In this document: positions 1-64,000 of the stretch, one piece after another
Layout of the letters: every line of letters begins with the position of its first letter
Position numbering within the stretch: the first letter of the stretch is position 1
Assembly (NCBI RefSeq): GCF_900142655.1
Contig: NZ_FRBQ01000002.1
Location: forward strand, 1-64,000
Length of the DNA stretch: 64,000 bases
Direction: 5' to 3'
Source: Phytopseudomonas punonensis
GTDB lineage: Bacteria; Pseudomonadota; Gammaproteobacteria; Pseudomonadales; Pseudomonadaceae
The notes under the pieces: model-generated
Databases searched by the model: none
What the model was told of the DNA's origin: nothing
The model's input: the letters and a program-made list of their open reading frames with translations, nothing else
Made by a program: the position numbers and the translations under genes

Positions 1-590
1 GTTGCTGAAGCTCTGGTTAGTCAGCGTGCCGTTGTAGTCGCTACCCGCTGTCGCAGTACCGGCATTCAGCGAAAGGCTAAAGGTGGTCGGCGTGCCGCTC
101 GCGTTGGTGAGGTTGACGGTGAAGACGGCGTTGTCACCTTCATCGACTTGGCCGCCGGTGGCGTCGACTGCAGAACTGACAGCGCTGACCGTTGGCACTC
201 CATCGTTGTCGATGATCGTGGCAGTACCGCTTTTCCCACCAACAGTCAGGCTGAAGGTTTCGGTCGGCTCAGAGACCGTGTCATTGATGGTCGGTACCGT
301 AACGGTGAAGCTGGATACGCCAGCCGGTACGGTCACCATGCCGGTGCTGGCGTTGTAGGTCACACCGTTGCTGAAGCTCTGGTTGGTCAGCGTGCCGTTG
401 TAATCACTGCCCGCTTTTGCGGTGCCAGCATTTAGCGTCAGGCTGAAGGTGGTGCTGGTGATGCTGGCATTGGTCAGATTGACGGTGAAGACGGCATTGT
501 CGCCCTCATCCACCTGGCCGCCTGCGCTGTCCACTGCGCTGCTGACTGCGCCAATACCCGGAGTGGCGTCGCCCGTGACATTCACGGTTA
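1..590 (-). repeat. Calx-beta-like repeats inside lapA, about 366-bp period
   Basis: The same stretch encoding YNGTLTNQSFSNGVTYNAS recurs 366 bp apart (near positions 1 and 367), with the preceding segment VDEGDNAVFTVNLTNAS also duplicated. The array continues off the left edge, so the copy number is unknown. Calx-beta domains are common extender modules in Lap-type adhesins. Confidence 0.8.
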
Positions 591-3500
591 CCGTTGCTTT
601 GCTTGTGCCTCCATTGCCATCACTGACCGTGTAGCTGAAGGACGCAGGGCCGTAGTAATTGCTCGCCGGGGTGAAAGTAATGGAGCCGTTGTCGTTCAGG
701 GTAACGGTGCCATGCTTCGGATTATCAACGCCGATGATGCGCAGGGTATCGCCGTCTGCATCGCTGTCGTTGGCGAGCAGTGTTGACTGGGAAATCGTCA
801 ACGCATTGTCATGCCCAGTGACCAGCGCCGGATTGGCTTGGGTTGGAGAGAAGTTGCTTAGCGGCTGATAAGGGCCGCCAGCGAAACTCAATGTAGGTTG
901 TAATGCGGCTTGACCACCTTGATCCCAGTAGATGATTTCAATGGTATGCGCGCCCGGTTCACTGATGGTGAACGAGCCACTATTGGTGCTTGGTGACTGG
1001 TTACCGTCGAACCTCGAGACGATCACGCCATCGATCGAGATGCTGTATCCATCGTCGGCTTTGACCTGGAACTGATAGCTTCCCGCCTGCAGCTGCAGAG
1101 TGCCGCTCAGTTTTATGATGGCGTCGCTGCTGTTCTCCGGGTCTACATTCAACGATGCGGCGTCAGAGCCCAGAAAAGTTTGCAGGTTGTTGTTACCGCC
1201 AAGGTCACCACCACCCAGGCTGTAATTGATGTTCTTCGCCACGAAGGCGGCATCAGGCGAGTTGGCGTCGATAAAGGCACGCACTTGCGCCAGGGAACTC
1301 AGGTTGGGGCCATCCAGATTCGCTCCTTCGTGATAAGCGTAATACTGGCCGGTAAGCCCAGCTGCAGTGCCTGGGTCATTGACCGCAACCGGGTTCTGGT
1401 TGGCTATGACGGTGACTTTCTGGGTGTCCGTGGCGCCTAGGTTGCCCGCAGCATCGACGACCCGGACCTGATAGGTGTGATCGCCCAGCGACAGGGTTCG
1501 GCCATCGGCGTAATCCCAAGTGCCGTTGCTGACGTTCAGGTCAGTCCAGGTATTGCCGCCGTCCACGCTGATCTGCGCTTTTTCACCAGAGCCCAGAGCA
1601 CCGACCGTACCGCTGACGGTCAACGTGCTGTCGCGTGTAATGAAGTCGCCAGGCGTGCCGGTATCCTCGGATATCTTGACGATATCGATTGCCGCTGAGG
1701 GTGGCGTGATGTCGACGCCGTAGCCTTCGGTGTCCGTGCCAATGCCGATGTTGCCGGCGGCATCGGTGGTGCTGATGCTGGCGTTGATGGTCTTGCCGGC
1801 GTCGGCGACCAAGTCTGCACCGGGGACGTTAATGCTGAAGCCCAAGGTGCCGTTGGGATTGGCAACGACCGAGCCGGTGAAATCCTGACCGTTGACGGTC
1901 AGGGTGACGGTGTCACCGACCTTGGCATCGCCACCGACAGTACCGGTGACCGGAATCTGCTGAGTGGACTCAGCGAGGTTGATCACGTCATCGGCAGTGA
2001 TGTTGGAGTCGAGGGTGATGGTTGGCGTTGGGGCAGTAACGTCGACGCTGTAGCCTTCGCTATCCGTGGCAGTGCCGATATTGCCCGCGGCATCAGTGGT
2101 GCTGATGCTGGCATTGATGGTCTTGCCGGTATCGGCTATCAGATCGGCGCCAGGGACTTTGATGCTGAAGGTATTGTCGGCCTGTACCTGACCTGTGAAG
2201 GTCTTGCCATTGACGGTCAGGGTGACGGTGTCACCGACCTTGGCGTCGCCACCGACAGTACCGGTGACCGGAATCTGCTGAGTGGACTCAGCGAGGTTGA
2301 TCACGTCATCGGCAGTGATGTTGGCGTCGAGGGTAATGGTTGGAGTCGGAGCAGTGGTATCGATCGCGCCGATGTCATTGGCCGAGCCGGTGTTGCCGGC
2401 CGGGTCGGTGACTTTGGCATCGACCGAGTACGGGCCTTCGGCCAGTGGTTGAGTCAGCTCAACGCTGTAGGTACCGCCAGCCAGGACCGGAGTGGTCACG
2501 GTAAAGGTGTTGGCACCTTGAGTAATAGTCAGCGTAACGATGCTACCAACCGGCGCATCGGTAGTCCCGACGATGGTCGGCGTGGTGTCGTTGGTGACGG
2601 CCGGAGCATCGACGGTGATGACAGGTGCAGTGGTATCGATCGCGCCGGTGTCATTGGCCGAGCCGGTGTTGCCGGCAGGATCAGTGACTTTGGCGTCAAC
2701 CGAGTACGGGCCTTCAGCCAAACCAGCCGGTACATCAGCAGAATAAGTGCCGCCGGCGACCACGGTAGCCGTGGTGGTCAGAGTGGTAGTGCCCTGCGTG
2801 ATGGTCAGCGTAACGATGCTGCCAACCGGCGCATCGGTCGTACCGGTGATGGTCGGTGTAGTGTCGTTGGTGATGGCCGGAGCATCGACGGTGATGACTG
2901 ATGCAGTGGTATCGATCGCGCCGGTGTCATTGGCCGAACCGGTGTTGCCGGCTGGGTCAGTGACTTTTGCGTCGACCGAGTACGGACCTTCAGCCAGGCC
3001 AGCCGGTACATCAGCGGAATAAGTGCCGCCGGCGACCACGGTAGCCGTGGTGGTCAGAACGGTCGTGCCCTGGGTAATAGTCAGCGTAACGATGCTGCCA
3101 ACTGGTGCATCGGTAGTCCCGACGATGGTCGGTGTAGTGTCGTTGGTGATTGCCGGGGCATCGACGGTGATGACAGGAGCCGTGGTGTCGATCGCGCCGG
3201 TGTCATTGGCCGAGCCGGTGTTGCCGGCAGGATCAGTGACTTTGGCGTCAACCGAGTACGGGCCTTCAGCCAAACCAGCCGGTACATCAGCAGAATAAGT
3301 GCCGCCGGCGACCACGGTAGCCGTGGTGGTCAGAGTGGTAGTGCCCTGCGTGATGGTCAGCGTAACGATGCTGCCAACCGGCGCATCGGTCGTACCGGTG
3401 ATGGTCGGGGTGGTGTCGTTGGTGACGGCTGGGGCATCGACGGTGATGACCGGTGCAGTGGTGTCGATCGCACCAGTGTCATTGGCCGAACCGGTGTTGC

Positions 3501-5412
3501 CGGCCGGGTCGGTGACTTTTGCGTCGACCGAGTACGGGCCTTCAGCCAGACCAGCCGGTACATCCGCGGAGTAAGTGCCGCCAGCGACCACGATAGCCGT
3601 GGTGGTCAGAACGGTAGCGCCCTGAGTGATGGTCAGCGTCACAACACTGCCTACCGGCGCATCGGTAGTGCCGACGATAGTCGGTGTAGTGTCGTTGGTG
3701 ATGGCCGGAGCATCGACGGTGATGACTGGTGCAGTGGTGTCGATAGCACCGGTGTCATTGGCCGAGCCGGTATTGCCGGCAGGATCAGTGACTTTTGCGT
3801 CGACCGAGTACGGGCCTTCGGCCAGCGGCTGAGTCAGTTCGACGCTGTAGGTACCACCAGTCAGAACCGGGGTGGTCACGGTAAAGGTGTTGGCACCTTG
3901 CGTGATGGTCAGCGTAACCGTGCTGCCGACAGGAGCATTGGTGGTTCCGACGATGGTCGGCGTCGTGTCGTTGGTGATGGCCGGGGCATCGACGGTGATG
4001 ACAGGAGCCGTGGTGTCGATGGCACCGGTGTCATTGGCCGAGCCGGTGTTGCCGGCGGGATCAGTGACTTTGGCATCGACCGAGTACGAGCCTTCGGCAA
4101 GCGGCTGAGTCAGTTCGACGCTGTAGTTACCACCAGTCAGAACCGGGGTGGTCACGGTAAAGGTGTTGGCACCTTGCGTGATGGTCAGCGTAACGATGCT
4201 ACCAACCGGCGCATCGGTAGTGCCGACGATGGTCGGTGTAGTGTCGTTGGTGATGGCCGGGGCATCGACGGTGATGACTGGTGCAGTGGTATCAATAGCA
4301 CCGGTGTCGTTGGCCGAACCGGTGTTCCCGGCCGGGTCAGTGACTTTTGCGTCGACCGAGTAAGGGCCTTCAGCCAGTGGTTGAGTCAGTTCGACGCTGT
4401 AGGTACCACCAGTCAGAACCGGGGTGGTCACGGTAAAGGTGTTGGCACCTTGCGTGATGGTCAGCGTAACGATGCTGCCAACTGGTGCATCGGTCGTACC
4501 TACGATGGTTGGGGTGGTGTCGTTGGTGACAGCTGGAGCATCGACAGTGATTACCGGCGCTGTGGTATCGACGGTATACGGCCGGCTTGCCGTGGCAGTG
4601 CCGACATTGCCTGCCGCGTCCGCACTGCTGACCGTTGCGCTGATGCTGTTGAAACTGCCGAGTTCAGCGCTGCTAACCGGGATGCTGAAGCCGAGCGTTC
4701 CATTACCCAGCGCGATAACCGTACCGCTATAGGCATTGCCACCCAGGTTCAGAGTGATCGCATCGCCGACTTTTGCTTCGCCGCCCACTGTGCCGGTGAT
4801 AGTGACCGTGGCCGCGCCGAGCTCGGTGCTATTGAGGATGTTGTCACTGGTGATCGGGGCTATGCCGACGGTTACAACTGGCGCGGTGGTATCCGGCGTG
4901 TTTGCGCCCACACCGGCTGCGTCTGCCGTTGAAAAGATGGCCGGATCGTTATCTTCGATCAGGTTGAAACCAGAGGTGCCCAGGCCGCTTGTCTGAAAAC
5001 CGATCGTCGGGTCGACGCGCTGGGCCGTCTCGCTGAGCATAATCGCGCTGTGGCCGCCGCCTGCAGCGCCACCGCCACCACCTGCGCCGGGGCCTGCCGC
5101 AGTGGGTTCAAGGTCAATAGTCGGGTCAAGGCCTGCGGCCAATGCCTGCTCGAATTCACTGAGAGGAGCTTGTGCGGTACTTTCCGCACCGTCCTGCGTC
5201 TCAGGATTGCCGGCCTGCCAGGAACTGTTCGCGCCGAGCTTCACCGTTTCGCCGTTCGCCATCTCCAGAGTCACGGAGCCGCCGTCGGCAGTGGTGACCT
5301 GCTCGCCAGCAAAGATGCGATCACCCTCAAAAACCTGACGTCTCAAGCCGTCAACCGAAGTGACGAATACTTGGCCAATCAATGATTTGATGACGGCGGC
5401 GAAATTGCTCAT
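1..5412 (-). CDS. lapA: LapA-type giant surface adhesin, N-terminal part (C-terminus outside window)
   Basis: Open frame of 1,804 codons from the ATG at 5412 to the window edge; the C-terminal RTX and secretion signal are not seen. A GGAG motif precedes the start. Residues 1-110 form a periplasmic retention module ending in a TAAG motif (104-107), the cleavage signature of the protease LapG, followed by a glycine-rich linker. Then come one Ig-like module (about 175-282), eight 92-residue Ig-like repeats (283-1018), three further Ig-like modules (1019-1345), a PA14-like domain (about 1350-1518), a cadherin-like/tandem-95 domain (to about 1606) and Calx-beta-like repeats. By family knowledge this is a type I-secreted biofilm adhesin held in the outer membrane until LapG cuts it under LapD/c-di-GMP control. 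lapD and lapG are not in the window. It is divergent from its own exporter genes. Confidence 0.93.
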   Translation of the reverse strand, partial: MSNFAAVIKSLIGQVFVTSVDGLRRQVFEGDRIFAGEQVTTADGGSVTLEMANGETVKLGANSSWQAGNPETQDGAESTAQAPLSEFEQALAAGLDPTIDLEPTAAGPGAGGGGGAAGGGHSAIMLSETAQRVDPTIGFQTSGLGTSGFNLIEDNDPAIFSTADAAGVGANTPDTTAPVVTVGIAPITSDNILNSTELGAATVTITGTVGGEAKVGDAITLNLGGNAYSGTVIALGNGTLGFSIPVSSAELGSFNSISATVSSADAAGNVGTATASRPYTVDTTAPVITVDAPAVTNDTTPTIVGTTDAPVGSIVTLTITQGANTFTVTTPVLTGGTYSVELTQPLAEGPYSVDAKVTDPAGNTGSANDTGAIDTTAPVITVDAPAITNDTTPTIVGTTDAPVGSIVTLTITQGANTFTVTTPVLTGGNYSVELTQPLAEGSYSVDAKVTDPAGNTGSANDTGAIDTTAPVITVDAPAITNDTTPTIVGTTNAPVGSTVTLTITQGANTFTVTTPVLTGGTYSVELTQPLAEGPYSVDAKVTDPAGNTGSANDTGAIDTTAPVITVDAPAITNDTTPTIVGTTDAPVGSVVTLTITQGATVLTTTAIVVAGGTYSADVPAGLAEGPYSVDAKVTDPAGNTGSANDTGAIDTTAPVITVDAPAVTNDTTPTITGTTDAPVGSIVTLTITQGTTTLTTTATVVAGGTYSADVPAGLAEGPYSVDAKVTDPAGNTGSANDTGAIDTTAPVITVDAPAITNDTTPTIVGTTDAPVGSIVTLTITQGTTVLTTTATVVAGGTYSADVPAGLAEGPYSVDAKVTDPAGNTGSANDTGAIDTTASVITVDAPAITNDTTPTITGTTDAPVGSIVTLTITQGTTTLTTTATVVAGGTYSADVPAGLAEGPYSVDAKVTDPAGNTGSANDTGAIDTTAPVITVDAPAVTNDTTPTIVGTTDAPVGSIVTLTITQGANTFTVTTPVLAGGTYSVELTQPLAEGPYSVDAKVTDPAGNTGSANDIGAIDTTAPTPTITLDANITADDVINLAESTQQIPVTGTVGGDAKVGDTVTLTVNGKTFTGQVQADNTFSIKVPGADLIADTGKTINASISTTDAAGNIGTATDSEGYSVDVTAPTPTITLDSNITADDVINLAESTQQIPVTGTVGGDAKVGDTVTLTVNGQDFTGSVVANPNGTLGFSINVPGADLVADAGKTINASISTTDAAGNIGIGTDTEGYGVDITPPSAAIDIVKISEDTGTPGDFITRDSTLTVSGTVGALGSGEKAQISVDGGNTWTDLNVSNGTWDYADGRTLSLGDHTYQVRVVDAAGNLGATDTQKVTVIANQNPVAVNDPGTAAGLTGQYYAYHEGANLDGPNLSSLAQVRAFIDANSPDAAFVAKNINYSLGGGDLGGNNNLQTFLGSDAASLNVDPENSSDAIIKLSGTLQLQAGSYQFQVKADDGYSISIDGVIVSRFDGNQSPSTNSGSFTISEPGAHTIEIIYWDQGGQAALQPTLSFAGGPYQPLSNFSPTQANPALVTGHDNALTISQSTLLANDSDADGDTLRIIGVDNPKHGTVTLNDNGSITFTPASNYYGPASFSYTVSDGNGGTSKATVTVNVTGDATPGIGAVSSAVDSAGGQVDEGDNAVFTVNLTNASITSTTFSLTLNAGTAKAGSDYNGTLTNQSFSNGVTYNASTGMVTVPAGVSSFTVTVPTINDTVSEPTETFSLTVGGKSGTATIIDNDGVPTVSAVSSAVDATGGQVDEGDNAVFTVNLTNASGTPTTFSLSLNAGTATAGSDYNGTLTNQSFSN
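1711..2358 (-). repeat. Two Ig-like repeat units (330 and 318 bp) inside lapA
   Basis: Two adjacent copies of a longer Ig-like module carry the phrases IPVTGTVGGDAKVGDTVTL and STTDAAGNIG. The unit starting at 1711 is 330 bp and the one at 2041 is 318 bp, differing by a four-codon indel. A diverged third copy lies at about 4567-4890, N-terminal to the 276-bp array, so the array is flanked on both sides by this module type. Confidence 0.85.
2359..4566 (-). repeat. Eight exact-length 276-bp tandem repeats inside lapA
   Basis: Eight consecutive 276-bp units (92 codons each), with boundaries at 2359, 2635, 2911, 3187, 3463, 3739, 4015 and 4291, encode bacterial Ig-like domains of the TTAPVITVDAPA...DAPVGS type. 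Two central-segment variants occur: one with TPVLTGGTYSVELTQPLAEG, the other with VVAGGTYSADVPAGLAEG. In protein order they run A-A-A-B-B-B-B-A. The near-identity implies recent expansion or gene conversion. Confidence 0.95.
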
Positions 5413-5723
5413 AAACAGCTCCATGCGCGGGCGCGAGGTGAATCGTATGAAATGCGTCTATACAGGTTTATAGCGGATGCTGATGAAAAATTGACGTCAT
5501 TTATCTGGCGTTAATTTTATTGATGCTCCATATTCGCCAGACTATTGACCCTTCGGGTCCGATCATAAACAATCGCACCCGTTGATGTCACTTTGATATT
5601 TTCAGGTCTTTTGTCTTCCGTGAGTCACTGAAGTTCAGGTGGCAATGATAGTCTTCGGCCGGCTGCGCAGCGACTTGATATATAGCGATAAACATATCGG
5701 CTTTTACAGGGAATTTACCGACC
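5413..5723. promoter_or_regulatory. Divergent lapA / lapE intergenic promoter region
   Basis: A 311-bp AT-richer gap between the starts of lapA (minus) and lapE (plus) holds no convincing ORF. It must contain the promoters of both the adhesin and its exporter. A short inverted repeat CGATA-AACA-TATCG lies about 30-45 bp before the lapE start. No clear sigma-70 pair or FleQ box could be identified by eye. Confidence 0.5.
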
Positions 5724-7070
5724 ATGCGTTTCATTGCCGCTCTTCCTCTTGCCCTCGCGATTTCTGTTTCAGCTCAGGCTCAGACGCTTAGCGAGGCCAT
5801 GCAGAATGCGCTCGCCGTGCATCCTGAAATCCAGTCCGGCATCAACGCGCGGCTGGCCGTGGAGGAAGATATGAAGGCGGCGAGGGGGGGCTACCTGCCG
5901 CGCGTCGATGTGCGAGCCGGTTATGGTCGTGAAGGCACCGAGAACAACAGCACGCGCAGTGCCAATGATCAGGGCTACCGGACACTGAACCGCTCCGAGT
6001 CCAGCCTGACCGTTCAGCAGATGCTGTTCGATGGCTTTGCCACGAGCAACGAAGTTGCCCGTCAGCGCGCCACCGTCAACGCGCGCGCTTATGCGCTGCT
6101 GGCCAATACCGAGCGCACTGCCCTGCAGGTGGTTCAGGCGTACCTCGATGTTCTGCAGCGTCAGGAACTGGCGCGCTTGGCGGAAGAAAACCTGCGCAGC
6201 CACGAACGTATCTACGACCAGATTTCCCTGCGCAGCGAGCGCGGGGTGGGGCGCATGGCCGACCTCGATCAAGCCGAGGCGCGCCTTGCCCAGGCCCGCA
6301 ATAACCTGCTCACCGAACAAACCAATTTGGCGGATGCTCAGGTCACCTACCTGAGTGTTGTAGGTAGCGAGCCCGTTGACCTGAGCATGCCCGACAGCAT
6401 GGGTGTGCACCTGCCCGAAAGCCTGACCGCCGCACGTGACGAGCTGCTGGCCAACAACCCCAACATCAGTTCGGCCGAGGCCGACGTCAAGGCGACCGAA
6501 GCGCAGTACGCCGCAGCGAAAAGCGCCTATTACCCGCGCTTCGATGCGGAGTTGTCCACAGGTCTGAACGACAACGTTGACGGTGTGGAAGGCGAGAACA
6601 AGGAATGGCAGGCGATGGTGCGCATGCGTTACAACCTGTATGCCGGTGGCAGCGACAGCGCCAACGTGCGCTCCAGGGCGTACCAAAGCAGCCAGGCCAT
6701 GGATATTCGCAACAATGCACTGCGCGTGCTCAACGAAGAGGTCGGCCTGGCCTGGAACGCGCTGCAGAATGCCCGCGCGCAATTGCCGATCGCCCAGCAG
6801 TACGTCGACCACAGCTCCCGTGTGCGTGACTCCTACCAGAAGCAGTTCGGCTTGGGCGAGCGCACCCTGCTGGATCTGCTAGACAGCGAAAACGAGTACT
6901 TCACCGCTGCACGCCGTCTGCAGGAAGTGCGCTTCACTGAGCTGTTCACCCATTACCGTATTAAGGCGACCACCGGCACGCTGCTCAAGAGCCAGGGAAT
7001 CGCGGCGCCGATGGCGTCGGTTCCGCTCGATACGGTGAAGACTAATGTGCAACTGCCCAACTTGAACTAG
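5724..7070 (+). CDS. lapE: TolC-family outer-membrane channel of the LapA exporter
   Basis: 448 aa with a signal peptide ending in VSAQAQ (about residue 20), followed by the repeated outer-membrane-efflux organisation of TolC proteins: two related halves with long helices rich in Ala, Gln and Arg (for example LDQAEARLAQARNNL). TolC trimers form the outer-membrane pore of type I secretion. It lies directly upstream of the ABC transporter and membrane-fusion genes (32-bp gap) and divergent from the adhesin, which identifies it as LapE. The length is typical. Confidence 0.9.
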   Translation: MRFIAALPLALAISVSAQAQTLSEAMQNALAVHPEIQSGINARLAVEEDMKAARGGYLPRVDVRAGYGREGTENNSTRSANDQGYRTLNRSESSLTVQQMLFDGFATSNEVARQRATVNARAYALLANTERTALQVVQAYLDVLQRQELARLAEENLRSHERIYDQISLRSERGVGRMADLDQAEARLAQARNNLLTEQTNLADAQVTYLSVVGSEPVDLSMPDSMGVHLPESLTAARDELLANNPNISSAEADVKATEAQYAAAKSAYYPRFDAELSTGLNDNVDGVEGENKEWQAMVRMRYNLYAGGSDSANVRSRAYQSSQAMDIRNNALRVLNEEVGLAWNALQNARAQLPIAQQYVDHSSRVRDSYQKQFGLGERTLLDLLDSENEYFTAARRLQEVRFTELFTHYRIKATTGTLLKSQGIAAPMASVPLDTVKTNVQLPNLN

Positions 7071-7102
7071 AGTTCGGTTTTTTAGGTAAGGGTAAATGTG
7101 CA

Positions 7103-9259
7103 GTGGCAGTAGAACCTGATCCGTCCCAGCCTCGTAACGATCCTCGCGACCGTTACGACGATCCCTTGCTGGATAGTCTGCTGTCGTTGTGCAGTCTCCA
7201 TCAGAAATCCGTCAGCCGAGCCATGCTCACCGCCGGGTTGCCGCTGCCCAAACAGCGCCTGAGCGCTGAATTGCTACCGCGCGCCGCTGCCCGTGCCGGG
7301 CTGCAGGGGCGCTGGTTGCGCCGCAACCTCGAGAAAATTCCTGAACTGGCTTTGCCCGCGCTGCTGCTTTTGCGCGATGGGCGCAGCGCCTTGCTGCTCG
7401 CCTGGGAGGCCGATGGGCAGGCGCGGATCATGCCCAGTGAAACCGAAGGCGGCGAAGTACGCGTCAGCATCGAGACCCTGGCCGAGGACTACAGTGGTCG
7501 GGTGTTCTTCGCCCAGCCTCAGCACAAGTTCGATTTCACCCGTGGCGAGCTGATTCCCCAGGCCGGCTCTTGGTTCCGTGACACCCTCATGCGCTCGCGC
7601 TGGCTGTATATCGACGCTGTCGCGGCCAGTCTGCTGATCAACCTGATCGGCCTGGTTACGCCATTGTTCGTGATGAACGTCTATGACCGCGTCGTGCCCA
7701 ACCAGGCCGAGGCGACACTGTGGGTGCTGGCAGTCGGCATATGCGGGGTGTTCATCTTCGACCTGTTGCTCAAGACATTACGTGGCTTGTGTCTGGATCT
7801 TGCCGGCAAGAAGACCGACATGATCGTATCGGCCACCTTGTTCGAGCGCATTATCGGCATGGCGATGAAGCACCGCCCAGCACGCGTCGGCAGCTTCGCG
7901 CAGAACATCCACGAGTTTCAGAGCCTGCGCGATTTCCTCGCCTCGCTGACGTTGGCCAGCGTCATCGACCTGCCGTTTACCATCCTGATTCTGGCGGTGA
8001 TCGCTTATCTGGGTGGGCACCTGGTGTGGATTCCCATCCTTGCCTTCCCGCTGGTCGCGCTGATCGGCTGGGCGCTGCAAAAACCGCTGGCCGAGACCAT
8101 GGAGCGCAGTATGGCCCTGGCGGCCGAGCGTCAATCCGGGCTGATCGAAAGCCTGGCCGGTCTGGATGCCGTGAAGGTCAATAACGCGGAAAGCGAGCGG
8201 CAGTACATCTGGGAACAGACCATCGGCACCCTGGGCCGCTTCGAGCTCAAGGCGCGCATGCTGTCGAGCCTGGCGATGAACTCGACCTTGTTGCTGCAGC
8301 AACTCGCCGGTGTGGTGATCATCGTGCTGGGCGTGTACCAGATCATTGCCGGCAACCTGAGCATGGGCGGCCTGATTGCCTGCTACATGCTCAGTTCGCG
8401 CGCGCTCGGCCCGTTGGCTCAGGTGTCCGGTCTGCTGATCCGTTATCAGCAGGCGCGTGTGACGCTGGATTCGGTCAACCACATGATGGAGTTGCCCCAG
8501 GAGCGTCAGGCTGACGAGCGTCCCCTCAAGCGCCAGACGCTGCAGGGTGGCATCGAGTTTCGCCAGCTGGATTTCCACTATCCCGAGCAGCAGCAAGCTG
8601 CGCTGCAAGCTATCAGTCTGGTGATTCGGCCAGGGGAAAAGGTCGGCATCATCGGCCGTAGCGGTTCTGGCAAGAGTTCGCTGGCCAAGCTGATCGTCGG
8701 CCTCTACCAGGCTGACGCAGGCAGCCTTCTAGTCGACGGTATCGATGTTCGTCAGCTGGATGTCAGTGACGTGCGTTACAACATCGGCTATGTGCCCCAG
8801 GATATCCAGCTATTCGCCGGCACCCTGCGTGACAACCTGGTATCCGGCGCGCGCTATGTCGAGGACGAGCTGGTGCTGCAAGCCGCCGAGCTGGCCGGCG
8901 TACACGAGTTCGCGCGGCTGCATCCTAACGGCTATGAGCTGCAGGTGGGCGAGCGTGGGCAGAACCTGTCTGGCGGCCAACGGCAGAACGTGGCACTGGC
9001 CCGCGCCTTGTTGCTGGATCCGCCGATCCTGTTGCTCGACGAGCCCACCAGCGCGATGGACAACACCGGCGAAGAGCGCCTTAAACAGCGACTCGCCGCC
9101 ATCAGCAAGAACAAGACGCTGCTGTTGGTCACACACCGTGCTTCGATGCTCACGCTGGTCGATCGCCTGGTCATCGTCGACCGTGGCCGCATCATCGCCG
9201 ACGGACCGAAGGAGAGCGTCATGGAGGCGTTGAAGAAGGGGCAGATCAGTGTCAGTTAA
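7103..9259 (+). CDS. lapB: Type I secretion permease/ATPase for LapA
   Basis: 718 aa from a GTG start; an overlapping ATG at 7096 is in another frame. Residues about 20-150 form a C39-like domain without an obvious catalytic Cys. The membrane exporter region (about 165-440) follows, then an ATPase with Walker A GRSGSGKSS (about 518), signature LSGGQRQN (about 622) and Walker B LLLLDEPTSAMD (about 643). By family this inner-membrane ATPase recognises the C-terminal signal of LapA and drives its export through LapC and LapE. The end overlaps the lapC start by 11 bp, so translation is probably coupled. Confidence 0.92.
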   Translation: MAVEPDPSQPRNDPRDRYDDPLLDSLLSLCSLHQKSVSRAMLTAGLPLPKQRLSAELLPRAAARAGLQGRWLRRNLEKIPELALPALLLLRDGRSALLLAWEADGQARIMPSETEGGEVRVSIETLAEDYSGRVFFAQPQHKFDFTRGELIPQAGSWFRDTLMRSRWLYIDAVAASLLINLIGLVTPLFVMNVYDRVVPNQAEATLWVLAVGICGVFIFDLLLKTLRGLCLDLAGKKTDMIVSATLFERIIGMAMKHRPARVGSFAQNIHEFQSLRDFLASLTLASVIDLPFTILILAVIAYLGGHLVWIPILAFPLVALIGWALQKPLAETMERSMALAAERQSGLIESLAGLDAVKVNNAESERQYIWEQTIGTLGRFELKARMLSSLAMNSTLLLQQLAGVVIIVLGVYQIIAGNLSMGGLIACYMLSSRALGPLAQVSGLLIRYQQARVTLDSVNHMMELPQERQADERPLKRQTLQGGIEFRQLDFHYPEQQQAALQAISLVIRPGEKVGIIGRSGSGKSSLAKLIVGLYQADAGSLLVDGIDVRQLDVSDVRYNIGYVPQDIQLFAGTLRDNLVSGARYVEDELVLQAAELAGVHEFARLHPNGYELQVGERGQNLSGGQRQNVALARALLLDPPILLLDEPTSAMDNTGEERLKQRLAAISKNKTLLLVTHRASMLTLVDRLVIVDRGRIIADGPKESVMEALKKGQISVS

Positions 9260-10622
9260 GCACTTCTTCCAGCGCTTTTACCGCGCTGCCGCCTCGTATT
9301 TCGGCCCCCGTGATGAAGTGGGCGACGAGCCGTTGCCCGAGGTGCGCAAGGCGCTCATCGAGGATGCGCCGCGGGTCATGCGCCTCACGCTCTGGGGCAT
9401 CATTGCGTTCGTGTTGTTCTGCTTGCTGTGGGCCAACTTCGCCGAGGTCGATGAAGTGACCCGCGGTGACGGCAAGGCCATCCCGTCGTCACGGGTGCAG
9501 AAAATCCAGAACCTGGAAGGCGGGATCGTTTCCGAACTGTTCGTCCACGAAGGGCAGGTGGTCGAGGCGGGCACGCCGTTACTGCGCCTGGACGACACAC
9601 GCTTTGCATCGAACGTGGGTGAGACCGAGGCTGACCGGCTATCCCTGGCCATGCGTGTCGAGCGGCTGAGCGCCGAGGTCGAAGGGCGCGAGCTGGCGAT
9701 TCCCGAGGATATCGCCGCCAAGGCGCCAGGCCTGGCGCAAAGCGAAAAGGCGCTGTTCCTCAGCCGCCAGCAGCAGCTGCAGGACGAGATCGCCGGGTTG
9801 CAGGAACAATTGACCCAGCGCCGTCAGGAAGTACGCGAATACGCGTCCAAGCAGGGCCAGTTCCGCAACAGCCTGGAGTTACTGCGTCAGGAGATTCGCA
9901 TGTCCGAGCCGTTGGTGGCTGAGGGCGCGGTGTCTCCGGTCGAGGTGCTGCGCCTCAAGCGTGCCGAGGTGGAGGCCCGCGGTCAGTTGGAGGCGACCGG
10001 CCTGGCCATCCCGCGTGCCGAGGCAGCGATCAAGGAAGTGGAACGCAAGATCGACGAGACCCGTGGGCGTTTTCGCAGCGAGGCGCTGACTCAGCTCAAC
10101 GAGGTGCGCACCGACCTGAGCAAGATCGAATCCACCGGCAAGGCGCTCGAAGACCGCGTCAATCGTACGCTGGTCACTTCGCCTGTTCGGGGTATCGTCA
10201 AGCAATTGCTGGTCAATACCATCGGCGGGGTGATTCAGCCAGGCAGCGATATGATCGAGATCGTGCCCATCGACGATACCCTGCTGGTCGAGGCGCGCAT
10301 CCGCCCGCAGGACATCGCCTTCCTGCACCCCGGGCAGGAAGCCGTGGTCAAGTTCACCGCCTATGACTACACCATTTACGGTGGCCTGAAGGCCAAGCTG
10401 GAGCAGATCGGTGCGGACACCGTGACTGACGAAGAAGGCAACAGCTTTTACCTGATCAAGCTGCGCACCGAGAAAAGCCACCTTGGCAGCGAGGAACATC
10501 CGCTGTTGATCATTCCGGGCATGGTGACGTCGGTGGACATCATCACCGGCAAGAAGAGCGTGCTCAGTTACCTGCTCAAACCGATAATCCGCGCCCGCGC
10601 CGAAGCCTTGCGCGAGCGCTGA
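9249..10622 (+). CDS. lapC: HlyD-family membrane-fusion protein of the LapA exporter
   Basis: 457 aa from a GTG start inside lapB. One transmembrane segment lies at about 45-65 (GIIAFVLFCLLWANF). A biotinyl-lipoyl-like half (VQKIQNLEGGIVSELFVHEGQVV), a long periplasmic coiled coil (about 135-280) and the second lipoyl/beta-barrel half (TSPVRGIVKQL, GGVIQPGSDMIEIVP) follow. It bridges the inner-membrane LapB and outer-membrane LapE. It is the last gene of the lapEBC operon, and its stop lies 4 bp from the stop of the convergent crotonase gene with no visible terminator between them. Confidence 0.92.
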   Translation: MSVKHFFQRFYRAAASYFGPRDEVGDEPLPEVRKALIEDAPRVMRLTLWGIIAFVLFCLLWANFAEVDEVTRGDGKAIPSSRVQKIQNLEGGIVSELFVHEGQVVEAGTPLLRLDDTRFASNVGETEADRLSLAMRVERLSAEVEGRELAIPEDIAAKAPGLAQSEKALFLSRQQQLQDEIAGLQEQLTQRRQEVREYASKQGQFRNSLELLRQEIRMSEPLVAEGAVSPVEVLRLKRAEVEARGQLEATGLAIPRAEAAIKEVERKIDETRGRFRSEALTQLNEVRTDLSKIESTGKALEDRVNRTLVTSPVRGIVKQLLVNTIGGVIQPGSDMIEIVPIDDTLLVEARIRPQDIAFLHPGQEAVVKFTAYDYTIYGGLKAKLEQIGADTVTDEEGNSFYLIKLRTEKSHLGSEEHPLLIIPGMVTSVDIITGKKSVLSYLLKPIIRARAEALRER

Positions 10623-10626
10623 TCGA

Positions 10627-11727
10627 TCAAGCCAGATCTGCCAGAGGGTGATCGCTTAGCGTCGTGAAGTGCGCGGCGATCACTTCGGCCGGTACGCTGG
10701 CCACATCCGGCCAATGCCAACGTGGCGCGTGATCCTTGTCGATCAGGCGGGCGCGCACGCCTTCCGCGAATTCCGGATGGCGGCAGCAGCTCAGGCTCAT
10801 GCCGTACTCCATCTGAAACACCTGGGCCAATGATAGGTGCCGTGCGCGCCTGATCTGCTCGCATACAAGATGGCCCGTCAGCGGGCTCCCTCCCAGCAAG
10901 GTTTTGGCGGCTTTGGCCAGCAGGGCGTCATCGTCATTTTCCAGGCTGGCCAGGGCATTCCAGCTCAGCGGCAGGGTGGCCTGGTCGAGCAGCGCATCGA
11001 TGCGCTCACGACGCGGCAGCCATTGTGCGGCCGGCAGTTCGTAATGAGCCTGCTGTTCCAGCGCCTTGAGCAGGCTATGCAGCTGCAGATCCGGCTGGTC
11101 GCGCCAGTTCAGTTGCACCAGCCCTTCGATCAAGGCGTCTTGTTGGGAGTCGAGGAGAAAGCGGTCTGCCAGGTTCAGGTCGAGGGCGTCGCGGGCGTTC
11201 ATGGGGCTGGCGGTGAGCCCGAAGAACAGGCCTAGCTTGCCAGGCAGGCGGGACAGAAAGTGGCTGCCGCCGACATCCGGAAACAGGCCAATGCTGATCT
11301 CCGGCATGGCGAGACGGCTGCTCGGTGTGACGATGCGAATCCCGGCGCCCTGCAGCAGCCCCATACCACCGCCCAGCACGTGACCATGCGCCCAGCAGAT
11401 CAGTGGTTTCGGGTAGGTGTGCAGGTAGTGATCGAGGCGGTATTCGCGGGCGAAAAAACGTTCGGCAAGCTCAGGTGCGTCGCCAGGGCTGGCCAGACAT
11501 TTCTTGGCCAGTTGCACCACGTCGCCGCCCGCGCAGAACGCCTTGCTGCCGTTGCCGCGCAGCAGCACGCAGGCGATATCGGCGTTTTCGGCCCAGGCCT
11601 GCAGGCGATCCTGCAGGGCATCGATCATCGGCAGCGACAGGGCGTTGAGACTCGCCGGCGCGTCCAGGCTGGCAATGCCTATGCGATAGCCGTGCAGGCT
11701 GGCCCGTTCTTCAAAGGTGACATTCAT
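10627..11727 (-). CDS. Enoyl-CoA hydratase/isomerase family protein, 3-hydroxyisobutyryl-CoA hydrolase-like
   Basis: 366 aa, crotonase superfamily. The oxyanion-hole segments are visible as KAFCAGGDVVQL and HGHVLGGGMGLLQGAGIRIV. EISIGLFPDVGGSHFLSRLPG is typical of the 3-hydroxyisobutyryl-CoA hydrolase branch, as is the length (about 350-370 aa against about 260 for simple hydratases). The likely reaction is release of 3-hydroxyisobutyrate from its CoA ester in valine breakdown, but substrate assignment within this superfamily is unsafe. It is the third gene of a minus-strand operon, 31 bp after the DspI-like gene. As I recall, P. aeruginosa carries the same pair. Confidence 0.8.
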   Translation of the reverse strand: MNVTFEERASLHGYRIGIASLDAPASLNALSLPMIDALQDRLQAWAENADIACVLLRGNGSKAFCAGGDVVQLAKKCLASPGDAPELAERFFAREYRLDHYLHTYPKPLICWAHGHVLGGGMGLLQGAGIRIVTPSSRLAMPEISIGLFPDVGGSHFLSRLPGKLGLFFGLTASPMNARDALDLNLADRFLLDSQQDALIEGLVQLNWRDQPDLQLHSLLKALEQQAHYELPAAQWLPRRERIDALLDQATLPLSWNALASLENDDDALLAKAAKTLLGGSPLTGHLVCEQIRRARHLSLAQVFQMEYGMSLSCCRHPEFAEGVRARLIDKDHAPRWHWPDVASVPAEVIAAHFTTLSDHPLADLA

Positions 11728-11758
11728 GTGCAGTTCCAGAGGCAGTTGCCGTTGAGAA

Positions 11759-12577
11759 TCACTGGTTGCGCCAGTTGGCCGTACGTTTTTCTAGGAAGGC
11801 ATTGACCCCTTCGCGCGTATCAGCGGCGTCGAACAGGTCGACGAAACGCTCGCGCTCGGCAGGCAGCCAGGTGGCCGGCGCTCTTTCGCGCGCGCCTTGG
11901 ATCAGCGGCTTGATGGCGCGTACTGCTACCGGGCTCTGATTGGCGACTTTGGAGGCCAACAGCAGCGCGTGGCCACGTGCTTCGCCGGTATCCACGACCT
12001 GTTCCACCAGGCCGATGCGCAGTGCTGTGTCGGCATCGATCCGTTCGCCACACAGAATCATCCTTTTAGCCCAGCCTTCACCCACCAGCCAGGGCAGGTT
12101 CTGGGTACCGCCCGCGCAGGGCAACAGGCCCACGCTGGCTTCGGGCAGGGCCATCATGGCCTGGCGTTCGGCAATGCGGATGTCACAGGCCAGGGCGCAC
12201 TCTAGGCCGCCGCCCATGGCGTAGCCGTTGATTGCAGCGATGGAAACGCCGCGGAAGGCGCTGAGCCGCTCGAAGGCTTCGCCGAAGCGGCTGGCCATTT
12301 CCCGAGCGCGGGCCTTGTCGCCGTCGGCGAACAGTTTCAGGTCGGCGCCGGCCGAGAAGAATTTGCCACCCTGGCCGGTGATGACCAGCGCGTAGATGTC
12401 ATCATCGCGGTCCAGGTGGTCGATCAGCTGCTTGAGACCGATCAGCGATTCTCGGTCCCAGGTATTGGCGGGCGGGTTGTTGATGGTGAGCAGTGCGGTG
12501 TGGCCATGCTTTTCCACAGTGAGCTTGTGGGTCAGGTCGAAGATACCCGGTTTGTAGGGTTCAAGTGCCGTACTCAT
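11759..12577 (-). CDS. dspI: Enoyl-CoA hydratase/isomerase, DspI-like
   Basis: 272 aa crotonase-fold protein with oxyanion-hole segments KFFSAGADLKLF and NGYAMGGGLECALACD. Glu126, Cys127 and Glu146 fall at the positions I recall as the putative catalytic residues of P. aeruginosa DspI, which has the same length and the same neighbour gene. DspI is needed for production of the biofilm-dispersal fatty acid cis-2-decenoic acid; the biochemistry is that of an enoyl-CoA hydratase/dehydratase. Orthology is inferred from length, residues and gene order, and a plain beta-oxidation role remains possible. It lies 27 bp downstream of an orphan solute-binding protein gene. Confidence 0.72.
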   Translation of the reverse strand: MSTALEPYKPGIFDLTHKLTVEKHGHTALLTINNPPANTWDRESLIGLKQLIDHLDRDDDIYALVITGQGGKFFSAGADLKLFADGDKARAREMASRFGEAFERLSAFRGVSIAAINGYAMGGGLECALACDIRIAERQAMMALPEASVGLLPCAGGTQNLPWLVGEGWAKRMILCGERIDADTALRIGLVEQVVDTGEARGHALLLASKVANQSPVAVRAIKPLIQGARERAPATWLPAERERFVDLFDAADTREGVNAFLEKRTANWRNQ

Positions 12578-12604
12578 GGGGCGTCCTCTTCAGCGGTGTT
12601 GTCT

Positions 12605-13852
12605 TTACTGTAGCGCCAAAGGCTGGCCGGCGTTACGCCGTTCGGTCTGCCAGGTGGCCAGATCGGGCAGCCCGGTGCCGCCATCCAGACGCTCGACGAT
12701 TTCGAAGTAATCCTGCTTGAGCGGGTCTTTGAGTACCTCGGCGCGAGGTTTCACTTTCACCGCGTACACGGTCTGGATGTTCTGGTGGTCGAAGCTGCGC
12801 CATTGCTGGCGATCTTTGAGCAGCGTGTAGCTGTGGCCTTCCAGGGCCTTGATCAGCGCCTCGCTGTCCAAGCTGCCGGCACGCTTGGCCGCATCCGCCC
12901 ATTGCTGAACGATGCTGTAGGCCGATGCAGCCGAGCTGGACGGGTACATGGCGTAGCGTTCGCTGTAGGCCTTGACGAAGGCTTTGCCGGGCGCTGAGTT
13001 TTCCAGCTCCGGTACGCGCCACGTCCAGGGTTCGGTGCCGACCACGCCCTCCATCAGGCCCGGCCCGGCCTGTTCGACGATGCTCTGGGTGAGGTTCGGC
13101 GCGACGATCTGCATGCGCGAGGTAAGGCCCATGTCCTTGGCGATGCGCATGGCCCGCACCAGGTCTTCACCGAACAGCACCAGCGCCAGGACTTCAGCAT
13201 TGCTGGCGGCGGCCTGGGTCAGCGCGTTCTGGTAGTCCGCCAGGCCGGCGCCGGGGAATGGCACCTTGAGGCCGGGATGCTGGGCGGGGTCCTGCGTGCT
13301 GGTGGTCTGGCGTAGCGAGCTTTCGGTGGTATGGCCCCAGGTGTAGTCGGCCGTGACGTAGAAATAGCGTTTATCGGGCAGCTGCTTATTGAGGTACTGG
13401 CCCAGCACTTTGGCGCTCATCCAGGCGTTGTTGCACTCGCGGAACATGTATCGGTGGCCATCCTTGCCGGTGGTGTCGTTGGAGTAGGTGAGGGTGCCGA
13501 AGTACAGCAGGCCTTGTTGCGCCGCGCGCTTGCCGGCAGCGATGGCGACTGCACTGGAGGCGCCGCCGAACAGCATCGCCGCACCTTCCTTGGCCAGTTT
13601 GTCGACGTTGCGCACCGCTTTGTCCGGCTTCGAGGCGTCGTCCAGGCTGGACAGGCGCAGGCTGCGGCCCAGAACTCCGCCCTGGGCGTTGATTTCGTCG
13701 ATGGCGAGCAGGGCGCCGCGCATTTGCGCCAGGCCTTCTTCTTTGTAACTGCCGGTACGCGGGTAGCTGAGGCCGAGGGTGATGGGGTCGGCAGCCTGAA
13801 CACAGGCGCTGGCCGCCGTGCACAGGGCCAGAAACGCGAGGAGTCGCTTCAT
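12605..13852 (-). CDS. ABC-type branched-chain amino acid/amide substrate-binding protein (orphan)
   Basis: 415 aa from the ATG at 13852. A signal peptide (MKRLLAFLALCTAASACVQA) leads into a Leu/Ile/Val-binding-protein fold (GLSYPRTGSYKEEGLAQMRG, AIDEINAQGGVLGR). The frame stays open 35 codons upstream, but the signal peptide and the AAGGA ribosome-binding site fix the start. No permease or ATPase gene is adjacent. It is the first gene of a three-gene operon with two crotonase enzymes, so it may bind a short acyl or amino-acid-like ligand for a transporter or sensor encoded elsewhere. A CA motif precedes the ribosome-binding site. Confidence 0.82.
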   Translation of the reverse strand: MKRLLAFLALCTAASACVQAADPITLGLSYPRTGSYKEEGLAQMRGALLAIDEINAQGGVLGRSLRLSSLDDASKPDKAVRNVDKLAKEGAAMLFGGASSAVAIAAGKRAAQQGLLYFGTLTYSNDTTGKDGHRYMFRECNNAWMSAKVLGQYLNKQLPDKRYFYVTADYTWGHTTESSLRQTTSTQDPAQHPGLKVPFPGAGLADYQNALTQAAASNAEVLALVLFGEDLVRAMRIAKDMGLTSRMQIVAPNLTQSIVEQAGPGLMEGVVGTEPWTWRVPELENSAPGKAFVKAYSERYAMYPSSSAASAYSIVQQWADAAKRAGSLDSEALIKALEGHSYTLLKDRQQWRSFDHQNIQTVYAVKVKPRAEVLKDPLKQDYFEIVERLDGGTGLPDLATWQTERRNAGQPLALQ

Positions 13853-13862
13853 GATGCAGTCC

Positions 13863-13873
13863 TTGTTTTTATT
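13863..13873 (-). promoter_or_regulatory. Candidate Crc/Hfq CA motif before the orphan binding-protein gene
   Basis: On the coding strand the leader reads AATAAAAACAAGGA. It contains AAAAACAA and AATAAAAA, both matching the AAnAAnAA Crc/Hfq target pattern, and merges with the AAGGA ribosome-binding site upstream of the ATG at 13852. Catabolite repression of translation is inferred. Confidence 0.5.
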
Positions 13874-14042
13874 ATGGTGTTGACCGCTCCTTTTTACGCT
13901 TTTATCGGCGTTCCGTGTGATTCGCTTTTGGTCTAAGAAATCGCGCTTGCCAACCACTTCACGTGTTTGCGGTTTGCCGTCGCCTTGACTTGACCTAGAT
14001 GCTTCTCTAGCGTGCCGACTCTACTGATTACCGGGAGTAGGC

Positions 14043-14741
14043 ATGTCTGCCGCAGATAAGGTCAAGCTGGAAGCCGGCTGGAAACAGGCGCTTCATGAGG
14101 AATTCGACAAGCCCTACATGAGTGCCCTGGGCGACTTTCTGCGTCAGGAAAAGGCGGCGGGTAAGGAAATCTATCCACCGGGCCCGCTGATCTTCAACGC
14201 CCTGGATTCCACGCCGCTGGATCAGGTCAAGGTGGTGATCATCGGTCAGGATCCTTACCACGGTCCGGGCCAGGCCCATGGACTGTGTTTCTCGGTGCAG
14301 CCGGGTGTGGCCACGCCGCCTTCGCTGGTGAACATCTATAAAGAGCTCAAACGCGACCTCAATATTGATATTCCCAACCACGGCTATCTGCAGTCCTGGG
14401 CCGAGCAGGGTGTGTTGCTGCTCAACACTTCGCTGACGGTCGAGCGCGCCAATGCGGGCTCGCATGCTGCCAAAGGCTGGCAGCCGTTTACCGACCGGAT
14501 CATTTCGGTGGTCAGCGAGCAGCGCCCGCATCTTGTGTTTCTACTCTGGGGCGCCCATGCGCAGAGCAAGGAGCGCTTGATCGATACCAGCAAACATCTG
14601 GTGCTGCGCTCGCCGCATCCATCGCCGTTGTCAGCGCATCGCGGTTTTATCGGGAACGGTCACTTCAGCCGCACCAACAAGTTTCTTGAGCAGCATGGGC
14701 TGGCCCCAATCGACTGGCGTTTGCCGCCGGTTCAGGGCTGA
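14043..14741 (+). CDS. ung: Uracil-DNA glycosylase
   Basis: 232 aa, full-length family 1 UDG. The water-activating loop [14 protein letters not shown] contains catalytic Asp70, and the DNA-intercalation loop [11 protein letters not shown] contains His192. It removes uracil from DNA as the first step of base-excision repair in the cytoplasm. A GGGAG ribosome-binding site (GGGAGTAGGC) precedes the ATG. Its stop codon abuts the stop of the convergent lipoprotein gene with no intervening base. Confidence 0.97.
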
Positions 14742-15596
14742 TCAGCCGTTACAGATTTGCCCGGCCAGATCGGTTTGCATGGACGCCAGCCGCTCGTTCA
14801 CCTGCTTGCGTTGTTTGTCGTCTGCCGCTGCGAGCAGATCGCTGAGCAGCGCTGCCATCGCCTGGCGTGACTGTTCGTAGGCCTGGGTTGCCTGCTCGTC
14901 ATGGGCACCGCGGCGGTTTTCCAGTACGTGAGTCATGCGTGGCGCGAAGTCTGCCGCGTCACGCTGATCCAGCACGCGGCGAAACTCTCCCTGCCAGCGC
15001 GCGCGGTTTTCCAGCCACAGACGGTTCTGATCGCGGCGTTCGCTGGCCCATTTGGCTACGCGCTCTTTCTGTGTTTCGTTGAGGCTGCCGAACCAGGGGT
15101 TCAGGCGTTTTTCCAGGCGTTCGGCGCGTTCGCTGATCTGCTTCTCCAAGGGCGGTTCGAGAAGTTTCTGGCGGTCTTCGCGGTTATCTTTTTCCATCCG
15201 TGCATAGAGCTGCTCGACCTGTTCAGGGCGTAGATCAGCGAGCAGCGTGACTGCCGTGGGATTGGTTTCCTGCACGACAGCGTGGAAGGCCTGCTCGGCC
15301 TCGATCATCTGGGCCTCCAGTTGACTGACATCCGGTGCAGGCTGCTGGACCAGGTCCCTAGTGCGCTGCAGCCAATCCACATACTTCGGTAACTCAGTGC
15401 TGCAGTGCCAGGTTAGGTGCTCCTGCAGTTTGGGCTTGAACCAGGCCTTCTGCTGCGAATCGAGATCCAGGTACTGATTCACCCGCCAGGAAATCACCCA
15501 GTCCAGGTTGCGATAGGCCAGGCCGGCCTTGCTACAGGCACTGACCAGCAGGCCGAGTGATAGCAGCAGGCACAGGCTTTTCAGATAACCGGACAT
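14742..15596 (-). CDS. DUF6279-type lipoprotein
   Basis: 284 aa when started at the ATG at 15596, which gives a lipoprotein signal peptide (SLCLLLSLGLLVSAC) with the lipidated Cys at about residue 21. The frame remains open further upstream but without a plausible start signal. The mature protein is highly charged and helical, rich in Glu, Arg and Gln (for example RAERLEKRLNPWF and KWASERRDQNRLW), resembling the DUF6279 lipoproteins found next to ung in pseudomonads. Function unknown; the envelope location is inferred from the lipobox. Confidence 0.8.
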   Translation of the reverse strand: MSGYLKSLCLLLSLGLLVSACSKAGLAYRNLDWVISWRVNQYLDLDSQQKAWFKPKLQEHLTWHCSTELPKYVDWLQRTRDLVQQPAPDVSQLEAQMIEAEQAFHAVVQETNPTAVTLLADLRPEQVEQLYARMEKDNREDRQKLLEPPLEKQISERAERLEKRLNPWFGSLNETQKERVAKWASERRDQNRLWLENRARWQGEFRRVLDQRDAADFAPRMTHVLENRRGAHDEQATQAYEQSRQAMAALLSDLLAAADDKQRKQVNERLASMQTDLAGQICNG

Positions 15597-15671
15597 GTCG
15601 ACTCCTTTTGGTACGCGCGCCGGGAGAGAGTACGCCAGCCATGTCGACAGCAGCCGTCTGGACATATCCGC

Positions 15672-15699
15672 TAAAAAAAGCCCGGCGTGGAGCCGGGCT
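15672..15699 (-). terminator. Rho-independent terminator after the abrB-like gene
   Basis: AGCCCGGC / GCCGGGCT stem with a 5-nt loop. On the minus strand it is followed by a run of seven T residues. It ends the minus-strand transcript containing tctC-tctB-tctA and the abrB-like gene. Confidence 0.85.
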
Positions 15700-15762
15700 A
15701 GAAAGCTCAAGGCAGCGGCGAGTGCCGCTGCCATAGCCTGAACATGGGCTCGGCGAGGAACA

Positions 15763-16761
15763 TCACCAGAAACAGACGCAACGCCGTAGCGCCGTTACCA
15801 GCGCCACCGACAGCTGCAGCGCTTCTGCTGTAAGGCACAGTTCGGTGATGCCGCCTGGCATCATGCCGAGCATCAGCGAAACCGAGTCTATACCGCTCAG
15901 CCAGCCGATAGCTGAGCCCAGGCCAACCGTTGTGACCATGGCCAGCAAGGTGAATAGCACCACGCGCGCCAGAAAGCCCGGTGCGCTGCGAAAGAACGCT
16001 CGGTCGAAATGACAGCCCAGCGCGCAACCGATCAGCCATTGGCCTGCCTGACCGAGCCAGCCGGGCATGCCGATATGCAGATCGAACGTCACGCTGGCTG
16101 CGGCGCACAGAGTCAACGGGCCGAGCATCCATGGGTTGGGCTGCCCGAGTCGACGCCATAGCAGAGCCAGCAGGGCGCCTGCTGGCAGCAGGATCGCCAG
16201 CCAGAACCAGTCTACCGGCATGGGTAGAGCGGGTTCGACCGGTGGCAGGCCCCAGGTGAACAGTGCCGGAATCAGCAGGATGACCATCAGCAGGCGCACG
16301 CTGTGCGCTGCGGCGATGCGTGCTGGTTGCGCACCGTGGCGACGGGACAGATTGACCATCTCGCTGGCTCCGCCCGGCATGCTGGCGAAGAACGCCGTGG
16401 CGCGATCCACACCGGAGCGGCGCAGGCCGGCAATGCCGATAGCGCTGAGTGCGAGGGTGGCGAAGGCGCCAAGCAAAATGATTGTCAGGTTACCGAGCAC
16501 TTGCTCGAGCACCTCACTGGTGAAGTGCAGGCCGATACCGACGGCGACCAGCCATTGGCCGACCTGGCGGCCGCCTGGCATTTCCTGGCTGAGCACGCCG
16601 CTGCAGCGCAGCAGAATGACTGCCAGCAGTGAGCCGATGACCCAAGGCAAAGGCCAACCGATAAGGCTGGCCAGGTAACCACCGACTGCGCCAACCAGTG
16701 GCGTGAGCCACCAGTTGCGCAGGTGCTTGGGATTGCAGTGCGGGTTGCCGCTATCAGGCAT
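15763..16761 (-). CDS. AbrB-family (COG3180) membrane protein with probable C-terminal frameshift
   Basis: 332 aa as read, a duplicated multi-span membrane protein with the paired motifs FFASMPGGASEMVNLSRRHG and LMLGMMPGGITELCLTAEAL of the AbrB/YdfP-like family (often mis-named ammonia monooxygenase). Transported or sensed molecule unknown. The reading frame ends ALVTALRRCVCFW, but an overlapping frame continues with LRLFLVMFLAEPMFRLW to 15707, the expected last membrane helix. A one-base deletion near 15778-15790 is therefore likely, real or a sequence error. The start overlaps the end of tctA by 8 bp, so it is co-transcribed with the citrate transporter. Confidence 0.75.
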   Translation of the reverse strand: MPDSGNPHCNPKHLRNWWLTPLVGAVGGYLASLIGWPLPWVIGSLLAVILLRCSGVLSQEMPGGRQVGQWLVAVGIGLHFTSEVLEQVLGNLTIILLGAFATLALSAIGIAGLRRSGVDRATAFFASMPGGASEMVNLSRRHGAQPARIAAAHSVRLLMVILLIPALFTWGLPPVEPALPMPVDWFWLAILLPAGALLALLWRRLGQPNPWMLGPLTLCAAASVTFDLHIGMPGWLGQAGQWLIGCALGCHFDRAFFRSAPGFLARVVLFTLLAMVTTVGLGSAIGWLSGIDSVSLMLGMMPGGITELCLTAEALQLSVALVTALRRCVCFW

Positions 16762-18268
16762 TGGCCGCGTCGGCCTTGCGCTGGCTGCGCTTGCGCCAGG
16801 TGCGGTAGAACGGCAGGGCGATCATTACCACGATCAGTGCCCATACGCCCCAGGTGATCGGGCTGGCGAAGAGGATGCCCAGCTCACCGTTGGAGATCGA
16901 CAGTGCACGGCGCAGGTTCTGCTCCATCATGCCGCCGAGAATGAACCCCAGCAGGACTGCTGACAGCGGAAAGTCCATCTTGCGAAGGATGTAGCCCGCG
17001 ACGCCGATGCCGATCATCAGGTATAGATCGAACGCTGTGGCGTGCACCGCGTAGACGCCGATCGACGTGATGATGGCAATGGCTGGCACCAATGCCCAGT
17101 ACGGTACGGCAAGGATCTTGGTGAACACCTTGATCATCGGCACGTTGATGATGATCAACATGATGTTGGCCACGAACAGCGAAGCGATCAGGCCCCAGAC
17201 GATATCCGGTTGGTCGCGGAACAGCAGCGGGCCGGGCGTGATGTTATAAAGCGTCAAGGCGCCGAGCATCACCGCGGTGGTGCCTGAGCCGGGAACGCCC
17301 AGGGTTAGCATCGGTACCATGGAGCCGCAGGCCGCAGCGCTGTTGGCGGTTTCCGGGGCGGCCAGGCCGCGCAGGTCGCCCTCGCCGAACTTGTTATCCT
17401 TAACGGCCAGGCGTTTCTCAGCCATATAGGACACGGCACTGGCCAGGGTCGCGCCGGCGCCTGGTAGAACGCCCATCGCGAAGCCCGTGACGCCGCTGCG
17501 CAGGTTGGTAGCGAGCACCGACATACCTTCCTTTGCATTGAACAGCATGCGGCCGCTGGCATCCAGGGCCTTCTGGCCGTGGTGGGTGCGCTCAAGCAGT
17601 ACGAGAATCTCGCTGACCGAGAACAGGCCCAGTACCAGCACCACGAACTGAATGCCGTCGGCCAGACCGAGGCTGCCGAAGGTGAAGCGGTATACGCCGC
17701 TGTTGGAGTCGATACCGACACACGACAGGAACAAGCCAATACAGGCCGCAATGGCGGTCTTCATTGGTTTATTGCCGGCCATGCCCGCCAGGCAGACGAT
17801 TGCGAACACCATCAGTACGAAGTATTCGGCCGGGCCGAAGGCCACCGCCCACTTGGCCAGCAGCGGTGCGAAGATCACCACGCCACAAGTGGCTATCAGG
17901 CCGCCGACGAATGAGCTCCAGGCCGAGATCGACAGAGCCACGCCGGCCTTGCCCTGACGTGCCAGCGGGTAGCCGTCTAGGGTGGTCATCACGGCCGAGG
18001 CTTCGCCCGGGATGTTCAGCAGGATGGACGAAATACGACCGCCGTATTCACAGCCCAGGTACACCGCCGCAAGCAGGATCAGTGCGGTTTCCGGTGGCAG
18101 GCCGAGGGCGAAGGCGATCGGAATCAGCAGCGCCACGCCGTTGATCGGGCCAAGGCCCGGCAGCAGGCCGACGACGGTACCGATCAGGGTGCCGCACAGC
18201 GCTGTAAGCAGGTTGTAAGGGCTCAGCGCTACGCCAAAGCCCTGACCCAGGTAGCTAAAAGTATCCAC
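16754..18268 (-). CDS. tctA: Tripartite tricarboxylate transporter large permease TctA
   Basis: 504 aa with about 12 membrane segments and the TctA signatures PGLGPINGVALLIPI near the N-terminus and LGVPGSGTTAVMLGALTLYNITPGP in the middle. It is the large inner-membrane subunit of a secondary transporter that uses the periplasmic receptor TctC to import citrate or related tricarboxylates with cations. The gap to tctB is 3 bp. The length is standard. Confidence 0.93.
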   Translation of the reverse strand: MDTFSYLGQGFGVALSPYNLLTALCGTLIGTVVGLLPGLGPINGVALLIPIAFALGLPPETALILLAAVYLGCEYGGRISSILLNIPGEASAVMTTLDGYPLARQGKAGVALSISAWSSFVGGLIATCGVVIFAPLLAKWAVAFGPAEYFVLMVFAIVCLAGMAGNKPMKTAIAACIGLFLSCVGIDSNSGVYRFTFGSLGLADGIQFVVLVLGLFSVSEILVLLERTHHGQKALDASGRMLFNAKEGMSVLATNLRSGVTGFAMGVLPGAGATLASAVSYMAEKRLAVKDNKFGEGDLRGLAAPETANSAAACGSMVPMLTLGVPGSGTTAVMLGALTLYNITPGPLLFRDQPDIVWGLIASLFVANIMLIIINVPMIKVFTKILAVPYWALVPAIAIITSIGVYAVHATAFDLYLMIGIGVAGYILRKMDFPLSAVLLGFILGGMMEQNLRRALSISNGELGILFASPITWGVWALIVVMIALPFYRTWRKRSQRKADAANA

Positions 18269-18271
18269 GGA

Positions 18272-18727
18272 TCAGATCTCCAGAGAGGACAGGATGCCGA
18301 GCGGCAGCGGGACATCGAGGGCTTTGTCGAACAGCAGGTAAAGACCGATGGCCAGCAACACGCCAGAGATCAAACTGGTCTTCCAGGTGCCTTCGTACAG
18401 GCGCGCCATGGCGACACCGAAGAGCACGCTGGCGGGAATAAAACCCAGGGGTTCGAACAGCGTCGCATACAGGGTGAAGATCACCACGCAGCCCGCTACT
18501 TTGCGGATCACGTGCTTGTCCAGAGGCGGCTCGTCGCTGGGCTCACCAGGGCGGGCCGGTTTGACCAGTAGGTAAATCGCGCCCAGACCCATGAGGATCA
18601 GCAGCAGCATCGGGTAGGCGCGTGGGCCCACCGGTTCATAGGAGAAGGGCGCGTGGTAGCCCCAGGCAACGATGCCCAGCCCTGCACAGGCCAGCAGCAG
18701 CACAGCGCCGAAAATGCGTTGTGACAT
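18272..18727 (-). CDS. tctB: Tripartite tricarboxylate transporter small permease TctB
   Basis: 151 aa from the ATG at 18727 (MSQRIFGAVLLLACAG), with four predicted membrane helices and the family phrase PVGPRAYPMLL. GAGGAC stands 9 nt before this start. An ATG at 18751, eight codons upstream, has its own GGAGGA, so the start is ambiguous; the chosen one begins directly at the first helix. It is the small subunit working with TctA. Confidence 0.88.
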   Translation of the reverse strand: MSQRIFGAVLLLACAGLGIVAWGYHAPFSYEPVGPRAYPMLLLILMGLGAIYLLVKPARPGEPSDEPPLDKHVIRKVAGCVVIFTLYATLFEPLGFIPASVLFGVAMARLYEGTWKTSLISGVLLAIGLYLLFDKALDVPLPLGILSSLEI

Positions 18728-18802
18728 TTGAGGACGTCCTCGTTCGTTCATGGCGAAGGCATCCTCCAGGCGGCGCCCGGAGGATGAACTATGCAGCAGG
18801 GA

Positions 18803-19783
18803 TTACTGGATCAGACCAAATTCCTTGGCCAGTTCCTTGTATTGAGCCACCTGCTTTTTCACGTAGGCATCCAGCTCATCGCCGGTCATGGCGAACGGAT
18901 ACAGCTCGCGGCTCTCACGTAGCTTGGCGAAGTCTTCGGAGGCCAGCAGCTGGTCGAACGAGTTCTTCCACCAGGTGTAGGCTTCGTCATTGACTTTTGG
19001 GCCGAGGTAGAAACCACGGATTACCGGCCAGACCACGTCATAGCCCTGTTCCTTGGCGGTCGGGATGTCTGCCACTTTGCTACCGGGCAGGCGCTCTTCG
19101 GAGAACACCGCGAGGATACGCATGTCGCCACTTTCGACGTGCGGCACGGAGTCGGAAATGTCGGTACTGGCGACCTGGATATGGCCGCCTAGCAGCGCGG
19201 TTGCCAGCTCACCACCGCCCTCCATCGCCACATAGCGCATTTCTCGCGGGTTGATACCGGCGGCGCGGGCTACTAGAGCGGTCTGCATCCAGTCCTGGCT
19301 GCCAACGGTGCCGCCGGAGCCGATTACAACCTTGCCCGGGTTTTCCTTGAGGGCCTTTACTAGGTCATCGAGGTTCTTGAGTGGCGAGTCCTTGCGAACC
19401 GCCAGCGCACCGTAGCTGGTGCCGACGCCCGCCAGCCATTTCACTGCGTTCTCGTCGAAGCGACCGAATTTGCCCTGCGCGAGGTTGAGCAGCGAGCCGC
19501 TGGAGAATGCGGTAATGGTGCCTTCCTCGGACGGGCGCTGGGCGACCACTGCGTTGTATGCCACCGCACCGACGCCGCCTGGCATGTATGTCACGCGCAT
19601 CGGCGACTTGAGCAACTTGCTTTCCACCAGAGCGCTTTGTGCCAGCTTGCAGGTCAGGTCGAAACCGCCGCCTGGGGCAGCCGGCGCGATGCACTCGGGG
19701 CGCCGCGGCTCGTCTGCCATTGCTTGACCAGCCAGCATCAGGCAAGAGGCGGTCAGTAGGATGGTACGCATGGATGTTTTCAT
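18803..19783 (-). CDS. tctC: Tripartite tricarboxylate transporter receptor TctC (Bug family)
   Basis: 326 aa with a signal peptide ending GQAMA and the Bug-family sequence ECIAPAAPGGGFDLTCKLAQ at the mature N-terminus, followed by GSGGTVGSQDWMQTALVARAAG. It is a periplasmic receptor that captures citrate-like ligands for TctAB. GGAG lies 8 nt before the ATG at 19783. It is the first transporter gene of the operon, with a candidate CA motif in its leader. Confidence 0.93.
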   Translation of the reverse strand: MKTSMRTILLTASCLMLAGQAMADEPRRPECIAPAAPGGGFDLTCKLAQSALVESKLLKSPMRVTYMPGGVGAVAYNAVVAQRPSEEGTITAFSSGSLLNLAQGKFGRFDENAVKWLAGVGTSYGALAVRKDSPLKNLDDLVKALKENPGKVVIGSGGTVGSQDWMQTALVARAAGINPREMRYVAMEGGGELATALLGGHIQVASTDISDSVPHVESGDMRILAVFSEERLPGSKVADIPTAKEQGYDVVWPVIRGFYLGPKVNDEAYTWWKNSFDQLLASEDFAKLRESRELYPFAMTGDELDAYVKKQVAQYKELAKEFGLIQ

Positions 19784-19805
19784 CGGTTTTTCTCCATTGG
19801 AGTCT

Positions 19806-19813
19806 TTATTGTT
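19806..19813 (-). promoter_or_regulatory. Candidate Crc/Hfq CA motif in the tctC leader
   Basis: The coding strand reads AACAATAA, a match to AAnAAnAA, 22-30 nt before the tctC ATG and upstream of the GGAG site. The match is short and could occur by chance; the uptake function of the operon makes Crc control plausible. Confidence 0.35.
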
Positions 19814-19926
19814 AACCAGCGGCGCAGCGGCAAATGGCGCTGTGCGGGTGAGTTTCTCTATGCGCAGTGGCGAGAGTGCTCAGCTGATCGGTCGAGGCGG
19901 TAACGATTTGCTTTGGGTGCCAGGCC

Positions 19927-20577
19927 TTAGCCCGAAACCCACGCGATATCGCTGCGTGCCACATACTTCAAGTCGACGTCGCGTTCCCATTGCCTGTCGC
20001 CACTGCCGGCATCCGCTACTTCAGCATGATCGCTGGGGATGCTCGTTGGGGTTGAGCGCAGGACGGGAGCACCGAGCGCTTTGAAGTCGTGACTCGCCTG
20101 CCGCTCGCCCGTGTTGAGCTCGGCAGGATCGATGAAAAAGTGTGGGTTGGCTGCGGCACCGAAACCGGCAGCATTGCCTGGCCGCGTGCGGTACAGCTTT
20201 TCGAGCGAGGCGATTCGTTGCTCGTGCTGCGGGCGCTTAGTTTGCTCGGCTGGCTCTTGGGAAGAGCTCAGATTCTGGCCTGCCGCTTGATCGTTATCTA
20301 TCTCGTCGCTGCCAGCAATTGAGCCAACAGGCTGCTCGCCTGCTTTTTCACGGATTTGCGCGTGAGCTTCGAACAGCAGATATTGTCCCCAACTGTCATG
20401 AGAAGGTTGCTCTGAGGCATGGCGGACGATGTGGCTGGTAGGGGCGGCCTGGTATTGCAGGCTAACAACGGAATAATCGGAAGTGCTCGCTTGGGCAAGG
20501 GAGGCGAAGAAGGCAGCCGGCAGGGCGAGACTCAAAAGACTCGACGACGAGACAGCCTGGCGCGTGGCACTCGGCAT
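19927..20577 (-). CDS. Secreted/periplasmic protein of unknown function (216 aa)
   Basis: 216 aa with a signal peptide (LLSLALPAAFFASLAQA, cleavage about residue 31). The hydrophilic mature part is rich in Gln, Glu, Ala and Ser and contains one long charged helix candidate (EPAEQTKRPQHEQRIASLEKL). No domain is recognised and no cysteine is seen in the mature part. A CGGAG site 9 nt before the ATG, directly preceded by a CA motif, supports translation. It sits between tctC and the divergent tctDE pair, where other pseudomonads have the OprD-family porin OpdH; it is far too short and lacks porin sequence. An accessory to tricarboxylate uptake is possible but unproven. Confidence 0.68.
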   Translation of the reverse strand: MPSATRQAVSSSSLLSLALPAAFFASLAQASTSDYSVVSLQYQAAPTSHIVRHASEQPSHDSWGQYLLFEAHAQIREKAGEQPVGSIAGSDEIDNDQAAGQNLSSSQEPAEQTKRPQHEQRIASLEKLYRTRPGNAAGFGAAANPHFFIDPAELNTGERQASHDFKALGAPVLRSTPTSIPSDHAEVADAGSGDRQWERDVDLKYVARSDIAWVSG

Positions 20578-20590
20578 GAGTGTTTACTCC

Positions 20591-20605
20591 GTTATTATTG
20601 TTGTT
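20591..20605 (-). promoter_or_regulatory. Candidate Crc/Hfq CA motif at the ribosome-binding site of the 216-aa protein
   Basis: The coding strand reads AACAACAATAATAAC immediately followed by GGAG. This gives overlapping matches to AAnAAnAA that touch the Shine-Dalgarno sequence, the classic arrangement for Hfq/Crc translational repression. Confidence 0.6.
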
Positions 20606-20814
20606 GCGACTGCACTCCACTGTGCGAGTCGCTGAGCGGGAGGATCGAGCCGCCCGGTAATTGATCCTAGAAGCACAACCTTTCACCAGCCTTTCAACGC
20701 AATAAGTTGTTGCATATGTACCGCCGTTGCACGCTGTAACTGCTAACTTTTCGCGTGAGCGGTAAACTCTCGCCACTCATGGCAGTCCAGTCCATGGTTC
20801 GGTTGGAGGTTGCA

Positions 20815-21486
20815 GTGCGAATTCTGCTGGTCGAGGATCATCCGCAATTGGCGGCGAGCGTCACCCAGGCGCTCAAGAGTGCTGGTTGGACAGTGGATGT
20901 TCTGCATGATGGCGTGGCTGCGGACCTCGCACTCGGCAGCGAGGAGTACGCACTGGCTATTCTGGATGTCGGCCTGCCGCGCATGGACGGTTTCGAGTTG
21001 CTCGCCCGTTTGCGTGCTCGCGGCAAGACGGTACCGGTGCTGATGCTCACGGCGCGCGGCGAGGTTAAAGATCGCGTGCACGGGCTCAATCTGGGCGCCG
21101 ACGATTACCTTGCCAAACCGTTCGAACTGAGCGAGCTGGAAGCGCGGGTCAAGGCCTTGCTGCGTCGCAGCATGCTCGGAGGCGAGCAGCAGCTGCGCTG
21201 TGGTGATCTGGTCTATGACCTTGATACCCGGCGCTTCACACTGCTCGATGAAAGCCTCAACCTGACCTCCCGCGAGCAGGCCGTGCTCGAAGCGATGATT
21301 TCCCGACCTGGTCGCGTCATGAGCAAGGAGCAGCTGGCTTCCCACGTATTCGGGCTGGATGAGGAGGCTAGCGCCGACTCCATCGAGATTTATGTGCACC
21401 GCCTGCGTAAGAAGCTCGAAGGTGGTTCGGTGCGTATCGTTACCTTCCGCGGCCTGGGCTATCTGCTGGAAGCCACGGGTGGATAG
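20815..21486 (+). CDS. tctD: Response regulator TctD (OmpR/PhoB type)
   Basis: 223 aa from the GTG at 20815, chosen because GGAGG lies 5 nt upstream and the protein then begins directly with VRILLVEDH. The receiver domain (1-115) has the phosphorylated Asp in LAILDVGLPRMDG and Lys in LAKPFE. The C-terminal winged helix includes SADSIEIYVHRLRKKL and VRIVTFRGLGYLL. It is divergent from the transporter operon and paired with tctE; by family it activates tricarboxylate uptake genes when citrate is sensed. Confidence 0.92.
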   Translation: MRILLVEDHPQLAASVTQALKSAGWTVDVLHDGVAADLALGSEEYALAILDVGLPRMDGFELLARLRARGKTVPVLMLTARGEVKDRVHGLNLGADDYLAKPFELSELEARVKALLRRSMLGGEQQLRCGDLVYDLDTRRFTLLDESLNLTSREQAVLEAMISRPGRVMSKEQLASHVFGLDEEASADSIEIYVHRLRKKLEGGSVRIVTFRGLGYLLEATGG

Positions 21487-22870
21487 GCCTGGGAGCTTGC
21501 GTGGCCGGTTGATCCGACGGCTGGCGATACTGTTCACGGTGATCCTGTTGGTCAGCAGCCTGACTGCTTACTGGAGCGCCCGTCACGCTGCCGATACCGC
21601 CTATGATCGCACCTTGCTGGCGTCGGCCCGGGCGATCTCCGACGGGCTCTACGCCGTCGAAGGTATGCTCAGCGCCAATGTGCCCTATATCGCCCTGGAT
21701 ACCTTCGCCTACGACAGCGCAGGACGCATCTACTATCAGGTGCTTGGGCCGAAGGGCGAGTTGGTATCCGGTTACGAGGATCTGCCGGCGGCTCCGGAAA
21801 ATACTCCACGCACCAATGATTATCCCGCGCTCGCCAAGTTCTACGACGGTGAGTATCGCGGGCAGGGCGTACGTGTGGTGAGCTTTCTGCAGCCGGTCAG
21901 CGAGCCTAACTACAGCGGCATGGCCGAGATCCGTGTCGCAGAAACGCAGGGTGCTCGCGAGCGCATGGCGCGTGAACTCTTGTTCGGCACACTGTGGCGC
22001 ATGGGCTTGCTATCTCTGAGCGCCTTGTTACTCGTTTGGCTAGCGGTAAGCGCCGGGTTGCGGCCGCTTGAGAGTTTGCGCAGAACCGTTGCCGCGCGCA
22101 GCAGTGATGATCTGCGACCATTGCCTGATGAGGACATGCCGCGCGAGCTGCTGCCGCTGGTCAATGCGCTCAATCAGTTCAATGATCGTCTGCGCGGACT
22201 GTTCGAGCGCCAGTCGCAATTCATCGCCGATGCGTCCCATGAATTGCGCACCCCATTGGCGGCACTCAAGGCGCGCGTCGAACTGGGCCTGCGTGATCAA
22301 GATTCGCGTGTATGGCACGCAACCCTGCAGGATGCGGCGCTCAATGCCGATCGCCTGACCCATCTGGCCAATCAACTGCTGTCGCTGGCGAGGATCGAAA
22401 GCGGAGCGCGAGCGATTGCCGAGGGCGGCGCGTTGCGCTTGGATCTTAGTCAGTTGGCCCGTGAGCTGGGCATGGCCCTGGCGCCTTTGGCCCATTCCAG
22501 AGGCGTGGCACTGGCGCTGGAAGCCGAGAAGCCGGTGTGGATTCGTGGTGAACCGACCCTGCTCAATGAGCTTTTATGCAACCTGGTCGACAATGCCATG
22601 GCCTACACAGAAGCCGGTGGGAATGTGATTTTGCGGGTGTTGGAGTCAGGCGTGCTGGAGGTCGAGGACGACGGCCCGGGAATTCCCGAAGAGGATCGGG
22701 AGCGCGTGTTCGAGCGTTTCTATCGCCGTCAGGCACAAGGTCTGGGGGCTGGTCTTGGGTTGGCGATTGTTGGTGAGATCTGTCGTGCCCACCGGGCGGC
22801 AATCAGCCTGCATCAGGCCAAACCTCATGGGCTCTTGGTGCGCGTGGTATTTGACGGCGAGGCGGGGTGA
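21479..22870 (+). CDS. tctE: Sensor histidine kinase TctE
   Basis: 463 aa from the GTG at 21479, overlapping the tctD stop by 8 bp. A longer in-frame start at 21359 lies inside tctD and is rejected. Two membrane helices (about 15-35 and 180-200) flank a periplasmic sensor region. The HAMP region is followed by an H-box (FIADASHELRTPLAALKARV), N-box (NLVDNAMAYT) and G-boxes (EDDGPGIPEEDRERVF, GAGLGLAIV). By family it senses tricarboxylates in the periplasm and phosphorylates TctD. Confidence 0.92.
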   Translation: MDRPGSLRGRLIRRLAILFTVILLVSSLTAYWSARHAADTAYDRTLLASARAISDGLYAVEGMLSANVPYIALDTFAYDSAGRIYYQVLGPKGELVSGYEDLPAAPENTPRTNDYPALAKFYDGEYRGQGVRVVSFLQPVSEPNYSGMAEIRVAETQGARERMARELLFGTLWRMGLLSLSALLLVWLAVSAGLRPLESLRRTVAARSSDDLRPLPDEDMPRELLPLVNALNQFNDRLRGLFERQSQFIADASHELRTPLAALKARVELGLRDQDSRVWHATLQDAALNADRLTHLANQLLSLARIESGARAIAEGGALRLDLSQLARELGMALAPLAHSRGVALALEAEKPVWIRGEPTLLNELLCNLVDNAMAYTEAGGNVILRVLESGVLEVEDDGPGIPEEDRERVFERFYRRQAQGLGAGLGLAIVGEICRAHRAAISLHQAKPHGLLVRVVFDGEAG

Positions 22871-22888
22871 GGCCTCGCCCCATTGCAG

Positions 22889-23725
22889 TTACTGCAGCAT
22901 GGTCATTGCGGCATCCATTGCCGCTGACAGGTCTTCGTCGGCATGGATGTCCATGTCCGGCTTGATACCGAGCTTGGCGAATGCCGGGATCTGGCTCCAA
23001 TCGAGCTGCGTATAAGGGTGCGGCGTGCCGAGATGGCTCTGCAGCGTTGCCACCTGGACGATGTCCACATAGTCGACTTTGCCACCGTCACGGCTGAAGT
23101 TCAGGTACTGGCTCGGGATGCAGGCGATCATTTCCGGGAATTCCCAAGTACGCAGGATCTTGTCACCGATGATCGGATGAATCTGCTCGATCACATGATT
23201 GAGGCTGATCGAGTCGGAGAGCAGTTCGCTGTGTTCTTCGGCGTAGGTGAGAATCGGCAGGACGCCAATCTGATGAACCAGGCCGGCGAGGGTGGCTTGA
23301 TCCGGCATCAAGCGTGTGTAGTGACGGCACAGTACGTGGCAGATGCCTGCAATTTCGGTGCTTTTCGTCCATACTTCGCGCATCTTGCGGTCAACTACAT
23401 CGGTCGTGGCCTGGAACATCTGCTCCATCGCCAGGCCGGTTGCCAGGTTGCAGGTGTAGTTGATGCCGAGGCGGCCGATGGCCATCTGCAGGTCGGTGAT
23501 TTCCCGGTTGGTGCGCAGCAGCGGGCTGTTCACTACCTTGATGATGCGTGCGGTCAGCGCTGCATCATTGCCAATCACCTTGGTCATTTCGGGAATGCCG
23601 ACATTGGGGTCCTCCGCTGCCTCGCGAACTTTCAAGGCGACCTCGGGCAGGGTCGGCAGGACCAGTTCATCGTTGTCGATGGCCTTGGTCAGATCCAGCA
23701 GGACTTTCTCGGCGAGTTTGCTCAT
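22889..23725 (-). CDS. HDOD-domain protein
   Basis: 278 aa dominated by an HDOD domain (about 20-215) with the phrases LPTLPEVALKVREAAEDPN and HIIGDKILRTWEFPEMI-like spacing. HDOD is related to HD phosphohydrolases but usually lacks the catalytic His-Asp pair and acts in signalling. No output domain is present. It is convergent with tctE across an 18-bp gap containing GAGGCCTC flanked by GGGG/CCCC. No function can be assigned. Confidence 0.85.
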   Translation of the reverse strand: MSKLAEKVLLDLTKAIDNDELVLPTLPEVALKVREAAEDPNVGIPEMTKVIGNDAALTARIIKVVNSPLLRTNREITDLQMAIGRLGINYTCNLATGLAMEQMFQATTDVVDRKMREVWTKSTEIAGICHVLCRHYTRLMPDQATLAGLVHQIGVLPILTYAEEHSELLSDSISLNHVIEQIHPIIGDKILRTWEFPEMIACIPSQYLNFSRDGGKVDYVDIVQVATLQSHLGTPHPYTQLDWSQIPAFAKLGIKPDMDIHADEDLSAAMDAAMTMLQ

Positions 23726-23773
23726 GAAGTTCTCGTTCTTGGCGAAGTGATGGCAGACGATGCGCAGTGTACG

Positions 23774-24715
23774 TCAGCGCTGGATTTCGCGGTTGCTATC
23801 CAGCGTGTACGGCAGATCGAGCAGGTCGAGCGGCATGCCCTCGAGGCTGCCCAGGTGAATGTTTCCATCGAGTGCAGCGTCTTCCTGCAGCACCGCCAGC
23901 AGTTCCACGCCTGTGGGACTCGCTGCGGCCAGTACCACTTCGCCCACTGCACTGCGGTGCACAGGGGAAAACAGTTCGCTGCCCGGGGTAGGCAGTTGGT
24001 CGGTAGCGATTTTCAGGCGGTAGAGGCGGCGTTTGAGCTTGCCCAGGTACTGCATGCGGGCAACGATTTCCTGGCCGGTATAGCAACCTTTCTTGAAACT
24101 CACGCCGCCGACAGCCTGCAGGTTGATCATCTGCGGAATAAACAGCTCGCGGGTTTCTCCGGTTACCTGGCCGATGCCTGCGCGAATCTGTGCCAGCAGC
24201 CAGTCGTTGAGTGGCGCTTCACGTAGCTGTTTAGCCAGCTGCGAATGTACGCTTTCGGCCTGTTCCACTGGAGTCCAAAGCTCGGCGCGGCCATCACTTA
24301 GACGGGTCGCGAAGAGCGCATCTTTACTGGCAACACTGTCAGCTTGAGTGGCTAGTTCGATGCCCAGCGCCTGCAACGCAGCGTCCCCCCTGCTGATGCC
24401 GAATCTGGCCCAGGCAGCACTCTCGTCGCTTAGCTTGGCTTTGGAGAAGGCGGCGTATTTTTGCAGCTCGCCCAGTTGCGGCTCCAACAGCTCGCGGCTC
24501 ATGGCCAGCAGAAAGCCCTCGGCTATGCTGACGATGCGAAAGCTGGAAAGCATGCGCCCTTTGGGCGTGCAGCGCGCGCCAAGGCTTGATCCGCTGTCGC
24601 CGAGGTAATTGATGTTGCAGGTGATCTGACCCTGGAGAAACTTTCCAGCATCCGGGCCGCGTACGGCGAGGATGCCTTCATGGGTAAGCGGGCAAAAGAA
24701 AGCGCTGTCGGCCAT
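23774..24715 (-). CDS. ygfZ: tRNA-modifying/Fe-S assembly protein YgfZ
   Basis: 313 aa, GcvT-like fold. The diagnostic motif KGCYTGQEIVARMQYLGKLKR lies at about 209-230, with the conserved Cys. It is a folate-dependent protein that supports certain Fe-S enzymes and tRNA thiolation in the cytoplasm. It is divergent from sdhE across a 158-bp gap, a pairing common in gammaproteobacteria. Confidence 0.93.
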   Translation of the reverse strand: MADSAFFCPLTHEGILAVRGPDAGKFLQGQITCNINYLGDSGSSLGARCTPKGRMLSSFRIVSIAEGFLLAMSRELLEPQLGELQKYAAFSKAKLSDESAAWARFGISRGDAALQALGIELATQADSVASKDALFATRLSDGRAELWTPVEQAESVHSQLAKQLREAPLNDWLLAQIRAGIGQVTGETRELFIPQMINLQAVGGVSFKKGCYTGQEIVARMQYLGKLKRRLYRLKIATDQLPTPGSELFSPVHRSAVGEVVLAAASPTGVELLAVLQEDAALDGNIHLGSLEGMPLDLLDLPYTLDSNREIQR

Positions 24716-24873
24716 GGTCGAGACAATCGTGGGTAAAGAATGAGGGTGTCATGATAAGAGCAGCGGCAAGTGTCTAGCTACAGGCAATAACGCGCTCGGG
24801 CAATTGCGATCACGACGCTGATGCACGGTGCTGCTGTTGGTATACTGCCGGCCTTTTTTCGAGGAGCACTCAC

Positions 24874-25128
24874 ATGGTCGATGCCACTGAACTCAACCGC
24901 CTCTTCTGGCACAGCCGGCGTGGCATGTTGGAGCTGGACGTGCTGCTAGTGCCCTTCGTGCGCGAGGTGTACGCGACGCTCGGCGAAGAAGATCGGGCAC
25001 GCTACCGCAAGCTGCTTGAGTGCGAAGATCAGGACATGTTCGGTTGGTTTATGCAGCGCGGCGAGCCTGAAGATGCCGATCTGCGCCATATCGTTCGCAT
25101 GATTCTGGATCGTGTCCAGCCCAAGTAA
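24874..25128 (+). CDS. sdhE: FAD assembly factor SdhE
   Basis: 84 aa with the RRGMLELD motif (residues 11-18) that contacts the flavoprotein and an acidic region [12 protein letters not shown]. It promotes covalent attachment of FAD to succinate dehydrogenase subunit SdhA. GAGGAG precedes the ATG. The end overlaps ygfX by 17 bp. Confidence 0.94.
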
Positions 25129-25564
25129 ACGCTTCGAATGTAGCTGGCGGCCGTCAAGGCGGCTGCTGGAAGTCTATCTGTGCGCTCAGGCATTGGCGCT
25201 TCTGACCCTCGTGCTGGTCGAGCTGCCGCTCTGGGCGAAGCTGGTTTGTGTGCTGGCGTGCGGCTGCCACGCCGCCTGGGTGTTGCCCAGAGATGTGCTA
25301 CTCAGTCGAGCGGATACCGTCCGTGCCTTGCGCCATGATGACGACGGCTGGCAGGTGCGCTGCGCAGAAGGGCAATGGCAAGCCATTACCCTGCAGCCCG
25401 ACAGCATGGCGCTGCCATGGCTGGTGATCGTGCGCTTTCGTTTGCCAGGCAGGTACCTTGCGCGCAGCCTGGTCATACCTTCTGATTCGTTACCACGAGA
25501 CGTACACCGTCGGCTGCGGGTTTACCTGAAGTTCAGTCGTCAGCGTTGGCGGGTTGCAGAATAG
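25112..25564 (+). CDS. ygfX: YgfX/CptA-like membrane protein
   Basis: 150 aa from a GTG within the sdhE coding end. Two adjacent membrane helices (about 20-55) are followed by a soluble domain with [13 protein letters not shown]. The family is the inner-membrane YgfX partner of SdhE, described in E. coli as a toxin-antitoxin-like pair acting on cell shape, though that role is debated. The 3' end overlaps the convergent nadB by 32 bp. Confidence 0.85.
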
Positions 25565-27146
25565 TGTCGAGCGCCTCGGGCAGCAGGTCGGGGTAATCCA
25601 GGGTGTAATGCAGCCCCCGCGATTCCTTACGTTCCATCGCTGAAAGAATCATCAGTTCGGCTACCTGGGCTAGGTTACGCAGCTCAATCAGGTCGCGACT
25701 GACCTTGTAATTACTGTAGAACTCGTCAATTTCATCGAGCAGCAGGCGTACCCGATGCTGGGCGCGTTGCAGGCGCTTGGTGGTCCGCACGATGCCCACG
25801 TAATCCCACATGAAGCGCCGCAACTCGTCCCAGTTGTGAGCGATGATCACGTCCTCGTCCGAGTCGGTGACTTGGCTGGCGTCCCAGGAGGGCAGGTCGG
25901 TAGGCATTGTTACCCGATGCAGATTGGCGACGATGTCCGCAGCCGCCGAGCGCGCATACACGAAGCATTCGAGCAGCGAGTTGCTGGCCATGCGGTTGGC
26001 GCCGTGCAATCCCGTGAAGCTGGTTTCGCCGATGGCATAGAGGCCCTCGACGTCGCTGCGACCTGCCTGATCGACAACCACGCCGCCGCAGGTGTAGTGG
26101 GCGGCTGGTACTACAGGGATTGGCTGCTGAGTGATGTCGATACCAAATTCCAGGCAGCGCTGGTAAACGGTTGGGAAGTGGTTTTTAACGAATTCCGCCG
26201 GTTTATGGCTGATGTCCAGATAAACGCAGTCGATACCCAGGCGCTTCATTTCATGGTCGATGGCGCGGGCCACGATATCTCGCGGTGCAAGCTCTTCGCG
26301 TGGGTCGAACCGTGGCATGAAGCGCTCGCCATTGGGTAGGCGCAGCAGTGCGCCTTCGCCGCGCAGGGCTTCGGTAATCAGAAAACTCTTGGCCTGCGGA
26401 TGGTAAAGGCAGGTGGGGTGGAACTGGTTGAATTCCAGATTGCCGACGCGGCAGCCGGCGCGCCAGGCCATGGCGATGCCATCGCCGCAGGCTCCGTCGG
26501 GATTGCTGGTATAGAGGTAGACCTTGGCTGCGCCGCCGGTAGCGAGAATCACGAAGCGCGCGTGGTGGGTGTCCACCTCGCCGGTCATTCGATTCAGTAC
26601 ATAAGCGCCCAGGCAGCGCCTGCCTTCACGGCCCAGCTTGCGCTCGGTAATCAGGTCAACGGCGGCGCGCTGCTCAAGCAGTTCGACATTGCTGCGCTGG
26701 CGCGTGCGCTCGAGTAGCGTATTGAAGATGGCTGCGCCAGTTGCGTCGGCTGCGTGAATGATCCGCCGATGGCTGTGCCCGCCTTCCCGGGTCAGGTGGA
26801 AATCGAAGCCGCCGTCCTCGTGATCGCCGTCGTCACGGGTAAAAGGTACGCCTTGCTCTATCAGCCACTGGATCGCTTCACGGCTGTGCTCGACAGTGAA
26901 CCGCACAGCGTCTTCGCGGCACAGGCCGGCGCCGGCGTTGAGCGTGTCATCGACGTGGGAGTCAATCGTGTCGCTGTGATCCAGCACCGCCGCAACGCCC
27001 CCCTGAGCCCAGTAGGTCGAACCATTGGCCAGCTCACCTTTGCTCAGCACAGCGATGCGCAGGTTGTCGGGAAGCGTGAGTGCCAGGGTAAGGCCGGCGG
27101 CGCCGCTGCCGATAACGAGAACATCGTGCTGTAAGTGTTGGCTCAT
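25533..27146 (-). CDS. nadB: L-aspartate oxidase
   Basis: 537 aa FAD enzyme with the dinucleotide motif [13 protein letters not shown] near the N-terminus, the substrate-side phrase [13 protein letters not shown] and the succinate-dehydrogenase-like [10 protein letters not shown]. It oxidises L-aspartate to iminoaspartate, the first step of de novo NAD synthesis in the cytoplasm. It is divergent from algU, the usual order in Pseudomonas. Confidence 0.97.
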
Positions 27147-27741
27147 TGTTATGGGTTCCGCTGGATGGCGTATGTCGAAGCGGCTCGCGATGTGCCGACT
27201 TCAAAGTCTGATATGGGCGGGGGCTGTGTGTCTTTTATATCTGCGCTCAGCCCGCCTGCGAACTATAAAATGGCTGCGCAGCAGAGCATGCTGAAACCTT
27301 GGCAGGCCCTAGTATATAGAGGGTGCTAGCGGCACAATAGCCGGCTTGGTAGGTTGTCCTGCACAGAACGTGTATCGTGTGCAGGGTGGCGATGTGCCTG
27401 CGTAGCTGGCCGGCCATTTTGGAGCTGCATATCTTCCGCTGTAGCGCGTATGAACTTTGTCTATGGTCGAGGTTCTATAGCGGAGTCGCCCCGGAGAGGG
27501 AATGTGTCTGGCTGGTTGAGTGATCGAAGCCATTGTGCGATTCGATTCGGCCCGTCAGGCGATCTAAAGACAATTCGCGCAGCAGGCATCAGGCCTGGTG
27601 CGTGGTTTCGTGCAAAACCAAAAAATGTTTTGTGGGAAGCTTGTTCGGAGGGGGAGAACTTTTGCATATGGCTCGAGTCTATTTTGGCAGATCGATCTTC
27701 TGGCAGGCGCTGACCTCCTACGGGCTCAACGAGGAGTATTC
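27147..27741. promoter_or_regulatory. nadB / algU intergenic region
   Basis: 595 bp between divergent genes without a credible ORF; the short frames here lack ribosome-binding sites and family resemblance. It contains the candidate AlgU-dependent promoter at 27656-27682 and GAGGAG before algU. The length suggests several promoters for the stress operon, as known in P. aeruginosa. The remaining upstream 450 bp shows no further structure by eye. Confidence 0.6.
27656..27682 (+). promoter_or_regulatory. Candidate AlgU (sigma-22) promoter of algU-mucABD
   Basis: GAACTT (27656-27661), 16 nt, then TCTAT (27678-27682). This fits the AlgU/RpoE consensus GAACTT-N16/17-TCtga at the -35 and in the first bases of the -10. 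It lies about 60 bp upstream of the algU ATG, as expected for positive autoregulation. Confidence 0.7.
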
Positions 27742-28323
27742 ATGCTAACCCAGGAAGAGGATCAGCAGCTGGTTGAGCGCGTTCAGCGCGGTGACAAGCG
27801 AGCATTTGATCTGTTGGTGCTGAAATACCAGCACAAGATTCTCGGGTTGATCGTGCGTTTCGTGCACGACACCCATGAAGCTCAGGATGTAGCCCAGGAA
27901 GCTTTTGTAAAAGCTTATCGGGCACTGGGAAACTTTCGCGGCGACAGTGCGTTCTATACATGGCTGTACCGCATCGCCATTAACACGGCGAAGAATCACC
28001 TCGTATCTCGTGGTCGTCGGCCGCCAGATAACGATGTAAGTGCAGAGGATGCCGAGTTCTACGATGGCGACCACGCCCTCAAGGATATCGAGTCTCCCGA
28101 GCGCGCCCTGTTGAGGGATGAAATCGAAGCAACCGTGCATCGGAGCATCCAGCAATTGCCAGAAGATTTACGAACGGCGCTAACGTTACGTGAATTTGAT
28201 GGTCTTAGTTATGAAGACATTGCGAGTGTCATGCAGTGTCCAGTTGGTACCGTGCGTTCGCGAATCTTTCGGGCGCGTGAAGCCATCGACAAGTCCCTGC
28301 AACCGTTGTTGCAGGAAGCCTGA
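27742..28323 (+). CDS. algU: Extracytoplasmic-function sigma factor AlgU (RpoE)
   Basis: 193 aa from the ATG at 27742, selected by GAGGAGTATTC upstream and the family start MLTQEEDQQLVERVQ; an in-frame extension upstream is not used. Region 2 includes YQHKILGLIVRFVHD and FYTWLYRIAINTAKN, and region 4 is REFDGLSYEDIASVMQCPVGTVRSRIFRARE. It is the envelope-stress sigma factor that drives alginate and other stress genes and is held inactive by MucA. Confidence 0.97.
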   Translation: MLTQEEDQQLVERVQRGDKRAFDLLVLKYQHKILGLIVRFVHDTHEAQDVAQEAFVKAYRALGNFRGDSAFYTWLYRIAINTAKNHLVSRGRRPPDNDVSAEDAEFYDGDHALKDIESPERALLRDEIEATVHRSIQQLPEDLRTALTLREFDGLSYEDIASVMQCPVGTVRSRIFRAREAIDKSLQPLLQEA

Positions 28324-28354
28324 GACAGCGGCGACAGCCAAGAGAGGAACCGCT

Positions 28355-28942
28355 ATGAGTCGTGAAGCCCTGCAGGAATCGCTGTCCGCGGTGATGGATA
28401 ACGAAGCGGATGAACTTGAACTTCGGCGTGTGCTCGGTGCGAGCGATGATGCCGAACTACGCGCAACATGGTCTCGCTACCAAGTAGCTCGCGCCGTGAT
28501 GCACAAAGATCTGCTCGTGCCAAAGCTGGACATCGCTGCAGCAGTTTCCGCTGCGCTTGAAAACGATGCCACTCCAGCTGTGCAGGAGAAGGTTGTGCGT
28601 GGTCCGTGGCGTAGCCTGGGACGCGTTGCCGTTGCGGCAACTGTGACAGTTGCCGTGTTGGCAGGTGTACGTTTCTACAATCAGGATGATGTTTCTGGTG
28701 CCCAGCTGGCGCAACAGGACCAACCATCCATTGCACTTCCGCAAGCTCAAGGGCCGGCCATTCTGGCGGGTTTCAAGACTTCGGACGAGCAACCGGCTGT
28801 AGAAACCGTCTCTGCCGAAGGTGACGGCTGGCACGAACAGCGCCTGCCTGAGTATCTGCGTCAGCATGCTGAACAGTCTGCACCTGGTGCAGCTGAAAAC
28901 GCACTGCCGTTTGCACGGTCTGCGAGCGTAGAAGAGCGTTAA
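28355..28942 (+). CDS. mucA: Anti-sigma factor MucA
   Basis: 195 aa from the ATG at 28355 (GAGAGGAAC upstream). The N-terminal sigma-binding domain (MSREALQESLSAVMDNEADELELRRVL) is cytoplasmic, one membrane helix lies at about 85-105 (LGRVAVAATVTVAVLAGV), and the rest is periplasmic. It sequesters AlgU at the inner membrane and is degraded by AlgW/MucP proteolysis under envelope stress. The frame is intact, with no mucoid-type truncation such as mucA22. Confidence 0.95.
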   Translation: MSREALQESLSAVMDNEADELELRRVLGASDDAELRATWSRYQVARAVMHKDLLVPKLDIAAAVSAALENDATPAVQEKVVRGPWRSLGRVAVAATVTVAVLAGVRFYNQDDVSGAQLAQQDQPSIALPQAQGPAILAGFKTSDEQPAVETVSAEGDGWHEQRLPEYLRQHAEQSAPGAAENALPFARSASVEER

Positions 28943-28953
28943 GAGCGACGCGT

Positions 28954-29898
28954 ATGCGCTCCATTCTCGTCACGTCTCTGATGCTCGGCGGTATATTGGC
29001 AACCCCTGCCATTGCCGCCGACGCTCAGGGATTGTTGCAGAGGCTTGGCAAAGCCGAAAGCAGTCAGAGTTTTCAAGGCACGTTCGTCTACGAGCGTAAT
29101 GGCAATCTCTCCACTCACAGTATCTGGCGTCAGGTCGAGCCGGGTGGGTCTGTGCGTGAACGACTGTTGCAGCTTGATGGCGCGCCCCAGGAAATGCTGC
29201 GGGTCAATGGTCAAACGCAGTGCGCCAATGGTGCTATTGCCTCCACCGTTGTGGGCGAACAGCGCTCGCCCGCTCGCGGCCTGAACGTCGAGCAGATAGA
29301 GCAGTGGTACGAGGTTCGCCTGGATGGTGAGTCGCGTGTTGCTGGTCGCCCTGCAATGGTTCTTGGATTGGTTCCGCGTGACAGGCATCGCTACGGTGTC
29401 GAGTTTTACGTGGACAAGGAAACCGGGTTGCCCCTCAAGTCGCTTCTGGTCAACGACCAAGGCAGGTTGCTTGAGCGTTTTCAGTTTACCCAGTTGAATA
29501 CTACTGATACTCAGCCGGCTGCGGTTTTGCAGCCTTCCGGCGACTGCGCGCCTGTGCGTATCATCAAGGCTCGCACTCCGTCTATAGAACTCTGGCGCTC
29601 CGAGTGGTTGCCGCCAGGCTTCAGTCTTAGTGCTGTGACCCAGCGTCCTAGCCCGGTATCTGACGATAACGTCGATTGCCTGGTCTACGATGACGGCCTA
29701 GCGCGTTTTTCGGTATTTCTCGAGCCTTTGCATCATGCCGCAGTGGCTGATGCCCGTAGCCAGCTTGGCCCTACCGTGGCTGTATCCCGTCGCCTGACAA
29801 CCGATGATGGAGATGTCATGGTTACGGTTGTCGGAGAAATACCGCTGGGAACAGCGGAGCGAGTTGCCATGTCGATGCGTGCCGATCACGCGCATTAA
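28954..29898 (+). CDS. mucB: Sigma factor regulatory protein MucB (RseB-like)
   Basis: 314 aa with a signal peptide (about 1-21, ending AIAA). The LolA-like N-terminal domain (SQSFQGTFVYERNGNLSTHSIWR) and C-terminal MucB/RseB domain (about 205-310) are both present. It is a periplasmic protein that binds and protects the MucA periplasmic tail and releases it when lipid signals accumulate. It starts 11 bp after mucA. Confidence 0.95.
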   Translation: MRSILVTSLMLGGILATPAIAADAQGLLQRLGKAESSQSFQGTFVYERNGNLSTHSIWRQVEPGGSVRERLLQLDGAPQEMLRVNGQTQCANGAIASTVVGEQRSPARGLNVEQIEQWYEVRLDGESRVAGRPAMVLGLVPRDRHRYGVEFYVDKETGLPLKSLLVNDQGRLLERFQFTQLNTTDTQPAAVLQPSGDCAPVRIIKARTPSIELWRSEWLPPGFSLSAVTQRPSPVSDDNVDCLVYDDGLARFSVFLEPLHHAAVADARSQLGPTVAVSRRLTTDDGDVMVTVVGEIPLGTAERVAMSMRADHAH

Positions 29899-29969
29899 GC
29901 TCCGTAAGAATCGATGATCACGATCAGGGTCAATACTGCCACTGCATCGTCACCTTTGTTGTACCGATG

Positions 29970-29985
29970 GCCCCCCGCAGGGGGC
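29970..29985 (+). terminator. GC-rich hairpin between mucB and mucD (attenuator-like)
   Basis: GCCCCC-CGCA-GGGGGC stem-loop in the mucB-mucD gap, followed by TCGTTTGTT rather than a clean T-run. It may act as a partial terminator or mRNA-stabilising hairpin that lowers or separates mucD expression. Confidence 0.4.
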
Positions 29986-30015
29986 TCGTTTGTTCTGGAT
30001 GGGGAAGAAACTGCA

Positions 30016-31455
30016 ATGTCGATGCCTAGCCTGAAAAATTACGCTGCCGCGTTGTTCGCGGTTTTTCTGATGGGGCAGTCAGTAGCTGCACACGCGCAGC
30101 TTCCGGACTTCACGCCGCTGGTCGAGGCAGCGTCCCCTGCCGTGGTCAACATCAGCACCCGGCAGAAAGTGCCGAATGCCGTGGCTAGCAATGGTGGTCT
30201 TGCGGTGCCTGATCTCGAAGGCCTGCCGCCGATATTTCGCGAGTTCTTCGAGCGCAATATTCCCCAGCAGCCGCGCTCGCCAGGCAGTGGTGGTCGTCAG
30301 CGTGAAGCGCAATCGCTTGGCTCGGGCTTCATCATTTCCAAAGACGGCTACATCCTGACTAACAACCACGTAGTGGCCGATGCCGATGAAATCATCGTGC
30401 GTCTGTCTGATCGCAGTGAGTTGGAGGCCAAGCTGATCGGTACTGACCCGCGTAGCGACGTCGCGTTGCTCAAGGTCGATGCGACCGATCTGCCGACCGT
30501 CAAATTGGGTAATTCCGACAACCTCAAGGTCGGTGAATGGGTGTTGGCCATCGGCTCGCCATTTGGTTTCGATCATTCGGTAACTGCCGGTATCGTCAGC
30601 GCCAAGGGCCGTAGCCTGCCAAACGAGAGCTACGTGCCGTTCATCCAAACTGACGTCGCGATCAACCCTGGTAACTCCGGTGGCCCTCTGTTCAACCTGG
30701 ATGGCGAAGTCGTAGGTATCAACTCGCAGATATTTACCCGTTCCGGTGGCTTCATGGGCTTGTCTTTCGCCATTCCTATGAGCGTGGCGATGGATGTGGC
30801 TGACCAACTGAAAGCCAGTGGCAAGGTGAGCCGCGGCTGGCTGGGCGTGGTGATTCAGGAAGTGAATAAGGATCTCGCCGAGTCCTTCGGTCTGGAGAAG
30901 CCAGCGGGTGCGCTGGTTGCCCAGGTGCTCGAAGATGGTCCGGCTGCCAAAGGAGGCCTGCAGGTTGGTGACGTGATCCTCAGCTTGGACGGCAAGCCGA
31001 TCATCATGTCCGCTGACCTGCCGCATTTGGTGGGCGCCTTGAAGCCTGGCACCAAAGCGAACCTGGAGATCGTTCGTGAAGGTGCGCGCAAAACTCTGAA
31101 GCTGGCGGTCGGCACCATGCCTGCTGACGATGGCGATGAAGCCACCGAAACTCCAACGCCTGGCGCCGAGCGCAGCAGCAACCGTCTGGGTGTCAGCGTT
31201 GCCGAGCTGACCGATGAGCAGAAGAAAGCGCTGGATCTGCGTGGCGGTGTAGTGATTCGTGAAGTGCAGGACGGCCCGGCTGCGTTGATCGGTCTGCGTC
31301 CTGGCGACGTGATCACTCACCTGAACAATCAGGCCATCAGTTCGGCGAAGAACTTCACTGAGGTGGCGCAATCGCTGCCGAAGAATCGCTCGGTGTCGAT
31401 GCGCGTCCTGCGTCAGGGGCGTGCCAGCTTTATCACTTTCAAACTGGCCGAATAG
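30016..31455 (+). CDS. mucD: Periplasmic serine protease MucD (DegP/HtrA family)
   Basis: 479 aa from the ATG at 30016, giving a signal peptide ending AAHAQ. The catalytic triad is visible: His118 in TNNHVV, Asp148 in RSDVALLK and Ser221 in GNSGGPL. Two PDZ domains follow (about 265-355 and 385-475). It degrades misfolded envelope proteins and thereby restrains AlgU activation. It follows mucB directly, without the mucC gene found in P. aeruginosa. Confidence 0.96.
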   Translation: MSMPSLKNYAAALFAVFLMGQSVAAHAQLPDFTPLVEAASPAVVNISTRQKVPNAVASNGGLAVPDLEGLPPIFREFFERNIPQQPRSPGSGGRQREAQSLGSGFIISKDGYILTNNHVVADADEIIVRLSDRSELEAKLIGTDPRSDVALLKVDATDLPTVKLGNSDNLKVGEWVLAIGSPFGFDHSVTAGIVSAKGRSLPNESYVPFIQTDVAINPGNSGGPLFNLDGEVVGINSQIFTRSGGFMGLSFAIPMSVAMDVADQLKASGKVSRGWLGVVIQEVNKDLAESFGLEKPAGALVAQVLEDGPAAKGGLQVGDVILSLDGKPIIMSADLPHLVGALKPGTKANLEIVREGARKTLKLAVGTMPADDGDEATETPTPGAERSSNRLGVSVAELTDEQKKALDLRGGVVIREVQDGPAALIGLRPGDVITHLNNQAISSAKNFTEVAQSLPKNRSVSMRVLRQGRASFITFKLAE

Positions 31456-31500
31456 GCCTGGCTGAATAAGCCTGCTAATAGTTATCCATTGCTAAGCAGG

Positions 31501-31527
31501 AAAGGGCGACGAGAGTCGCCCTTTTTT
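31501..31527 (+). terminator. Rho-independent terminator of the algU-mucABD operon
   Basis: AAAGGGCGAC-GAGA-GTCGCCCTTTTTT: a 10-bp stem with a GAGA tetraloop and T-run, 45 bp after the mucD stop. Confidence 0.93.
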
Positions 31528-31718
31528 GTGCGCGTCTCATTGCTCTTGTACTGCCGGCTACTCGGTAAAGCCTGACGTTTAAGCAGGGTGAGGCGGGCAG
31601 ATGGCCAATAACTGCGCTCGCGCGGTTGTCCTGACGTGACGTGGGGGCAACCACTCGGGTAAACTTTGCGGCTATTTTCGGCGGGCAGTCGCCTGCGGCC
31701 TTTTTCGAGTGTTGTCCT

Positions 31719-33518
31719 GTGAGTGACCTGAGTCATATCCGCAATTTTTCCATCATTGCCCACATTGACCACGGCAAGTCGACGCTGGCTGACCGTTTCA
31801 TCCAGATGTGCGGTGGCCTTACTGCGCGCGAGATGGAGGCCCAGGTTCTCGATTCCATGGATCTGGAGCGTGAGCGCGGTATCACCATCAAGGCTCACAG
31901 CGTCACGCTCTATTACAAGGCGAAGGACGGCATCACCTATCAGCTGAACTTCATCGACACCCCGGGGCACGTCGACTTCACCTATGAGGTAAGCCGTTCG
32001 CTGGCTGCCTGTGAAGGCGCGTTGCTGGTGGTTGATGCTGGCCAGGGCGTCGAGGCGCAGTCGGTTGCCAACTGCTACACCGCCATCGAGCAGGGCCTGG
32101 AAGTCATGCCCGTGCTGAACAAGATGGACCTGCCGCAAGCCGATCCGGATCGCGTCAAGGACGAAATCGAGAAGATCATCGGTATCGACGCCACCGACGC
32201 CGTGGCATGTAGCGCCAAGAGCGGCATGGGCGTCGATGAAGTGCTCGAGCGCCTGGTGCAGACCATTCCGGCACCGACCGGCGACATCGAGGCGCCGTTG
32301 CAGGCTCTGATCATCGACTCCTGGTTCGACAACTATCTGGGCGTGGTTTCCTTGGTACGTGTACGTCACGGCCGGGTGAAGAAGGGCGACAAGATCCTGG
32401 TCAAGTCCACCGGCAAGATTCACCTGGTCGACAGCGTGGGGGTGTTCAACCCCAAACACACCGCCACCGCAGATCTCAAGGCTGGCGAAGTTGGCTTTAT
32501 CATCGCCAGCATCAAGGACATTCACGGTGCGCCGGTAGGTGACACCCTGACCCTCAGCTCGACGCCAGACGTCGAAGTGCTGTCGGGCTTCAAGAAGATT
32601 CAGCCGCAGGTTTACGCTGGCCTGTTCCCGGTCAGCTCCGACGACTTCGAGGACTTCCGCGATGCGCTGCAGAAGCTGACCCTCAACGATTCATCGTTGC
32701 AATACCTGCCGGAAAGCTCCGACGCCCTCGGCTTCGGCTTCCGTTGCGGCTTCCTCGGCATGCTGCACATGGAGATCATCCAGGAGCGCCTGGAGCGCGA
32801 ATACGACCTGGATCTGATCACCACAGCGCCGAGCGTTATTTTTGAAGTTCTGCTTAAGACCGGTGAAACGATTTACGTCGACAACCCGTCCAAGCTGCCG
32901 GATGTTTCTTCGGTCGAGGATTTCCGCGAGCCGATCGTGGCCGCGACCATCCTGGTACCGCAGGAGCACCTGGGCAACGTCATCACCCTGTGTATCGAGA
33001 AGCGTGGCGTTCAGCGCGACATGCAATTCCTCGGCACCCAGGTTCAGGTTCGCTACGACCTGCCGATGAACGAAGTGGTGCTCGATTTCTTCGATCGTCT
33101 GAAATCCACCAGCCGTGGCTACGCCTCGCTGGACTACCATTTCGACCGTTACCAGTCGGCCAATCTGGTCAAGCTGGACGTGTTGATCAACGGCGACAAG
33201 GTCGATGCGCTGGCGCTGATCGTGCACCGTGACAACGCCCACTACAAAGGGCGTCAGTTGACCGAAAAGATGAAAGAGCTAATCCCTCGACAGATGTTCG
33301 ATGTTGCGATTCAGGCGGCCATCGGCGGCCAGATCGTGGCACGGACCACTGTCAAGGCATTGAGAAAGAACGTTCTGGCCAAGTGCTACGGCGGCGACGT
33401 GAGCCGTAAGCGCAAGCTGTTGGAGAAGCAGAAGGCCGGTAAGAAGCGCATGAAGCAGGTGGGGAACGTGGAGATTCCACAGGAAGCCTTCCTTGCTGTA
33501 CTCAAGTTGGATAGCTGA
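31719..33518 (+). CDS. lepA: Elongation factor 4
   Basis: 599 aa from the GTG at 31719, which restores the standard N-terminus [20 protein letters not shown]. The ORF is open 26 codons further upstream. G1 [10 protein letters not shown]3 DTPGHVDF and G4 NKMD are present, and the C-terminal LepA-specific domain ends [17 protein letters not shown]. It is a ribosome-associated GTPase affecting translation initiation and ribosome assembly. It heads the lepA-lepB-rnc operon. Confidence 0.97.
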
Positions 33519-33523
33519 GGCCT

Positions 33524-34378
33524 ATGTCATTCAATTTCCCGCTGTTGCTGGTCATTGCCGTCGCCGTGTGCGGCGCGCTGGCCTTGTTCGATCTGGTATT
33601 CCTGGCGCCGCGGCGTCGTGCAGCGATCGCCAGTTACCAGGGCAAGGTCGAGCAAGTCGACGACGCAGTGGTCGAGAAGCTCAACAAGGAACCCTTGCTG
33701 GTTGAATACGGCAAGTCGTTCTTTCCGGTGCTGGCCATCGTGCTGGTGCTGCGCTCCTTTCTGGTCGAGCCGTTCCAGATTCCGTCGGGGTCGATGATTC
33801 CGACCCTGGAAGTGGGCGATTTCATTTTGGTCAACAAATTTGCCTACGGCATTCGCCTGCCGGTGCTGGACACTAAGGTGATCGAAGTCGGTGACCCGCA
33901 GCGCGGCGACGTCATGGTGTTCCGTTACCCGAGCGATCCCAACGTCAACTACATCAAGCGGGTGATAGGCCTGCCAGGCGACCACGTGCGCTACAGCAAC
34001 GACAAGCGCCTGTTCATCAACGGCAACCCGGTTGCCGAGCAGTTGATCGGTGAAGAGCCGGGCAGCCTGGGTAGCGCCACGCTATACAGTGAGCACCTGG
34101 GTGAAGTCGAGCACCGTATCCGCAAGGAAATGAGCCGCTACCGCGCCGAACCGGGCAAGGAGTGGACGATTCCTGAAGGGCACTACTTCATGATGGGCGA
34201 CAACCGCGACAACTCCAATGACAGCCGCTACTGGAACGACCCTAATATCCCCAAAGATGTACTGGGCATGGTTCCGGATCGCAACATCGTCGGCAAGGCA
34301 TTCGCCATCTGGATGAGCTGGCCGGATCCGAAGTTCAAGTCTCTGCCGAACCTCTCCCGCGTCGGGCTGATTCACTGA
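33524..34378 (+). CDS. lepB: Signal peptidase I
   Basis: 284 aa with two N-terminal membrane segments (about 5-28 and 64-82). The catalytic Ser90 lies in IPSGSMIPTL, the general-base Lys145 in NYIKRVIGLPGD, and GDNRDNSNDSRYW occurs near the C-terminus. It cleaves Sec and Tat signal peptides at the periplasmic face. It starts 5 bp after lepA. Confidence 0.97.
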   Translation: MSFNFPLLLVIAVAVCGALALFDLVFLAPRRRAAIASYQGKVEQVDDAVVEKLNKEPLLVEYGKSFFPVLAIVLVLRSFLVEPFQIPSGSMIPTLEVGDFILVNKFAYGIRLPVLDTKVIEVGDPQRGDVMVFRYPSDPNVNYIKRVIGLPGDHVRYSNDKRLFINGNPVAEQLIGEEPGSLGSATLYSEHLGEVEHRIRKEMSRYRAEPGKEWTIPEGHYFMMGDNRDNSNDSRYWNDPNIPKDVLGMVPDRNIVGKAFAIWMSWPDPKFKSLPNLSRVGLIH

Positions 34379-34483
34379 TCTGATGAAAATTTGCGGCGCC
34401 GTTCAATACGGCGCCGCCAGCTATCTATAGTCTTGTGATGCGCCTGATGCGCATCGGACTATCTGGATATTTTGGGGATAAAT

Positions 34484-34861
34484 ATGAAATTCGCGCGCTC
34501 GCAGCAGGGCTTGTCGATCGTCAGTTGGCTGGTTGTGCTTGCCGTTGTAGCGTTTCTGGCCAGCACGGCGTTCAAGGTGGTGCCGCATTACCTCGACTAC
34601 ATGTCGATGCAGAAGATCATCACCTCGGTGGAAACCGACCGTGTGGAGAGCGTCAAAACCGTGGCCGATTTCTACGCTCACGTGAGCCGTGGCATGACGG
34701 TCAACAGCATCCGCGATCTGAACATGCAGGACGTGCTGAAAGTGACCCAGGATGGCAATGAATTTCTTGCCCACCTCAAATATGACAAACGTGAGCACCT
34801 GATCGAGAACATCGATCTGGTGGTTAATTTCGATAAAGAATTCCGTGTGCGAATGCCGTGA
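34484..34861 (+). CDS. DUF4845 family membrane protein
   Basis: 125 aa from the ATG at 34484, preceded by GGGGAT. One N-terminal membrane helix ([20 protein letters not shown]) and a short periplasmic domain are present. It is conserved between lepB and rnc in pseudomonads, with no known role. The TGA overlaps the rnc GTG (GTGA). A hairpin GGCGCCGT-TCAAT-ACGGCGCC at 34395-34415 in the gap after lepB may set mRNA levels. Confidence 0.88.
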
Positions 34862-35547
34862 GTGTTTCGTTGACCCGCCTCGAGCGACAGCTGGGGCACA
34901 GTTTCAAGGACCAGGATCTGATGATCCTGGCGCTGACCCATCGTAGTTTTGCCGGGCGCAACAATGAGCGTCTGGAGTTTCTCGGTGATGCCATCCTCAA
35001 TTTCGTCGCCGGTGAGGCGCTCTACGAGCGTTTCCCGCAGGCACGCGAGGGGCAACTTTCCAGATTGCGCGCGCGCCTGGTCAAGGGCGAAACGCTGGCC
35101 ATTCTGGCTCGCGGTTTCGACCTTGGCGAGTACCTGCGTCTGGGCTCTGGCGAGCTGAAGAGCGGCGGCTTTCGTCGCGATTCGATCCTAGCCGATGCGC
35201 TGGAAGCGCTGATCGGCGCCATCTATCTGGATGCCGGCATGGACACCGCGCGCGAGCGCGTGCTGGCCTGGCTGACCAACGAGCTGGATGGCCTGACGCT
35301 GGTCGACACCAACAAAGACCCCAAGACACGCCTGCAGGAGTTTCTGCAGTCGCGCGCCTGTGAGCTGCCGCGTTACGAAGTGGTCGACATTCAGGGCGAG
35401 CCCCATTGCCGGACATTCGTGGTCGAGTGTCAGGTCAATCTACTCAATGACAAAACCCTGGGCCAAGGCGCCAGCCGCCGCATTGCCGAACAGGTAGCGG
35501 CGACGGCAGCGCTGATCGCTCTGGGTGTGGAGAACGGCAATGACTGA
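34858..35547 (+). CDS. rnc: Ribonuclease III
   Basis: 229 aa from GTG. The RNase III signature [12 protein letters not shown] (Glu40 and Asp44) and the second metal-binding stretch [16 protein letters not shown] form the endonuclease domain, and a C-terminal double-stranded RNA-binding domain covers about 155-225. It processes rRNA precursors and double-stranded RNA. It overlaps the genes on both sides (4 bp and 8 bp), indicating tight translational coupling. Confidence 0.97.
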
Positions 35548-36442
35548 TTCGCCTGTAACACGCTGTGGCTACGTCGCCATTGTTGGCCGGCCCAACGTGG
35601 GCAAGTCGACCTTGCTCAATCACATCCTCGGTCAGAAGCTGGCGATTACCTCGCGCAAGCCGCAAACCACCCGCCACAACATGCTCGGCATCAAGACCGA
35701 GGGTGACGTGCAGGCGATCTACGTCGACACCCCAGGTCTGCACAAGAACAACGAGAAGGCGATCAACCGCTACATGAACAAGAACGCGGCGTCGGCGTTG
35801 AAGGACGTCGACGTGGTGATCTTCGTGGTTGACCGGACTCGCTGGACCGACGAAGACCAGATGGTGCTCGAGCGTATTCAGTACGTGCAGGGCCCGGTAA
35901 TCCTGGCCGTCAACAAGACCGACCGCCTGGATGACAAGGCTGATCTGATGCCACACCTGAAGTGGCTGGCCGAGCAGTTGCCCAGTGCCGAGATCGTGCC
36001 GGTATCGGCTCAGCATGGGCACAATCTCGATGCACTGGAAAAATTGGTTGGTGAGCGCCTGCCGGAAGGCGTGCACTTTTTCCCCGAAGACCAGATTACC
36101 GACCGTTCCGGACGCTTCTTCGCGGCTGAACTTGTGCGCGAAAAGATCATGCGTCAGCTGGGTGCCGAACTGCCTTACCAGATCACCGTAGAGATCGAGG
36201 AATTCAAGCGCGAAGGTCGGATCATGCATATCCATGCGCTGATCCTGGTTGAGCGTGATGGCCAGAAGAAGATCATCATCGGCGAGAAGGGTGAGCGCCT
36301 GAAGCGCATTGGCCAGGAAGCACGCAAAGACATGGAGTCGATGTTCGACACCAAAGTCATGCTCAACCTCTGGGTCAAAGTCAAAAGCGGCTGGTCCGAC
36401 GACGAGCGCGCCTTGCGTTCGCTGGGCTACGACAATATCTGA
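35540..36442 (+). CDS. era: GTPase Era
   Basis: 300 aa from the ATG at 35540, inside the end of rnc. G1 GRPNVGKS (16-23), G3 DTPGLH and G4 NKTD are present, followed by a C-terminal KH domain with [15 protein letters not shown]. Era binds the 3' end of 16S rRNA and is needed for 30S subunit maturation at the membrane face. Confidence 0.97.
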
Positions 36443-36492
36443 CCCGGCATCCCGCCGCCTTGCGGCTGGCTATCCTAGCGAGTGATCCCCAC

Positions 36493-37183
36493 ATGCTTGC
36501 GCTCAGCCAGCCCGCCTATGTTTTGCACAGCCGTGCGTACCGTGAAAGCAGTGCACTGGTCGACTTCTTCACGCCCCAGGGGCGTTTGCGTGCGGTATTG
36601 CGCGGGGCTCGTGGTAAAGCCGGCAGCCTGGCTCGGCCGTTCATCCCCCTCGAGCTGGAAACCCGTGGTCGCGGCGAGCTGAAGAACGTTGCCAGGTTGG
36701 AAGCCGCCGGCATTCCCAATCTGCTCTCCGGCGAGGCGCTGTTCAGTGGCTTGTACCTCAATGAGCTGTTGATTCGCGTGCTGCCAGCCGAAGACCCGCA
36801 CCCCGTCATTTTCGAGCAATACGCCCTGACCATTCTGGCGCTGGCCCAGGGCCGTGCGCTTGAGCCGCTGCTGCGGGCTTTCGAATGGCGGCTGCTCGAC
36901 GAGTTGGGCTATGGTTTCGCCCTCGATAGCGATGTACAGGGTGATGCTGTCGTCGAAAGCGGTTTGTACCGATTGCAGGCAGACAGTGGTTTTTTGCCCA
37001 TCGGCCATTGGCAGCCTGGCGCATTCCTGGGTAGCGAGCTGCTGGCCATGGCCGATGCAGACTGGGCCGCGCCCGGCGCCCTAGCTGCCGCCAAGCGTTT
37101 GATGCGTCAAGCGCTAGCCCCTCATCTTGGCGGCCGACCCTTGGTCAGCCGCGAATTGTTCATGACGCTCAAGGAGCCGACCC

Positions 37184-37191
<8 letters not shown>
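36493..37191 (+). CDS. recO: DNA repair protein RecO
   Basis: 232 aa from the ATG at 36493; an in-frame TTG at 36460 is possible but less likely. The OB-fold N-terminus reads [20 protein letters not shown] and [12 protein letters not shown], followed by the helical RecO_C domain. It loads RecA on gapped DNA with RecR. The end overlaps pdxJ by 8 bp. Confidence 0.95.
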
Positions 37192-37923
<732 letters not shown>

Positions 37924-37927
<4 letters not shown>

Positions 37928-38826
37928 CGGCGTGCTCCATAAGCCACTGCCACCTGCGTTGCCAGTGCTTCGGCAGCTGCACCACGGTTGCTGCCGCGCA
38001 GTAGTTTGATGTGATAGTCGCCCAGTGGTGGTAGCCCGTGTTCCTGCTGGGGCAGGCGGCGCAGTGGCGGTTTGACCAGGCTGGCCGGGAAGGCTGCGAT
38101 GGCCAGATCAGCCAGTAACGCCGCTTCCTGCCCCGCGCATTGCTCGCTTGAGTAGGCGATGCGGTAGCTACGCCCGAGCCTATCCAGCCCGTCCATGGCC
38201 GCACGTCGCCAGGCACAGCCAAGGCTGGCGACGGCTAACGGCAGAGGGTTGCGCTTGACCGCCAAGCCGCCATCACGGCCTGCCCAGACCAGCGATTCGC
38301 TGCAGATGATTTCTCCTCGGGAGTCGTCGGCATCGCCATTGCCGGTATTGAGCAAGGTAAGGTCGAGCTCCCCTGCATCCAGGCGCTCGATCAGCTCGCA
38401 GCTGCGGCCTACCGATACGTCGACCTGAACCGCGGGGTGGCTGAGGGCGAACTGCGACAGCAGGTCGGGGAGGGCGCCTACGCCGATATCGAATGGCGTG
38501 CCGAAACGTACGGTACCCGCCAGATTCGGAACCAGAAAGTGCGAGACCGCTTCCTCGTTGAGCTTGAGCAGGCGCCGCGCATAACCGAGCAGAATCTCGC
38601 CATCCGAAGTGAGTCGCACGCGTCGGCTCTCGCGTAGAAACAGCGTGCGCCCTAGGGATTCCTCCAGGCGTTTGATCTGTTGGCTAACGGCAGCCGTGGT
38701 ACGGAATACCTGCGCGGCGGTGCGGGTGAAGCTGCCACTCTCGGCGATGCCGACGAATGTCTTCAGCACATCGCTTTCCAGCAGTGGCAGCGCAGCGGGC
38801 AGTTCGGTGAGCAATGTGCTGTTCAT
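37924..38826 (-). CDS. LysR-family transcriptional regulator
   Basis: 300 aa. The N-terminal winged helix (about 18-77) reads [36 protein letters not shown], followed by a LysR substrate-binding domain. The ligand is unknown. It is divergent from a 91-aa DUF1127-like gene 127 bp away, which may be its target, and convergent with pdxJ. Confidence 0.9.
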
Positions 38827-38953
38827 GGTCTGGTTAATATTTTCTTAATCGATTGTTAGATATTACTCGTTTGTCTTAACAGTAGGCGTAACTCAATCTG
38901 TCGGCAAGCGGTCACCGATAACCGGTGACCACAGGCTGTCGAGGAGAGTTGTC

Positions 38954-39229
38954 ATGAGATCGAACGAACAGCATGCCGCCAATAACGAGCGCACCCCCCA
39001 GGCAAGGTCGTCGGGCCTTGTTGCGCATGAGTTGCCCCAGTGGCTGGGCGACTGGTACTTCGCCTGGTGCTGGAGGCGCAAGATGCGCCGCCTGCTAAGG
39101 CTCGAAAGCGCGGGCCAGGTGCGCCTGGGGAGTGCTCGGGAGCGAGTCAGCAATGGGGCGCAGATGCCACTCGTTATGATCGCCGCACGGCAGGCTGAAT
39201 GGCGTCGTAAAGGTGATCGGGCTGATTGA
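38954..39229 (+). CDS. Small DUF1127-like protein
   Basis: 91 aa with an excellent ribosome-binding site (GAGGAG, 7 nt spacing). The central segment LGDWYFAWCWRRKMRRLLRLES, aromatic and arginine-rich, resembles DUF1127 proteins, but the usual C-terminal LxDIGL phrase is not evident. DUF1127 members can be RNA-binding regulators of phosphate and carbon metabolism. It is divergent from the LysR gene; the 3' end stops 8 bp from the convergent cmoB. Confidence 0.6.
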   Translation: MRSNEQHAANNERTPQARSSGLVAHELPQWLGDWYFAWCWRRKMRRLLRLESAGQVRLGSARERVSNGAQMPLVMIAARQAEWRRKGDRAD

Positions 39230-39237
39230 CGCTGCTG

Positions 39238-40206
39238 TCAGGGTTTGCGCGCAACCAGTACCGCGCGGCGCGGGGCCGGCAGGCCTTCGAGGGTGCGGCG
39301 GTGATCCAGTGGGTCGAGGAACTCGGGTAGCGACTGGTAACGCATCCACTCGGTGCTGCGCTGTTCTTCGACCGAGGTGACGCTGACGTCCACGCAGCGT
39401 ACGTCGACGAAGCCAGCACGGCGCAGCCACAGTTCCAGCGCCGGCACCGAGGGCAGGAACCAGACGTTGCGCATCTGTGCGTAGCGGTCTTCGGGAACCA
39501 GCACCTGCTGGGCGTCGCCTTCCACAACCAAGGTTTCCAGTACCAGTTCACCGCCCTTGAGCAGGCAGTCCTTGAGCTCCAGCAGGTGGTCGATAGGTGA
39601 GCGGCGGTGGTAGAGCACGCCCATTGAGAACACGGTGTCAAAGCCCAGCAGCTTTGCAGGCAGCTCTTCGATACCGAGGGGCAGGTGCCAGGCGGGCATG
39701 TCCGGCAGGTAGTTCTTCATCGCCAGGAACTGGCAGAGAAACAGCCAGTTCGGGTCGATGCCGACCACACTGCGGGCGCCGTCGCCGAGCATGCGCCACA
39801 TGTAGTAGCCATTGCCGCAGCCGACGTCGAGTACGCGTTTGCCGGTCAGGTTCAGGTGCGGTGAAACGCGCTGCCATTTCCAGTCGGAACGCCATTCGGT
39901 ATCCACGTGCACACCGAACAGATGAAAGGGGCCTTTGCGCCAGGGAATCAGGCCGCGTAGGGCGCTATCCAGGGCCGCTTGGGTTGTTTCGTCACGTGTG
40001 CCGTCGAGTTTGAAGTCCCGCAGCAGGTCGATCTGCTCGGCCTCAAGCGCCGGCAGCGCTTCGACCGCCGCGTACCAACGCTCCAGGTCGCCATGACCGA
40101 TGGCCAGTTTGGCGTCGATCTGCCCGGGTAGGTCAGCGCTCCAGTCCTGCAGCGGCGTGCCGGCGAGCTCGGCCTGCAGGGCGTCCAGATCCATACGGCG
40201 CATCAT
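39238..40206 (-). CDS. cmoB: tRNA U34 carboxymethyltransferase CmoB
   Basis: 322 aa from the ATG at 40206, which overlaps the cmoA stop as ATGA; an internal ATG at 40194 gives a start closer to the family norm. [23 protein letters not shown] and the SAM-binding [11 protein letters not shown] are diagnostic. It transfers a carboxymethyl group from carboxy-SAM to 5-hydroxyuridine at the tRNA wobble position. Confidence 0.95.
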
Positions 40207-40946
40207 GGCAGTGCTACCAGGGAAGCGAAGTTGAGGCACTGGAACCACGGCACCACCTTGCTGAAGCCGGCAGCGTGTAGGCGTTCGCGGTGCTGCTCGA
40301 GGCTGTCGGGCAGCATGACGTTTTCGATGGCGCTGCGTTTCTGGGCGATTTCCAGTTCGCTGTAGCCATTGGCACGTTTGAAGGCGACGTGCAGATTGGT
40401 GAGCAGAGCATGCTGCCCGTCGTCTTCGAAGCGCAGCTTTTCTGACAGGATCAGTGCGCCGCCCGGCAGCAATGCCTGTCGAATACGCGCCAGCAGGGGC
40501 TGGCGCTGCGCCGGCTCAATGAATTGCAGGGTGAAGTTCAGCGCTACCAATGAGGTCGGCTGGAACTGCATGGCGAGAATATCGGCCTCGATGACCTCGA
40601 CCGGCAGCAGCTCCTGGAACATCGAGTTCTGGGCGTGCAGGTATTCGCGGCAGCGTTCGACCATGGCGCTGGAGTTGTCCACGGCGACCACCCGGCAGTC
40701 TTCCAGTTGAACATGGCGGCGCAGCGCCTGGGTCACGGCGCCCAGCGAGCTGCCCAGGTCGTAGAGCACGCTGTGCGGCTGAGCGAACTGGCCGGCCAGC
40801 ATGCCGATGTTCTCGACGATGGTCGGGTAACCGGGCACCGAGCGCTTGATCATGTCCGGGAACACGCGCGCCACGTCTTCGTTGAACACGAAGTCCGGCA
40901 CCTGATCCAGTGGCTGGGCAAAAAGTTGGTCGGGCTGTCTGTTCAC
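40203..40946 (-). CDS. cmoA: Carboxy-S-adenosyl-L-methionine synthase CmoA
   Basis: 247 aa from the GTG at 40946 ([23 protein letters not shown]), the usual CmoA start region; the open frame runs 14 codons further upstream. The SAM pocket is seen in [12 protein letters not shown]. It makes carboxy-SAM from SAM and prephenate for CmoB, and is translationally coupled to cmoB. Confidence 0.95.
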
Positions 40947-41107
40947 GGTCGGTCTGCGCGGAGCTGGAAAGGCGCGCATTTTAGCCAAGTCCGGCGATTA
41001 GCCAAACCTTGTCGGAGGTATTAGTGCAACGCGAGTGCTGAGGCCCGCTGGAAGGCGGGCTTCGAAGGCTTGATTGGAGCAGCTGCGGTAATTGGCGGCG
41101 ACAGCGC

Positions 41108-41500
41108 TCAGCGCACGCGAATCTGGCAATCGAAGGTCTCGGCAGGTTCTGCGCTGGCATCCCAGGGCTGTGCGTAGGTCAGCAACAGTCGTGCTTCACC
41201 ACGTTCTGTCGCCTGGAAGCGCCAGGTTGAATGACCATCGCCGCCGACCAAGTCGGAGTTTTCAGCGCTGCTATACACTTCCGGGCCGAGGCTCTTGAGC
41301 ACCTTCGCGGCCTCTTCACGGACTGCCCAGCGGTAGCCGGTCGTCGGGTTGCTCGGCAGGCTGAGGATCAACTGTTGGCCTGCCTGCAGACTGATCGGGC
41401 ATTGCGCCTGTTTCTGCACTTGCACGCTCTTGGACGGGCTGGCGCAGGCGCCCAGCAGGACGAAACTGGCGATGAGAGGCAGACGGTAGACGTTGATCAT
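41108..41500 (-). CDS. Chagasin-like (I42) cysteine-protease-inhibitor lipoprotein
   Basis: 130 aa from the ATG at 41500. The lipoprotein signal peptide has its lipobox at LLGAC (Cys19). The chagasin fold is indicated by loop 1 NPTTGYRW (51-58), a loop 2 candidate VGGDGHSTW, and loop 3 as AQPW where the family normally has RPW. Members inhibit papain-like proteases; the bacterial targets are unknown. It is monocistronic, minus strand, between cmoA and a cupin gene. Confidence 0.85.
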   Translation of the reverse strand: MINVYRLPLIASFVLLGACASPSKSVQVQKQAQCPISLQAGQQLILSLPSNPTTGYRWAVREEAAKVLKSLGPEVYSSAENSDLVGGDGHSTWRFQATERGEARLLLTYAQPWDASAEPAETFDCQIRVR

Positions 41501-41588
41501 GGTGTGCTCCAGGCGCAGAAATCGACTGCCAGCATAACGGCAGATGGTGGTCGTGTAACTCGCGCCGCGCCGACTCATGCTGTGGATA

Positions 41589-41918
41589 TCAATCGACGAT
41601 GAACAGCTTTGCGCCGGTATTCGTCGAGCTGCGGTGCGCTTCGGCCTGATCGGCGACCTGGTAACTCATGCCCGCGGTCATCACGAAGCGGCGGCCATCT
41701 TCCAGTTCGGTATGCAGTTCGCCCTCGAGACACAGCAGGATATGGCCCTTGCTGCACCAGTGGTCGGCTAGGTAGCCGGGTGAATAGTCAACCATGCGCA
41801 CCCGCAATGCGCCGAACTGGCGGGTTCTCCAATGGGCCACGCCGGTTTCGCCCGGATGCTCGGTGGCGTCCACCTGGCTCCAGTCGGTAATGCCAAAAGG
41901 GATGTCGGCGATGTTCAT
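41589..41918 (-). CDS. DHCW-motif cupin-fold protein
   Basis: 109 aa, a single small cupin. YLADHWCSKGHILLCLEGELHTEL carries the conserved Asp-His-Trp-Cys cluster and the cupin beta strands. The opening NIADIPFGITDWSQVDATEHPGETG is typical of the DHCW-cupin family. Function unknown; a metal-dependent or ligand-binding role is likely from the fold. It lies just downstream of the LuxR-family gene on the same strand (58-bp gap). Confidence 0.82.
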   Translation of the reverse strand: MNIADIPFGITDWSQVDATEHPGETGVAHWRTRQFGALRVRMVDYSPGYLADHWCSKGHILLCLEGELHTELEDGRRFVMTAGMSYQVADQAEAHRSSTNTGAKLFIVD

Positions 41919-41976
41919 GAGCGTTTCCTGATGGGTGGTAAGTCATGGCGCGGCGGTGACGCCGACCGAGAGGCTG

Positions 41977-42762
41977 TCAGTCCTGCTGGGCCTGTAGGAA
42001 CAGGGCAAACAGTTCTGATTGCGACTTGATCCCCAGCTTGCCGTAGATGTGTTTGCGATGCACCTTGATCGTCTCCGTCGAGATGGACAGTTTACGGGCG
42101 ATTTCCTTGCCCGAGCAGCCGCTGAGCATCAGGCGGGCAACATCCAGCTCTCGCGCCGTGAGGCTGTTTTCCAGGCGATGCCCGGCGCTACCAGGTGCTT
42201 GCGGTCGTCTGGGGCCAGGCGTCGAGCTGCCGAGTAGCTGTTGGTCGAAGGTCAGGCGCTGACGCATCAGCCCGCTTACCCAGGGCTGCACCAGGCCAAG
42301 CAGGGCGAGGTTCTCGGGAGTGAAACGATGCTGCGCGCCGAGCGACAGGCACAGCGTGCGGCCAGCCTCCAGGGGGACATTGAACTGCACCTCGTCAACC
42401 ACGACGTTGAGGCGGAAATAGCGCTGGTAGTAATCGGTTTGCTCGAAGCGTTCCGGCGCCACATCGGCCAGGTGCAGCAGGCCGCCGACGGTTCGTTCGC
42501 GACTGTCGATGTAGAACGGGTCGAGCTGGTAGAGGCCTTTGAGGTAGTCCAGAAACAGTGTGTCAGGACCACCGTCCAGCCCTGGGCACTCGGCGAGAAC
42601 CTGTGGCCGCGCGTCGCTGAAGATCAGCACTACCCAGCTGTCGAAGGCTACGTACTGCTCCAGCACGCGCACCAGCGCCGTCCAGAAACCCGGGCGATCC
42701 AGCCCCTCGATGAGTTTGCCAACCGACTGGTGCCAGGCGATGTGCTGCAACGAAAGTCCCAC
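41977..42762 (-). CDS. LuxR-family transcriptional regulator
   Basis: 261 aa. The C-terminal LuxR HTH (about 195-258) reads LTARELDVARLMLSGCSGKEIARKLSISTETIKVHRKHIYGKLGI. The N-terminal half has no recognised autoinducer or receiver domain. It is divergent from a nitrilase-family hydrolase and permease pair (164-bp gap), which it probably regulates. Confidence 0.88.
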   Translation of the reverse strand: MGLSLQHIAWHQSVGKLIEGLDRPGFWTALVRVLEQYVAFDSWVVLIFSDARPQVLAECPGLDGGPDTLFLDYLKGLYQLDPFYIDSRERTVGGLLHLADVAPERFEQTDYYQRYFRLNVVVDEVQFNVPLEAGRTLCLSLGAQHRFTPENLALLGLVQPWVSGLMRQRLTFDQQLLGSSTPGPRRPQAPGSAGHRLENSLTARELDVARLMLSGCSGKEIARKLSISTETIKVHRKHIYGKLGIKSQSELFALFLQAQQD

Positions 42763-42926
42763 TTCCTACCCCCAATGGGTTAACCCGCCTGCGTGATTAC
42801 CGGCGTCGATCCTTGCCGCCATACTCGGGGTACGGCATTGGCAGTTCACCGACCTGCCAGGCAAGGAAATACCCGGCCGATTCTGACGCTTTTTATCCGC
42901 CTGGGACAAAACAACAGGAAATCTTG

Positions 42927-43745
42927 ATGAAGATCGAACTCGTACAAATGCGCGGCCGTGATGGCGACACCGCATACAACCTGAGCTGCGCTTTGCAGGC
43001 GATTGACGATCGCGCCGAAGGTACCGATCTGCTGGTATTCGCGGAGACTCATCTGATGGGGTTTCCGACTGCGCTCAATATCGCCGAGCTGGCCGAGCCG
43101 GTCGACGGCCCGACGATTCAGGCCGTGCAGCAGGCGGTTCGCGAGCGCAACGTCTCGGTGGCCATCGGCATGGCGGAAAATGACTGCGGCGTGTTTTACA
43201 ACACCACGCTGCTGATCACCCCGGCCGGTATCGCCATGCGCTACCGCAAGACCCATCTGTGGTCATCCGACCGCGGCATCTTCACGCCGGGCGACCGCTA
43301 CGTGACGGTGCCCTGGCAGGGTATCCGGGTCGGCATCCTGATCTGTTTCGACATCGAGTTTCCGGAAAGCGCCCGGGCGCTGGCGCAGCTCGGCGCCGAT
43401 TTGATCATCGTCACCAACGGCAATATGGATCCCTACGGCCCCACCCACCGTACGGCGATAATGGCGCGGGCCATGGAAAACCAGGCATTCGCGGTGATGG
43501 TCAATCGTGTGGGCAGTGGCGATGGCGATCTGGTGTTCGCGGGCGGCAGCAGTGCGGTCGATCCATTCGGCCGGATGCTGTGCGAAGCCGGGCGTGAAGA
43601 GTGTCGGCAGATCGTCGAGCTCGACCTGGATCAACTTCAGGCGGCCTGCAGCGATTACCGCTACCTCGACGAGCGACGCCTGACGCTGCCCGGTGAGCGC
43701 ATCGACTACCCGGACGGGCGTCGCGAACTACTGATTCCACGTTAA
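42927..43745 (+). CDS. Carbon-nitrogen hydrolase (nitrilase superfamily)
   Basis: 272 aa from the ATG at 42927. The catalytic triad is visible as Glu40 (LLVFAETHLMG), Lys108 (MRYRKTHLW) and Cys140 (GILICFDIEFPE). The family hydrolyses amides, carbamoyl groups or nitriles. The neighbouring PuuP-like permease and LuxR regulator suggest catabolism of an imported amide or amine. The substrate cannot be read from sequence. Confidence 0.9.
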   Translation: MKIELVQMRGRDGDTAYNLSCALQAIDDRAEGTDLLVFAETHLMGFPTALNIAELAEPVDGPTIQAVQQAVRERNVSVAIGMAENDCGVFYNTTLLITPAGIAMRYRKTHLWSSDRGIFTPGDRYVTVPWQGIRVGILICFDIEFPESARALAQLGADLIIVTNGNMDPYGPTHRTAIMARAMENQAFAVMVNRVGSGDGDLVFAGGSSAVDPFGRMLCEAGREECRQIVELDLDQLQAACSDYRYLDERRLTLPGERIDYPDGRRELLIPR

Positions 43746-43852
43746 GACGGAGGCCAACCTCCGCATTGCCGCCGGACGCCGCGCCCGGTGAGCGTTGCTG
43801 TGTTCGCCGACTTCGGCTCTGCCATAAAAATCATAATCTCGGAGTAGCAGTA

Positions 43853-45175
43853 ATGGCCAATCTCAAACGTACCCTGTCACTGGGTTCGGTGGTGCTGTTC
43901 GGCATCGCCTATATGACCCCGATCATCGTGCTCGGTACCTTCGGTATTCTTGCCGACGTGACCAACGGGCAGGTGCCTGCCGCCTATGTGGCCGCCACAC
44001 TGGCCATGTTATTCACTGCGCTGAGCTACGCGAAAATGGCTACGGCCTTTCCCGTGGCCGGCTCCGCCTACACTTACGTGCGCAAGTCGATCAACGCCAA
44101 GCTGGGCTTTCTCGCCGGCTGGGCGTTGCTGCTCGATTATCTGTTCCTGCCCATGGCCATCTGGCTGATCGGCGCAGCCTACCTGGGCTCGGCGTTTCCG
44201 GAGGTGCCGCAGGCCGTCTGGGTGCTGGGTTTCATCGTGGTGACGTCACTGATCAACATGGTGGGCCTGCAATTGGCCAAGACAGTCAACGGTTTGCTGA
44301 TGGTGGTGCAGCTTTTGGTGCTGGTGGCATTCGTGGCCTTGTGCGTGCATTACGTGGCGGGGGACGGCAGCAAACCGCTGTGGAGCCTGCAACCGTTCTT
44401 CGACGGCAGCTTCAGCCTGCCGCTGGTGATGGGCGGCGCTGCGATTGCCTGCTATTCGTTTCTCGGCTTCGATGCGGTCAGCACGCTGACCGAGGAAACC
44501 CGCGATCCGCAGAAAACCATTCCCAGAGCGATCCTGTTGATTACCCTGTTCGGCGGGCTGATCTTCATCGTCACCGCCTACTTCGTGCAGCTCGCTCATC
44601 CTGGCGCCGTGTTCACCAGCACCGACTCGGCAGCCTACGAAATCGCCCGTAACATCGGTGGCGATCTGTTCGTGTCGATATTCCTGATCGGTCTGATCGT
44701 CGGGCAGTTCACCTCAGGCTTGTCAGCCCAGGCCAGCGCCTCGCGTCTGCTGTTCGCCATGGGCCGAGACGGCGTGCTGCCCAAGCGTTTGTTCGGCACC
44801 TTGAGCAAGCGTTTCGGTACGCCGCTGGGGAGCATCCTGTTGTGTGCGGTGGTGGCTCTGCTGGCGCTGAAGCTGGACGTGACCACCTCGACCTCGTTCA
44901 TCAACTTCGGCGCTTTCCTGGCGTTCTCGCTGGTCAACCTGTCGGTCATTTTCCACTACTGGATCGGCGGTGCCCGGCGTGGTGCCCGTGAGTTGCTGCA
45001 GTACCTGCTGTTCCCACTGCTCGGCATGTTCGCCACGCTGTGGCTGATGGTGAGCCTGGATCACCTGGCGATCACCCTTGGCCTTTGCTGGCTGGCGCTG
45101 GGCGTCGTCTACCTGGCCTGGTTGACTTCGGGTTTTCGTCGCCAGCCGCCGGAGCTGCAGTTCGACGCAGCCTGA
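43853..45175 (+). CDS. APC-family amino acid/amine permease, PuuP-like
   Basis: 440 aa with about 12 membrane helices. The N-terminus LKRTLSLGSVVLFGIAYMTPIIVLGTFG and the segment CYSFLGFDAVSTLTEETRDPQKTIPRA are typical of the APC superfamily and close to putrescine-type PuuP permeases. GGAG precedes the ATG at 43853. It is downstream of the nitrilase gene in a likely two-gene operon; the substrate is presumably that of the hydrolase. Confidence 0.9.
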   Translation: MANLKRTLSLGSVVLFGIAYMTPIIVLGTFGILADVTNGQVPAAYVAATLAMLFTALSYAKMATAFPVAGSAYTYVRKSINAKLGFLAGWALLLDYLFLPMAIWLIGAAYLGSAFPEVPQAVWVLGFIVVTSLINMVGLQLAKTVNGLLMVVQLLVLVAFVALCVHYVAGDGSKPLWSLQPFFDGSFSLPLVMGGAAIACYSFLGFDAVSTLTEETRDPQKTIPRAILLITLFGGLIFIVTAYFVQLAHPGAVFTSTDSAAYEIARNIGGDLFVSIFLIGLIVGQFTSGLSAQASASRLLFAMGRDGVLPKRLFGTLSKRFGTPLGSILLCAVVALLALKLDVTTSTSFINFGAFLAFSLVNLSVIFHYWIGGARRGARELLQYLLFPLLGMFATLWLMVSLDHLAITLGLCWLALGVVYLAWLTSGFRRQPPELQFDAA

Positions 45176-45179
45176 GGCA

Positions 45180-46100
45180 TCACTGCCGGGCGACGCTGAC
45201 GCCTTCGAGGTTGGCGAACGAGGTGTCCTTGGCGGTGAGCAGGAAGTCGCGCATGAACGGCGCATCGAGCATGTCGGTGCGCACGCCGGCGTAGAGCGTG
45301 GCGAACAGGCCCTTGTCACCCAGCCGCTTGGCGGTCACGTAGCCGCGTGAGCTGTACTCGTGCAGCGCCCAGTTGGGCAGGCCGCAGACGCCGCGGCCGC
45401 TGGCCACCAGTTGCATCATCATCACCGTCAGCTCCGAGGTGCGCACCTGAGCCGGCTCAATGTCCGCAGGTTCGAGAAAGCGGGTGAAGATATCTAGGCG
45501 ATCGCGTTCCACCGGATAGGTGATCAGGGTTTCCTTGATCAGGTCTTCGGGGCGGATGAAAGGCCGGTTGGCCAGCGCGTGCTGGTTAGCCACTGCCAGC
45601 ATGGCTTCATAGGTGAACAGTGGCACGTAGGTGATGCCGGACAATTCCACGGGATCGGACGTCACCACCAGATCGAGGTCTCCGCGGGCCAGGGCCGGCA
45701 GCGGCGCGAAGGAGAAGCCGGAAGCCAGATCAAGCTCCACTTCCGGCCAGGCATCGCGAAACTGGTCGATGGTCGGCATCAGCCACTGGAAGCAGCTGTG
45801 GCATTCAATGGCCATGTGCAGGCGACCGGCTGTGCCGCCGGCCAGGCGTGACAGATCCCGTTCTGCACTGCGCAGTAAAGGCAGCACGCTGTCGCACAGT
45901 TGCAGCAGGCGCAGGCCGGCACTGGTGAAGCGCACCGGCTTGGTCTTGCGCACGAACAGCTGCATGCCCAGGCGTTCTTCCAGTTCCTTGAACTGGTGCG
46001 ACAGTGCCGATTGTGTCAGGTGCAGGCGATCTGCAGCCTCGACCAGGCTATCGGTCTCACGCAGCGCGTGAAGCGTTTTCAAATGACGGATTTCTAGCAT
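45180..46100 (-). CDS. metR: LysR-family regulator of methionine synthesis MetR
   Basis: 306 aa. The N-terminus MLEIRHLKTLHALRETDSLVEAADRLHLTQSALSHQFKELE matches MetR closely, and the effector domain contains FQWLMPTIDQFRDAWPEVELDL. By family it activates metE/metH-type genes with homocysteine as co-regulator. It is convergent with the permease gene (4-bp gap) and divergent from the alpha/beta hydrolase gene, which it may also control. Confidence 0.9.
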   Translation of the reverse strand: MLEIRHLKTLHALRETDSLVEAADRLHLTQSALSHQFKELEERLGMQLFVRKTKPVRFTSAGLRLLQLCDSVLPLLRSAERDLSRLAGGTAGRLHMAIECHSCFQWLMPTIDQFRDAWPEVELDLASGFSFAPLPALARGDLDLVVTSDPVELSGITYVPLFTYEAMLAVANQHALANRPFIRPEDLIKETLITYPVERDRLDIFTRFLEPADIEPAQVRTSELTVMMMQLVASGRGVCGLPNWALHEYSSRGYVTAKRLGDKGLFATLYAGVRTDMLDAPFMRDFLLTAKDTSFANLEGVSVARQ

Positions 46101-46321
46101 CTAAGCGCCTGCGTAATATTCAACTAATATTGAAAAAAGATGAGCGGATTTCATGAAGGGAGTTTCACCCAGGGTTGGTTCGCTGTCGAGCTCGTTTGAG
46201 CGGGCGCCTATTAATCGGTCGCTTGGCAGGTTTCATCAAACTGTCACCGTTCTGTGGCAGCGCGCGTTTGGCCATCACTGCGACACTTGTCTGCTATCCG
46301 GCTTATCGCTTTGTGGAATCA

Positions 46322-47314
46322 ATGATGCGCGTAGTTATTTTTCTGGCTGCCTTGCTGTGCAGCCTGTCGTCCCTGGCGACTGAAGCCTGCAAGGTCGGCA
46401 CGGACGTCGAGCGCGTGTCGCTGGCGGATGTGAGCCTGGCTTATCAGAGCATTGGGCATGACAGCGATCCGGCGTTGCTGTTGGTCATGGGCCTCGGTGG
46501 GCAGCTGATCCATTGGCCGGACGATGTGGTCGAGCAGTTGTGCGAACAGGGCTTTCGGGTCATTCGCTTCGATAACCGCGACGTGGGCCTGAGTCGCTGG
46601 AACCGCGAGGCGCCCACAGCCAACCTCACCTATGAAGTGCTGCGTTATCGCCTCGGGCTGGCGGTCGGCGCTCCTTACGGGCTGCGCGATATGGCGGGCG
46701 ATGCGCTGGGGCTGATGGATGCGCTGGGCATTCGCGAGTTTCACCTGCTTGGTGCCAGCATGGGCGGCATGATCGCCCAGCACATAGCCGATATGGCGCC
46801 GCAGCGAGTGCGCAGCCTGACTTTGGTGATGACCAGTTCTGGCGCTCAGGGCTTGCCAGCACCGAGCCCTGCGTTGTTGCACCTGCTGGCGCGCCGGGAT
46901 GCGCTGAACCGTGAGGTGGCACTGGAGCAGCAGGCGGATCTGCTGGCGGCGCTGGGCAGCCCTAGCGTGGTGGATGATCGTGCGGTGCTGCTGCATCAGG
47001 CTGAAGTCGCCTATGACCGTGCCTTCAATCCGGCAGGTGTAGAACGCCAATTGCTGGCGATTCTTGCCGAAGGTAGCCGGGTCGATCTGCTCAATCGGCT
47101 GCGGGTGCCGACACTGGTCGTGCACGGCACCGCCGATCCGCTGTTGCCGGTGATGCACGGCGTGCATGTCGCCGCGCATATCCAAGGCAGTGAGCTGCGC
47201 CTGATTCCAGGGCTCGCTCACCGTTTTCAGGAGCGTTTCAAGGCGCCGTTGCTGGCCGCGGTACTGCCACACCTGCAGGCTCATCGACAGGACGAGCATT
47301 TGGTACAGCTGTAA
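46322..47314 (+). CDS. Exported alpha/beta hydrolase
   Basis: 330 aa from the ATG at 46322 (a second ATG follows at 46325). A signal peptide (FLAALLCSLSSLATEA) is predicted. The nucleophile elbow GASMGGMIAQ, the Asp in HGTADPLLPVMHG and the His in PGLAHRFQ form the hydrolase triad; GFRVIRFDNRDVGLS is typical of esterase-like members. Substrate unknown. The 3' end overlaps the convergent glpD by 77 bp. Confidence 0.88.
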   Translation: MMRVVIFLAALLCSLSSLATEACKVGTDVERVSLADVSLAYQSIGHDSDPALLLVMGLGGQLIHWPDDVVEQLCEQGFRVIRFDNRDVGLSRWNREAPTANLTYEVLRYRLGLAVGAPYGLRDMAGDALGLMDALGIREFHLLGASMGGMIAQHIADMAPQRVRSLTLVMTSSGAQGLPAPSPALLHLLARRDALNREVALEQQADLLAALGSPSVVDDRAVLLHQAEVAYDRAFNPAGVERQLLAILAEGSRVDLLNRLRVPTLVVHGTADPLLPVMHGVHVAAHIQGSELRLIPGLAHRFQERFKAPLLAAVLPHLQAHRQDEHLVQL

Positions 47315-48833
47315 GCATCGGAGCCGGGGCAGGGGCCAGGTAGGCTTCAAGTCGGCTGCGTTCGGCGGCAGATAGGAACAAGCCCAGTTTGCTGCGGCGC
47401 CAGAGGATATCGTCCACTTCAGTCGCCCACTCGTGCTCGCGCAGGTAGTCCACTTCGCGGGCGTAAAGATCGTGGCCGAAATGCTCGCCCAACCCTTCCA
47501 GGCTCTGCACGTTGTCGAGCAGCTTCCAGGCGCGACTGCCATAGGTGACTGCCCAGCGGTAAGCCAGGTCGGCATCGAGCCAGCCGTGACGTGCACGCAG
47601 TGCATCGACCAGGCTCTGCCGGCTCTGCATGTTCTCGCCACCTGGCAGCGGAGCTTCCGCTGTCCAGCGCGCCTTCATGTTCGGGAAGAAAGGCGCCAGC
47701 TGAGCCATCGCCGACTCTGCAAGTTTGCGGTAAGTGGTCAGCTTGCCACCGAACACCGACAGCAGTGGCGCCTCGCTGCCCTGGGCCGACAGCGACAGGG
47801 TGTAATCGCGGGTGATCGCCGACGGCTCGTCGGACTCGTCATCGCACAGCGGGCGCACGCCGGCGTAGCTATGAATGATGTCGGCGCGGCTGATCGATTT
47901 GCGGAAGTGATCGTTAACCACTTTGAGCAGGTAGTCGGTTTCTTCTTCGCTGATGCTGACCGTGGCCGGGTCACCCTGGTATTCGCGGTCCGTGGTGCCG
48001 ATCAGGGTGAAGCGATCCAGATAGGGAATGGCGAAGACGATGCGGCGGTCTTCGTTCTGCAGAATGTAGGCTTCTTTGCTTTCGAACAGGCGCGGCACAA
48101 CGAAGTGGCTGCCCTGAATCAGGCGAATACCATAGGGCGATTTCTGCTGCAGATCGTCGCGAATAAAGCGTGCCACCCAAGGCCCGGCGGCGTTGACCAG
48201 CGCCTTGGCGCGAATCGAGAAGCGGCTGCCATCGGCGCGCTCGAGGTCGACCTCCCAGGCGTCTTTGCTGCGGCGCGCGCTGACGCAGCGCGTGTGGGTA
48301 TGCACATGGGCGCCGTGCTCGCGGGCTGCCATGGCGTTGAGCACAACGAGGCGCGCGTCATCAACCCAGCAATCTGAGTATTCGAAACCCTTGCTGATCT
48401 CTGGCTTGAGCGGGCTGTTGGCGCCGAAGCTCAAACCGCGCGAGCGCGGCAGGGCTTTGCGTTTGCCCAAGTTGTCATAGAGGAACAGCCCAGCACGGAT
48501 CATCCACGCAGGGCGCAGGTGAGGGCGGTGGGGCAGGATGAAACGCATCGGGCTGACGATGTGCGGCGCTTTGGCCAGCAACACTTCGCGCTCGGCCAGG
48601 GCTTCACGCACCAGGCGGAATTCATGGTGCTCCAGGTAGCGCAGGCCGCCGTGGATCAGCTTGCTGCTCGCCGAGGAGGTATGACGGGCGAGGTCGTCCT
48701 TCTCGCAGAGAAATACCGACAGGCCACGGCCAGCGGCGTCACAGGCGATGCCGGCACCATTGATGCCGCCGCCAACGACGGCAATATCGTAAACCTCGGA
48801 CAGCGGGCTGTTGGACTGGCTGGATGTGGGCAT
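47238..48833 (-). CDS. glpD: Glycerol-3-phosphate dehydrogenase (aerobic, FAD)
   Basis: 531 aa from the ATG at 48833, preceded by GAGG. The FAD motif is DIAVVGGGINGAGIACDAAGRG, and SSKLIHGGLRYLEHHEFRLV is the family signature. It oxidises glycerol-3-phosphate to dihydroxyacetone phosphate at the inner membrane, passing electrons to quinone. The last 30 residues form a Pro/Ala-rich tail (APAPAPMLTAVPNARPV) encoded antisense to the hydrolase gene, making the protein longer than the roughly 510 aa I expect. Confidence 0.95.
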   Translation of the reverse strand: MPTSSQSNSPLSEVYDIAVVGGGINGAGIACDAAGRGLSVFLCEKDDLARHTSSASSKLIHGGLRYLEHHEFRLVREALAEREVLLAKAPHIVSPMRFILPHRPHLRPAWMIRAGLFLYDNLGKRKALPRSRGLSFGANSPLKPEISKGFEYSDCWVDDARLVVLNAMAAREHGAHVHTHTRCVSARRSKDAWEVDLERADGSRFSIRAKALVNAAGPWVARFIRDDLQQKSPYGIRLIQGSHFVVPRLFESKEAYILQNEDRRIVFAIPYLDRFTLIGTTDREYQGDPATVSISEEETDYLLKVVNDHFRKSISRADIIHSYAGVRPLCDDESDEPSAITRDYTLSLSAQGSEAPLLSVFGGKLTTYRKLAESAMAQLAPFFPNMKARWTAEAPLPGGENMQSRQSLVDALRARHGWLDADLAYRWAVTYGSRAWKLLDNVQSLEGLGEHFGHDLYAREVDYLREHEWATEVDDILWRRSKLGLFLSAAERSRLEAYLAPAPAPMLTAVPNARPVDEPAGVAVPRPATAP

Positions 48834-48853
48834 CGTCGTGGGCCTCGTATAGC

Positions 48854-48895
48854 GTTCGAATTTAAATTCGAACATTTATGTTCATTTTCGAAAAT
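48854..48895 (-). promoter_or_regulatory. Candidate GlpR operators upstream of glpD
   Basis: Two elements. A perfect 20-bp palindrome GTTCGAATTTAAATTCGAAC (48854-48873) lies 21-40 nt before the glpD ATG. On the minus strand a second element reads ATTTTCG-AAAA-TGAACAT (48878-48895), one base from the TTTTCG-N4-CGAACAT pattern I recall for Pseudomonas GlpR. A further CGAACAT half-site lies at 48972. Confidence 0.65.
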
Positions 48896-49044
48896 ATTAG
48901 CGCATGAATAAGGCCGCTTCCAGTGGTGATTGCTCAAAAAATGCGCTGGAATGTGCCTGAATGAAAATTCACGAACATATTTACAGATGCTTTCGGGGCG
49001 CGAAGGTTCGCCCGATGTTCGAATGAACAGGAAAAACAACACGC

Positions 49045-49081
49045 ACCTGAGCGCTGGCTTACTGAAAGGCAGCGCTCAGGT
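49045..49081 (-). terminator. Hairpin terminator after glpR
   Basis: ACCTGAGCGCTG / CAGCGCTCAGGT 12-bp perfect stem with a 13-nt loop, 22 bp past the glpR stop. On the minus strand a TTGTTTTT stretch follows a few bases later. It separates glpR from the glpD promoter. Confidence 0.75.
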
Positions 49082-49102
49082 GGTGGGGAGGAGGGTAGTG
49101 GC

Positions 49103-49858
49103 TCAGACGACTTCGAGGCGGATCTTGTGCTGCTCGAGCAATTGGCAGAGGCCGGGCACGGGTTGCTGATCGGTTACCAGGCAGTCGATCAGGCTGATCG
49201 GGCCAAGGCGGATCATCGCGTTGCGGCCAAACTTGCTGGAGTCGGCAGCGAGGATCACCTTGCGGGCGTTGGCGATGATCGCCTGTGAAACCCGCACTTC
49301 CTGATAATCGAAGTCCAGCAGACTGCCGTCTTCATCAATGCCGCTGATGCCGACCAGGGCGAAGTCGACCTTGAACTGGTTGATGAAGTCCACGCTCGCC
49401 TGGCCGACCAGGCCGCCGTCGCGGCGCACGTTGCCGCCGGTGAGCAGCACATCGAAGTCATCCTTGGCGGCGAGCATCGAGGCGACGTTGAGGTTGTTGG
49501 TGATGATTTTCAGGTGGCTGTGGTTGAGCAGCGCACGGGCAATCGATTCGGTCGTGGTGCCGATATTGATGAACAGCGACGCGTGATCGGGAATCTGCGC
49601 GGCGATCGCTTCACCGATGCGCTGCTTTTCCTGACGCATCTGGTCGGCGCGCATGGCGTAGGCGGTGTTTTCGACACTGGAGTCGTAGGCCGCGCCGCCG
49701 TGGTAGCGGCGCAGCAAGTTGGCATCCGCCAGCTGGTTGATGTCGCGGCGGATGGTTTGCGGGGTAACGACGAAAAGAGTGGCCAACTCCTCGATGCTGA
49801 CGTAACCGCGTTCGCGAATCAGGTCGAGGATTTGCTGCTGGCGAGGGGGCAGATTCAT
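49103..49858 (-). CDS. glpR: DeoR-family glycerol regulon repressor GlpR
   Basis: 251 aa from the ATG at 49858, preceded by GAAGGA. The DeoR winged helix ([39 protein letters not shown]) is followed by the DeoR sugar-phosphate sensor domain with [14 protein letters not shown]. It represses glpFK and glpD and is released by glycerol-3-phosphate. It lies among its target genes. Confidence 0.94.
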
Positions 49859-49937
49859 GGGGGGTCCTTCAGGCTGCCTCACGGAATTGCACCATGATGC
49901 CGCACGAATCTGCTCTCTGCCAGTGACAGCCGGGACC

Positions 49938-50254
49938 AGGGCCTGTTAACACTGCCGCGCAAGCCGCGTTGCTGCGTAAGATCTTGCCAGGCTAGGCGGA
50001 GGACGCAGGGAATGGTTGTTCCCTTGCCAAGTCCTCCAACAACGCATGGCGAGATTTTTCGCACAACCCGAAGGGTCGGGCCTGTTTTGCCGCGATGCTG
50101 CGTTTCTCGCCGGCTCATTTAGCCCACTAAACTTCGCGGCTGTGTGACCCACATGGATGTGGGAAATGCCGCAAGCCCGCCGGGAGCGGGCGCGGCCCTT
50201 GCCTCGCGGCAAAACAGGCTCCGGCGCGGTCGTGCGGAAGTGCTAACAGGCCCT
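49938..50254. mobile_element. MITE-like element with terminal inverted repeats, 317 bp
   Basis: The ends are AGGGCCTGTTAACAC (49938-49952) and GTGCTAACAGGCCCT (50240-50254), inverted repeats matching at 14 of 15 positions. Inside is a second inverted pair, GCCTGTTTTGCCGCG (50080-50094) and its complement at 50205-50219, and further GC hairpins. No transposase is encoded. A minus-strand 88-codon frame spans it and, as I recall, similar frames appear as spurious hypothetical proteins in related genomes. No clear target-site duplication was found. It lies between glpR and glpK and fills most of that 411-bp gap. Confidence 0.75.
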
Positions 50255-50269
50255 CGCCCGGCTGATGGC

Positions 50270-51823
<1,554 letters not shown>

Positions 51824-51845
51824 TTATGAATGTGCGCAGTTGAAA

Positions 51846-52700
51846 TCACGAAGCTTTGACGTCGCGGCCGGTGGCGCGTTCTGCCGCCGGCACCGGCGTT
51901 TGCGCCGCACTCGGCAAGTGGCGAGCGACCAGGGTGCGGTACGCCAAGGCGCCCAGGCAGGCACCCACGATCGGTGCGAAGATCGGCACCAGGAAGTACG
52001 GAATGTCACGGCCACCGGTGAGGGATATCTCGCCCCAGCCCATGAAGAAGGTCATCAGTTTGGGGCCGAAGTCCCGCGCCGGGTTCATCGCGAAGCCGGT
52101 CAGCGGGCCCATGGAGCTGCCGATCACGGCGATCAACAAGCCGATCAGCAGCGGCGCCATCGGGCCACGCGGAAGGCCGTTGTTGTCATCGGTCAGGGAC
52201 ATGATCAAGCCCATCAGGATGGCGGTAATAACCACTTCGACCATGAACGCCTGGCCGGTGGACAGCACCGGGTTGGGGAAGGTGGAAAACACCGACGCCA
52301 GTTCCAGGCTGGCTACCGAGCCGCGAACCATCTGGTGGGTTTGTTCAAACTCTGAAAACAGCCCGCTATAGAGCGTGTAAACCAGCAGTGCACCGCAGAA
52401 AGCGCCAGCGACCTGGGACAGAATGTAGAAGGGTAGTTTGCGCTTTTCGAAACCGGCGAAAATGCACAGCGCGATGCTGACCGCCGGATTGAGATGCGCG
52501 CCGGAAACGCCTGCGGTCAGGTAGACCGCCATGCTCACGCCGACGCCCCAGATGATGCTGATTTCCCAGAGGCCAAAGCTGGCCCCGGCCACCTTGAGTG
52601 CCGCGACGCAGCCGGTGCCGAAGAAGATCAGCAGAGCGGTGCCCAGAAATTCGGCCGTACATTGGCCCGACAGCGAGGGTTGTTGTAGCGCAGTTGTCAT
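51846..52700 (-). CDS. glpF: Glycerol uptake facilitator (aquaglyceroporin)
   Basis: 284 aa MIP-family channel with six membrane helices and both NPA boxes (SGAHLNPAVS and FAMNPARDFGPK). The Asp after the second NPA is characteristic of glycerol-conducting members. It lets glycerol diffuse across the inner membrane for trapping by GlpK. The leader carries a CA motif next to the ribosome-binding site and GlpR-like sites upstream. Confidence 0.97.
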   Translation of the reverse strand: MTTALQQPSLSGQCTAEFLGTALLIFFGTGCVAALKVAGASFGLWEISIIWGVGVSMAVYLTAGVSGAHLNPAVSIALCIFAGFEKRKLPFYILSQVAGAFCGALLVYTLYSGLFSEFEQTHQMVRGSVASLELASVFSTFPNPVLSTGQAFMVEVVITAILMGLIMSLTDDNNGLPRGPMAPLLIGLLIAVIGSSMGPLTGFAMNPARDFGPKLMTFFMGWGEISLTGGRDIPYFLVPIFAPIVGACLGALAYRTLVARHLPSAAQTPVPAAERATGRDVKAS

Positions 52701-52716
52701 GGGGAAGCCTCGTTTT

Positions 52717-52724
52717 TGTTGTTG
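52717..52724 (-). promoter_or_regulatory. Candidate Crc/Hfq CA motif in the glpF leader
   Basis: The coding strand reads ACAACAACAAAAACGAGG before the glpF ATG. AACAACAA matches AAnAAnAA exactly, 5 nt from the GAGG ribosome-binding site. It suggests repression of glycerol uptake when preferred carbon is present. Confidence 0.6.
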
Positions 52725-52809
52725 TGCGGCGCCGGTGCGAGGCGCGGAGAGGCTCGATCAGGAGCGTTCCGTTTGCACCATTGCCATTGCAGTTAAAGTC
52801 TCTGTGTGG

Positions 52810-52827
52810 ATGTTCGCAATCGAAAAA
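52810..52827 (-). promoter_or_regulatory. Candidate GlpR operator upstream of glpF
   Basis: On the minus strand it reads TTTTTCG-ATTG-CGAACAT, matching both half-sites of the TTTTCG-N4-CGAACAT pattern, about 110 bp before the glpF ATG. A second partial copy (ATTTTCG-ATAT) lies near 52881. The 346-bp glpF-ybaK divergent gap contains no ORF. Confidence 0.65.
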
Positions 52828-53046
52828 AATATAGAGGCGTGTCGTCCATTGTCAAAAAATCGAACCCTAATGGCGGCTCATATTTTCGATATCAATCGCG
52901 CTTACAGATAAATAGGTCAGTTTGGCAAGGGATAGGTTCCCTTGCGAAACACCTTTTCTGAGCGTTGTTAACGCGGCGCAGCGTTTGCCGAGCGGCAGCG
53001 CTAGAATCGACCGGCTTTGCCGTTTCCAATCCAACCTGGAGCTGTC

Positions 53047-53514
53047 ATGACCCCAGCGCTGAATCTGCTGAAAAAGGTGCGTGCCGAGCACCGAATTCAC
53101 AGCTATGAGCACGACCCCAAAGCCGCCTCGTATGGTTTGGAGGCAGCGCAGAAGCTAGACCTTGAGCCTGCTCAAGTGTTCAAGACGTTGCTCGCAGTCA
53201 GTGAGAAAGGCGAACTGCTGGTGGCGGTGGTGCCAGTCATCGGCACACTCGACCTCAAGGCTCTGGCCCATGCCGCCGGTGTGAAGAAGGTGGACATGGC
53301 CCCGGTCGATGCGGCGCAGCGCGCGACGGGCTATCTGGTCGGCGGCATCAGCCCGCTGGGGCAGAAGAAACGCCTGCGCACTTTTATCGATAGCAGCGCG
53401 CGCAACTTTGCAGCGATCTATGTAAGTGCCGGGCGACGCGGCCTTGAAGTTGAGCTGAGTGCCGACACTCTGGTAGAGCACACTCAGGGGCAGTTCGCCG
53501 AGATCGGTCGTTAA
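53047..53514 (+). CDS. ybaK: Cys-tRNA(Pro)/Cys-tRNA(Cys) deacylase YbaK
   Basis: 155 aa from the ATG at 53047 (GGAG 7 nt upstream). Family features include PAQVFKTLLAV with the conserved Lys, GLEVELSADTLVEHTQGQFAEI, and the GGISPLGQKKRL loop. It hydrolyses misacylated Cys-tRNA(Pro) in the cytoplasm. It is divergent from glpF. Confidence 0.94.
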   Translation: MTPALNLLKKVRAEHRIHSYEHDPKAASYGLEAAQKLDLEPAQVFKTLLAVSEKGELLVAVVPVIGTLDLKALAHAAGVKKVDMAPVDAAQRATGYLVGGISPLGQKKRLRTFIDSSARNFAAIYVSAGRRGLEVELSADTLVEHTQGQFAEIGR

Positions 53515-53680
53515 CCGCACGAACCTGTCGGTCGGCTGATTACCATACGCCGGATATCCCTCGCCCCGCTTGAAGCGAACTTCAGACACTGGCACTGTCG
53601 CAGCGCTGCCAGGTGGTGGCCGCGGTAAATCGAATGGACAGTGGGGCTGGCGTGTCGCCCCGCGCAAGCAGCAGGAGGCG

Positions 53681-54466
53681 ATGCAAACAGTGAAAGGCTT
53701 TGCTTGGATGGCGAGTGGCCTGTTGGGCGCTGCAGTTATGGCCAGCAGCGGTGCCAGGGCCGAGAGCCTGATCATGGAGGCCGATGTTTGGTGCCCGGTC
53801 AACTGCGCGCCGGACGCTGAGCGCCCCGGCGTCTTCGTCGAGCTCGCCACGCAGATATTCGCCGAGGCCGGTATTGGGGTCGACTACCGCGTCACCAACT
53901 GGGCGCGCGCCGTGCAGGACGTGCGCAACGGCCGCGCCAACGCCCTGATCGGAGCGGGTGTACGTGACGCACCGGACTTTCTATTCGGCAAACAGGCCCC
54001 CGGTATTTCCCGTAACTGTTTCTATGCGCGCCCCGGTAGCACCTGGCGTTATACCGGGCTGGCGTCGCTCGCCGGTGTTCGCCTCGGTGTGATCAACGGC
54101 TACAGCTATGGCGAAGAGCTCGATGGTTACGTCAGGCGTTATGAGAGAGACCATGAAAGGCTGCAGCTGGCGGCGGGTGAGCAGGCGCTGGCGTTGAACG
54201 TACGCAAGGTCGAGCTGGGGCGCCTGGATGCGCTGGTCGAGAACACCTGGATCATGGCCATGCACATGAACCAGGCCGGCAATAAAAATGAGTTGATCGA
54301 AGTCGGTTGCCGGGTGCCGGATGTGCCGATCTATATCGCCTTCTCCCCAGTGCTTTCCTCCAGCGCCCGTTATCGCGACATCTTCGATGAAGGCGTGCGC
54401 CGCTATCGCCAGAACGGTCGGCTGGGCGCGCTGCTGCAGCGCTACGGCATTCACCCGCAACGCTGA
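53681..54466 (+). CDS. Periplasmic amino-acid-type (SBP_3) binding protein
   Basis: 261 aa from the ATG at 53681 (AGGAGG directly upstream). A signal peptide ends GARA. The fold resembles family 3 solute-binding proteins (LIMEADVWCPVNCAPDAERPG, LGVINGYSYGEELDGYV, LDALVENTWIM). No permease or ATPase genes are adjacent. The two Cys residues near the mature N-terminus could form a disulfide. The ligand is unknown. Confidence 0.8.
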   Translation: MQTVKGFAWMASGLLGAAVMASSGARAESLIMEADVWCPVNCAPDAERPGVFVELATQIFAEAGIGVDYRVTNWARAVQDVRNGRANALIGAGVRDAPDFLFGKQAPGISRNCFYARPGSTWRYTGLASLAGVRLGVINGYSYGEELDGYVRRYERDHERLQLAAGEQALALNVRKVELGRLDALVENTWIMAMHMNQAGNKNELIEVGCRVPDVPIYIAFSPVLSSSARYRDIFDEGVRRYRQNGRLGALLQRYGIHPQR

Positions 54467-54562
54467 TCCTACTGTTGCGCTGCATTGGCCTAGAGCTGTA
54501 TCGCAGCCAGGCGCTGCGGTGCTGGCATGCTCAGCGTTTCACTCCTCTACAGGAATCACTCG

Positions 54563-55342
54563 ATGCCTTTGCCGTTTCATCAGATCGATGCATTCAGCGA
54601 CAAGCCATTCGCGGGCAATCCCGCCATTGTCTATCGCCTCGATCACTGGCTCGACGACTCGCTGATGCAGCAGATCGCTGCCGAGCACAACCTGGCCGAA
54701 ACCGCCTTTGTGGTGAAGGAGGGCGCTGCCTGGCGCATCCGCTGGTTTACCCCGACGACCGAAGTGCGGCTGTGCGGGCATGCCACGTTGGCCAGCGCCC
54801 ATGCCTTGTTCGAGTGCCACGGCGAGGCGGGTGAGCGTATCGATTTCAACTATGTGGATGGCGCCTTGTCGGTCAGCCGCGAAGACGATCGCCTGGTGCT
54901 GGATTTCCCCTGTGCGCAACCGACGCCGATCGCCACCCCGCAGGGCTTGGCGGAAATTCTCGGGCAGACGCCGATTGCCGTGCTGGATGCGCCGCAGTTA
55001 CTCGTCGTACTCGAGTCGCAGGCTGCTGTGGCTGCTTGCCAGCCAAATCTGAAAGCGCTGGCGCAATTGCCTTGGCCGGCGGTGATTATCACCGCAAAAG
55101 GTGAGTCGGTGGATTTCGTATCACGCAACTTCGCGCCCGCGGTGGGCATCGACGAAGATCCGGTCACCGGTTCGGCGCACTGCATTCTTACGCCTTACTG
55201 GGCGCAGCAACTGGGCAGGCCTGAGCTGAGCGCTTACCAGGGCGGTAAGCGCGGCGGTTTTCTATGGTGTTGGCTGAGCGGGGAGCGGGTGAAGATCGCT
55301 GGCCATGCGAGATTGGTGAGCAGCGGCCAGCTGCACCTATAA
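54563..55342 (+). CDS. PhzF-family epimerase/isomerase
   Basis: 259 aa from the ATG at 54563 (AGGA upstream). The PhzF signature PFHQIDAFSDKPFAGNPAIV leads in, the catalytic Glu lies in NLAETAFV, and FTPTTEVRLCGHATLASAH and DEDPVTGSAHC follow. Members isomerise small metabolites; true PhzF acts in phenazine synthesis, but no phenazine genes are nearby. It is convergent with the ABC ATPase gene (6-bp gap). Confidence 0.92.
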   Translation: MPLPFHQIDAFSDKPFAGNPAIVYRLDHWLDDSLMQQIAAEHNLAETAFVVKEGAAWRIRWFTPTTEVRLCGHATLASAHALFECHGEAGERIDFNYVDGALSVSREDDRLVLDFPCAQPTPIATPQGLAEILGQTPIAVLDAPQLLVVLESQAAVAACQPNLKALAQLPWPAVIITAKGESVDFVSRNFAPAVGIDEDPVTGSAHCILTPYWAQQLGRPELSAYQGGKRGGFLWCWLSGERVKIAGHARLVSSGQLHL

Positions 55343-55348
55343 AGCCTT

Positions 55349-56434
55349 TTAGTCGGCCAGCTCCAGCGTCGATGGCGCGGCCACACTGCCCGGTGCTGCG
55401 AACGCCACCAAATGGTCGGCAGCGATCCGAATACCGACCTGTTCACCGGGCTGGTGATCGGCGTGGCTGGGGAACAGTGCTTCCAGCTGGCTGCCAGTAG
55501 GCAGTTGCAGGCGATACAGGGTGGCGGCACCGAGAAAACTCTTGCCGACGATTTTGGCCTTTTGCGCGCTTTGCGGGTCATGGACGATATCGTCCGGGCG
55601 CAGCAGCACATCCACCGCGCTGCCGACCGGCCAGGCGTAGGCGCGGTTGCCGCGGATCACGCCCAGTTCGGTCTGCACTTCATCGGGCGCCAATAGCTGA
55701 CCGCGAATAAAGTAGCCCTGGCCGATAAAGCTGGCGACAAAGGGCGTCTGCGGTTCGTGGTAGAGGTTGAACGGCGTGTCCCATTGCTCCAGGTGGCCGG
55801 CCTTGAAGACTCCGACCTGATCGCTGACGGCAAAGGCTTCTTCCTGGTCGTGAGTGACCAGAATCGCACTGGTGCCACGGGCCTTGAGTATGTCGCGTAC
55901 CTCATGACTGAGGCGTCGGCGCAGCTCGCCATCGAGGTTGGAAAACGGTTCGTCGAGCAACAGCAGTTGCGGGTTGGTGGCCAGCGCACGGGCCAGGGCC
56001 ACACGCTGTTGCTGACCACCGGAGAGCTCGTTCGGATGGCGTTTGCTCAAGTGATCGAGTTTGACCAGTTCCAGCAACTCGCGGGTCACCTGCTCGCAGT
56101 TCGCCTGCTTGCGAATGCCGAAGGATACGTTCTGCGCCACGCTCAGGTGCGGGAACAGCGCGTAATCCTGAAACACCATGCCGATGCGGCGCTTCTCGGG
56201 CGCCAGGGTGAAGCCAGGGCGGGAAATCACTTCGCCGGCCAAGGCAATTTCACCTTCCAGCACCGGCTCGAAACCGGCGATGGCGCGCAGGGTGGTGGTC
56301 TTGCCGCAACCTGATGGGCCGAGCAGGCAGCCGATTTCCCCGGTATTGAGGTGCAGATCCAGGTGCTGCACGATGCGCTGGTCGCCGTAGCCACAACCCA
56401 GATTGCGCAGGCTCAACAGCATCGACTGGCTCAT
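55349..56434 (-). CDS. ABC transporter ATP-binding protein, FbpC/iron(III)-type
   Basis: 361 aa. Walker [12 protein letters not shown]-loop [13 protein letters not shown], signature [15 protein letters not shown] and Walker [13 protein letters not shown] are present. A C-terminal TOBE/OB extension of about 120 residues is typical of the iron(III)/spermidine/molybdate group. No permease or binding-protein genes are adjacent. The start overlaps the argF stop by 4 bp (ATGA), so it is translated from the argF transcript, an order I recall in P. aeruginosa. Confidence 0.88.
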
Positions 56435-57351
56435 GCGTGGTGATACGCCGGTTCAACGAGGAATTCGAGCAGCGCTTTTTGCGCGTGCAGGCGGTTCTCT
56501 GCTTGATCCCAGGCCGCCGAGCGCGGGTCGTCGAGCAGATCGACGCTGATTTCCTCGCCGCGGTGCGCCGGCAGGCAGTGCAGAAACAGCACGTTCTCAT
56601 CGGCCGCATCGAGCAGGGCGCGGTTCACCTGATACGGCGCGAACAGCTTGTGGCGCTCGGCAATTTCTTCTTCCTGGCCCATGGAGGCCCACACATCGGT
56701 GCTCACCAGGTGCGCGCCGGTGACTGCTTCGTGCGGGTCGCGGAAGATCTTCACCCGCTCGCCCGCTTCGGCTAGCAGTGCCGCATTCGGCTCGTAACCT
56801 TGCGGGCAGGCGACATGCAATTTGAAGTCGAACTGCATGGCCGCTTCTATATAGGAGTTGCACATGTTGTTGCCGTCGCCGATCCAGGCGGCGGTCTTGC
56901 CGACGATGCTGCCGCGGTGTTCTAGGAAGGTCTGCATGTCCGCCAGCAGCTGGCAGGGGTGCAGATCGTCCGACAGGCCGTTGATTACCGGCACTCGGGA
57001 GTTGGCGGCGAATTCGGTCAGGGTGCTGTGGGCGAAGGTGCGGATCATGATCGCATCGAGCATGCGCGACATGACGATGGCCGAGTCGGCAATCGGCTCG
57101 CCACGGCCCAGCTGGGTGTCACGCGGCGACAGGAAGATGGCCTGGCCACCGAGTTGGATCATGCCGGCTTCGAACGACAGGCGAGTACGGGTCGAGGCTT
57201 TCTCGAAAATCATGCCCAGCACGCGATTTCTCAGCGGCTCGAACAGTACGCCGCTGTTGCGCAAGCCTTTCAGCTCCATGCCGCGTCGGATCAGGCTCAC
57301 CAGTTCATCCGGTGTGCAGTCCTTCAGCGAGAGAAAGTGTCTTGCGCTCAT
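56431..57351 (-). CDS. argF: Ornithine carbamoyltransferase (anabolic)
   Basis: 306 aa. The carbamoyl-phosphate motif STRTR (53-57), the ornithine-side [13 protein letters not shown] and [11 protein letters not shown] are family hallmarks. It converts ornithine and carbamoyl phosphate to citrulline in arginine synthesis. AAGG precedes the ATG. A long hairpin lies in the leader. Confidence 0.97.
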
Positions 57352-57377
57352 CGTTAACTACCTTTTGACAAACAGGG

Positions 57378-57414
57378 CGCAGGCTCTTTTTTCGGGAAAA
57401 CGAGAGAGCCTGCG
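57378..57414 (-). promoter_or_regulatory. Leader hairpin upstream of argF
   Basis: CGCAGGCTCT / AGAGCCTGCG 10-bp stem enclosing TTTTTTCGGGAAAACG, itself partly self-complementary. It is 27-63 nt before the argF ATG, so it would be in the mRNA leader if transcription starts upstream. No ArgR box could be confirmed by eye. The 286-bp gap to the molybdoenzyme gene shows nothing else. Confidence 0.4.
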
Positions 57415-57637
57415 GCTGGGGGCCGCACAGTGCGACGAAACGGGAAGCCGCCGATGTTATAAGTAAATGACGCCTACGCGCAAATCCGCCCGGATTGCCA
57501 GATGTGACGCGCCTTTCAGGCTTTTCAACGAGCCTGATGCATGGCCCTGATGGCCCACGATTCACAGGGATGAAGCTGCTGGTACGTGCCCTCGCTGGCG
57601 CCCATGATGGCTTTCCAACAATAAAGCGAGGCTGGCC

Positions 57638-59746
57638 ATGATCACGACCCTCCATCACCGTGCGTGCCACCTGTGCGAAGCCATCTGTGGGCTGACCCTT
57701 GAAGTCGACCAGGCTGCCGATGGGCAGCCCCAGGTGCGCTCCATCAAGGGTGACCGTGATGATCCGTTTAGCCGTGGGCATATCTGCCCGAAGGCCGTCG
57801 CCCTGCAGGACATTCAGAACGACCCGGATCGCCTGCGCCAGCCCATGCGCCGTAACGGCGACAACTGGGAAGCTATCAGTTGGCAGGAAGCCCTCGAGTT
57901 CGCCGCCAGCCGCCTCGCCGCCGTGCAGGCCGCCCATGGGCAGAATGCGGTGGCGGTCTATCAGGGCAACCCCAGCGTCCACAACTATGGGCTGATGACC
58001 CACAGCAATTACTTTCTCGGCCTGCTCAAGACCCGCAACCGCTATTCCGCCACCTCGGTCGATCAGTTACCTCACCACCTCACATGCCACCTGATGTACG
58101 GCCACGGTTTTCTGATCCCGATCCCGGATATCGATCACACCGACTTCATGCTGATCCTCGGTGGTAACCCACTGGCGTCGAACGGCAGCCTGATGACCGT
58201 GCCGGACGTGGAAAAGCGCCTCAAGGCCATCCAGGCCCGCGGCGGCAAGCTGGTGGTGGTCGACCCGCGGTATACCGAAACTGCAGCCATCGCTGACCAG
58301 CACCTGTTCATTCGCCCCGGGCAGGATGCGGCATTGCTGCTGGGCATGCTCAACACCATATTCGAGGAGGGCCTGGGGCGCGGCAGCCATCTGCCTGTCG
58401 CCGGGCTGGACGAACTGCGCAATGCGGTTGCAGCGTTCAGCGCAGAGCGCATGGCCGCGCATTGCGGCATTGCGGCCGAGACGATCCGTCAATTGGCCCG
58501 CGACTTTGCCGCTGCCGAGCGTGCCGTCTGCTATGGCCGCATGGGTGTCTCGACTCAGGTATTCGGCACCCTGTGCCAATGGCTGGTGCAGGTGATCAAC
58601 CTGGTCACCGGCAATCTGGATCGAGAGGGCGGGGCGTTGTGCACCGAGCCCGCTGTGGACTTGGTCGGCGCCACTTCTGGCGGGCACTTCAACCGCTGGC
58701 AGAGCCGCGTATCCGGGTTGCCCGAATATGGCGGCGAGCTACCGGTCAGCGCCCTGGCCGAGGAAATGCTGACGGCGGGTGATGGCCAGGTACGTGCGCT
58801 GATTACCGTGGCAGGCAACCCGGTGCTGTCTACGCCCAATGGCCGTCAGCTGGAGCGTGGCCTCGAGGGGCTGGACTTCATGCTTAGCGTGGACTTGTAC
58901 ATCAACGAAACCACCCGCTATGCCGATCTGATCCTGCCGTCCACCGCGCCGTTGGAGCACGACCACTACGACACCACCTTCAACCTGTTCGCGGTGCGCA
59001 ATGTCACTCGCTTCAACGAAGCAGTGCTGCCCAAGCCCGAGGGCGCATTGGATGACTGGGAGATTTTCGTCGGCCTGGCGCAAGCCTTCGCCGCGCAGAC
59101 CGGCGCCACATTAAAACCGACGCAAGCGCCTGCACAAATGATCGACATGGGCTTGCGCATGGGGCCTTATGGCGACCGCTCGCCGCTCAAGTTGAGTTTG
59201 CAGACCCTGCAGGATCATCCGCACGGTCTGGATATCGGCCCGCTGAAGCCGAACCTGGCGGCGCGCCTGAGAACGGCCGATGGCCAGGTGCAGGCCGCGC
59301 CGCCATTGTTGCTTAACGATTTGCAGCGCTTCGCCGCACAGCCGGCATTGGTTGAAGGCCAGCTCCTGCTGATCGGCCGTCGCCATGTGCGCAGCAACAA
59401 TTCCTGGATGCACAACTATCACCGGCTGGTGAAGGGCAAGCCGCGCCATCAGCTGTTGATGAATCCACAAGATCTCGCCCAACGCGGGCTTCAGGACGGT
59501 CAGCGGGTCAGAGTGCGCTCGCGGGTTGGCATGCTGGAGGTGGAGGTGCTGGCGAGCGCCGAGATGATGCCTGGCGTCGTCAGCCTACCCCATGGTTGGG
59601 GGCACGGCCGCCCTGGTGTGCAGATGAGCATTGCCCAGGCGACACCCGGGGTGAGTGCCAATGACCTGACCGACGAACGTCTGCTCGACGGGCTGTCGGG
59701 CAACGCCGCGCTCAATGGCGTGCCGGTGGACGTGGTGGCGCCTTGA
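57638..59746 (+). CDS. Molybdopterin oxidoreductase with N-terminal [4Fe-4S] site (orphan)
   Basis: 702 aa. CHLCEAICGL plus GHICPKA provide a C-x2-C-x3-C-x27-type [4Fe-4S] site (about 9-50), followed by the molybdopterin guanine dinucleotide-binding body (FMLILGGNPLAS, VVVDPRYTETAAIAD, GRMGVSTQVFGT) and a C-terminal dinucleotide-binding beta-barrel (VRVRSRVGMLEVEV, MPGVVSLPHGWGHG). No signal peptide, so it is cytoplasmic. No electron-transfer subunit or chaperone gene is nearby. Formate dehydrogenase/nitrate reductase-like in family, but the substrate is unknown. Confidence 0.88.
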   Translation: MITTLHHRACHLCEAICGLTLEVDQAADGQPQVRSIKGDRDDPFSRGHICPKAVALQDIQNDPDRLRQPMRRNGDNWEAISWQEALEFAASRLAAVQAAHGQNAVAVYQGNPSVHNYGLMTHSNYFLGLLKTRNRYSATSVDQLPHHLTCHLMYGHGFLIPIPDIDHTDFMLILGGNPLASNGSLMTVPDVEKRLKAIQARGGKLVVVDPRYTETAAIADQHLFIRPGQDAALLLGMLNTIFEEGLGRGSHLPVAGLDELRNAVAAFSAERMAAHCGIAAETIRQLARDFAAAERAVCYGRMGVSTQVFGTLCQWLVQVINLVTGNLDREGGALCTEPAVDLVGATSGGHFNRWQSRVSGLPEYGGELPVSALAEEMLTAGDGQVRALITVAGNPVLSTPNGRQLERGLEGLDFMLSVDLYINETTRYADLILPSTAPLEHDHYDTTFNLFAVRNVTRFNEAVLPKPEGALDDWEIFVGLAQAFAAQTGATLKPTQAPAQMIDMGLRMGPYGDRSPLKLSLQTLQDHPHGLDIGPLKPNLAARLRTADGQVQAAPPLLLNDLQRFAAQPALVEGQLLLIGRRHVRSNNSWMHNYHRLVKGKPRHQLLMNPQDLAQRGLQDGQRVRVRSRVGMLEVEVLASAEMMPGVVSLPHGWGHGRPGVQMSIAQATPGVSANDLTDERLLDGLSGNAALNGVPVDVVAP

Positions 59747-59851
59747 ATCACGTGCAGCGCATCTGCATGACTGAGCATTGCGCTCGGCTTTTGGTTACAA
59801 TGCGCCACCGTATCGACCCACGAGTCGGATAGTCCAGTTCTGAGGTGCCTA

Positions 59852-60178
59852 ATGGATATCATCGAAACCATCAAAGAGCAGATCGCCAGCAACACCGTTC
59901 TGCTGTACATGAAAGGCTCGCCGAATGCGCCACAGTGCGGTTTTTCCGCACGTGCTACGCAGGCGCTGATGGGCTGCGGCGAGAAGTTCGCTTACGTCGA
60001 CATCCTGCAGAACCCGGAAATTCGCGCCAACCTGCCCAAGTACGCCAACTGGCCGACCTTCCCGCAATTGTGGGTAGCCGGTGAGCTGGTAGGCGGTAGC
60101 GACATCCTGCTGGAAATGTACGAAAAGGGTGAGTTGCAGACCCTGATCAAGGATGCCGTGCAGAAAGCCGACGCCTGA
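59852..60178 (+). CDS. grxD: Monothiol glutaredoxin Grx4
   Basis: 108 aa. The CGFS active site (29-32) follows LYMKGSPNAPQ, and NWPTFPQLWVAGELVGGSDIL binds glutathione. It carries a bridging [2Fe-2S] cluster and takes part in Fe-S trafficking and iron sensing. GAGG precedes the ATG; a TACAAT -10-like element lies about 60 bp upstream. Confidence 0.97.
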   Translation: MDIIETIKEQIASNTVLLYMKGSPNAPQCGFSARATQALMGCGEKFAYVDILQNPEIRANLPKYANWPTFPQLWVAGELVGGSDILLEMYEKGELQTLIKDAVQKADA

Positions 60179-60193
60179 TCGTCTGAAGACCCC

Positions 60194-60227
60194 GAATCCG
60201 CAGCCAGCGATGGCTGCGGATTTTTTT
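60194..60227 (+). terminator. Rho-independent terminator after grxD
   Basis: AATCCGCAGCCA-GCGA-TGGCTGCGGATT stem-loop followed by a T-run, 16 bp after the grxD stop. Confidence 0.93.
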
Positions 60228-60281
60228 CGCCTGCGAAAAAGAGTCGCTGGCCGTTGCTGCGGTTGTATGCAGGGTTTTCCT

Positions 60282-60344
60282 GGGTATCGCTTCGCTCAAC
60301 GCCAGGCTAAGGGAGGTAGCCCGTGGTTGAGCGAAGCTATACCC
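60282..60344. repeat. Intergenic inverted repeat, dispersed-type hairpin
   Basis: GGGTATCGCTTCGCTCAAC (60282-60300) pairs with GTTGAGCGAAGCTATACCC (60326-60344), an imperfect 19-bp stem with a 25-bp loop. The phrase GGGTATCGCTTCGCTC is one I recall as a frequently dispersed intergenic repeat in Pseudomonas and related genera. It sits between grxD and trmO. Confidence 0.65.
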
Positions 60345-60388
60345 GGGGAGGTCGTGCGGATATTCCAGGTTCGGAGAGGCTCGGTGAG

Positions 60389-61081
60389 CTACTCCGCCTG
60401 CACATCCAGTACGCGGATACAGCCTTCATGCGGATAGTGCCAGTGCACATCGACGTCCCATAAACGTACTCCATAGCGGCGTTCGGGCGTGGGCTGCTGA
60501 TAGGCCGGGCGCGGATCCTGGGCCAGGCATTGCTCGATCAGCTCGACCAGCGGCTCGTTCAGGCGCAAGCCGTGTTCGCGCGCCTGAGCCAGCGCGTTGT
60601 CTTGCCACTGCACCTCGATTCGCACGGGAGCGTCCGCAGCCATATGGTTGTGGGCGTCAGGCACGCAGTCGGCATAGGGCACGTAGGGTTTGACGTCGAG
60701 CACCGGCGTGCCGTCGAGCAGGTCGATGCCGGATAGCCACAGGCGATCCTTGTCGACTTTCTCCAGTTTCACCACCGATTGACCGATGCCGTTAGGCCGA
60801 TGAGTCGCCCGCGTGGCGAATACGCCAAGCGAGCGATTGCCACCCAAGCGTGGCGGGCGCACCTTGAGCCTGGGTTTGTCTTCCAGCGCTTGATGAAAGA
60901 GAAACAGCAGCCACACGTGGCTGACCTGCTCCAGGCCCTGCAGCGCATCGCCTCCATCGAATGGTGCGCACAGTTCGAGCACGCCCCGCGCCGCGGGTGC
61001 CAGTTGCGGCTGGCGCGGGATGGCGAACTTCTCCTTGAAGCAGGAGCGCACATAGCCAATGGGCGAAACCTGGTAGCTCAT
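60389..61081 (-). CDS. trmO: tRNA (N6-threonylcarbamoyladenosine-37) N6-methyltransferase TrmO
   Basis: 230 aa, TsaA/TrmO beta-barrel family. SPIGYVRSCFKEKFAIPRQP at the N-terminus, GVFATRATHRPNGIGQSVVKLEKV and LDGTPVLDVKPYVPYAD are diagnostic. It methylates t6A at position 37 of threonine tRNAs with SAM. It starts 6 bp after the YehS-like gene and is probably co-translated. Confidence 0.95.
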   Translation of the reverse strand: MSYQVSPIGYVRSCFKEKFAIPRQPQLAPAARGVLELCAPFDGGDALQGLEQVSHVWLLFLFHQALEDKPRLKVRPPRLGGNRSLGVFATRATHRPNGIGQSVVKLEKVDKDRLWLSGIDLLDGTPVLDVKPYVPYADCVPDAHNHMAADAPVRIEVQWQDNALAQAREHGLRLNEPLVELIEQCLAQDPRPAYQQPTPERRYGVRLWDVDVHWHYPHEGCIRVLDVQAE

Positions 61082-61087
61082 GGTGTA

Positions 61088-61549
61088 TCAGGCTCGCAGG
61101 CGCTGGGTCAGGCCCTTGAGGAAGTTGCGCAGGAACTGGTCGCCACAGGCGCGGTAGTTGCTGGTGCCGGCCTTGCGGAACAGTGCACTCATCTCTGGCT
61201 TCGACACTTCGAAATCGACGCTGCGCATGATGGTGTGGATGTCTTCTTCCTTCAGCTCGAAGGCTACGCGCAGCTTCTTCAGCACCTGATTGTTGGTGAC
61301 CGGCAGCTCCAGGGCCGGAGCCGGGCGGCTGTCGTCCTTGCCGCGCTTGAAGTACACCAGGCCGTCGAGCGCATGGGCCAGCAGATCGTCAGTGCAGTCT
61401 TGGTAACCAGGCTCGTCGTCCTTTTTCAGAACGGCGGTGATTTCTTCCTCGGTGACCGTCTTGCCACCCAGCTTAACGATCTCGACCATTTTTGCATCGC
61501 TGACATCGAGCATGTAACGAACGCTGCGCAGCACATCATTATTGAGCAT
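61088..61549 (-). CDS. DUF1456 (YehS-like) protein
   Basis: 153 aa from the ATG at 61549. Two repeated DUF1456 units begin LNNDVLRSVRYMLDVSDAKMVEIVKLGG and TNNQVLKKLRVAFELKEEDIHTIM. The frame is open upstream, but the repeated-unit start and ribosome-binding region fix this ATG. Function unknown; the YehS family is cytoplasmic. It precedes trmO. Confidence 0.9.
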   Translation of the reverse strand: MLNNDVLRSVRYMLDVSDAKMVEIVKLGGKTVTEEEITAVLKKDDEPGYQDCTDDLLAHALDGLVYFKRGKDDSRPAPALELPVTNNQVLKKLRVAFELKEEDIHTIMRSVDFEVSKPEMSALFRKAGTSNYRACGDQFLRNFLKGLTQRLRA

Positions 61550-61605
61550 GAATATTCCTGGTTGGAGAGGCCGCGCTGGTGGGCGCTGCCGAAAAAATGG
61601 GGGGA

Positions 61606-62316
61606 TTAGAAGCGCTCTTTGGCGCCTAGATAACGCCATTGTCCGGGTTGCACCTTGCCCATCGACACGGCGCCGACGCGGATACGCTTCATACCCAGTA
61701 CCTTGAGGCCAACGCTGTTGCACATGAAAACCAGCTGACCGGGCAGCGGGTTCTTCAGTGCGAAGCGCAAGCGGGTTTCGTTCTGCCAGCTGACCTTGCA
61801 GGGTGCCAACGGCGTACCGTTGAACACCAGACCATGGTTGAGGCGCTTGAGATCGCGCTCGGACAGCTCACCGCTGACCTCGACCACGTATTCCTGCTCC
61901 AACTTGCTCAGGTCGTCCTTGAGCTTGCGCTCGATGCGCCAGTCCTGCGTCAGCACGTGCAGGCCGTCGGCACCCGCTTGCAGAGGGATGCAAGGTGTCA
62001 AGTTGACGAAATGGCCCTTGAGCGTACGTTGTTCGGCACGGTCCTCAGGCCAGCGGCTATCCGGGCCGATTTCTTCGGCAGCGCGCTCCGGAAAGCGGCC
62101 GCTGGGAATGTGCAGCAACAGGGTGACCGGAACCAGGGGTTCGGCGACCGCGCCAGTCAGCAGGACGACGGTCTCGTCGGTGACCTTGCGCTGGGGCTCG
62201 TCAACCACTTCACCATTAACCGTGACCCAGCCGCCTTCAATGTACAGCTCGGCCTCGCGGCGTGAGCAGCCGGTCAGTTCGATCAGGCGTTTGGAGAGGC
62301 GTAAGGGTTCGGTCAT
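61606..62316 (-). CDS. RsuA/RluF-family pseudouridine-synthase-like protein, catalytic motif degenerate
   Basis: 236 aa. The N-terminal S4 RNA-binding domain (about 7-60) reads LSKRLIELTGCSRREAELYIEGGWVTVNG. The body follows the RsuA/RluB/RluF family, but the catalytic GRLD-x4-GL motif is replaced by LQAGADGL, so the catalytic Asp is not at its normal place. The usual NRQIRRM stretch is replaced by PGQLVFMC. The fold is probably kept for rRNA binding; activity is doubtful. An alternative is an unusual active subfamily with a shifted Asp. Confidence 0.8.
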   Translation of the reverse strand: MTEPLRLSKRLIELTGCSRREAELYIEGGWVTVNGEVVDEPQRKVTDETVVLLTGAVAEPLVPVTLLLHIPSGRFPERAAEEIGPDSRWPEDRAEQRTLKGHFVNLTPCIPLQAGADGLHVLTQDWRIERKLKDDLSKLEQEYVVEVSGELSERDLKRLNHGLVFNGTPLAPCKVSWQNETRLRFALKNPLPGQLVFMCNSVGLKVLGMKRIRVGAVSMGKVQPGQWRYLGAKERF

Positions 62317-62383
62317 GGCAGAAGCATCATCAGCAAAGTGATGCCCATTGTAACGCCGAGAGCGGAGTCATGCGCGGGGCATG

Positions 62384-62409
62384 AAGAAAGCCGGGCGGAC
62401 GCCCGGCTT
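62384..62409 (-). terminator. Rho-independent terminator after the 28-aa membrane protein gene
   Basis: AAGCCGGGC / GCCCGGCTT stem with a 4-nt loop, followed on the minus strand by TTCTTC. It lies 15-40 bp past the small gene's stop. Confidence 0.75.
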
Positions 62410-62423
62410 GCAGATGACAGTGA

Positions 62424-62510
62424 TCAGAAGATCAGCGAGAAAATACCAATCACGACCAGCAGGCCGATCAGGAAGATGATGCCGATGGTGCTGCCGAGAA
62501 ACTTCAGCAT
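62424..62510 (-). CDS. 28-aa hydrophobic membrane microprotein
   Basis: 28 codons starting at the ATG at 62510: MLKFLGSTIGIIFLIGLLV followed by eight mostly hydrophobic residues ending in Phe. Almost the entire protein is one membrane helix with a single N-terminal Lys. AGGAG stands 7 nt before the ATG and a terminator hairpin follows the stop, so it is a complete small transcription unit. No known function. It lies between the pseudouridine-synthase-like gene and livF. Confidence 0.72.
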   Translation of the reverse strand: MLKFLGSTIGIIFLIGLLVVIGIFSLIF

Positions 62511-62615
62511 GGTGCGACTCCTGTATTTGTCCGTTCAATATTGGGACTGGAGCGCGCCAGGCATCGTTCAGGGTAAATATCCCGGCGATCATAGGGCCGC
62601 CGGGATAAAAAGGTA

Positions 62616-63317
62616 TCAGCCGCCTAAATATGCATCGCGTACTTTCGGATCATTCAACAGATCGTGGCCGCTGCCCTGCATGACGATCCGGCCGTTCTCC
62701 AGTACGTAGCCGCGGTCTGCCAGCTTGAGCGCCTGGTTGGCGTTCTGCTCGACCAGGAACACGGTCACGCCGTCCTTGCGCAGCTGTTCGATGATGTCGA
62801 AGATCTGCTGGATGATGATCGGTGCCAGGCCCAGCGAGGGCTCGTCGAGCAGCAGCAGCTTGGGCTTGCTCATCAGCGCACGGCCGATGGCGAGCATCTG
62901 CTGTTCACCACCGGACATGGTTCCGGCGCGCTGCACCAGGCGTTCCTTCAGGCGCGGGAACAGGTGTAGCACCTTGTCCAATTGCTCCTGATTGTCCGTC
63001 TTGCTGCCGAAGAAGCCGCCCATGGCGAGGTTCTCCTCGACGGTCAGGCGGGCGAACACGCGGCGGCCTTCCGGCACCACGGCGATGCTCTTGCGCATGA
63101 TCAGCGGGGTTTCCATGCCGACCAGCTCTTCACCCTGATAACGGATGCTGCCGCTGGTAGCCTGCGGCGTGCCGCAGAGAGTCATCAGCAGGGTAGATTT
63201 GCCGGCGCCATTGGCCCCGATCAGAGTGACGATCTCACCCTGGCGCACTTCCACGCTGACGCCGTGCAGCGCCTGGATCTTGCCGTAGAAGGTGGAAACG
63301 TTGTCGAAATACAGCAT
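62616..63317 (-). CDS. livF: Branched-chain amino acid ABC transporter ATP-binding protein LivF/BraG
   Basis: 233 aa. Walker A GANGAGKST (34-42), signature MSGGEQQMLAIGRAL and Walker B LLLLDEPSLGLAP are present, with the LivF-specific MLYFDNVSTFYGKIQALHGVS start. It energises uptake of leucine, isoleucine and valine. The start overlaps the livG stop by one base (TAATG). Confidence 0.95.
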   Translation of the reverse strand: MLYFDNVSTFYGKIQALHGVSVEVRQGEIVTLIGANGAGKSTLLMTLCGTPQATSGSIRYQGEELVGMETPLIMRKSIAVVPEGRRVFARLTVEENLAMGGFFGSKTDNQEQLDKVLHLFPRLKERLVQRAGTMSGGEQQMLAIGRALMSKPKLLLLDEPSLGLAPIIIQQIFDIIEQLRKDGVTVFLVEQNANQALKLADRGYVLENGRIVMQGSGHDLLNDPKVRDAYLGG

Positions 63318-64000
63318 TACGCTTCCCCCAGGTAGGCTTTGATCACGTCCGGATTGTCGCGGATCTGCTCCGGCGTGCCGTCGGCCAGGGGCGTGCCCTG
63401 GTTGATCACGAAGATGTGGTCGGAAATGCTCATGACCAGCTTCATGTCATGTTCGATCAGCAGCACGGTCACGTTGTGCTCGTCACGCAGCACACCGATC
63501 AGCGCTTTCAGGTCGTCGGTTTCCCGTGGGTTGAGGCCGGCGGCCGGCTCGTCGAGCATGAGGATGCTCGGTCGGGTCATCATGCAGCGGGCGATCTCCA
63601 GGCGGCGCTGCTGGCCGTAAGCCAGAGTGCCGGCAGGGCGGTTGGCGAATTCGGTCAAGTTGACCTGCTCCAGCCAATGCGCCGCGTAATCCATGGCCTC
63701 GCGCTCACTGCGGCGAAACGCCGGGGTCTTGAACAGACCGGAGAGAAAGTTGGTGTTGATGTGGCGGTGCTGGGCGACCAGCAGGTTTTCCACCGCGGTC
63801 ATTTCCTTGAACAGGCGAACGTTCTGGAAGGTACGTACCACACCCTTGCGGGCGATCTTGTGGCCCGGCAGGCCTTCGATCTGTTCACCGTTGAGGCGGA
63901 TGCTGCCCGAGGTCGGTTTGTAGAAACCGGTCAGGCAGTTGAACACCGTGGTCTTGCCGGCGCCGTTCGGGCCGATCATCGACACAACCTGTTTTTCATT
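63317..64000 (-). CDS. livG: Branched-chain amino acid ABC transporter ATP-binding protein LivG/BraF (N-terminus outside window)
   Basis: The frame is open to the right window edge (NEKQVVSMIGPNGAGKTTVF), so only the first residues are missing. Walker A GPNGAGKTT, LAYGQQRRLEIARCM as the signature and ILMLDEPAAGLNP as Walker B identify the LivG class. The C-terminal EVIKAYLGEA-like end is typical. Permease and binding-protein genes are expected beyond the window. Confidence 0.95.
   Translation of the reverse strand, partial: NEKQVVSMIGPNGAGKTTVFNCLTGFYKPTSGSIRLNGEQIEGLPGHKIARKGVVRTFQNVRLFKEMTAVENLLVAQHRHINTNFLSGLFKTPAFRRSEREAMDYAAHWLEQVNLTEFANRPAGTLAYGQQRRLEIARCMMTRPSILMLDEPAAGLNPRETDDLKALIGVLRDEHNVTVLLIEHDMKLVMSISDHIFVINQGTPLADGTPEQIRDNPDVIKAYLGEA

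Follow-up and report, generated by a model that had tools for sequence, protein, structure and literature searches.

A probable non-catalytic member of the RsuA/RluF family of pseudouridine synthases in Pseudomonadaceae

The window, which is the whole stretch of 64,000 nucleotides that was analyzed, contains at positions 61606 to 62316 on the minus strand an intact open reading frame with an ATG start, encoding a protein of 236 amino acids. This protein is homologous to the pseudouridine synthases of the RsuA/RluF family, and it has lost the catalytic motifs of this family together with a large group of relatives, referred to here as the dead clade. Comparison of these sequences suggests that it is a pseudoenzyme of this family that evolved once and that is probably kept as a non-catalytic RNA-binding factor. 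Sequence and phylogeny taken together make the loss of catalysis across the dead clade well supported.

The 236-amino-acid protein has both an S4 domain and the RsuA-type catalytic fold. The S4 domain (residues 6-51; 62164-62301, minus strand) matches Pfam PF01479 with 30.8 bits (cut-off 22.8), so that it is intact, as originally predicted. Pfam shows this domain alone, and no match to PF00849 (cut-off 26.8 bits) was found in the protein at E values up to 1. Among the 51 members of the alignment used for modelling, all match the S4 domain and 16 match PF00849 (E up to 0.01). The best solved relative is RluF of Escherichia coli (3dh3, E 1.1e-13), the enzyme that forms pseudouridine 2604 in 23S rRNA and pseudouridine 35 in tRNA-Tyr. 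The two proteins share the S4 domain and the catalytic fold, and the alignment of their catalytic core is gap-free between residues 92 (approximately) and 231. Nevertheless, the curated models of the family are missed by a wide margin: the RluF equivalog NF007784 of NCBIfam gives 59.7 bits where 318 are required, and TIGR00093 gives 58.1 bits with a cut-off of 109.3.

The Asp of the GRLD motif is taken here to be the catalytic residue of this family, and GRLD, EKEY and the basic motif III are presumably catalytic or RNA-contact features. RluF has all of these, whereas the 236-amino-acid protein has none of them. At the site of GRLDxxxxGL it reads IPLQAGADGL (residues 110-119; 61960-61989, minus strand), with Gln113 in the column of the catalytic Asp and Pro111 in that of the GRLD Arg, according to both the RluF alignment and the table of 139 sequences described below. 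The segment TPCIPLQAGADGL of the protein lies opposite FPIGRLDKDSQGL of RluF and is equally long, and the alignment is free of gaps, so the change in this region is a substitution and not a deletion. The original prediction had correctly noticed the missing Asp; its further claim that this stretch is three residues shorter was an alignment slip. It had also reported the loss of NRQIRRM, and PGQLVFM (residues 192-198; 61723-61743, minus strand) is indeed aligned opposite this motif, the site being (K/N)RQIRRM in the family. Two changes come in addition to those that had been reported. The Lys of EKEY is replaced by Gln141, giving EQEY (residues 140-143; 61888-61899, minus strand), and residue 70, the Lys of the NKP stretch, is retained in only 14 of 54 representatives.

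Structural modelling, which had been suggested as a check, gave the catalytic fold of RluF. The AlphaFold2 model, built from 51 aligned sequences (the window protein and 50 relatives from genome contigs), has a mean pLDDT of 92 and a pTM of 0.85. RluF chains lead its Foldseek ranking, with 3dh3 as the best match, and VIA-align superimposes it on the catalytic domain of RluF (2gml) with a Z score of 19.0 and an rmsd of 1.9 Å over 158 residues. Over the whole length, the rmsd is large (11.7 Å over 208 residues for 3dh3), probably due to an S4 domain that is modelled at another angle. The model also matches, in fold, two chains of large-subunit assembly intermediates of the trypanosomatid mitoribosome (7aoi_XP and 7am2_BZ; Z 9.2-9.4), with a whole-length rmsd of about 13 Å.

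The survey of the motifs across homologs covered 222 proteins, which were sorted by the joint presence of the GRLD Arg and Asp. Both residues are present in 58 distinct intact relatives, nine of which are of the RluF type, while 164 proteins (139 distinct) do not have both. Four sequences (L005, L006, L007 and L171) and matches beginning after query residue 8 are omitted from these numbers; only identical sequences were merged, so a few genes with different ends may count twice. The phylum-level matches were read in part: from the genomes sampled as the same phylum, 7 of 16 were read, and the copies in all of these are intact. The GRLD Arg (column 111) is present in none of the 139 dead-clade members, the EKEY Lys (column 141) in none of these and in all 58 intact relatives, and at least three of the four basic residues of motif III in none of the 139. 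Motif III is present in 57 of the 58 intact relatives as tabulated; the 58th, L205, is cut short in the table at an insertion, and its full reading restores the motif as KKRQIRRM. This insertion, of some tens of residues, follows the EKEY strand in L205, the intact copy of genome G943. As the Arg, the Lys and motif III are lost in all 139 sequences, neither chance nor sequencing error accounts for the losses.

The closest intact relatives are RluF-like sisters with about 36-42% identity, among them those of Neisseria (L134) and Eleftheria (L135) as well as L156, L158-L165 and L191. These retain GRLDIDSxGL, EKEY or DKEY, and (K/R)KRQIRRM, which the dead clade does not have. The stretch SWQNExxLR was considered as a signature of the dead copies, since it appeared specific in comparison with 14 intact sequences, but it is largely common to the intact sisters and was rejected. 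The catalytic column itself is mixed in the dead clade, with Gln in 89, Glu in 29, Pro in 11, Asp in nine and Gly in one of the 139 sequences. An Asp at the catalytic position, which would have spoken against the original prediction, is missing from the window protein but present in a small part of its clade, and some of these nine members may still be active. The Arg and the Lys are missing from every one of the nine, and none of them has more than one of the four basic residues of motif III. One of them, the copy of Pseudomonas aeruginosa (L133, positions 4001-4708), reads LALDSEASGL, lacks the GRLD Arg, the EKEY Lys and motif III, and is annotated in its record as 'rRNA pseudouridine synthase'. 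This copy is a test case for residual activity.

The dead copies have a single origin. In a tree of 49 of the 139 dead and 49 of the 58 intact representatives, constructed without the motif columns and with RluF as the outgroup, they form one clade with a support of 100/100, found in 100% of 200 bootstrap trees. A quick tree that included the motif columns (54 dead, 14 intact and seven RluF sequences) again gave a single dead clade, nested inside the intact sequences. The base of the tree without motif columns is compatible with both a nested and a sister position. Together with the joint losses and the purifying selection described below, the single origin upholds the original suggestion that the protein may be catalytically dead, whereas the other half of that suggestion, binding to rRNA, is no more than plausible. 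That the members of the dead clade do not perform catalysis can be inferred from their sequences with high confidence.

In the Pseudomonadaceae, an orthologue is present in 140 of 198 genomes (one of which is truncated by the end of its contig), and a fragment is found in a 141st. All 33 sampled genomes of the same genus have the gene, while it is missing from all 32 sampled genomes of another genus of the family (g5), indicating that it is dispensable there. No intact copy was found in the 198 Pseudomonadaceae genomes. The match list of this family is empty between E values of 3.7e-59 and 7.7e-16, and intact sisters elsewhere fall at 2.8e-45 to 4.1e-24. Within the order, the dead copy is present in 10 of 194 genomes and an RluF-type match (E up to 1e-15) in six more. 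Within the class, 34 of 369 genomes have a match (E up to 1e-20), with a dead copy in 22, an intact copy in 13 and both in one of them. In the phylum, 79 of 398 genomes match the profile (E up to 1e-25).

One dead and one intact copy occur together in 12 genomes of the window's class outside its order (G489, G605, G887, G909, G919, G937, G943, G1002, G1041, G1064, G1078 and G1087), and the two copies share 33-44% identity within a genome (11 pairs compared). In some lineages the dead copy is thus a paralogue that accompanies an intact gene; in the Pseudomonadaceae it is the sole copy that was found. The window genome encodes seven PF00849 proteins, among them RluE, RluB and RsuA. These three score above the TIGR00093 cut-off, the 236-amino-acid protein scores below it, and RluF was not found by sequence in this search. 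Close dead copies were also observed on MAG contigs that carry the labels Verrucomicrobiaceae and Lysobacteraceae, as well as in two further families of the order (G225 and G287); the placement of these copies (L098, L103, L118 and L122) may reflect transfer or mis-binning.

The gene is maintained by purifying selection. Among 37 close relatives (642 of 666 pairs, which are not independent), pN/pS is 0.255 for the whole gene, 0.242 for the S4 domain and 0.253 for the catalytic domain. A pseudogene was rejected on the basis of this value and because no internal stop occurs in any of the 140 listed dead copies of the Pseudomonadaceae that are complete or almost so. The lowest 15-codon windows cover residues 16-31 in the S4 domain, 170-190 and 111-129. 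The windows that begin at residues 111-113 belong to the ten lowest of 222, and ranks of 145 and 121, respectively, were obtained for those that begin at 104 and 106. Motif III was considered as the most constrained stretch, with a value of 0.069 for residues 186-200, yet its sliding windows rank 23rd to 26th of 222, and the claim is therefore limited to pN/pS values among the lower ones. Three positions have become newly fixed in the dead clade: A116 (Ser to Ala, 134 of 139), Q141 (Lys to Gln, 129 of 139) and K188 (137 of 139). Columns 110, 113, 114, 115, 117 and 196-197 vary. Residues R6, K9 and R19 and the C-terminal R211, R213, W227 and R228 are invariant or nearly so. Constraint combined with new fixation would look like the pattern expected when a fold is re-used rather than when it decays.

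The same positions are the reason to consider that a different enzymatic activity, the other alternative of the original prediction, was acquired in the remodelled pocket, as newly fixed residues lie near the old active site instead of drifting, and the windows starting at residues 111-113 and at the former motif III have pN/pS values among the lower ones. This appears improbable, however, since no new acid, Cys or His, as might be expected of a catalytic or metal site, is found among the newly conserved columns, and columns 113, 115 and 196-197 vary.

A non-catalytic RNA-binding factor is the reading that best accommodates these observations. In the ancestor of the dead clade, an RluF-like synthase copy would have lost, on a single occasion, the GRLD Arg, its dependence on the Asp, the Lys of EKEY and the basic motif III, after which the fold would have been kept and re-used. 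The S4 domain and the C-terminal R211, R213, W227 and R228 would dock on a structured RNA, most probably either rRNA during 50S maturation or a tRNA. The remodelled pocket would serve as a binding or scaffold surface, with uridine isomerization gone, and the protein encoded directly downstream, of the DUF1456 family, could be a partner. The steps of this model differ in strength. RNA binding through the S4 domain and the C-terminal part is reasonably likely, and a function in the maturation of the large subunit, or one that involves tRNA, is no firmer than a suggestion.

The charge of the S4 domain counts partly against this reading. Its mean net charge is -3.06 in the dead clade, as against +0.65 for the intact relatives and +1.56 for RluF, and this difference makes strong RNA binding less convincing. 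The acidic shift is an average and is not uniform over the same-genome pairs: in 11 of these, the dead copy has the lower S4 charge in six, an equal charge in two and the higher charge in three. The S4 core residues are retained in the dead clade despite the mean shift. A loss of positive charge in the catalytic domain was also considered and rejected, as its mean is unchanged (+6.74 in dead copies, +6.54 in intact copies and +7.22 in RluF). RNA binding by the dead clade is thus plausible, and its mode may have changed.

Precedents for this reading point both ways. In an E. coli strain from which ten modification enzymes are missing, the inactive variants RlmB(E198A) and RlmL(N309A) still help 50S assembly (PMC11194073), and such dead variants acting as assembly factors are a precedent for a non-catalytic role. 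Against this, the accessible text of the same paper describes RluF as giving no help to growth or 50S assembly in that strain and credits the rescue by RluC and RlmN to their modifications and not to binding. In humans, RPUSD3 has also lost the catalytic Asp, and according to the accessible text of PMC12716993 it has no noticeable activity in human cells, be it on rRNA or on tRNA. Contrary to that report, an older review describes it as active on mRNA and tRNA, and also mentions its co-sedimentation with the mitochondrial large subunit (PMC8067846, as far as its accessible text goes). RPUSD3 shares the loss of the Asp with the 236-amino-acid protein, in which the fold is kept. It differs from it in being a mitochondrial protein of the RluA family, with a change of D to G and a place in a large-subunit module. 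The nearest relatives of the 236-amino-acid protein are RluF, RsuA and RluB, so its likeness to RPUSD3 is parallel and independent. No report of a catalytically dead bacterial protein of the RsuA family was found in the open-access literature searched, and the accessible text of PMC7822408 does not treat this gene.

Directly downstream of the gene and on the same strand (61088-61549, minus strand) lies a DUF1456 (YehS-like) gene with a PF07308 match of E 2.1e-55. Of 141 dead-copy loci, 78 (69 of 119 distinct ones) have a DUF1456 gene as the downstream neighbour in the same orientation, at a spacing of 19-256 bp. Within the stretches fetched, it accompanies 74 of 139 distinct dead copies and none of the 58 intact ones; the latter value is weak, since 33 of these 58 loci are shorter than 2 kb. 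In the class sample of 369 genomes, which is apparently identical for both searches, DUF1456 occurs in 16 of the 22 genomes that have a dead copy, in 40 of the 347 that do not and in three of the 12 with an intact copy only. This co-occurrence extends to 10 of 15 families and has a Fisher p of 3.9e-10, a value that ignores relatedness. DUF1456 is missing from six of the 22 dead-copy genomes, and the link is absent in many members. Gene neighbourhood and co-occurrence thus hint at the DUF1456 protein as a partner of the dead synthase.

It could also be that the protein works chiefly by contacting other proteins, either regulating a different synthase or serving as a partner of the DUF1456 protein, and binds little RNA itself. 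The frequent adjacency and co-occurrence of DUF1456 would agree with this, and an S4 domain that is on average more acidic fits weaker RNA binding. Nevertheless, this is unlikely, with DUF1456 absent from part of the dead-copy genomes and the p value uncorrected for relatedness; moreover, as no intact sister was found in the 198 Pseudomonadaceae genomes, regulation of that sister cannot be general. Least likely is that the 236-amino-acid protein has remained a pseudouridine synthase, relying on another residue or on a relaxed active site. In favor of this, the fold is retained, as is Tyr143 (126 of 139), nine of the 139 members have Asp in the catalytic column, and the P. aeruginosa record names its copy an rRNA pseudouridine synthase. 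Against it, the catalytic column and columns 114, 115 and 117 vary, Arg111 and Lys141 are missing in all 139 members, and the RluF and TIGR00093 cut-offs are far from reached.

The preferred reading, of a pseudoenzyme retained to bind RNA, may be extended to a widespread bacterial pseudoenzyme family that arose once from an RluF-like synthase, spread over several lineages of one class, with the dead copy alone in Pseudomonas and both types elsewhere, and acts as a non-catalytic ribosome- or tRNA-binding factor working with DUF1456; this wider proposal is tentative and, as a whole, rather doubtful. The gene is probably misnamed in databases. If the preferred reading is true, it is misannotated as an rRNA-modifying enzyme in all 33 sampled genomes of the genus and in 140 of 198 genomes of the family. 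It would also offer a natural test of whether modification enzymes serve ribosome assembly as binders and not just as catalysts, for which genomes with both copies and with the dead copy only are at hand.

Beyond the DUF1456 gene, a TrmO-type tRNA methyltransferase gene follows in the same direction (60389-61081, minus strand; PF01980 and PF18389). A relative is present in 44 of 80 loci on genome contigs, indicating that this RNA-modification neighbourhood is partly conserved. On the upstream side, the gene is adjoined by a hydrophobic open reading frame of 28 amino acids, MLKFLGSTIGIIFLIGLLVVIGIFSLIF (62424-62510, minus strand), which may encode a small membrane protein.
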